Part shown: one piece after another, positions 1 through 21,696 of the stretch | Position numbering within the stretch: position 1 is the first letter of the stretch | How the letters are laid out: each line of letters begins with the position of its first letter | From: a virus | DNA: 21,696 nucleotides | Reading direction: 5' to 3' (one strand) | IMG/VR virus record: IMGVR_UViG_3300042731_004246 | Span: 1 to 21,696 of that record | The notes under the pieces: generated by a model | Told to the model about the DNA's origin: nothing | Databases searched by the model: none | What the model saw: the letters and a program-made list of their open reading frames with translations, nothing else | Translations under genes and position numbers: made by a program

Positions 1-711
1 TCCCATGCCTGTTTCCTGGAGATCCGAAACCAGGGCGACGGAGTCACTTCCGTTCCACAGTGGCCTTGTGCTGGTTCCTATGAGCTTAAGGTGAGCGGTT
101 GTCGCCCCAACCGTAAGGGTTGTTTCGTCCATGTCGAGGACAGAAATTGGGGCCCCAGACTTGTACATCTTGAGGTTCCAGTCTGTCCCCAGGGTCAGGT
201 GCGAACCAACGAACACGGTTCCTGACGACCCGCCGTCTAGTTGGATGATCGTTCCACCAACAATGTCGAGCTGGGTGGCGGAAGAGAGAGTCTGGCCCGC
301 CCCGATGACAACCCCGCCATTGGCGGTCAGGGCACCTGTCATGGTGTCGCCAGCCTTGAGGACCCACAGATCCGCTGCGTAGACGGCTGCCTCTACCGCA
401 GCCTCTATGTAGTCCCTTGCCGCCGTGACGGTGAAGAGCTGACTATCTTCATCAACGGACGGTATGTCATCAATGACGCCGACGATCTTGTCGATCTCCA
501 CGTCTGATCCGATGCTCAGGGCCTCCAGGATCTCGACCTTCCCATCGGACCCAATAGAGAAAGCCGGTGTGAGAGAGACCCCAGCAGGAAGGCCGAACTC
601 ATGTCGGATGGCAGCGTCCAGAGACTGGATGACATACCGATAATCATTCCCCCTGGTGGTTTTGTCCGCTCGGTAAAGCGGGAACCCGTCGTACATCCAT
701 GAATCAGCCAT
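1..711 (-). CDS. Tail fibre or receptor-binding-type structural protein, N-terminal part (3' end beyond the window)
   Basis: This open frame of 237 codons starts at ATG 711 and runs off the left edge without a stop. The first 110 residues contain short acidic and hydrophobic stretches. Residues 119-128 read KAGDTMTGAL, the motif that commonly opens phage tail-fibre and tail-collar repeat regions. After it come glycine- and threonine-rich beta-type repeats (GGVVIGAGQTLSSATQLDI and similar), as expected for a trimeric fibre shaft. The start has an AAGGGAT Shine-Dalgarno-like sequence, and the upstream adaptor gene stops 3 bases before it. Position after capsid and adaptor genes fits a tail protein. 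The receptor-binding tip is not in the window, so the ligand cannot be guessed. Confidence 0.75.
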   Translation of the reverse strand, partial: MADSWMYDGFPLYRADKTTRGNDYRYVIQSLDAAIRHEFGLPAGVSLTPAFSIGSDGKVEILEALSIGSDVEIDKIVGVIDDIPSVDEDSQLFTVTAARDYIEAAVEAAVYAADLWVLKAGDTMTGALTANGGVVIGAGQTLSSATQLDIVGGTIIQLDGGSSGTVFVGSHLTLGTDWNLKMYKSGAPISVLDMDETTLTVGATTAHLKLIGTSTRPLWNGSDSVALVSDLQETGMG

Positions 712-714
712 CGC

Positions 715-1461
715 CTATCCCTTCCTCTGGCTAACTGACCGGTGCGCGTTGTCAAACGTACGGCCACTCTGCGACAGGGCCGCTCGAAGAGCCCTGTTGT
801 AGTCGTCTTGGAAGAGATTTCCGCGCTCCTCTTCCTCGAAGTTGTACTTGATGAGCGTGTTCTGCGTCGCGTAGACCAGCAAGGTGTGGGCATAACGAGT
901 GAACTCGTTCTCGTCGCCGCTGGCCTCCAGTGGTTCCGGCTTATAGAAGCCCTGGACCCAGACGGTCGCCTCGAAGGAGGGGACGGGCCCAAATATCATC
1001 GAGTCGCCCGAGAGACTGTACGCCTCTGGTGTGCCGGGCGAGGTTTCGAACAGGTAGGTCTCCTCGAATTTCTGCTCCAGAAGATAGGGTAACTGGGTAT
1101 CAGATGAGATCGTCCCCCAGTACACGCTCTCAGGCCGCAGGAGGCGGTCAGGATAGGGGAGAGCACGCAGGTAGGCCCCATTGGCAGGGACCTCGCCGCC
1201 CGCGATCTGAGCGGCTGTCAGGTAGGCTCCTAGCGAATCTGTTGGCGGGGGGATGGATGACGTGGGCCAAATCGCATTATCGGCGTCCCTGGTGCGCTGA
1301 CCCCAGGTTTTGCAGAACCAAATGTCGAACATCTCGACAAGCTGTTCCCCCGCCTCGTTCATCAGGCTGTAGATGTCTTCCGGGGTCAGCTTTTCTGAGT
1401 TGTAGGTAGTGAGCCACCTGCGTACCCGATCTTCGAGTTCCCCTGCGGTTGGGGTTGCCAT
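715..1461 (-). CDS. Predicted head-tail adaptor (connector) protein
   Basis: The 248-residue protein begins MATPTAGELEDRVRRWL. An N-terminal helical region (about 5-50) has the character of phage adaptor proteins that dock under the portal ring: a leading amphipathic helix, then an NEAGEQLVEMFDIWF-type helix. The middle is rich in Pro, Tyr and Trp, and the C-terminus is helical and charged (NFEEEERGNLFQDDYNRAL). The length and its place two genes after the major capsid protein and just before a tail fibre match the adaptors of SU10-like podoviruses. The assignment is by character and gene order, without a diagnostic catalytic motif. The start has a clear AGGAGG ribosome site, and the previous gene's stop codon lies just before it (TAGGAGGAG). 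Confidence 0.65.
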   Translation of the reverse strand: MATPTAGELEDRVRRWLTTYNSEKLTPEDIYSLMNEAGEQLVEMFDIWFCKTWGQRTRDADNAIWPTSSIPPPTDSLGAYLTAAQIAGGEVPANGAYLRALPYPDRLLRPESVYWGTISSDTQLPYLLEQKFEETYLFETSPGTPEAYSLSGDSMIFGPVPSFEATVWVQGFYKPEPLEASGDENEFTRYAHTLLVYATQNTLIKYNFEEEERGNLFQDDYNRALRAALSQSGRTFDNAHRSVSQRKG

Positions 1462-1469
1462 GACTCCTC

Positions 1470-1970
1470 CTAGCTGACGCCGTCAATCTTCGCCTTGATC
1501 GCCGCCTTGATGTCCTTCGCTGGCATCTCTTGGTCAATGTCGGTCCACCCATATTGCTCGATCAACTCCAACAGCTCTTGCTTGGTGGACTGGTTCACGA
1601 TCGTCTTGGTGAGCTGGATCTTCTCCTCGGCGGCACCAACCGGCTCCTCTTCCACATCATCATCCTTCAAGAGAAGATCTGGGTTCACATGGAGGCCCAT
1701 CCTATGAAGCTGACGAGCCGCGTTCTGCAGGTGCTGGAGTTCCGTGTCTGGTGGGACTTTCTGCGGATCTATGAGGATGTCTTCCGGTGACTTCTCTTCC
1801 CAGATCAGCTTTCCGAACCCCTTTTTGTTCTCGATGGCGTTGATGATCGTCTTGTTCTCGCAGGGGGGCTCCCCGGGCTGCGGGTATCTGAAGCCGACAA
1901 AACGAATCTTCAGACCCGGCTTGATGTTGATTATCTGCTCGCGCCTCAGAGACCTGTAACGTCGTTTCAT
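1470..1970 (-). CDS. Small structural-region protein with C-terminal HeH/SAP-like helical segment
   Basis: The protein has 166 residues. The N-terminus is basic (MKRRYRSLRREQ), followed by a region with Pro, Gly and aromatic residues (about 18-45). A charged central segment contains an acidic patch (KDDDVEEEPV, about 102-111). The last 40 residues (TKQELLELIEQYGW, then PAKDIKAAIKAKI) resemble the helix-extended-loop-helix or SAP fold found in small phage head proteins. Its start overlaps the preceding stop as TGATG, so translation is probably coupled. It lies between the capsid and adaptor genes, which suggests a minor head or head-completion role. That is inference from position; the exact function is unknown. 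Confidence 0.6.
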   Translation of the reverse strand: MKRRYRSLRREQIINIKPGLKIRFVGFRYPQPGEPPCENKTIINAIENKKGFGKLIWEEKSPEDILIDPQKVPPDTELQHLQNAARQLHRMGLHVNPDLLLKDDDVEEEPVGAAEEKIQLTKTIVNQSTKQELLELIEQYGWTDIDQEMPAKDIKAAIKAKIDGVS

Positions 1971-2272
1971 CAGAACCCCCAGTACTGCAGCCTTGCCGAT
2001 TTGGTATCAAGGCCGTCGTTCGCCACTTCCGTGCCATTAGCTGTGTATGCCTGAAGTGCTCCGCTGCTGGGGTCCCAATCAAACATTACGCCACCGCAGT
2101 CCGATGACTGCACCTGAACGTCAACCAGCCTGGCGAGGTTGAATGAAGCGGCACTGAGGACGAATCCTGTGCCGTTCACATAGCCATCCAGCGCGATGTC
2201 AACAATGCCGAAGTACAAGCGACCACGCCCCGGTAGCAGTAGACTGAATTTTTCCACGGTGGTCAGGGTCAT
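1970..2272 (-). CDS. Small protein downstream of the major capsid gene (possible decoration or stabilising protein)
   Basis: The chosen start at 2272 gives 100 residues beginning MTLTTVEKFSLLLPGRGRL. A longer frame from 2314 is less likely, because its first codons lie inside a strong GC hairpin, whereas ATG 2272 is preceded by an excellent AAGGAG site about 6 bases away. The protein is rich in Gly, Val and Leu with alternating hydrophobic residues, so it is probably beta-rich. It has no cysteine pair beyond one CGG and no recognisable catalytic motif. A small beta-rich protein directly after the capsid gene is often a capsid decoration protein, but this is positional inference only. Its stop overlaps the next start (TGATG). 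Confidence 0.6.
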   Translation of the reverse strand: MTLTTVEKFSLLLPGRGRLYFGIVDIALDGYVNGTGFVLSAASFNLARLVDVQVQSSDCGGVMFDWDPSSGALQAYTANGTEVANDGLDTKSARLQYWGF

Positions 2273-2288
2273 CTGCTTCTCCTTAAAG

Positions 2289-2312
2289 GGCCGGGGGCCG
2301 AAGCCCCCAGCC
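2289..2312 (-). terminator. GC-rich UUCG hairpin after the major capsid gene (attenuator or mRNA 3'-end stabiliser)
   Basis: Read on the minus strand, GGCTGGGGGC and GCCCCCGGCC can form a 10-bp stem (one G-U pair) closed by a TTCG tetraloop. The hairpin lies 20 bases after the capsid stop codon. Only three T residues follow before the next gene's ribosome site, so it is a weak intrinsic terminator at best. It may lower expression of downstream genes or protect the abundant capsid mRNA end. Confidence 0.6.
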
Positions 2313-2331
2313 ATGGTTTACGTTACAGCGA

Positions 2332-3615
2332 TCACGAGGCCGCGAAGTCGCTCACGGCAGTGATGTAGCCATGAGTGCGGGCGTGCCGCAGCTCCAGACC
2401 ACTCTTGGTCATGAACTCGTGGACGACCTTGTCCTCGCCGTTGCCCTGCCGCTCCCGGAGGAACCGGGTGTCCCGGTCCTTCAGGTAGCGGTACATGATG
2501 TTGCGGGTATCCAAGATAACCGCAGCGCTACGCCAGGACGGGTGCTCGGAGAACAGCGGGTGGTTGATCATCCGCAGCTCGCCCCATCCGTGAATCAGGG
2601 TACGAATCTGGAGACCGTAGGTCTTGTCCTTCGGCTCCAGGAAGATCTGACCAAGCTCTTCTGCATACTTGGTCATCACTCCAAGGAAGGTGGACCCGCA
2701 CAGCGCGATTTTGTTCTGGCTGCCACCGGGAACCGTGTAGATCGGCTCCAGGAAGGCCATGAACTCGTCGCGGGTGAGGGTGTTTGCGGTCGAGAGATCG
2801 AGCGTCCCGTCCAAGTAGTGGGTCGGCGCTTCGAGGTCGATCCAGAACTTGACGCCACCAGTGGTGCGCATGGCTTCGCCACCGGTAGAGCCGAGGACGT
2901 CGATGCGCTCACGAAGGCCCCACATGAAAGCCTTCTCCATTTCCATGGAGTGCATGACGGCGCAGTCGAACTTGGAGGTCTCGTTGATGTTGCCGGTGCG
3001 GTAGTAGGTCTGGGCCGCATCGTCGGTCAACGAGAGGCTGGTGCGGAACGTCTCGATGTAGTTCCACTTCTCGTGCGGTGAGTACATGACGGCAGACGGA
3101 TAGTCTGCGCCTTCCTCGTGAGCCGACCCGATGATGGTGATCTCGTCACCACCTCCGCTGAGATCCGACGCCTTGGCATCATCGCCACCGTAGGTGGACG
3201 AAGAGCCGACGTCACGGATCACAGTGAGGTTGGTATCGCTAGACACCTCGCTGACGTAGCAGACCTCACCACTGGAGGTCACTTGGATCAAGTGACCAAC
3301 CTTGAAGAACTTGGTGGGGGCCGTGTAATTGGTGTACGGAGCACCGGGAGTGGTGTCCAGGGTGAAGATGGTGTCATCGGCACCGGAACCACCCGATGTC
3401 GAAGCGAGCAGGTGGACCTGATCCGGCAGCCCCTGCTCGAAGATGTTGAACTTGGGATCGTCAGTCATGTTCGACTTGAGCATCCCCAAGATCATCATCA
3501 GGGGAGAAGGGCCTTCCGGGTACTCACGAAGGATCTTCTCCAAGAAATTAGTGGGACGCTCGTTGGCCGTAAACGACCCTGTTCCTCGCATCCCTGCGAT
3601 TGCTCTGTCAGCCAT
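2332..3615 (-). CDS. Major capsid protein, SU10-like (HK97-fold family)
   Basis: The 427-residue protein forms the icosahedral shell. The N-terminus (FLEKILREYPEG, then PLMMILGMLKSN and PKFNIFEQGLP) and the C-terminus (RDTRFLRERQGNG, KSGLELRHARTHG) have the pattern of SU10-type major capsid proteins. These include a short N-terminal arm, a beta-rich insertion with VTSSGEVCYVSEVSSDTNL at about 110-128, and a long helical central part. Length (about 400-430) fits the family. It directly follows the scaffold gene, as in most tailed phages. The start ATG 3615 has a GAAGGGAT ribosome site that lies in the loop of a small inverted repeat. No N-terminal prohead-protease cleavage signature was recognised. 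Confidence 0.9.
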   Translation of the reverse strand: MADRAIAGMRGTGSFTANERPTNFLEKILREYPEGPSPLMMILGMLKSNMTDDPKFNIFEQGLPDQVHLLASTSGGSGADDTIFTLDTTPGAPYTNYTAPTKFFKVGHLIQVTSSGEVCYVSEVSSDTNLTVIRDVGSSSTYGGDDAKASDLSGGGDEITIIGSAHEEGADYPSAVMYSPHEKWNYIETFRTSLSLTDDAAQTYYRTGNINETSKFDCAVMHSMEMEKAFMWGLRERIDVLGSTGGEAMRTTGGVKFWIDLEAPTHYLDGTLDLSTANTLTRDEFMAFLEPIYTVPGGSQNKIALCGSTFLGVMTKYAEELGQIFLEPKDKTYGLQIRTLIHGWGELRMINHPLFSEHPSWRSAAVILDTRNIMYRYLKDRDTRFLRERQGNGEDKVVHEFMTKSGLELRHARTHGYITAVSDFAAS

Positions 3616-3617
3616 TT

Positions 3618-3644
3618 GGGGCTATCCCTTCTCGGTACAGCCCC
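3618..3644 (-). promoter_or_regulatory. Inverted repeat presenting the capsid ribosome-binding site in its loop
   Basis: GGGGCT (3639-3644 read on the minus strand) can pair with AGCCCC (3618-3623), leaving a 15-base loop that contains GAAGGGAT, the capsid gene's Shine-Dalgarno sequence. The stem ends two bases before the ATG. Such a structure could expose the ribosome site and boost translation, or form part of a regulatory target. The stem is short, so it may be chance. Confidence 0.4.
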
Positions 3645-3650
3645 TCATCA

Positions 3651-4787
3651 TCAGCCGGTGGACATATTAGGGTCCGAGAAATCCATCGCCTCTTCCTCTG
3701 GCGTCATCTTCGATGGCTGCTTCGGCTTGGGCGTAGAGCCAGCCTTTGAGGTGGTCTCACCGCCCGCCATGGCTGTGTTCTGAGTGTCCCTCTTGGAAGC
3801 CTGGGACTTGAGAGCCTCCAGTGTCTTCCGAACGTCTCCGCCAGTCATGGCGTCGTACATCTGGGCCATCGTTTCAGGGTCAAAGTTGGGGTTGAACGAC
3901 GGCGAACCGTCTGGGTTTCTCGGGCTTGCGTACACCTTTTCTAAGATGAAGGACCGAAGCCGTTCCCATTCATTGGGATCTTGGAGGGACTCATAGCCCG
4001 GTTGGGAAGCTACTTTCGCCTGGACAGCTTTGTCTTCCTGGACAGCGTCTATCTGCCGTCTCCGCTGAGTGTCTGGGATTAGGTCGCCAGCAACCGTGGC
4101 ACCGACTTCGTCGATGCGCTGCGACAAGGCAGTGGCCAGATTCGTGCCCATGTTGTACAGGTTCTGAATGTCGAACATATACTCACACAGGACGTTACCG
4201 AACTCTTCCTTCTGGTCCGCCGTCAGCCGCCCCTGCTGGACAAGACTGTCCAGATGGGGACTGAAAATACCTTGTAGCACCTGGTTCCCGGGTCGTTGCG
4301 GCTCCGGTGCGGCAGTTTGCATTTGCTGCATCTGCTGCTGCTGCATCTGCCACGCGGTGTACTCATCCAGCATCCTCCTGCGATCCAGCTCCGCCTCTTC
4401 GAGCTGCTTCTTCCGCTGGTCCGCAAGCGACTGGTAATGAGTAAGCTGATTGCTGTGCGTGACAAGTTTGTTGAGAAGGTCAGGATTGGCGATGAGTTCG
4501 CTTTCCTTGATCTTCTCCCCGCCCGGTAGCGTGTAAACCCGTTCTTCGGCTTCCTCTTCTGACTCTCCTTGGGTTGCGGCAGCCTCACCAGTTGGCGTTT
4601 CCTGCTCAGGTGACGCTTCCTCTGCTGTCTCGGCGGCTGGAACCTCAGTCTCTGCGGGCTTGGCTGCGGGCTCTTCGGGTACCTCTACCGGTTCACCCAT
4701 GTCCCGTGTGCCGTCATCCTGTGACGAGAGGTCTTCCCAACCAAATTCTTCTTGAGACTCCTCGGTTACTTCTTTTTCTGGGCCCAT
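3651..4787 (-). CDS. Capsid assembly scaffolding protein
   Basis: The product is 378 residues from ATG 4787, chosen because AGGAGG lies just upstream. The longer frame from 4865 has no such site and a different, Arg-rich composition. The first 90 residues are strongly acidic and rich in Glu, Pro and Ala. Next come a YTLPGGEKIKESEL segment (about 84-97), a long Q/M/E-rich coiled coil (WQMQQQQMQQMQ, about 145-156), and a helical C-terminal half ending in a Lys- and Pro-rich tail followed by PEEEAMDFSDPNMSTG. This low-complexity, helical, acidic architecture immediately before the capsid gene is typical of scaffolding proteins, which line the inside of the prohead and leave before or during packaging. 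The last residues may be the capsid-binding hook, which is inference. Confidence 0.82.
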   Translation of the reverse strand: MGPEKEVTEESQEEFGWEDLSSQDDGTRDMGEPVEVPEEPAAKPAETEVPAAETAEEASPEQETPTGEAAATQGESEEEAEERVYTLPGGEKIKESELIANPDLLNKLVTHSNQLTHYQSLADQRKKQLEEAELDRRRMLDEYTAWQMQQQQMQQMQTAAPEPQRPGNQVLQGIFSPHLDSLVQQGRLTADQKEEFGNVLCEYMFDIQNLYNMGTNLATALSQRIDEVGATVAGDLIPDTQRRRQIDAVQEDKAVQAKVASQPGYESLQDPNEWERLRSFILEKVYASPRNPDGSPSFNPNFDPETMAQMYDAMTGGDVRKTLEALKSQASKRDTQNTAMAGGETTSKAGSTPKPKQPSKMTPEEEAMDFSDPNMSTG

Positions 4788-4893
4788 GCCCGACCTCCTA
4801 GTGCTCCACAGCGGTTGGCACCGTCCTATGACCCGGGTTCCCAGTTCTGGTCTGAGTTGACCCATGCCCCTCTAAGCCAGACGGGACAATTAG

Positions 4894-4922
4894 AGTGTAG
4901 TTCCAAGTTTCCATATTTTCAA
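4894..4922 (-). promoter_or_regulatory. Candidate sigma70-type promoter before the scaffold-capsid genes
   Basis: On the minus strand TTGAAA (4917-4922) and TACACT (4894-4899) are separated by exactly 17 bases. They lie at the end of the 126-residue gene, in the longest non-coding gap of the left arm (4788-4918). A start here would give extra mRNA for scaffold and capsid, the proteins needed in largest amounts. The -10 match is only 4 of 6. Confidence 0.35.
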
Positions 4923-5299
4923 ATCGCCGCCCTAGTACGCCATGTTTGGTTCCTTGATAGTTCCTCGGCTCTTTTCTTGGCCTCCTCCCCCCGGTCCCAC
5001 TCATCCTGTGCCATCCTGAGAAGGACCTTCTTCTCCTCGTACTGGGCGACCCAGTGCTCTGGCATCCGTAGCTCGTTGGCCAGAATAGATGCCTGGGCCA
5101 CGATCGCAACGGCCTTGTGCGGCTCATCTCCGATCTTGAATCTTGACAAGAGATCGGTCATCTGCCGGATAAGCTGTGCCTTCTTGTGCTCCCATTCCGG
5201 GTCCTCGCCGGACACGCGCTCCTTGGCCTTGACGTAGACTGGCTCAAGCATGGCCATCTCGGTCTGGATTTTCTCAATGCGGTCTGCGAGTGTGTTCAT
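4919..5299 (-). CDS. Small helical (coiled-coil) protein between portal and scaffold
   Basis: The protein has 126 residues, almost entirely charged and helical (MNTLADRIEKIQTEMAMLEP at the N-terminus, YEEKKVLLRMAQDEWDRGEE near the end). It has no membrane segment or cysteine. Its ATG overlaps the portal stop as ATGA, so translation is probably coupled to portal synthesis. A small coiled-coil protein at this site could be a portal- or scaffold-associated assembly factor, but no family was recognised and the role remains open. Confidence 0.7.
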   Translation of the reverse strand: MNTLADRIEKIQTEMAMLEPVYVKAKERVSGEDPEWEHKKAQLIRQMTDLLSRFKIGDEPHKAVAIVAQASILANELRMPEHWVAQYEEKKVLLRMAQDEWDRGEEAKKRAEELSRNQTWRTRAAI

Positions 5300-7398
5300 G
5301 CTCTAGCCGCCATTCCTGCCGGTTGACCAGAGATGGGTACCACGTTCCCGGCCTGCGCCTGCTCGGCAACCATCTGGTCCGGCTGCACGTTCACGTCCAT
5401 GAAATACCTGTCGATGTCTGTCACGCCCATGTTCTGTGCGATGGTGCGGAAAATCTCCCTGAAGTCCAGCATCTTCCCGTCTGGTCCGGGCTGCTGCAGT
5501 TGTGGCAACTGCCCGGCTCCGGCCAGCAGGTTCGACCACGTCGCCGCTGAGCGCCCCGGGTCTTGAGGCATGATGCCGCTGATCGGCTCGTAGTCGAAGT
5601 CCCCCTGGATGTCCGCCAAGGTCGCAAAGATGTTGTCGATCCCCAGGTCGCGCTGGAACTCGCCAACGATGCGGTAGTACCGCTCGATCCTGGTGAACTG
5701 CTGGCGGTTGGAAATCGCCCGCCTGATCATCGGCTGGACCCCCATCTCGTCCATCAGGCGGGTCATGATGGCGATCCTGTCCGTGGCCTTTGCCGTGATG
5801 GTCTGCACCTCTGTTGCGCTGCGCTCAGTGGGCGTTGGGATGCCACTGAGGGGGTCGTTAGCGCCCGTGAGGAGCTGCAGGAACTGATAGGTCTTCTCCA
5901 TCGCCGGGATGTAGGTAGACCCCGTAACGTCTGTCATGGGCATCTGGAAGAGGAACTGCCGGATGTCCTGGATCTCTCCACTGAGCATCATCTCGACAGC
6001 CTCGTTGGTGAGCGTCACGTTCTCACCAGGACCGCCGTAGTCGAACTCCACCTGGTTGATGAACCGTGGTGTGTAGACCCATCGGTTGTTCATGGTTGCG
6101 GTGATGTTCTCGATGTGGCTGTTGTAGAGCCAGCTAATCACCCGCTGCAGCCCCTCGATCAGCTCTCCCTGCCCAGGAGAGCTTGAGGCGTGGAAGTCTG
6201 GGTCGGTTTCAACGCCAGCGTAGGGGAATTCCTGGTGCCAGTTCCTGAAGTCATGGGCGCGAATGAGCCTCTGGTCCTCAACCCAGGTGAAAATGTACTT
6301 CTCTGGGTGCTCTGAGCCGCTGATCTCCCAGTCCCTCGGGATCAGCTCCACCACCATGGTCTCGGCAGTGTAGAAGTCACCGTACTTCTCGTTGAGCCGG
6401 TGCCCTCCCTCCATCGGTTGGGTGTCGTTGATGCCGTCGTACCCCTTGTACTCCCACTGCTTGGTGTGGCCGACCTTGATGTCCTTGAGCTTGTCGATGT
6501 TGAAGTAGGGGCCTGATGGCATCTGGCGTTTGGCGAACGAGTTGTATGAGCAGTCGAACTGGTGCCCAAAGAACTCGCCCTCCTGGAGGTTGGCCAGCGG
6601 GACCCTCGGGTCCTTCCTGACACGGTAGGGGTCGATCGTGCGCCAGCGGTTGTACTCGCGCTTTACTGACCACTCCTTGACTGGGGTGAAAGCCAGGGGA
6701 CCGAGAACAGCTCGCAATAACTCCGGTGGTACTCCAGGCACTTCGAGCGGGACGTGCTTCCAGGTGTTGCCCTCTTCGATCTCCCAGGAGTCGTAGACCA
6801 CGCCCATCCCTGTTTGGAGGGCGTCCAGGAAGAGTGAGTACAGAACGGAGTACGCCTGAGTCTGTCGTGAGTCATAGGACAGCATGACCTCCAGGAGCTT
6901 GGCGTTGATCTTGTCCTCTGGGCCGATGCCGAAGAGTTGGAACATCGGCTTCCTGGCGCTGTAGATCGACAGGATCTGGGCCAGCAAGACATGGAGCGTG
7001 GCATAGGTCGCTGGCACCACCACGCTGCGCTGGAAGGGCATCTCAACAGCGTTGTAATCGCTGGTCTTGTCCCCCTTCCTGGCCTTGCGGTTGAGGTTCA
7101 CGTACATATTCATGTGCTCGCGGACGCGGTCCCACTCTTCGTAGCGGTGCTCGATGTTGCGCACGGCATAATCTCTGCGCCGCTTGAGCCTCTCGATGAT
7201 CTTCTTCTCTAACTCCTCGTTCGCCATGAGCCGCTCGTGCAGCGGCCTTTCGGGCATACTCTCAATTTTGACCTCGCCGTCGCCGCCGTCTGGCATCATC
7301 CCGGGCATGCGCTGCGCTGGTTCGACAAGGTCACTCATCGCGGAAGCGCCCGTCATCGCTTCCTGCCTTCCCTGCATTGGTGGTCTGATGATGGCCAT
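5296..7398 (-). CDS. Portal protein
   Basis: The 700-residue protein would form the dodecameric ring at one capsid vertex through which DNA is packaged and ejected. The N-terminal third contains the long helices and the MYVNLNRKARKGDKTSDYNA and ATYATLHVLLAQILSIYSAR segments typical of podoviral portals. The middle has WRTIDPYRVRKDPRVPLANL (wing region) and aromatic-rich beta strands. The part around DPLSGIPTPTERSATEVQ to RLMDEMGVQPMIRRAI matches the stem and tunnel-loop region. The length suits large P22- or SU10-like portals. It sits directly after the terminase nuclease and before the scaffold, the canonical order. The start ATG 7398 has an AGGAGG site that overlaps the stop of the nuclease gene. 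Confidence 0.92.
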   Translation of the reverse strand: MAIIRPPMQGRQEAMTGASAMSDLVEPAQRMPGMMPDGGDGEVKIESMPERPLHERLMANEELEKKIIERLKRRRDYAVRNIEHRYEEWDRVREHMNMYVNLNRKARKGDKTSDYNAVEMPFQRSVVVPATYATLHVLLAQILSIYSARKPMFQLFGIGPEDKINAKLLEVMLSYDSRQTQAYSVLYSLFLDALQTGMGVVYDSWEIEEGNTWKHVPLEVPGVPPELLRAVLGPLAFTPVKEWSVKREYNRWRTIDPYRVRKDPRVPLANLQEGEFFGHQFDCSYNSFAKRQMPSGPYFNIDKLKDIKVGHTKQWEYKGYDGINDTQPMEGGHRLNEKYGDFYTAETMVVELIPRDWEISGSEHPEKYIFTWVEDQRLIRAHDFRNWHQEFPYAGVETDPDFHASSSPGQGELIEGLQRVISWLYNSHIENITATMNNRWVYTPRFINQVEFDYGGPGENVTLTNEAVEMMLSGEIQDIRQFLFQMPMTDVTGSTYIPAMEKTYQFLQLLTGANDPLSGIPTPTERSATEVQTITAKATDRIAIMTRLMDEMGVQPMIRRAISNRQQFTRIERYYRIVGEFQRDLGIDNIFATLADIQGDFDYEPISGIMPQDPGRSAATWSNLLAGAGQLPQLQQPGPDGKMLDFREIFRTIAQNMGVTDIDRYFMDVNVQPDQMVAEQAQAGNVVPISGQPAGMAARA

Positions 7399-7406
7399 CT
7401 AGCCTC

Positions 7407-8318
7407 CTACTTGAACGCGCCGATGAGCCGCCGCTTCTTGCGCCGCTTCTTGGTCAGCGCCAGCTTGCGCTCGTGTTCTTTTTCTGCCTCGGTCTTCCGA
7501 GACAATTCCTTACGTGTCGGCCATTCACGGTTGACGAGAGCCATCGCCGCGTCTGCCATGTGTGTTCGCCAGAAGTAGGGTCGGTCTTTCTTCCGCTCCT
7601 TCTTGATCGACCTCTTCGTCCCATCTTCCCACACCACCTCTACCATGTCGCGGACCAGGTGCGGGCAATTCCGGGGGTGGATTTTGATCCTCGGGTTGCC
7701 GAACTTGTCCTTCAGCCGAAGGTTCATGGCGGCTACCGAGTTCACATTAGAGGGATTCTTGGTCGGCACTTTCATCCTGATGTCGAACGGCGCACGCATG
7801 AACTGGATTTTCATCGTGTCATAGTTGGATCTCTGGTCGCTGTTGGAGCTGCGGCCCCTCCCGCTCGCGTCACCATAGATCCACAGTTCGCCGTAGAAGT
7901 CGCCGTACCTGTTGAGAAACTCCTCACACGCCCGGTTCACAGACCCCTCTCTAAGCCAGATTTCTTCGAGGAACCAAAGCTCTTCGTCCTTCTGAATCTG
8001 CGCGATGGCCCACGCCATGGGCTCGACGTTGAAGTCACAGCAAAGACAGAGAGGAAGCTCTGGGTTGAATTCTAATGTGTCGCTGGTGTTGGCCAGCAGG
8101 GAGAAGTTCTCGAAGCACCGTACTCCGCTGACGGAGGAGAAGTTGATCTCCATCTCCTTTTCCCAGTCGTCAGCATCGCCACGCGCCCTGGCTGCCACGG
8201 CCCACTCGGGAGACTTCGCCGGGTCGGCTGAGTAGTGGACAAACGCCAAGGCCCAGCCGCCCGGATGCCTGACGACCGGGACGTACTCATGGCCGGAGTA
8301 GGTCTTCTCTTCTTCCAT
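7407..8318 (-). CDS. Terminase large subunit, nuclease domain as a separate protein (TerL C-terminal half)
   Basis: The 303-residue protein is the RNase H-fold endonuclease that cuts concatemeric DNA during packaging. Three acidic motifs are visible: D95 in CCDFNVEPMAW, D150 in IYGDASGRGRS, and D256 in THMADAAMALV, as in TerL C-terminal domains. Residues 21-35 (GWALAFVHYSADPAK) and 52-60 (WEKEMEINF) correspond to the segment that normally links the ATPase and nuclease domains. There is no Walker A or B motif. The C-terminal 45 residues are very basic. The ATPase half lies 4.5 kb upstream as its own gene. The start overlaps the previous stop (TGATG) with a weak ribosome site, which suggests coupled translation. 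Both halves look intact, so a two-chain terminase is more likely than a pseudogene. Confidence 0.87.
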   Translation of the reverse strand: MEEEKTYSGHEYVPVVRHPGGWALAFVHYSADPAKSPEWAVAARARGDADDWEKEMEINFSSVSGVRCFENFSLLANTSDTLEFNPELPLCLCCDFNVEPMAWAIAQIQKDEELWFLEEIWLREGSVNRACEEFLNRYGDFYGELWIYGDASGRGRSSNSDQRSNYDTMKIQFMRAPFDIRMKVPTKNPSNVNSVAAMNLRLKDKFGNPRIKIHPRNCPHLVRDMVEVVWEDGTKRSIKKERKKDRPYFWRTHMADAAMALVNREWPTRKELSRKTEAEKEHERKLALTKKRRKKRRLIGAFK

Positions 8319-8890
8319 CAGCTCGTGAATGACCTGAACGCCTTCGCCACATCATGAGGCGTTGCATCTGGGTGATTGTTGTACCAGTTGTCGAGTAGCG
8401 TGCCATCCACGCCCCGCGATACTAATGCCGCACGCAGGGTCGCCCAGCGGACAGGCAGCATCGGAACGTCCATGTCGTAGGGGTCCAGTCCTGCTGGCAG
8501 CGGATCACCATTGAGATCGGGGTTGAACACGCCGAGGACGAAGTGCTTCGCAGCCGCGTCGATGTCAGCAAGCACACTCGCCGCACTCACCTGGAGATCG
8601 ACAAGACACGCATCCGGCACCACTCCCCACTCTGGGGTGACCTCGTCGGAGGCGCTGACCACGCCGTCCTGCGTGATCGTGGCGGTGAAGCGGTCCACCG
8701 TCATGACGAGCAGCGGCCAACCTGTCGCGGGATCTCTCCCCCACGGCTTACGGAGATCGTTCAGCGTGTCATGCGGCTGGTCGGGGCCGATCACCAGGGG
8801 GAAGTCTTCCATCACGGACGAGTGGCCCACACCTTCCTCGAAGTCTGCCTTGGAAAGTACGAACGCTCGAAATTTACCAAATCCCGCCAT
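8318..8890 (-). CDS. Unknown protein within the split-terminase insert
   Basis: The 190-residue protein was not recognised. The N-terminus (MAGFGKFRAFVLSKADFEEG) is mixed. The middle alternates hydrophobic and polar residues (WPLLVMTVDRFTATITQDG) and looks beta-rich. The end is helical (HDVAKAFRSFTS). There is no signal peptide or metal motif. ATG 8890 is preceded by AGGAGG, which overlaps the upstream stop codon. It is the last of five genes separating the two terminase halves, next to two probable surface proteins, so a virion or adsorption-related role is possible but unproven. Confidence 0.7.
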   Translation of the reverse strand: MAGFGKFRAFVLSKADFEEGVGHSSVMEDFPLVIGPDQPHDTLNDLRKPWGRDPATGWPLLVMTVDRFTATITQDGVVSASDEVTPEWGVVPDACLVDLQVSAASVLADIDAAAKHFVLGVFNPDLNGDPLPAGLDPYDMDVPMLPVRWATLRAALVSRGVDGTLLDNWYNNHPDATPHDVAKAFRSFTS

Positions 8891-8898
8891 GGCGCCTC

Positions 8899-10461
8899 CT
8901 ATTTCAGATCAGCCGGGAGTGATGGGTTGCGGGGGAAGAGGGCAACGTAGTCCATCGTTGCAGGACCACCTTCGAGAGTGGCAACCTTGAATCCAGATTC
9001 AGATGTAAATACTCCGCCAGAGGTAGAACCGACAGAAGTGCCGTTTACAAACAATTCGATATTTGCCCCGTCTGCGGTAACAACCAAATCATCACCATTT
9101 GATACGCTTCCAGCACCACCGCTTATGAGAGATGACGCCGATCCACTAACAACTTTCCAGATCCAAACAGCACCGGAGGTTGTCGTTTGCAGCATCATGT
9201 AGTTTGTCGCATCTTGTATTCTGAAATGCAACCTTGTTCCGAGAATACTTGAAGATCCAAGATAGTGATTCTTTACCACCATCACGAAATCAGACTCGCA
9301 GTCAGCAGTATCATCCACCTGCGGGCACACCACGCGATCCGTGGCGATGCCGAGCTTCGGGTAGGGGTGAGTGGTAAGGACGATGTCGTTGGTGGCGAGG
9401 GTTGTTACAAGGTGGCCGTTCGCCGTAGTAAGCGAAGAATCTATCGTCAAAGTGCTGCCCTGTTTTACCCCGTCAATAAACCACTGAAAATCAGTCCCGT
9501 TTATCACAATGTCGATTGTGTAAGAGGTTGCATCCGCGAGTGTCGGGCCAGTGGCGAGAGTTGACTCAGAGCCGCCAACGTTTTGTAGAATTCTCGTATT
9601 TCTCGCCGGAAGGTTCTGGACGCCAACAAAGTTCTGATTATTCAAATATCTGCCGTAGACGTAAACAACTGTCCCGTCCTCAACGGTGTAGGAATAGTGG
9701 ATGTGGCAATTAGTTTCGCAGTCAAAATCTGAACTCTCAGGACTCGTCGCCGTGTCCGTTACCTCAGTGAAGTCCTCTCCATACTTGGAAGAGTAGTTTG
9801 CGAGGTTGCACTCAACGAGGTCGTAGATCTTGTGCCCGGTTCCACCCCATCCACCAACCGCGACTTTAGTACCGTAAGTTAGGTCCCTTTCTTTGACGTA
9901 GGCCAACTTGCCTGAGCGGACATGGAACACATTGTTCTGCATGAAAATAATGCCGTACCACTCAGGTTCAGTGGGGGCCGAAAAAGTACCTAAGAGATAA
10001 ATCACCTGACTACTGGATCTTATGGTTCGCCCCCCGGCCCAACAGTTAATCGTTGGCCTGGTTCCGACAAGGTTTGTTTGTCCGAACTCCATAGAAACAG
10101 AGTCTGTTGGATTTGGAAGTGCTCTCACGAAAATTGCATCACCGATCCCGCTGAACTGTCTGGCCTGACCAAACCCACTAGCATTATCTAATGCGCCGCC
10201 ACTGTTTGTGATGTACCCATCCGTGATTGCGAATATGCTTCCGGCATCGACAACTGTAGTTGTCCCCGGCCCCGGCTCCGCAGCACGCGGGCTTGCCACG
10301 GGGGAGGCGTCTGGAGTGAGAAATGAATCCCAATAAAGGGCGAGACGTTCCAGCCATGACTTCTTCTTCCTGCCTTGCCCGAAGAACTCTAGCTGCTCAA
10401 GCTCATCCCTGGTTGGCATCCACCCGCGCTTGCCGGGGAAGAGAGGGACCGGATTACCCAT
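8899..10461 (-). CDS. Probable virion surface protein with concanavalin A/LamG-like beta domains
   Basis: The protein has 520 residues. Residues 1-60 are basic and amphipathic (KKKSWLERLALYWDSF) and may attach the protein to the particle. The rest is Ser-, Thr- and Gly-rich with many short beta strands. Two regions have the jelly-roll pattern: about 260-370 (DATSYTIDIVINGTDFQWFI, DGVKQGSTLTI) and about 410-515 (LHFRIQDATNYMMLQTTTSG, NIELFVNGTSVGS). These read like LamG or concanavalin A-like lectin modules, which bind glycans in phage fibres and decoration proteins. The codons are clearly AT-richer than in the neighbours: 56 of 120 bases are G or C in 9001-9120. Acquisition from elsewhere is likely. 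It has a strong AGGAGG start signal. Glycan binding is inference from fold pattern. Confidence 0.72.
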   Translation of the reverse strand: MGNPVPLFPGKRGWMPTRDELEQLEFFGQGRKKKSWLERLALYWDSFLTPDASPVASPRAAEPGPGTTTVVDAGSIFAITDGYITNSGGALDNASGFGQARQFSGIGDAIFVRALPNPTDSVSMEFGQTNLVGTRPTINCWAGGRTIRSSSQVIYLLGTFSAPTEPEWYGIIFMQNNVFHVRSGKLAYVKERDLTYGTKVAVGGWGGTGHKIYDLVECNLANYSSKYGEDFTEVTDTATSPESSDFDCETNCHIHYSYTVEDGTVVYVYGRYLNNQNFVGVQNLPARNTRILQNVGGSESTLATGPTLADATSYTIDIVINGTDFQWFIDGVKQGSTLTIDSSLTTANGHLVTTLATNDIVLTTHPYPKLGIATDRVVCPQVDDTADCESDFVMVVKNHYLGSSSILGTRLHFRIQDATNYMMLQTTTSGAVWIWKVVSGSASSLISGGAGSVSNGDDLVVTADGANIELFVNGTSVGSTSGGVFTSESGFKVATLEGGPATMDYVALFPRNPSLPADLK

Positions 10462-10470
10462 GCGTTCCTC

Positions 10471-10674
10471 CTAGAGATAGCGGCTGAGAACCCGCTCCAC
10501 GAACTTCATGCACTCTTCCATGCTCTCGAAGAAGTACGCTGGGCCGTACGGCAGCTCGACTGTGTAGCCCTTGCCGTTGCCCTCCTGACGGACAGTGACG
10601 ATGAAGTCCGGGACGGGGGCTGGCGGTCCTGCGAGCCCTGCTGAGGTTGGCGCGTCTGAAGTGATTGCCGACAT
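10471..10674 (-). CDS. Small protein of unknown function
   Basis: This is a 67-residue protein. ATG 10674 was chosen because AAGGAGG lies 5 bases upstream. A longer form from ATG 10704 would overlap the previous stop as ATGA and cannot be excluded. The first 25 residues are Ala-, Pro- and Ser-rich and look disordered. The rest (FIVTVRQEGNGKGYTVELPY, FFESMEECMKFVERVLS) looks like a small alpha/beta domain. It lies between two large probable surface proteins and may be an accessory or chaperone to them, which is inference from position. Confidence 0.6.
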   Translation of the reverse strand: MSAITSDAPTSAGLAGPPAPVPDFIVTVRQEGNGKGYTVELPYGPAYFFESMEECMKFVERVLSRYL

Positions 10675-10700
10675 GGTTTCCTCCTTATTTAGTTTGAGCG

Positions 10701-12326
10701 TCATACTTTAGCTCCCATTGGATAGTCGTAACCATCACCGGAAACTGAGATTTGAGCTATGTTGACGTAGGCCACGTCCGTGTCAGCCGAGTTGAACTCG
10801 AAAAAGAAGTGCGACATCGGGTCGCCCTGCCCGGTCCACCCAACAGGTGGGTAGAGGGCTGGCATTTGGGCTGGATACCTGACGCCGTCCTGTTTTCTGC
10901 GGAGCCCACACTGAATCCTACCTTGTTCCCCGTAGCCAGATTGGGTGTATAAGGAATCTAGCTCGAAGATGTAGAGCATCCATCTGTTCCAGTCTGCTCT
11001 CATCGGGGAAGTAGAAGTCCAGTTCTGGTCATCGAAGGAGGTTTCGCTGGTGGTCCCTGTCACGTCATAAATCCCAGCAGCCGCTGAGACCCACTCGTAA
11101 CTCCCGACCTGGTTTCGTCCGAACCGCATCCCGATGCGGCGCTTCGGGGGCCAATCAGCGCTCTCCATGATCCCGCCCCGAAGATATGCCGCCGCCAGTC
11201 CGCTGTAAGAAACGTAGGCCAGCATCTCGATGCGCAGACAGCCTGTGGCCGGGGTGGCCAGAGGAAAGTAAAACCGCAGCGGGCTCGCCGCTGTCGATGA
11301 AGAACGCAGCACATGAGAGAATCCTGGCGGCGCGTAACTATTTGAATCGGATGGGATGTTCTGCACCGTCCACGACCCGGAGCTGGCAGGGACAGTCACC
11401 TTGGACGATCCACTCCCAGTGCTCTCATCGTCGAAGCTGATTACTTTTTGTGGCTCGCTCGTCGGCCACTCGTGCTCTGGTAGACCAACGTACAATCTCC
11501 CCAGATAATAGCTCCCGGAAGAGGCCGCATACGGAGCAAAACCACCAAGGATGTACGTGAGCTGTGGAGCTGAGGGCCAGTCCGCTCGCGGGAAGGCCCA
11601 GCTTCTCCATCCGGCATAGGCGTTATTCCACATGAACTGGTTTCTTCGGAACACGCGCAGCCAGAGCAGCTCGTTGACCGGGTCGAGCTTTCCCTGCAGT
11701 GACCACCACTGACCAGCCGAAATAGAGGAGAACCCGGTGCCGGACAAGGAGGTGGACGTGGCTGACCCATTCACTCGCAAGCCGGATTGGAGAGCGCGGT
11801 TATAGTGGTCTAATGCGCCGTAGGTCTCGGTGCCGCTCGCAAAATCGGTGTCATCACTTACCCGCCCGGCGTAACCACACGAGTTGGGAACTGAGGAACA
11901 GTTGTAAATCACCTCCCACCACAGCTCTGTGCCGCCCGAGGGAACCGAAAAATCAGCCGCTAAATATGCGTTGGTCGGGTAGCTGTATCTGATTCGGCAG
12001 CATCTCGTAAGTGAGCCTGGGTAGTAACCATCCGCACCCTCAACAATGATATTGAATATGCCGTCTTGATTCAGTGCGTCAGCAGCTATGCCGCTCACCT
12101 TGATGATGTCTTCGGGGAGGTTGTCGTAACCGGGGAGGTTCTCGGCTAGCTCATCGTCGGCAAACTCGCGGAGGTAGGGGAGGGTCGCCCCTCCACCATG
12201 ACGCTGCCTCCAGCCCTTCCTGGGCCTCTGAGCAAGCATGGCTATGCGTTCGAAGTCAGTCCTGCTGTACAGGTAGGAGTGTCTCCTGAACAACGGGAGA
12301 GCCCTCTCTGGGCGCTTTTTAGCCAC
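10701..12326 (-). CDS. Large probable virion surface protein (beta-rich, Ser/Tyr/Trp-rich)
   Basis: The protein has 541 residues from a GTG start at 12326; an in-frame ATG at 12242 is the alternative, and neither has a strong ribosome site. The N-terminal 45 residues are basic (RPRKGWRQRHGGG), as in the 520-residue neighbour, and may be an anchor. The remainder is rich in Ser, Gly, Tyr and Trp with repeated strand-like segments (GGTELWWEVIYNCSS, about 126-140; GCLRIEMLAYVSYSG, about 371-385; NRWMLYIFELDSL, about 444-456). These are consistent with one or two jelly-roll domains. No catalytic motif was recognised. With the 520-residue protein it forms a pair of accessory particle proteins inside the terminase split. 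A fibre, adhesin or glycan-binding role is possible. Confidence 0.68.
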   Translation of the reverse strand: MAKKRPERALPLFRRHSYLYSRTDFERIAMLAQRPRKGWRQRHGGGATLPYLREFADDELAENLPGYDNLPEDIIKVSGIAADALNQDGIFNIIVEGADGYYPGSLTRCCRIRYSYPTNAYLAADFSVPSGGTELWWEVIYNCSSVPNSCGYAGRVSDDTDFASGTETYGALDHYNRALQSGLRVNGSATSTSLSGTGFSSISAGQWWSLQGKLDPVNELLWLRVFRRNQFMWNNAYAGWRSWAFPRADWPSAPQLTYILGGFAPYAASSGSYYLGRLYVGLPEHEWPTSEPQKVISFDDESTGSGSSKVTVPASSGSWTVQNIPSDSNSYAPPGFSHVLRSSSTAASPLRFYFPLATPATGCLRIEMLAYVSYSGLAAAYLRGGIMESADWPPKRRIGMRFGRNQVGSYEWVSAAAGIYDVTGTTSETSFDDQNWTSTSPMRADWNRWMLYIFELDSLYTQSGYGEQGRIQCGLRRKQDGVRYPAQMPALYPPVGWTGQGDPMSHFFFEFNSADTDVAYVNIAQISVSGDGYDYPMGAKV

Positions 12327-12329
12327 AGA

Positions 12330-12800
12330 CTACTTGCCAGCGCCTGGTACTGGTTGGTTGCCACCCATGGCCTGCATCGGCTGAATCCCTCGAACAGGCT
12401 GCATGCTGCCAATCGCCTGCTGCCTCAACTGTGCTCCTTGCTGCTGCTGGACGCTTTGCATGGGAGCTGTCCTCATGAAGTCAGAAGCACCAGGAGCGAG
12501 GCCCCCTTGCTGCGAGACCCCCGGCAGGGTGCGTACCTTATCCAAACTCATGAAGTTAGAAGCGCCAGGAGGAGCGCTTCCCGGCTGCGAGGTCGCCCGC
12601 AGGGGGCTTATTTGGCCCCTCTGAGCACCGGGAGCGGCACCTGGCAACATGGCTGGCTGGCCAGAGGCCGGGGGCCGTCGCATGTTCGGCAACCCTCTGT
12701 TGTTCATGTTCTGCATCGGGTCTGCCATTTGAGGGTTAGCTGCCTGGCCCAGTTGACCCGCTGTAGTGGCTCCTGGTGCTGTTCCTTGTGCGGTTCCCAT
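12330..12800 (-). CDS. Gln/Pro/Gly/Met-rich low-complexity protein with an internal duplication
   Basis: The protein has 156 residues from ATG 12800, which overlaps the stop of the TerL ATPase gene (TAATG). The AAGGAGG site lies within the last codons of that gene, so translation of the two is probably coupled. The sequence is almost wholly Gln, Pro, Gly, Ala and Met and is likely disordered. Two related segments (GASNFM and GASDFM contexts) reflect an imperfect 58-bp duplication in the DNA. It has no membrane segment or catalytic motif. It is the first gene of the five-gene insert between the terminase halves. A virion-internal or assembly role is possible, with no family recognised. Confidence 0.65.
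   Translation of the reverse strand: MGTAQGTAPGATTAGQLGQAANPQMADPMQNMNNRGLPNMRRPPASGQPAMLPGAAPGAQRGQISPLRATSQPGSAPPGASNFMSLDKVRTLPGVSQQGGLAPGASDFMRTAPMQSVQQQQGAQLRQQAIGSMQPVRGIQPMQAMGGNQPVPGAGK
12472..12604. repeat. Imperfect 58-bp direct repeat, two copies 75 bp apart
   Basis: Copies at 12472-12529 and 12547-12604 both begin CTCATGAAGT and end GCAGGG, with most intervening bases alike (AGAAGC, CCAGGAG, CTGCGAG). Spacing of 75 bases keeps the reading frame of the low-complexity protein. The repeat reflects internal duplication in that gene and shows no sign of being a mobile-element end. Confidence 0.75.
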
Positions 12801-13516
12801 TATGCTACTAGCCTCCTTACGTCCTTGTAACTCCTGACACCGCAAGCATCAGCAAGCTCGGCCAGGATGCCGATCGGCCCATCGCTGGACGAAGCGAGGA
12901 CCAACTGTGCGCCATTCTGTACCATGGGGAGAGCGGCCCTGACAACTGCCGGGGCCTCTGCCTGAAACTCACACTCATCAACGAAGATCTTTGTGGCCGT
13001 GTACTGCCGAAGGACATCACCACCGCTGGCGAGCGCCCAAATGTAGGAGTCGTTTGGGTAGGTGATGTGACCGATCAGCCCGGTCTTTGTCTTCATCGTT
13101 TTAATTGGAAGGCGGAAGGCGGGGTCTCGAAGGTGCTCCTCGATGAATCTGCACCTCTTGTCCACAGCAAATGCTGATTTTTGCTCTGTCTCTGACATAT
13201 AGAAGATGGCGCTGTTGGGATGGTAGCGCGCATCGTGGACAAAGTAGGCTGACAGTAACCAAGAAACCATCATGCGGCGTGATTTGGGCACGCCCACCAG
13301 CGGCTCGTTTTGAAGCACGGCGAGGAGTTCGCGGAGATATTGGTGGTGACGGGGCCAGTTGTAAATTCTGTCCCGACTCTGCTCCGTGATGTGCTGAGAT
13401 TCGTCTACCGTGCGGACTTGTTGACAGAAAAATTTCCAGGGGTTGGCAGCGTATTCTTCGTCAAGCCTCTCCTTCTGGATCAGAAGGAGCGCCGCCTCTT
13501 CCCTGTCCGTTAGCAT
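12800..13516 (-). CDS. Terminase large subunit, ATPase domain as a separate protein (TerL N-terminal half)
   Basis: The 238-residue protein is the motor ATPase that pumps DNA into the prohead. Residues 75-85 (GVPKSRRMMVS) form the deviant Walker A loop seen in many terminases. IFVDE (177-181) is Walker B with its catalytic Glu, and LVLASSS (205-211) is the coupling motif III. NPWKFF and the NWPRHHQYLRELLAVLQ helix are typical of the N-terminal part. The frame stops 27 residues after motif III, just where the linker to the nuclease would begin, and that domain is encoded separately at 7407-8318. Its start overlaps the TerS stop (TAATG) and its stop overlaps the next start. This argues for an established gene arrangement and not a recent frameshift. 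Confidence 0.86.
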   Translation of the reverse strand: MLTDREEAALLLIQKERLDEEYAANPWKFFCQQVRTVDESQHITEQSRDRIYNWPRHHQYLRELLAVLQNEPLVGVPKSRRMMVSWLLSAYFVHDARYHPNSAIFYMSETEQKSAFAVDKRCRFIEEHLRDPAFRLPIKTMKTKTGLIGHITYPNDSYIWALASGGDVLRQYTATKIFVDECEFQAEAPAVVRAALPMVQNGAQLVLASSSDGPIGILAELADACGVRSYKDVRRLVA

Positions 13517-14208
13517 TAGTCGTCAGACTCCAGCAGGCTCTCGTACTGCTCAAGAGTGGCCCGGCGCTCTTCTGGACTCTGACTCAGCAACTCGATGATG
13601 CCGGGGGCGATCGTGAGCATCTTGTCCTTCTCGAACATGCCAAGGTGTCTGGCAATCTGCTCAAGGGCCTTGTCCTGGTCGCGCAGCTCGAACGAGATTT
13701 CGCCCGTGGCTCCGACCTTGAACTTCTTCATCAGGTGCAAGCGTCCGAGCCGCTCCGCCTTGGCAAGGTCCGGCATCACCATGCTGTAGATTGCTCCGGT
13801 GTTGGGGTCCTCGCGCTCTCTGACGGTCATGAAGTCCGTCATGTCGGCCTTGGCGATCTCACTCCACTCCGCGAGGATCTCGTCACTTGTCAGGGCCTTG
13901 GCCGCTATCCTGCGGCTCAGGATGTCTCTGATGGCTGGCTTCTTCAGGACCGATCTGCCGACCGTGCCATAGGCACCAGCGCTCAAGCCGCTGTAGTTTG
14001 CGGCCTCTGCTGCGCGACCGGCCCTGAACCCGTTGCTGAGGTAATACTCTATGAATAGAGCTTCCTGGAAGGTGATCTCACCGCCCCTGTACGCCTTGAT
14101 GGTAGGGTTGGTGGAGGCAACCAACTCGAAGACTTCGTCGTCAATCTCGCAGTTGATTGAGAGCGCCTTCAGGAGGTCTTGTACATCACGCTTCGAGCGT
14201 TCTGGCAT
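13516..14208 (-). CDS. Terminase small subunit
   Basis: The protein has 230 residues from ATG 14208, which has CAGGAGG five bases upstream; an ATG at 14226 would add six residues and lacks this site. Small terminase subunits bind the packaging site and recruit TerL. Residues about 50-100 (FQEALFIEYYLSNGFRAGRA, SAGAYGTVGRSVLKKPAIRD) show the helix-turn-helix and repeat-initiation pattern of the Terminase_2-type small subunits. ALTSDEILAEWSEIAKADM then follows as the usual helical core. It overlaps the TerL ATPase gene by one stop/start junction, the canonical order. The C-terminal helix (SPEERRATLEQYESLLESDD) is probably the TerL-contacting end. Confidence 0.8.
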   Translation of the reverse strand: MPERSKRDVQDLLKALSINCEIDDEVFELVASTNPTIKAYRGGEITFQEALFIEYYLSNGFRAGRAAEAANYSGLSAGAYGTVGRSVLKKPAIRDILSRRIAAKALTSDEILAEWSEIAKADMTDFMTVREREDPNTGAIYSMVMPDLAKAERLGRLHLMKKFKVGATGEISFELRDQDKALEQIARHLGMFEKDKMLTIAPGIIELLSQSPEERRATLEQYESLLESDD

Positions 14209-14224
14209 TTTGGCCTCCTGAAAC

Positions 14225-14254
14225 ATAGTAGGTCCAGGAGTTACGAGTTGTCAA
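14225..14254 (-). promoter_or_regulatory. Candidate promoter before the terminase-structural genes
   Basis: On the minus strand a perfect TTGACA (14249-14254) and TACTAT (14225-14230) are separated by 18 bases. Transcription from here would begin within about ten bases of the TerS ATG, leaving just the ribosome site as leader, so the fit is imperfect. The -35 box continues as TTGACAAC, a word that recurs near the initiator gene. Confidence 0.4.
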
Positions 14255-14432
14255 ATAAGATCGCCAAATCTTCTGGATGACCAAGATCTATGAATGGGCC
14301 GTCTAACTTCGACAGTCCTTCTCTCGCTATCTCCACCTCTCTCCTCACTATGAAGGAGATGGTCTCGTAGAGCGCAGCCTGGACAAACTCATCGAGCGTG
14401 TCGATGTCCCTGAGCGCCCGCTTTAGAACCAC
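14241..14432 (-). CDS. Small helical protein, unknown; start uncertain
   Basis: From GTG 14432 the protein has 63 residues, helical and charged (DEFVQAALYETISFIVRREV), ending in LAILFDNS. There is no ribosome site at this GTG. The same frame stays open upstream to about 14499 with protein-like sequence (VFLNEAYIYELATIFDSLAK), but contains no ATG, GTG or TTG there. The true product may be about 20 residues longer through an unusual start or a frameshift from the preceding winged-helix gene. No family was recognised. It sits just before the terminase genes. Confidence 0.5.
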   Translation of the reverse strand: MVLKRALRDIDTLDEFVQAALYETISFIVRREVEIAREGLSKLDGPFIDLGHPEDLAILFDNS

Positions 14433-14496
14433 AGGCTTCGCCAGGCTGTCGAAAATTGTAGCTAGCTCGTAGATGTACGCCTCGTTGAGAAATACG

Positions 14497-14769
14497 TCAG
14501 TCGTGCTCCTTGGGAACCCGCTCCAGCCCCTCCATCTCGTTGATCTTGTAGCTGCACCTGTACCGCATCGGGACCACAGGGGCCTCTGGCGGAGGGACGA
14601 TGCGCTCGATCAGACCACGGCGCTCCATCATCTTGAGCCGCAGGTGGATCGCCTGCCTGCTGCGGTTGAAAATCTTGGCCAACTGCGGGCCGCTGATGGG
14701 CTCGTTCATTCTGATTGCACGGAGCAAATCAATCTGTCTGAGCGTTTCTCTGTTGCGTTTCCTCGCCAT
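14497..14769 (-). CDS. Winged helix-turn-helix transcriptional regulator
   Basis: The 90-residue protein is a probable DNA-binding regulator. Residues about 10-55 fit a winged helix: a first helix (LRQIDLLRAIRMNEP), then SGPQLAKIFNRSRQAIHLRL as the helix-turn-helix, then MERRGLIERI leading into the wing. This is the MarR/ArsR-type single-domain layout with no effector domain. It lies between the helicase and terminase genes in the leftward operon, so it could time the switch to packaging and structural genes. The inverted repeats in the 17.1-17.2 kb promoter region are plausible targets, but nothing in the sequence proves that. It has a GGGGG-type ribosome site. Confidence 0.75.
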   Translation of the reverse strand: MARKRNRETLRQIDLLRAIRMNEPISGPQLAKIFNRSRQAIHLRLKMMERRGLIERIVPPPEAPVVPMRYRCSYKINEMEGLERVPKEHD

Positions 14770-14782
14770 GTCTGCCCCCTCT

Positions 14783-14989
14783 CTACGCTGCGCGACGAGA
14801 CTTGATGACGACCTGCACGGTCTTGCCGCACTTCTTGCAAGTCACCTCAACAACTTCGTCTTCCTTGGCAGTGATCTTCACGGAGCGCTTGCACCCAGGA
14901 CACAGGTAGAACTCAGTGGGCATAAGATCCTCCCACTTGTCCTCTCGCGCCAGCCGCTCCGTCTCGTGAAACATGACTAATACGTCCAT
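14783..14989 (-). CDS. Zinc-ribbon protein
   Basis: The protein has 68 residues from ATG 14989 (a TTG one codon earlier and an ATG at 14974 are alternatives). Cysteines at 30 and 33 (CPGC) and 51 and 54 (CKKC) form a clear four-cysteine zinc ribbon in the second half. The first half is a charged helix (FHETERLAREDKWEDL). The end is basic (KSRRAA), consistent with nucleic-acid or protein contact. It follows the helicase in the leftward operon and has a possible promoter of its own just upstream. A role in replication or transcription control is plausible but unproven. Confidence 0.68.
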   Translation of the reverse strand: MDVLVMFHETERLAREDKWEDLMPTEFYLCPGCKRSVKITAKEDEVVEVTCKKCGKTVQVVIKSRRAA

Positions 14990-14997
14990 CAATGCTC

Positions 14998-15026
14998 ATT
15001 TTATGTCCTCTCTATTGGGATTGCAA
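14998..15026 (-). promoter_or_regulatory. Candidate promoter after the helicase gene
   Basis: On the minus strand TTGCAA (15021-15026) and TAAAAT (14998-15003) are separated by exactly 17 bases in the short AT-rich gap behind the helicase. It would drive the zinc-ribbon and winged-helix genes. The -35 box matches only 4 of 6, so this is tentative. A start here lies almost at the zinc-ribbon ATG, giving a near-leaderless transcript. Confidence 0.35.
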
Positions 15027-15034
15027 GTCAAAAA

Positions 15035-16294
15035 TTAGAATGGGACGCCAGTAAACTCTTCAAACTTCCCGCCCCGGCCAAAGGTCAAACGCAGCTTTCC
15101 TGGAATCCCGAAGCGATCTTTCCTGATGTATACCATCGTGCTGGATGCGTTCTCATCCCTGTCGAGCATGACGACCGCGTCGGCGTGTGCTTCGATCGCT
15201 CCAGACTCACGAAGGTCGTGGAGCTCTGGTGGTCTCTTCTCGGCCTTGGACCGCCTATTAAGTTGGGAACACGCGATGACCGGCACTCGTAACTCCTGCG
15301 CCAACACCTTGAGCTGGCGGGCTATCTCCCCAACAATCTGCTCCCGGTTCAGCCCGCGCTGCCCACGGATTCCCATGAGCTGGAGATAGTCGGCAACTAC
15401 CAAGCAAATGGGGTTTCTGACCTGGAGCATCTTGGCCATGGCGTTGATCTTCGAGGGTGTCATGGCCCCGGGCTGCATGATGTGCATGGTGTTGAGATCC
15501 CTCATGGAGATCCTGGCTGCCTTCACTGCGTCGAGGGCCTGGCCCGTCGGTGTCTTCACTGCCTGGGGTCCGAGCCCGGTTTGCTGGGCCACGAGCCGCT
15601 CTACCAGCTCACCGGCTGCCATTTCCGCCGAGGCGAACAGAACGTGCCCACCGGCCCTCGCGTTGAACATGGCGATCTGCAGCGCCAGGCTTGTCTTCCC
15701 TGACCCTGGCGTGGCTGCCACCACGATCATCGCGCCGTTCCTGAAAGAGATCCTCTCGTCTAACGCGATGAGCCCGGAGGGGGCGCTCGTCGCCGCAACC
15801 GGCAGGTCATCCTGTCCTACCACCTCTGCCACCGTCACGGTCTTGGCCTCGGCAACTCCTCCAAGGACACGGATTGCCCCCGACTCCAGAGTCGTGATCT
15901 TCTCCGCGGGGTCAGTCTTGACCAATACCGAGTGGCACAGCTCGTCAACCTCTCGGGCCGTTCTCATGGCCCTCAGCGAAAGCATGTGGTGCTTGACGAG
16001 ACCGGGGGCCGGGAGATTGTTGGTCAGCTCAGCGACCGCAACCGCCCCGCCGACTGCCTCGATGCTGCTGTTCCTCCGCAACCAGTGGATCACAGCGGCC
16101 TCGTCCGCCTCGCCGCTCCCGTTCTCCCCGATGTCCTTGAGCGCCTGCCAGATCAACCGGTGCTTCTGCAGGTAGAAGTCTTCGCCCTCCAGCCCGAATA
16201 TCAGCGCCGCCCACAGCGCCTCCTTGGACGTGATACACGCCGCCGTGACCGCCTCTTCTATAAGCCTGTCATGAGTTAGCTGTCCCCCCTCCAT
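15035..16294 (-). CDS. dnaB: Replicative DNA helicase, DnaB family
   Basis: The 419-residue ring helicase unwinds DNA at the fork. An N-terminal helical domain (about 1-140, with WAALIFGLEGEDFYLQKHRL) precedes the RecA-like core. The core has Walker A ATPGSGKT (194-201), Walker B LVVADYLQLM with D302, the CSQLNR motif with Q344, the arginine-containing LRESGAIEAHAD (361-372), and the KDRFG motif (392-396). All are DnaB hallmarks and appear intact; the length is slightly short of bacterial DnaB (about 470). It is encoded in the leftward arm with the structural genes, opposite the initiator-like protein across the divergent promoter. The start follows the preceding stop by one base, so it is probably translated by coupling. 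Confidence 0.92.
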   Translation of the reverse strand: MEGGQLTHDRLIEEAVTAACITSKEALWAALIFGLEGEDFYLQKHRLIWQALKDIGENGSGEADEAAVIHWLRRNSSIEAVGGAVAVAELTNNLPAPGLVKHHMLSLRAMRTAREVDELCHSVLVKTDPAEKITTLESGAIRVLGGVAEAKTVTVAEVVGQDDLPVAATSAPSGLIALDERISFRNGAMIVVAATPGSGKTSLALQIAMFNARAGGHVLFASAEMAAGELVERLVAQQTGLGPQAVKTPTGQALDAVKAARISMRDLNTMHIMQPGAMTPSKINAMAKMLQVRNPICLVVADYLQLMGIRGQRGLNREQIVGEIARQLKVLAQELRVPVIACSQLNRRSKAEKRPPELHDLRESGAIEAHADAVVMLDRDENASSTMVYIRKDRFGIPGKLRLTFGRGGKFEEFTGVPF

Positions 16295-16295
16295 C

Positions 16296-16868
16296 CTACT
16301 CGCCCGGCTCTGCCCGGCCCCTCGACCGCCCCCTGATTGTCCTGACCATCTCCTCGATCAACAGCTCATCGACTGTGTTCTCCCATGTTTCACAGTCATC
16401 CATGGCGTAGACCGTGTACTCGATGCCGGTGCCGGTGAAACCAAAGCAATCTGATAAGCACTGCCACATCGCATCTGCGTCTGGGTCCGTGTTGAGGTTT
16501 TCGCAATCGAACCGGCAGTAGTTGCGAGGATAGTCATCGAGCAGCCAGTATTTCTGATACGGCATGCTGTCGAGGTACCACTCCGGCATCTGGTCCCAAT
16601 TCACCGTGAGGCCCCACTTCACGACCTCGATGGTGGCAACGCCCGGGCCACCGTCTGGGCTGGCGGTGATCACAACCTGCCCGCCAACCGGTGGCACAAT
16701 CAGTGTGCCGGGATGGATCACACCCTCTGGCGGCAGCGGGCTCGGCGTTGGGTAACAGGACTCCTCCTGGCAGTATGCCAGTGTTGCCAGCAGGGCCAAG
16801 AACCCAGCCAGGACCACGACAATGAACCACGATTTCAACGATCTATCGAACTCATCTGCGCTACTCAT
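16296..16868 (-). CDS. Membrane-anchored or exported protein of unknown function
   Basis: The protein has 190 residues from ATG 16868, chosen because AAGGAGGGG precedes it directly; a much longer frame upstream overlaps the FmdB-like gene in another frame and looks spurious. Residues 12-32 (KSWFIVVVLAGFLALLATLAY) form a signal anchor or signal peptide after a charged N-terminus. A Pro-rich linker follows (PTPSPLPPEG). The rest carries six further cysteines after the CQEESC pair (CRFDCENL, CLSDCFG and CETW contexts), suggesting disulphides outside the cytoplasm. An envelope role such as lysis support or superinfection exclusion is possible, but the neighbours do not decide. Confidence 0.7.
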   Translation of the reverse strand: MSSADEFDRSLKSWFIVVVLAGFLALLATLAYCQEESCYPTPSPLPPEGVIHPGTLIVPPVGGQVVITASPDGGPGVATIEVVKWGLTVNWDQMPEWYLDSMPYQKYWLLDDYPRNYCRFDCENLNTDPDADAMWQCLSDCFGFTGTGIEYTVYAMDDCETWENTVDELLIEEMVRTIRGRSRGRAEPGE

Positions 16869-16869
16869 G

Positions 16870-17076
16870 CTACCCCTCCTTGTACTTGGACTTCTTCCTG
16901 TCCAGTTTGCCCCGCAGCTTCGTGCCCAGATTGTCCTGGAGCACGGGAGCCGTTGGCATTTTTCTCGTCGGCCCCTCGCACTCCGGGCAGTCCAGGGGCT
17001 GGTCCCGAAACTCGACCGGCCTGATCCTCTCGAACCTGAGACCACACTTGCAACACTTATAATCGTAAAGGGGCAT
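16870..17076 (-). CDS. FmdB-type zinc-ribbon protein
   Basis: The protein has 68 residues from ATG 17076, with GGGAGG seven bases upstream. The N-terminus MPLYDYKCCKCGLRFERIRP is characteristic of the FmdB-type putative regulatory zinc ribbon. C8/C11 and C30/C33 (CPEC) supply the four zinc ligands. The C-terminal third is basic and Lys-rich (KLDRKKSKYKEG). It is the first gene of the leftward arm and would be made directly from the minus-strand promoter at 17123-17151. FmdB-like proteins are widespread in bacteria and phages, mostly without a known mechanism; a regulatory role is suggested by family and position. Confidence 0.82.
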   Translation of the reverse strand: MPLYDYKCCKCGLRFERIRPVEFRDQPLDCPECEGPTRKMPTAPVLQDNLGTKLRGKLDRKKSKYKEG

Positions 17077-17122
17077 CGGAACCTCCCTAAACAATATACG
17101 CCTACCGTCAAGCATCTCTGGT

Positions 17123-17151
17123 ATGGTACAGTACATTTCTTGACGTGTCAA
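17123..17151 (-). promoter_or_regulatory. Leftward sigma70-like promoter
   Basis: On the minus strand TTGACA (17146-17151) and TACCAT (17123-17128) are separated by 17 bases. The predicted start lies about 40 bases before the FmdB-like ATG. The dyad TTGAC-N2-GTCAA covers the -35 box, so a bound protein would block RNA polymerase. It would feed the whole leftward arm from FmdB through the helicase. Confidence 0.7.
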
Positions 17152-17190
17152 ATTTTCCGAACAACATCTCGGGAACCTTAGCTTAGGGAC

Positions 17191-17219
17191 TTGACACGTC
17201 AAGAATTATACTGTATCAT
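17191..17219 (+). promoter_or_regulatory. Rightward sigma70-like promoter
   Basis: TTGACA (17191-17196) and TATCAT (17214-17219) are separated by 17 bases, with transcription expected to start near 17226, just before the AAAGGAGG site of the first rightward gene. The -35 box is embedded in a TTGAC-N2-GTCAA dyad identical in arms to that of the leftward promoter, so both directions are probably controlled by the same protein. Confidence 0.75.
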
Positions 17220-17239
17220 GGTGCGCAAAGGAGGTGAAA

Positions 17240-17443
17240 ATGCGCAGACCGCCGTTCTCACAACGCATTGGTCGCGGGTGCTCGCTCGTATCTGAGAAGG
17301 TGCGGCGGAGTATCATCCATGGGTACGTGCCGCACTGGTGGACGCAGCAGGACATCAAGGACGCGCAGCGTGCCTGTCAGTGGCTCAAGGAGTTCAGCGT
17401 CTGGGTCAGAGAACGTCAACAGCCGGATGAAGAGGGGGGATGA
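17240..17443 (+). CDS. First rightward small protein, unknown
   Basis: The protein has 67 residues from ATG 17240, six bases after a strong GGAGG; a GTG at 17234 lies within the ribosome site and is less likely. The N-terminus is basic (MRRPPFSQRIGRG), followed by an amphipathic region with paired tryptophans (HGYVPHWWTQQDIKDAQRA) and an acidic tail. No family was recognised. As the first gene behind the rightward promoter it is probably made very early. Small early proteins of phages often target host factors, which is inference. Confidence 0.65.
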   Translation: MRRPPFSQRIGRGCSLVSEKVRRSIIHGYVPHWWTQQDIKDAQRACQWLKEFSVWVRERQQPDEEGG

Positions 17444-17697
17444 TGTGCGAGTGCGTGGACTACTCAGACGGATCGCGTTATCTATGTCCGGTGTGCGTCG
17501 ATATGATGAACGAGGAAAAAGAGAGACTTCTCGCCGCAGAGAAGCTCGTCCAGGAACAGGCGGAAGACGTAAGCCTGTGGCTCGTTCCAAGGCCACCAAG
17601 GGAGTCAGCGGTGGCCCACCTGCAAGAGTCGTTGAGGCTCCTCCACAAGACCATCGAGGGTGGGATGAACAACCCGCTACTGGAAGATCCATGGTAG
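17440..17697 (+). CDS. Small cysteine-pair protein
   Basis: The 85-residue protein overlaps the previous gene's stop as ATGA, with GGGGGG as ribosome site; a second ATG follows immediately. Cysteines 3, 5, 16 and 19 (CEC and CPVC) could bind one zinc ion in the first 20 residues. The remainder is a helical, Glu- and Leu-rich stretch (EKERLLAAEKLVQEQAEDV) ending in NNPLLEDPW. It is one of several rightward-arm proteins with CxxC pairs. Function unknown. Confidence 0.65.
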   Translation: MMCECVDYSDGSRYLCPVCVDMMNEEKERLLAAEKLVQEQAEDVSLWLVPRPPRESAVAHLQESLRLLHKTIEGGMNNPLLEDPW

Positions 17698-17933
17698 CTG
17701 CTGCGATGGACCCGCAGGCGATGGAGAAGCACCTCCTGCAACAGATGCAGCAGTCCCAGCACAACCAGGCCCTCATGGCTGGTCTCGGTCATTCAGACCT
17801 GGATGCCTTAGCCGGTCAGCGGTCGCAGTGGTTGATGAACCAGAGGTACGGGCTTGGATGGCTAAATTATTCACAAATCGACAGACAGCCCTGGTACCCG
17901 GGGCCACCCGGCCTGGGTAAGGGCGGAAAATAA
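17691..17933 (+). CDS. Small Gln/Met-rich protein, unknown
   Basis: The protein has 80 residues from ATG 17691, overlapping the preceding gene by seven bases, with GGAAG four bases upstream; ATG 17706 is the alternative. A helical Gln- and Met-rich front (MEKHLLQQMQQSQHNQALM) is followed by an aromatic, Pro- and Gly-rich tail (RQPWYPGPPGLGKGGK). The same frame is open far upstream, but that part is Arg- and Ser-rich and lies opposite two better genes. No family was recognised. Confidence 0.55.
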   Translation: MVAAAMDPQAMEKHLLQQMQQSQHNQALMAGLGHSDLDALAGQRSQWLMNQRYGLGWLNYSQIDRQPWYPGPPGLGKGGK

Positions 17934-17945
17934 AAGGGGGACAGT

Positions 17946-18233
17946 ATGTGGTGGAACGAGAAAACCTTAGACACGATGGCGTGGTCGATCATGGTCTCGC
18001 TGGCAATCCTACTGGTGGGGATTATGGGGCTGAGCGCAGCATACTCGCTCTACACGCTCAATGTCCGCGTTACGGCGATCGAAAAAAGCCTGGAAAAGAT
18101 CGAGACCGTCCAGCAGATGGACGGCTTCGCGCACGACTCGATCACCCGCATGGAACAAAGCCAGAACGACATCAACGACAAACTCATGGAAAGAATTGGG
18201 AGGCTCGAAGATGAAATCAGTACCCTTCGCTGA
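17946..18233 (+). CDS. Single-span membrane protein with coiled coil
   Basis: The protein has 95 residues. Residues 12-35 (AWSIMVSLAILLVGIMGLSA) form one membrane helix after a short N-terminus. Residues about 40-95 form a charged heptad-like coiled coil (VTAIEKSLEKIETVQ, MERIGRLEDEISTLR). It starts with an AGGGGG ribosome site just after the previous gene. Layout is compatible with small phage inner-membrane proteins, including some lysis or exclusion proteins, but no holin signature, lysozyme or spanin partner is nearby, so no such function is assigned. Confidence 0.75.
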   Translation: MWWNEKTLDTMAWSIMVSLAILLVGIMGLSAAYSLYTLNVRVTAIEKSLEKIETVQQMDGFAHDSITRMEQSQNDINDKLMERIGRLEDEISTLR

Positions 18234-18477
18234 GTACGAGGAGATGGCCGCATCAAGGCTCCATGAGCCGCCGCCGAGGTGGTACTCGATGTTCAGAGGC
18301 GTCCTGATGAAGCGCCACGAGGGCTTCGTGTGGAAACCCATCGACTGGTGTGACGAGTGTGAGGCCGACCTCACGGGAGGTCTCTTCTATGATCCCGAGA
18401 CCGGCAGGGCGCTCTGTTCTGAGTGCGCCGGTTACGATGACGGGGCCGAAGCAAGGGCCCTTGGGATCAAGTGGTGA
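18211..18477 (+). CDS. Small zinc-binding-type protein
   Basis: The protein has 88 residues from ATG 18211, preceded by GGGAGG and overlapping the membrane-protein gene by 23 bases. Cysteines 47, 50, 69 and 72 (CDEC and CSEC) form two pairs 18 residues apart, the spacing of a treble-clef or ribbon-type zinc site. The first part has a Pro-rich turn (HEPPPRWYSMFRG) and the end is acidic then basic (DDGAEARALGIKW). Function unknown; probably a host- or replication-interacting factor by context. Confidence 0.7.
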   Translation: MKSVPFAEYEEMAASRLHEPPPRWYSMFRGVLMKRHEGFVWKPIDWCDECEADLTGGLFYDPETGRALCSECAGYDDGAEARALGIKW

Positions 18478-18728
18478 CGCAACGTCGCCACGGGGTGTGG
18501 CGCTGCCTGTGCGGATGCGAGCTGTACGCTCGTCCCACCAAGGGCAGCAAACGCCACCATGACCAGTACACGGCGTACGCACCGACCGATTCGGTGAAGC
18601 GCTGGACCTACGACAAACACAACGATATGTTCCTCCACATGCACAGCGGGAGAATTGGATTGCTCAAAGCCGACTTCGTGGAGGATCGGGATGCCGTACA
18701 AGTACACGATCGGGAATCTGATCAATGA
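18474..18728 (+). CDS. Small Cys/His-rich protein, unknown
   Basis: The protein has 84 residues from GTG 18474, which overlaps the previous stop as GTGA; GTG 18471 is equally possible. CLCGC near the N-terminus and several histidines (KRHHDQY, KHNDMFLHMHSG) could bind metal. The ribosome site is weak, so expression probably depends on coupling. The C-terminal 12 residues overlap the next gene in another frame. No family was recognised. Confidence 0.55.
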   Translation: MTQRRHGVWRCLCGCELYARPTKGSKRHHDQYTAYAPTDSVKRWTYDKHNDMFLHMHSGRIGLLKADFVEDRDAVQVHDRESDQ

Positions 18729-18894
18729 AATTGAGAGACGGTTTCACCTTGTCCAGGATGCGGAGGGAGCGGAGCTGACGTACCTGCTCCGACAACTTCT
18801 CGACAGGAGGGCGAGAGATGCTGACAGGAGAAAAAAGGGTGCCCCCGTTGCCGGGGGCGGGGGACAGCATGAGATTGAGGAGGAGCGAGAATAA
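18691..18894 (+). CDS. Small helical protein, unknown
   Basis: The protein has 67 residues from ATG 18691 (GGAGG seven bases upstream), overlapping the previous gene by 38 bases. The front is helical (NLINEIERRFHLVQDAEGAE, LTYLLRQLLDRRARDADRRK). It is followed by a glycine run (VAGGGGQHEIEEERE) encoded by the GC-rich hairpin at 18841-18858. No family was recognised. It is the last small gene before the initiator, and the gap from 18895 to 19015 holds regulatory sequence. Confidence 0.65.
   Translation: MPYKYTIGNLINEIERRFHLVQDAEGAELTYLLRQLLDRRARDADRRKKGAPVAGGGGQHEIEEERE
18831..18858 (-). terminator. Intrinsic-terminator-like hairpin on the minus strand
   Basis: Read on the minus strand, GCCCCCG and CGGGGGC form a perfect 7-bp stem with a four-base loop (18841-18858). 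Four bases later comes a run of six T (18831-18836). On the plus strand no T run follows, so it should stop leftward transcripts only. It sits inside a rightward gene, where a minus-strand terminator would be useful only against an antisense RNA. Confidence 0.55.
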
Positions 18895-18925
18895 ATCACG
18901 CGGCTCAACCCGTCGCTGCAATTTC

Positions 18926-18954
18926 ATAATCGCATCAGGTGACTGGGTTGTCAA
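18926..18954 (-). promoter_or_regulatory. Candidate antisense promoter
   Basis: On the minus strand a perfect TTGACA (18949-18954) and GATTAT (18926-18931) are separated by 17 bases, directed away from the initiator gene and towards the terminator-like hairpin about 90 bases on. The -10 box matches 4 of 6. Together they could make a short RNA antisense to the 3' end of the preceding gene. Confidence 0.35.
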
Positions 18955-18969
18955 GAGGCACGCTGGCGG

Positions 18970-18998
18970 TTGTCAACACCGTCATCATGACGTATGAT
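18970..18998 (+). promoter_or_regulatory. Promoter of the initiator gene with embedded CGTCATCA operator
   Basis: TTGTCA (18970-18975) and TATGAT (18993-18998) are separated by 17 bases, close to consensus. The spacer contains the inverted repeat CGTCAT-C-ATGACG (18980-18992), which includes CGTCATCA, the word repeated in the putative origin. Upstream, GGTTGTCAA occurs twice 22 bases apart (18946-18954 and 18968-18976). Autorepression by the initiator is a natural reading. Confidence 0.65.
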
Positions 18999-19015
18999 TG
19001 TCATGGAGGTAGATG

Positions 19016-19804
19016 ATGTCTGGTGGTTATTTCCCGCTCTTCAGAAAGTTTCTTGATTCTTCCATCATGGATCTTGAAGTCGAAACGCGGTTCGTGTTTT
19101 TGACCCTACTGCTAAAGGCCGACAAGCAAGGAGTTGTTCACGCTACTCGCTCTGCTCTTGCGAGATCCGCTGCGATGGATCTCGAAAGCGTCGAGGCTGC
19201 ACTGGCAATTCTCCAAGAACCAGATCCTGATTCCACGACACTAGACGATGATGGTCGTCGCGTTGCAGAAATTGAACCCAACACCTGGCTGGTACTCAAC
19301 TACGAACGCTACGCCGAAATGGCCCACAGCGATCGCCGTCGTCAGCAGTTAGCAGAAGCATCAAGAAAATATAGGCGGCGTCATCAAGCGTCATCAAAGG
19401 ACGATGATGCGTCATCAAAGAATAATGATGCGTCATCAGACAGTCATCAATCCCCTTCGGGTTCGGGTTTGGTATTAGGTTCGGTTAAGAAGAAGGGGGG
19501 TGCAGGGGGGAAGAAGAAATTCAAGGTACCCACAGCCAAGGAGGTCCAGGAATATCTCGACGAGAAGAAGGAGTGCAGATTCACGGGGCAGGAGTTCGTG
19601 GATGCGAACGAGCAGAAGGGCTGGCTGGTGGGCAGGACGCGGACGCCCATGAAGGACTGGCGGGCGGCTGTGCGGACGTGGATCGCGTTCAGGGACAAGG
19701 ACGAGGCTGGCGGCAAGACTGAGAATTACTTCCAGCGAGAGCTGGAGCAGGCGGCGAAAGAGGAAGAGGAATTCAAGAAGAAGGTTCAGAGGGGGGAAGC
19801 ATGA
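19016..19804 (+). CDS. Phage replication-initiator-like protein (lambda O-type organisation)
   Basis: The protein has 262 residues from ATG 19016, six bases after GGAGG; ATG 19013 is only three bases away and so less likely. The N-terminal 100 residues (KFLDSSIMDLEVETRFVFLT, VEAALAILQEPDPDS, WLVLNYERYAE) have the winged-helix pattern of phage replication-initiation proteins. A Ser-, Asp- and His-rich linker (about 120-150) follows, whose DNA carries the iteron-like repeats. The C-terminal part (FKVPTAKEVQEYLDEKKEC, PMKDWRAAVRTWIAFRDKD) has the W-x-x-A-V-x-T-W motif common at the end of such proteins and may recruit the helicase. The stop overlaps the next start as ATGA. The name rests on pattern memory and the origin-like repeats. 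Confidence 0.75.
   Translation: MSGGYFPLFRKFLDSSIMDLEVETRFVFLTLLLKADKQGVVHATRSALARSAAMDLESVEAALAILQEPDPDSTTLDDDGRRVAEIEPNTWLVLNYERYAEMAHSDRRRQQLAEASRKYRRRHQASSKDDDASSKNNDASSDSHQSPSGSGLVLGSVKKKGGAGGKKKFKVPTAKEVQEYLDEKKECRFTGQEFVDANEQKGWLVGRTRTPMKDWRAAVRTWIAFRDKDEAGGKTENYFQRELEQAAKEEEEFKKKVQRGEA
19378..19449. other. Putative replication origin: five GTCATCA iterons
   Basis: GTCATCA begins at 19380, 19390, 19411, 19432 and 19443, each on the plus strand; the first four read GCGTCATCA. Start-to-start distances of 10, 21, 21 and 11 bp equal about one or two helical turns, putting all sites on one DNA face. Copies three and four sit in a 21-bp tandem unit with TGATG before them (TGATG-N3-CATCA dyad). 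The array lies in the linker-coding part of the initiator gene, as the lambda origin lies in gene O. Confidence 0.62.
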
Positions 19805-19977
19805 GCGAGGATAAGTGTGTGACGTGTGGGATACCGGTGTCTCCTGGTTGGCGCTACTGCGAGGAGTGCGTCAAGGAGCTGCTGGTCGAGAATCCTCATG
19901 AGTACTTCGAGGAGAAGTCCTCCAGGTACGAGCGGGAGGCCAGGGAGGCTGCCAGGAGGGAGGGGCGCGATGGGTGA
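19801..19977 (+). CDS. Small zinc-ribbon-like protein
   Basis: The 58-residue protein begins MSEDKCVTCG and has cysteine pairs 6/9 (CVTC) and 20/23 (CEEC), ten residues apart, a compact zinc-finger-like site. A charged helix fills the rest (FEEKSSRYEREAREAARREG). Its ATG overlaps the initiator stop (ATGA), with GAGGGGGG as ribosome site, so the two are probably made together. It could assist replication, but no family was recognised. Confidence 0.68.
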   Translation: MSEDKCVTCGIPVSPGWRYCEECVKELLVENPHEYFEEKSSRYEREAREAARREGRDG

Positions 19978-20197
19978 TCACCAGTGGGTGCGGCTGCTCG
20001 GGCACCCCACCATTGACGTAGACCTGGAGACCGGAATGGTAGCCGTGTTTGGCGAGGTCGTAGCCAGAAAACCGGAATTCCTTGAGATTGGAAGGGTGTC
20101 GGCTACTGTGCTCCAGGCACTAGAGGCAACCGGGGAGCCCTCTGATGGCGCTCCGGTGCGCTCCGCTGGGCCCAGGACGGCGCGGAAACCAAAATAG
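19970..20197 (+). CDS. Small protein, unknown
   Basis: The protein has 75 residues from ATG 19970, overlapping the previous gene by eight bases, with AGGAGGGAGGGG before it. The first 50 residues (HQWVRLLGHPTIDVDLETGM, VAVFGEVVARKPEF) alternate hydrophobic and polar, so probably a small beta-rich domain. The end is Pro-, Arg- and Lys-rich and likely disordered. No family was recognised. Non-coding gap 20198-20266 follows, in which nothing distinct was found besides the next ribosome site. Confidence 0.6.
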   Translation: MGDHQWVRLLGHPTIDVDLETGMVAVFGEVVARKPEFLEIGRVSATVLQALEATGEPSDGAPVRSAGPRTARKPK

Positions 20198-20266
20198 GTA
20201 CCAGGGGGTGCCTCGGAGTCAGGAACGATTCTAGGCCCCGTAGAACGCGCAGGAGGGAGTGTAGAG

Positions 20267-20437
20267 ATGGATGAGGAGCAGGAGCGCAGGAGAGAAATAA
20301 GAGATCTCATGCGGACAATCAGTTGGAGGATGAAGCGCCTGAGAGAATCAATAGGAGAGACTGAAAGGCAGAGAGATATTCTGCATGAAAAAATGAGAGA
20401 TCTATTCTTCTTGTTTGCGGAGGACGAGGATGGATGA
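20267..20437 (+). CDS. Small charged coiled-coil protein
   Basis: The protein has 56 residues from ATG 20267 with AGGAGGGAG upstream. It is almost all Arg, Glu, Asp and Leu with a heptad-like pattern (MDEEQERRREIRDLMRTISW, then MKRLRESIGETERQRDIL) and an aromatic-acidic end (LFFLFAEDEDG). Its stop lies eight bases inside the next gene, whose ribosome site is in its last codons, so the pair is probably translated together. Function unknown. Confidence 0.65.
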   Translation: MDEEQERRREIRDLMRTISWRMKRLRESIGETERQRDILHEKMRDLFFLFAEDEDG

Positions 20438-21161
20438 CGAGCTGGACCCGATGGAGATTTTGGAGCCCCTGTTGAAATTGGGGTGGAAAATTCGTGAGGA
20501 CGGCTGGTTTATCGCCCCTAGTTCCATGCCGGATATTAACAAGCCCTTTATTTCTGCGAACTTACAGGAGCATGGTTACAGGTGTTCGTGGGAGAGGGAC
20601 ACTTTATTCACGCACATTTACAAGGGAAGCGCGGTGCCGATCCGGTGTCATCGTTGTTACAAGGTGGTGTTGGCCCCGACGTCGTTGGCTGACGTGTTAG
20701 CGATCGAGGCGTACCAGGCTGCTGGTGAGCATCCAGCGAAGGTGGGGATGGAGATCCGGCCCACGGTGAAGCGGGTATGGGGAGCGTACTGGTACACGAA
20801 CTCGGTGGAGGAGGGGTTGGAGCGGTACCGGGAGGTGAAGGAGTGGGCGCGGGGCGGGTTGAGTGATCCATTCACATTGATCCTGAAGCATGGGTGTACG
20901 GAGTTCGAGCAGACGCTCGGCCCTTCTGACAGGTGGAAGATCGAGCCCTGGCAGCACAAATTCGAGGAGATGATTTCGGAGCACGTGGTGCCGTTGGAGC
21001 CAACATCTCCGCAGCCGGAGAACGTGAAGGCGCACATCCGCAAGCAGTGGAAGAAGTGGGATCAGCTCATGCGGCCCGTGGTGACTTATCACGAGCAGCG
21101 GGTGACGCGGGAGATGGAGCGTCGGCTGAGGCAGATGGGGAAGGGGAAGGACGAGAAATAG
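20430..21161 (+). CDS. Unknown conserved-looking phage protein with one CxxC pair
   Basis: The protein has 243 residues from ATG 20430, preceded by GGAGGACGAGG; a TTG at 20415 is less likely. The N-terminal half has aromatic-rich alpha/beta character (LGWKIREDGWFIAPSSM) and CHRC (73-76) in IRCHRCYKVVLAP. The middle (VKRVWGAYWYTNSVEEGLER, then ILKHGCTEFEQTLGPSDRW) reads as a compact domain. The last 45 residues are a basic helix (VKAHIRKQWKKWDQLM, MERRLRQMGKGKDEK). I recognise the style of a phage protein family but cannot name it. A structural-modelling search would be the most informative test. Confidence 0.72.
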   Translation: MDDELDPMEILEPLLKLGWKIREDGWFIAPSSMPDINKPFISANLQEHGYRCSWERDTLFTHIYKGSAVPIRCHRCYKVVLAPTSLADVLAIEAYQAAGEHPAKVGMEIRPTVKRVWGAYWYTNSVEEGLERYREVKEWARGGLSDPFTLILKHGCTEFEQTLGPSDRWKIEPWQHKFEEMISEHVVPLEPTSPQPENVKAHIRKQWKKWDQLMRPVVTYHEQRVTREMERRLRQMGKGKDEK

Positions 21162-21207
21162 GGGGTGCGGAATTGGGCTAGATGGGGAAATCTACACCCC
21201 TAGTTTT
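21159..21207 (+). terminator. Candidate weak terminator
   Basis: TAGGGGGTG at the stop codon (21159-21167) can pair with CACCCCTA (21195-21202) with one bulged G, and TAGA/TCTA pair inside the loop. GTTTT follows. The structure is long-looped and the T run short, so at best it is a partial terminator before the last gene. Confidence 0.35.
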
Positions 21208-21222
21208 ACGGGAGGGACCAGG

Positions 21223-21696
21223 ATGAGTAACGAGGGAGCTGCGCGGCTAATTTCAGAACTCTGCGACAGGGCAGACACGCGGGAGGAAGAGCTTTGTACC
21301 GAGCTTGCCAAGGTGAAAGAGCGCGTCGCGGAGCTTGAGGGTGCGCTCGAATGGAATCACTCGGTGAGCGTATGCCGAGAACACACAGGGGACATCGTTG
21401 GCGGTCCATGTGTAATTTGCGAACTTGCTGAGAAGGATCAGCGCATCGAGGAGCTTGAGGAAAAACTTCAATCCAGAATAGATAAAGTCGATCTCCCCTG
21501 TGGCGACGCCCTGGAGCAGTTGTGGCAAAAAATCATGCCGGAGAACTACGGGGATTGGGAGTACCCCGGAATGGCATACCGGCATCTCCTAGCTGAATTT
21601 CAGGACAGGGACAAGCGCATCGCGGAGCTTGAGGCGAGGATCAAACGAGGCCAGAGGCGCGTTGACTTATTGAGTGGGAAGCGAATTACTGAGGAG
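21223..21696 (+). CDS. Coiled-coil protein with a Cys/His site, 3' end beyond the window
   Basis: At least 158 residues from ATG 21223 (GGGAGGGACCAGG before it), open to the right edge. Heptad-like helices recur (KERVAELEGAL, DQRIEELEEKL, DKRIAELEARI), each encoded by a 20-base near-identical DNA repeat. Between the first and second lies a possible zinc site, C51, H54, C63 and C66 (CREH then CVIC). A Trp- and Tyr-containing segment (MPENYGDWEYPGMAYRHLL) separates the second and third. A scaffold-like or adaptor protein is suggested by composition; no family was recognised. Confidence 0.7.
   Translation, partial: MSNEGAARLISELCDRADTREEELCTELAKVKERVAELEGALEWNHSVSVCREHTGDIVGGPCVICELAEKDQRIEELEEKLQSRIDKVDLPCGDALEQLWQKIMPENYGDWEYPGMAYRHLLAEFQDRDKRIAELEARIKRGQRRVDLLSGKRITEE
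21321..21634 (+). repeat. Three 20-base repeats encoding RI-A/E-ELE heptads
   Basis: Copies at 21321-21340, 21441-21460 and 21615-21634 read GCGC-R-TCG-M-GGAGCTTGAGG with at most two differences between copies. Distances of 120 and 174 bases keep the reading frame. They mark internal duplication of coiled-coil segments in the last gene. Confidence 0.8.

What the first reader, a model, noticed from the sequence alone, without database searches (positions are those of the whole stretch)
7407..13516. Large terminase split into separate ATPase and nuclease genes with five genes between
The ATPase ORF (12800-13516) has Walker A, Walker B and motif III and ends 27 residues after motif III. The nuclease ORF (7407-8318) starts in the interdomain linker and keeps all three catalytic Asp (95, 150, 256). 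Each is fused to its neighbours by TAATG or TGATG overlaps, so neither looks like debris. TerL is normally one protein. Splits are known from introns, inteins or homing genes, but here the insert contains none of these. It holds five ordinary genes, two of them large probable surface proteins. The motor would be assembled from two chains, or the nuclease may act independently.
Basis: partly seen in the sequence, partly recalled or inferred. Interest (0 to 1): 0.8.

Follow-up and report, generated by a model that had tools for sequence, protein, structure and literature searches.

The report
Phage DNA-packaging motor encoded in pieces
In this uncultivated phage, and in many relatives found here, the DNA-packaging enzyme that is almost always one protein is made as two separate proteins, an ATP-driven 'engine' and a 'transmission plus cutter', with other genes lodged between them; this makes it possible to test whether the engine has to be covalently tied to the part that moves and cuts the DNA.

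Summary
ATPase 12800-13516(-) and nuclease 7407-8318(-) are complete, conserved halves of one large terminase (TerL), 4.48 kb apart, in one co-directional operon between TerS and portal. It is not a chimera, debris or an intron. The same split occurs in at least seven other clade-mates; two arrangements recur in separate metagenomes. No second TerL was found on 62-65 kb relatives. dN/dS is 0.05-0.22 for both chains and catalytic residues are kept. A wider census gave 93 non-redundant split and 26 fused members of the same TerL superfamily, broken in one variable linker just after motif III. The tree needs at least 9-10 fused/split switches. 33 splits are directly adjacent, 60 carry inserts (0.1-4.5 kb); this window has the largest. 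Here the insert is one conserved Gly/Pro-rich gene plus four variable genes. By T4/D6E anatomy the cut separates the ATPase core (engine) from lid + hinge + nuclease (transmission, wheel). Best reading: a bipartite motor whose chains join non-covalently. A different split is already known (Arthrobacter cluster AY: consecutive genes, cut after the lid), so this is a new variant, not a new kind. Two-chain function is inferred; no complex was modelled or assayed.

The parts
13516..14226 (-). Terminase small subunit (TerS), stop overlaps the ATPase start (TAATG)
   Evidence: Pfam Terminase_2 E 5.5e-15; junction read
12800..13516 (-). TerL chain 1: ATPase core ('engine'), 238 aa, ends 27 aa after motif III
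   Evidence: T4 gp17 by profile (E 4e-7) and by fold (2o0j E 4e-11); AlphaFold2 pLDDT 87
12330..12800 (-). Gly/Pro/Gln-rich low-complexity protein, 156 aa, overlaps ATPase stop (TAATG); conserved next to the ATPase in clade A, motif GQLGQxANPxxxDPxQNxNxxGxP and GGGK-type C-terminus
   Evidence: alignment A3; HMM hits in most clade A loci
10701..12326 (-). Variable cargo gene 1, 541 aa, no significant Pfam or PHROG match
10471..10704 (-). Variable cargo gene 2, 77 aa
8899..10461 (-). Variable cargo gene 3, 520 aa, weak LamG/ConA-like domain
   Evidence: Pfam Laminin_G_3 E 1.7e-4, below its curated cut-off
8318..8890 (-). Variable cargo gene 4, 190 aa, stop overlaps nuclease start (TGATG)
7407..8318 (-). 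TerL chain 2: lid/linker + RNase H-fold nuclease, 303 aa, D95/E119/D150/D256
   Evidence: fold match to D6E TerL (5oee E 2.9e-7); AlphaFold2 pLDDT 80, poor in residues 1-62
5296..7398 (-). Portal protein
   Evidence: Pfam SU10_portal E 2.8e-21
2332..3615 (-). Major capsid protein (operon context)
   Evidence: Pfam SU10_MCP E 1.5e-25

Best explanation
This is a natural two-chain large terminase. Chain 1 is the P-loop ATPase core; chain 2 is the lid ('transmission'), hinge and RNase H nuclease. Both are made from one late operon by coupled translation and most likely assemble non-covalently at the portal into one motor that does what a one-chain TerL does. The split lies at a variable linker between the motif III helix and the first lid strand. 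In this superfamily the break has come and gone repeatedly. Where the two genes are separate, the junction tolerates further genes; here a conserved Gly/Pro-rich gene and four variable genes. Shown: the two intact halves, their conservation, co-inheritance, purifying selection, recurrent split/fusion at one site, and no other TerL found on long relatives. Inferred: physical assembly, and ATPase-lid coupling in trans.
For: Same order TerS-ATPase-...-nuclease-portal in L002, L004, L005, L008, and the same split in L016, L018, L019. 93 split and 26 fused non-redundant loci; gap from overlap to 4.5 kb. Fused and split forms align across the junction. Tree needs 10 fused/split changes, 7 forced by starred branches; 9 and 6 without long branches. 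Walker A K and R in 92/93, catalytic E 93/93, D95 and D150 93/93 of split forms. ATPase and nuclease distances correlate, r 0.82 in split and 0.91 in fused, 0/2000 permutations. dN/dS 0.05-0.22 in both genes. Folds match T4 gp17 ATPase and D6E TerL. No other TerL found in 62-65 kb relatives. Chain 2 residues 1-62 are conserved yet poorly predicted alone, as expected if they fold against chain 1. That the lid couples ATPase to nuclease: PMC9958956, PMC5727402.
Against: No complex was modelled and no biochemistry exists. In T4, separate ATPase and nuclease domains without the hinge keep their activities but lose translocation (PMC9958956), so a split motor must have compensated; in the natural split the hinge stays with the nuclease. 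D256 is aligned in only 78/93 split forms. All relatives are metagenome assemblies or fragments; no cultured phage with this split was found (six isolates inspected are intact).
Confidence: 0.8

Rival explanations
1. Functional uncoupling: the ATPase (perhaps with the Gly/Pro-rich protein) is the whole translocating motor, and the lid-nuclease chain acts separately as a headful or concatemer-cutting endonuclease.
For: Separate genes allow it; phi29-type motors translocate with a vestigial nuclease domain (title of PMC7672431, listed; otherwise own knowledge).
Against: Chain 2 keeps the lid, which a stand-alone nuclease would not need, with H28, D32, K35 near-invariant; chain 1 lacks most of the lid; halves co-inherit; fused sister lineages interleave with split ones.
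Confidence: 0.12
2. The halves are joined after transcription or translation (undetected intron, trans-splicing, split intein, ribosome bypass), so the mature protein is one chain.
For: terL split by group I introns with proven splicing is known (Jug phages, PMC12363816); inteins in TerL are known (Mic1, PMC7156551).
Against: No intron family in the window (E up to 1) or in 32 insert-bearing relatives; every gene has its own start and stop, with TAATG/TGATG overlaps at three junctions; 27 + about 12 flanking residues leave no room for a split intein; many relatives simply overlap by a few bases.
Confidence: 0.04
3. Recent insertion or assembly chimera: five genes inserted into a working TerL in this phage only.
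For: The gap here is the largest of the series (4.5 kb).
Against: Same split in many independent contigs, with identical arrangements recovered in separate metagenomes (L003/L004, L002/L006); purifying selection.
Confidence: 0.01
4. The halves are decaying remnants and another terminase does the packaging.
For: The window is a 21.7 kb fragment, so a distant TerL cannot be excluded in this very genome.
Against: No other TerL hit in 62.9, 65.1 and 64.5 kb relatives (three families plus own profile); low dN/dS.
Confidence: 0.03

Closest known systems
Arthrobacter cluster AY phages, e.g. BillyTP (PP978841; PMC11920828)
   Same: ATPase and nuclease of TerL in two separate genes between TerS and portal
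   Different: Genes consecutive and overlapping; ATPase chain 359 aa, continuing about 110 aa past the motif III read by eye (so the lid is included), nuclease 198 aa; not matched by the profiles of this superfamily; only consecutive genes reported
Phage T4 gp17 / Terminase_6N large terminase
   Same: ATPase core fold and motifs; best PDB match for chain 1
   Different: One polypeptide; covalent hinge essential for translocation in T4 (PMC9958956)
Phage D6E large terminase
   Same: Best fold match for chain 2; lid + linker + RNase H nuclease
   Different: One polypeptide
Fused members of the same superfamily (L130, L131, L133, L140, L211 and others, about 500-580 aa)
   Same: Homologous over both halves, same linker position
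   Different: Single ORF
Intron/intein-interrupted terL (Jug phages PMC12363816; Mic1 PMC7156551)
   Same: terL reading frame interrupted on the genome
   Different: Interrupted by self-splicing elements and rejoined; none found here

Membership tests
Large terminase (TerL) | P-loop ATPase with Walker A (Lys + Arg), Walker B D-E and motif III | tested here: met
Large terminase (TerL) | RNase H-fold nuclease with acidic triad | tested here: met
   D256 aligned in 78/93
Large terminase (TerL) | Lid/linker subdomain between the two | tested here: inconclusive
   Conserved lid-like segment heads chain 2 and aligns with fused forms, but low AlphaFold2 confidence
Large terminase (TerL) | Locus between TerS and portal | tested here: met
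Large terminase (TerL) | Both domains in one polypeptide | tested here: not met
   so filed as a split variant of TerL, not as an ordinary TerL
Large terminase (TerL) | ATP-driven DNA translocation and cutting | not testable with these tools
   needs biochemistry
Cluster AY-type split TerL | ATPase and nuclease genes consecutive | tested here: not met
   five genes between; but met in 33 relatives
Cluster AY-type split TerL | Break after the lid, at the nuclease start | tested here: not met
   break 27 aa after motif III here versus about 110 aa in BillyTP
Intron-split terL | Group I/II intron at the junction | tested here: not met
   Rfam
Intein/split-intein TerL | Intein halves flanking the junction | tested here: not met
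   no extra sequence of intein size between motif III helix and stop, or before the lid strand

The most novel reading that the evidence does not exclude
The motor is a true hetero-oligomer in which the ATPase ring (engine) and the lid-hinge-nuclease ring (transmission, wheel) are separate subunits coupled only by contacts, possibly with unequal or exchangeable stoichiometry, and the conserved Gly/Pro-rich protein encoded between them is a third motor component that tethers them.
Probability: 0.15. Interest if true: 0.85.

Novelty: new variant of a known kind. Interest (0 to 1): 0.66.

Why it matters
TerL is treated as a universal one-gene marker and as a one-chain machine whose lid and hinge transmit force. 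Here is a TerL superfamily, widespread in metagenomes, whose gene has broken and rejoined several times at the engine/transmission boundary. If the chains work together, covalent linkage of engine and transmission is dispensable, which bears on packaging models (PMC9958956, PMC5727402). It also offers separable subunits for biochemistry, and warns that TerL searches and taxonomies will miss or miscount these phages: Pfam finds neither half in the window.

Tried and rejected
Pfam scan of either half: no match. PF03237 and PF17289 on own and related contigs: none. ATPase profile in bacterial genomes: none; nuclease profile gave only distant MAG relatives, so no host was assigned. PDB sequence search with the nuclease profile gave only a chance hit. 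Common origin of the window's cargo with that of L008 or L016: only weak N-terminal similarity (E 0.05-0.6). Chimera and recent insertion rejected.

Full report
CHECK. The window is an IMG/VR virus record of 21.7 kb, classed linear. The late operon runs on the minus strand: TerS, ATPase, five genes, nuclease, portal..., capsid protein. PHROGs names each half TerL; Pfam recognises neither.

NOT AN ARTEFACT. Single-protein searches found close relatives on other contigs. Mapping the window's proteins on them gave TerS-ATPase-gap-nuclease-(gap)-portal in L002, L004, L005 and L008, and the same break in the shorter L003 and L006. Identical halves and order came from separate metagenomes (L003/L004, L002/L006). 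L016, L018 and L019 add three more. dN/dS for close pairs is 0.05-0.22 for both genes. Long relatives of 62.9, 65.1 and 64.5 kb show no second TerL: Terminase_6N and 6C found nothing, phrog_2 hit only the split locus, and the ATPase profile gave a single place per contig. These contigs are not known to be complete genomes.

WHAT LIES BETWEEN. In clade A the gene after the ATPase is a Gly/Pro/Gln-rich low-complexity protein with a conserved N-terminal motif and a GGGK-like end. In L002, L003/L004 and L005 nothing else separates the halves. In L008 two more genes lie there (a carboxypeptidase-regulatory-like domain and a 320-aa protein); in the window four (541, 77, 520, 190 aa). So 'five ordinary genes' is one conserved gene plus four variable ones. 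Across relatives the gap genes include glycosyltransferases, an FkbM methyltransferase, LamG, metallophosphoesterases, an endolysin-like gene and two HNH/EndoVII-like genes. No intron was found.

CENSUS AND EVOLUTION. Alignment searches reached a second clade in which the genes overlap directly (L022, L096) or have short inserts, and then a broad superfamily. After removing near-copies: 93 split and 26 fused members; 33 split ones have less than 60 nt from ATPase stop to nuclease domain, 60 have inserts; the window is the extreme at 4.5 kb. The proportion is not unbiased, because the query alignments were made of split members. Junctions align: the break lies in a variable linker between the helix after motif III and the strand '...NPxxGFxVxxLHYxADPxK'. 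The ATPase + nuclease tree needs 10 fused/split changes (7 forced by branches with at least 95% SH-aLRT support); 9 and 6 without long-branch rows. The root, and hence whether fission or fusion is more frequent, is not determined.

FOLD AND MECHANISM. AlphaFold2 gives a confident ATPase core (pLDDT 87) whose best solved match is T4 gp17, and a confident nuclease domain with best matches in D6E TerL. Residues 1-62 of chain 2 are conserved but poorly predicted alone. By T4 anatomy (PMC9958956) the ATPase core is the engine, subdomain II the transmission, the nuclease domain the wheel. The break leaves the engine on chain 1 and lid + hinge + wheel on chain 2. In T4, removing the hinge abolishes translocation while each domain stays active; the natural split keeps the hinge with the nuclease and breaks the engine/lid connection instead. 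I infer that the lid packs on the ATPase in trans. The near-invariant Walker A arginine (92/93), whose partner lies in the lid in other TerLs (PMC7617512; PMC5727402), would then find its partner on the other chain. That step is not shown.

COMPARISON. Split TerL as such is known: cluster AY Arthrobacter phages encode ATPase and nuclease in consecutive genes (PMC11920828). There the ATPase chain continues about 110 aa beyond motif III, so the lid stays with the ATPase (motif read by eye), and the proteins are not matched by the profiles used here. Six isolate relatives of the superfamily inspected here are all intact single ORFs of roughly 470-530 aa. I found no paper describing this break, its recurrence or genes lodged between the halves, within an open-access library only.

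VERDICT. Observation confirmed; interpretation partly supported. A new variant of a known kind, with a well-supported evolutionary pattern and an untested but specific mechanical prediction.

Noticed in passing
window 12330-12800; L002 9410-9976, L004 8806-9402, L005 1618-2457, L008 10714-11226: A Gly/Pro/Gln-rich low-complexity protein with a conserved N-terminal motif follows the ATPase in clade A; function unknown.
   Followed up: partly
window 10701-12326 and 8899-10461; L008 11623-12585: The different cargo proteins begin with a weakly similar basic N-terminus (such as PLFPGKRGWMPTRDELEQL in the 520-aa protein), perhaps a docking peptide; similarity is only E 0.05-0.6.
   Followed up: partly
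L168, L182, L247, L253: The gap between TerL halves in some relatives holds glycosyltransferase- or sugar-nucleotide-type genes, as if the junction were a landing site for accessory genes.
   Followed up: partly
L100 1957-2391; L127 5367-6014: HNH/EndoVII-like proteins seem to be the gap genes in these two relatives, judged from their Cys-rich start and the pooled PHROG hits of the gap genes.
   Followed up: partly
L127 1141-1195 (-): Type-P5 twister ribozyme match well above the Rfam gathering score in a phage contig, outside the TerL gap.
   Followed up: no
L099 5765-6614: The nuclease half is broken into two overlapping ORFs in this contig, either a frameshift error or real decay.
   Followed up: no
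window 16870-17202 (-): Small CxxC zinc-ribbon protein (MPLYDYKCCKCG...) resembling FmdB-type regulators, judged by eye.
   Followed up: no

Follow-up and report, generated by a model that had tools for sequence, protein, structure and literature searches.

Replication origins that lie within the gene of their own initiator are established for lambda-like phages (PMC7466680); in that work, the O of phage P27 was studied with a mini-replicon design. In phage SPP1, the origin oriL is located in gene 38, where direct repeats are bound by the product of that same gene (PMC6316719), and the lactococcal replisome organizers, ORF13 of TP901-1 and ORF16 of Tuc2009, likewise have direct repeats inside their genes to which the respective gene product binds (PMC8965321). 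For a phage of Francisella, a gene encoding a replication protein has been described as the site of a putative lambda-like origin (PMC7924643), and phage-inducible islands contain iterons beside an AT-rich region, which are used together with a replication initiator (PMC6092414).

The locus considered here is part of a window of 21,696 bases, which is the whole virus record IMGVR_UViG_3300042731_004246 (positions 1 to 21,696). Its structural genes and the gene for a DnaB-like replicative helicase (15035–16294, minus strand; Pfam DnaB_C, E 1.8e-52; phrog_19, E 1.3e-65), the presumed target of helicase loading, are read from the minus strand and extend to about 17 kb; the genes of the right arm are encoded on the plus strand. 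Two minus-strand ORFs at 7407–8318 (phrog_10250) and 12800–13516 (phrog_5989) both match terminase large-subunit families; since they are about 4.5 kb apart, a split terminase is suggested. On the right arm, far from the DnaB gene, a replication initiator of 263 amino acids is predicted (19013–19804, plus strand). Of its neighbours, that at 20427–21158 was tested, and a gene for P or DnaC was not recognised next to the initiator. Searches with the capsid and the helicase retrieved one near sister phage (G001, record L076), whose capsid is 76% identical to that of the window and from which the initiator of the window is absent. The sister has an initiator-like gene unrelated to the latter beside its DnaB gene (L076:4706–5455, minus strand), with GCTAGC at spacings of 11 and 22 (P2 0.016), as well as a 522-amino acid ORF with a TROVE (Ro60-type) domain (L076:7650–9218; Pfam E 2.4e-19).

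The predicted initiator consists of two parts. The N-terminal part (19013–19378, plus strand), a putative DNA-binding domain, differs from the C-terminal part in composition, with a GC3 of 0.475 and a G-C skew near 0. It matches the DnaD-like helicase loader profile phrog_2514 weakly and over amino acids 3–39 only (E 1.8e-4). Pfam gave no match for the protein at E ≤ 0.001, Phage_rep_O of lambda O included, and none to DnaD at E ≤ 1. With the N-terminal part alone, only matches at E ≥ 2 were obtained in phages and none among 737 local proteins; homologues of the full protein were missing from viral_contigs, PDB sequence searches returned nothing significant, an Rfam search returned nothing, and the fold predicted by a single-sequence model was unusable (pLDDT 43). 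In the C-terminal part, amino acids 124–260 match phrog_15768 in a profile search (E 5.9e-18), and the conserved module therein (19529–19699, plus strand), PT..EV..Y ... F ... GW.vG ... MKDWkAAvR.W, was delineated from the alignments A1 and A2, in both of which the columns P, W, M, K, and W are invariant; the MKDW(K/R)A motif is present in the window protein. Both phrog_15768 and phrog_28809, which PHROGs lists without function, are matched by the window protein and by 41/41 other members scanned. Among the N-terminal parts of these 42 members, matches were obtained to several families unrelated to one another, namely, DUF6291 (9), HTH_36 (6), DUF1376 (4), Phage_rep_org_N (2), Lin1244_N (2), Phage_rep_O (1), and DnaD_N (1). 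Phage genes that also encode the C-terminal module carry the annotations replication initiation, DUF4373, helix-turn-helix, or hypothetical protein; in several annotated phages, the next gene is that of a helicase, of a DnaC-like loader, or of replication protein P. The module is a predicted tail for recruitment of the helicase or its loader.

In the linker-coding DNA between the two parts, five exact copies of the word GTCATCA are found on the plus strand (19380–19386, 19390–19396, 19411–19417, 19432–19438, and 19443–19449), the starts of which are 10, 21, 21, and 11 bp apart, exactly as the original prediction had described. When the whole window was scanned, no other site was found at which any filtered 7-mer reached four or more copies per 120 bp; the total of GTCATCA on both strands is 10 (shuffle mean 3.48). 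Words 3 and 4 are the right halves of two dyads, TGATGcgtCATCA (19405–19417 and 19426–19438), with the layout TGATG-cgt-CATCA, which had previously been missed. At a probability of roughly 80%, the cluster is considered a candidate in-gene, lambda-like iteron origin of replication, an assignment made from sequence comparison.

Words 2 to 4 are read as the codons GCG TCA TCA (Ala-Ser-Ser), while words 1 and 5 are read in a different frame, as xGT CAT CAA (His-Gln). A frame shift had been claimed for the last word; it is confirmed there, but is not peculiar to it, since word 1 is shifted as well. All words make use of codons that are in the minority in this phage, namely, CAT for His (23%), CAA for Gln (21%), and TCA for Ser (15%). 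If the linker peptide is recoded synonymously, four or more words are reached in 0/200,000 cases with the phage-wide codons and in 0/200,000 with the gene's own codons; permutation of codons within the gene reaches them in 0/100,000. Because the words use two reading frames and synonymous recodings never reach four copies, the GTCATCA cluster is a signal in the DNA itself and does not follow from the peptide.

A related objection is that the linker is disordered and prone to repeats, and that the words arose there by neutral tandem duplication and have no function as DNA. In fact, words 2 to 4 are spanned by a 21-bp tandem unit (19388–19438; 2.4 copies, 90% match), so that they may stem from a single duplication and are not independent of one another. 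Such an event could explain these three words, but not words 1 and 5, which are in another frame and differ in their flanks. GTCATCA was also rejected as a conserved signal in itself: the same triple at 21 bp is present in 51 viral contigs, and among the matches listed it mostly reflects coding repeats in acidic or serine-rich proteins. Two of the listed contigs (L014, L042) carry ORFs that, by eye, resemble initiators; both exceed chance in the shuffle test. In the former (IMGVR_UViG_2882226096_000001), six TCAAATA words follow every 21 bp in the linker of the initiator-like ORF (0/2000 shuffles); as this ORF has no MKDWKAA tail, members of phrog_15768 are not the only genes with this architecture.

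What carries the reading as an origin beyond the single locus is a survey of genes sharing the C-terminal module. From 179 candidates (the window, 18 of 30 matching phage records, and 160 loci), 174 genes were obtained, which fall into 128 groups according to their N-terminal part, the window included. The 160 loci are two sets of 80, namely, the best ones among at least 535 and among 304 confirmed relatives, respectively; selection of the nearest loci biases the sample toward genes closest to the C-terminal module of the window. As controls served 400 ORFs taken at random from 449 clusters of mechanical ORFs of the same loci. The pair statistic evaluates identical 7-mer pairs within 120 bp, anywhere in the gene, against 400 codon shuffles of that gene. 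When the same codon-shuffle test was applied to individual genes, lambda O, with its annotated known iterons, the rep gene of Tuc2009, and the window gene each gave 0/2000. Significance was not reached by six further phage genes, of which two belong to the window. The rep gene of TP901-1 was missed in spite of its published in-gene origin (427/2000), and a negative result of this test, hence, does not show absence.

By the pair statistic, 105, 89, and 75 of the 128 groups exceed chance at P ≤ 0.05, 0.01, and 0.003, respectively, compared to 26, 6, and 2 of the 400 control ORFs; 23 groups fail at P ≤ 0.05. If, more simply, only the copies of the best word are counted, 47, 30, and 17 groups and 7, 1, and 0 controls pass the same thresholds. 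In 74 of the 89 groups significant at P ≤ 0.01, the word with the most copies is situated 5′ of the MKDW motif, no more than 360 nt away. The parallel originally drawn to the lambda origin in gene O is supported, and initiators whose N-terminal parts are unrelated have phased repeats in the corresponding position. Control ORFs with a strongly polar stretch of 30 amino acids seldom show such clustering (9/87 at P ≤ 0.05 and 5/87 at P ≤ 0.01), which argues against neutral duplication in the linker. One non-initiator control ORF (L190_0) has four copies of TGCACAA within some 50 bp, more than codon shuffles would yield by chance, possibly an operator array.

The distances between repeats cluster near 10–12 and 20–24 bp (127 genes, window excluded). 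With multiples of three set aside, helical values were counted 135 times versus 26 in shuffles, and other values 134 times versus 48. In the 38 strong cases other than the window, 72 of 127 intervals of 7–45 bp fall on nine helical values, with 29 expected under uniformity, and two or three reading frames are used in 31 of these cases. The vector strength amounts to 0.57–0.59 at periods of 10.5–11.25 and to 0.09 at period 3. Clear examples are TCCGGAG, present four times in three frames at spacings of 11, 11, and 11 in a Vibrio phage (L066), ACCGACA at a spacing of 11, five times over (L130), and CCAGTGG, present eight times at spacings of 10, 20, or 30 (L159). The helical phasing proposed for the words of the window is, thus, matched by the periodicity of the family, and a spacing that follows the helix and not the codon makes neutral duplication very improbable. 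The linker peptide is not conserved among the relatives; what is conserved is the presence and phasing of the DNA repeats, and this is the opposite of the outcome originally named as a refutation, namely, preservation of the peptide but not of the DNA words.

Judging from pairwise comparison, the word itself differs between phages and is shared mainly where the N-terminal part is similar. A repeated word is shared by 61/61 pairs with N-terminal parts at least 90% identical, by 26/32 pairs at 80–90%, and by 51/52 pairs at 70–80%, as against 463/7242 pairs devoid of detectable N-terminal similarity; even if the C-terminal parts of the latter are at least 60% identical, the fraction is 82/998. 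Coupling is not strict, as exemplified by L070 and L075, the N-terminal parts of which are 82% identical and the main words of which differ. The word of L063 is GGTGACA, and its C-terminal module is almost identical to that of L060. The nearest relative of the window by C-terminal module (L077) has an N-terminal part that resembles DUF1376 by eye and contains AAACCG at 2367, 2378, 2400, and 2411 (spacings of 11, 22, and 11), an array unflagged by the 7-mer test (P2 0.11).

The strongest G-C skew change point of the plus-strand arm is at 19459, ten bases past the last word (0/1000 block shuffles), within a composition break that also concerns GC3 (19450–19468). A skew switch near 19.4 kb, whose occurrence elsewhere was to speak against an origin, does exist in this form, but the cumulative skew minimum of the whole window is at 17170, where the coding strands diverge, and the break is atypical of the family: the differences between N- and C-terminal part in third-position skew and in GC3 rank first among 126 genes. 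Because the break is exceptional in the family and the global minimum lies at 17170, it looks like a mosaic junction, at which an imported piece made up of N-terminal part and iterons meets the resident C-terminal module, and not like the signature of an origin. G-C skew was also discarded as a general origin marker, since the third-position skew of the family does not rise across the linker (0.074 to 0.041, p 0.086); in the 1.5-kb flanks a slight rise is seen (0.098 to 0.120, p 0.003). It might be argued from the break at 19459 and its rank that the site is chiefly a recombination junction of an N-terminal cassette with the C-terminal module, the repeats marking or promoting the exchange. Other members of the family carry the repeats without such a break, however, and nothing about a junction would require the words to be helically phased, so that as a full account this is the least probable of the explanations considered. 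It is compatible with the origin reading and not opposed to it.

A strong AT-rich unwinding element does not flank the words of the window. Present is a mild AT excess of +0.10 over the gene mean at 19469–19498, a weak candidate for such an element that is located near the position of the average peak of the family. In 72 relatives, the two 30-nt bins just downstream of the last word have a mean AT excess of +0.057 and +0.089, respectively, the matched-peptide values being 0.030 and 0.047. The AT-rich region of lambda is on the same side, downstream of the iterons.

Upstream of the initiator gene there is a sigma-70-like promoter (18970–18998, plus strand; TTGTCA-17-TATGAT, 10/12), one of 3 sites of this quality in 1.6 kb, where 0.6 would be expected. 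In its spacer, between −35 and −10, a sixth GTCATCA (18981–18987), not mentioned in the original prediction, lies within the dyad GTCAT-c-ATGAC (18981–18991, plus strand) and might be an autoregulatory operator. The promoter region also contains a perfect 9-bp direct repeat, GGTTGTCAA (18946–18954 and 18968–18976, 22 bp apart), perhaps representing sites for another regulator. With a dyad placed exactly in the promoter spacer and a cluster that lacks a strong unwinding element beside it, all words could be taken for binding sites of the gene's own product that serve autoregulation or silencing only, the origin being elsewhere. Yet an operator needs no five phased sites some 400 bp inside the gene, and in the family the in-gene cluster is common and upstream copies are rare: the own word occurs in the upstream 200 bp of only 3/38 strong members, window included, so that autoregulation is not supported as a family rule. 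Moreover, the known cases of this layout, lambda, SPP1, Tuc2009, and TP901-1, are origins. A purely regulatory role is, on balance, unlikely, albeit less so than the other two alternatives.

According to the preferred origin reading, the five phased words would be the iterons to which the initiator binds, within the stretch of its own gene that encodes the linker. Contact with the GTCATCA words, two of which form full dyads, would be made by its N-terminal part from a single side of the helix, and the complex would bend or melt the adjacent DNA. The C-terminal module would then recruit the DnaB helicase (15.0–16.3 kb), either directly or via a loader of the host, and the sixth word in the promoter would allow the initiator to limit its own synthesis.

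From the family data a more general rule may be put forward, which is given slightly less than an even chance. In phrog_15768-type initiators, the linker DNA would as a rule be the origin, with lineage-private phased words inherited together with a swappable N-terminal DNA-binding domain and joined to one shared helicase-recruiting tail, so that initiator specificity and origin would be exchanged as one cassette of some 0.5 kb; the window would represent a recent exchange with its right edge at 19459. Target and DNA-binding domain would be inseparable by recombination at the domain border, which suggests why phages place the origin in the linker. The value of such a comparative rule is that the location of the origin and the word of the initiator could be predicted from sequence alone for many unannotated phages and prophages. 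A survey stating an in-gene-origin rule for the phrog_15768 family was not found in the open-licence literature; a review in a subscription journal could well hold one.

Among the known systems, the locus resembles lambda in layout, where four iterons in gene O are followed by an AT-rich region. In both, the iterons are in the middle of the initiator gene and about two helical turns apart, and both genes pass the codon-shuffle test. Some iterons of lambda have dyad symmetry, as do some words of the window. The two differ in the word, in the flank, which is less AT-rich in the window, in the absence of a recognised P gene next door, and in that homology of the protein to O is not detectable. 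With SPP1, TP901-1, and Tuc2009, the last of which likewise passes the codon-shuffle test, the window shares the position of the repeats within the initiator gene; it differs from them in that its protein has only a weak DnaD-like match at the N-terminus and carries the phrog_15768 tail. SPP1, in addition, has a second origin. In the phage-inducible islands, the origin is 3′ of the initiator gene, whereas the iterons of the window are inside the gene. Since in-gene origins are already known for lambda, SPP1, TP901-1, and Tuc2009, the locus of the window would be one more example; it is rather the family-wide rule that deserves the time of a specialist. For phrog_15768 and phrog_28809, a role in helicase recruitment, coupled to an in-gene origin, is proposed here.
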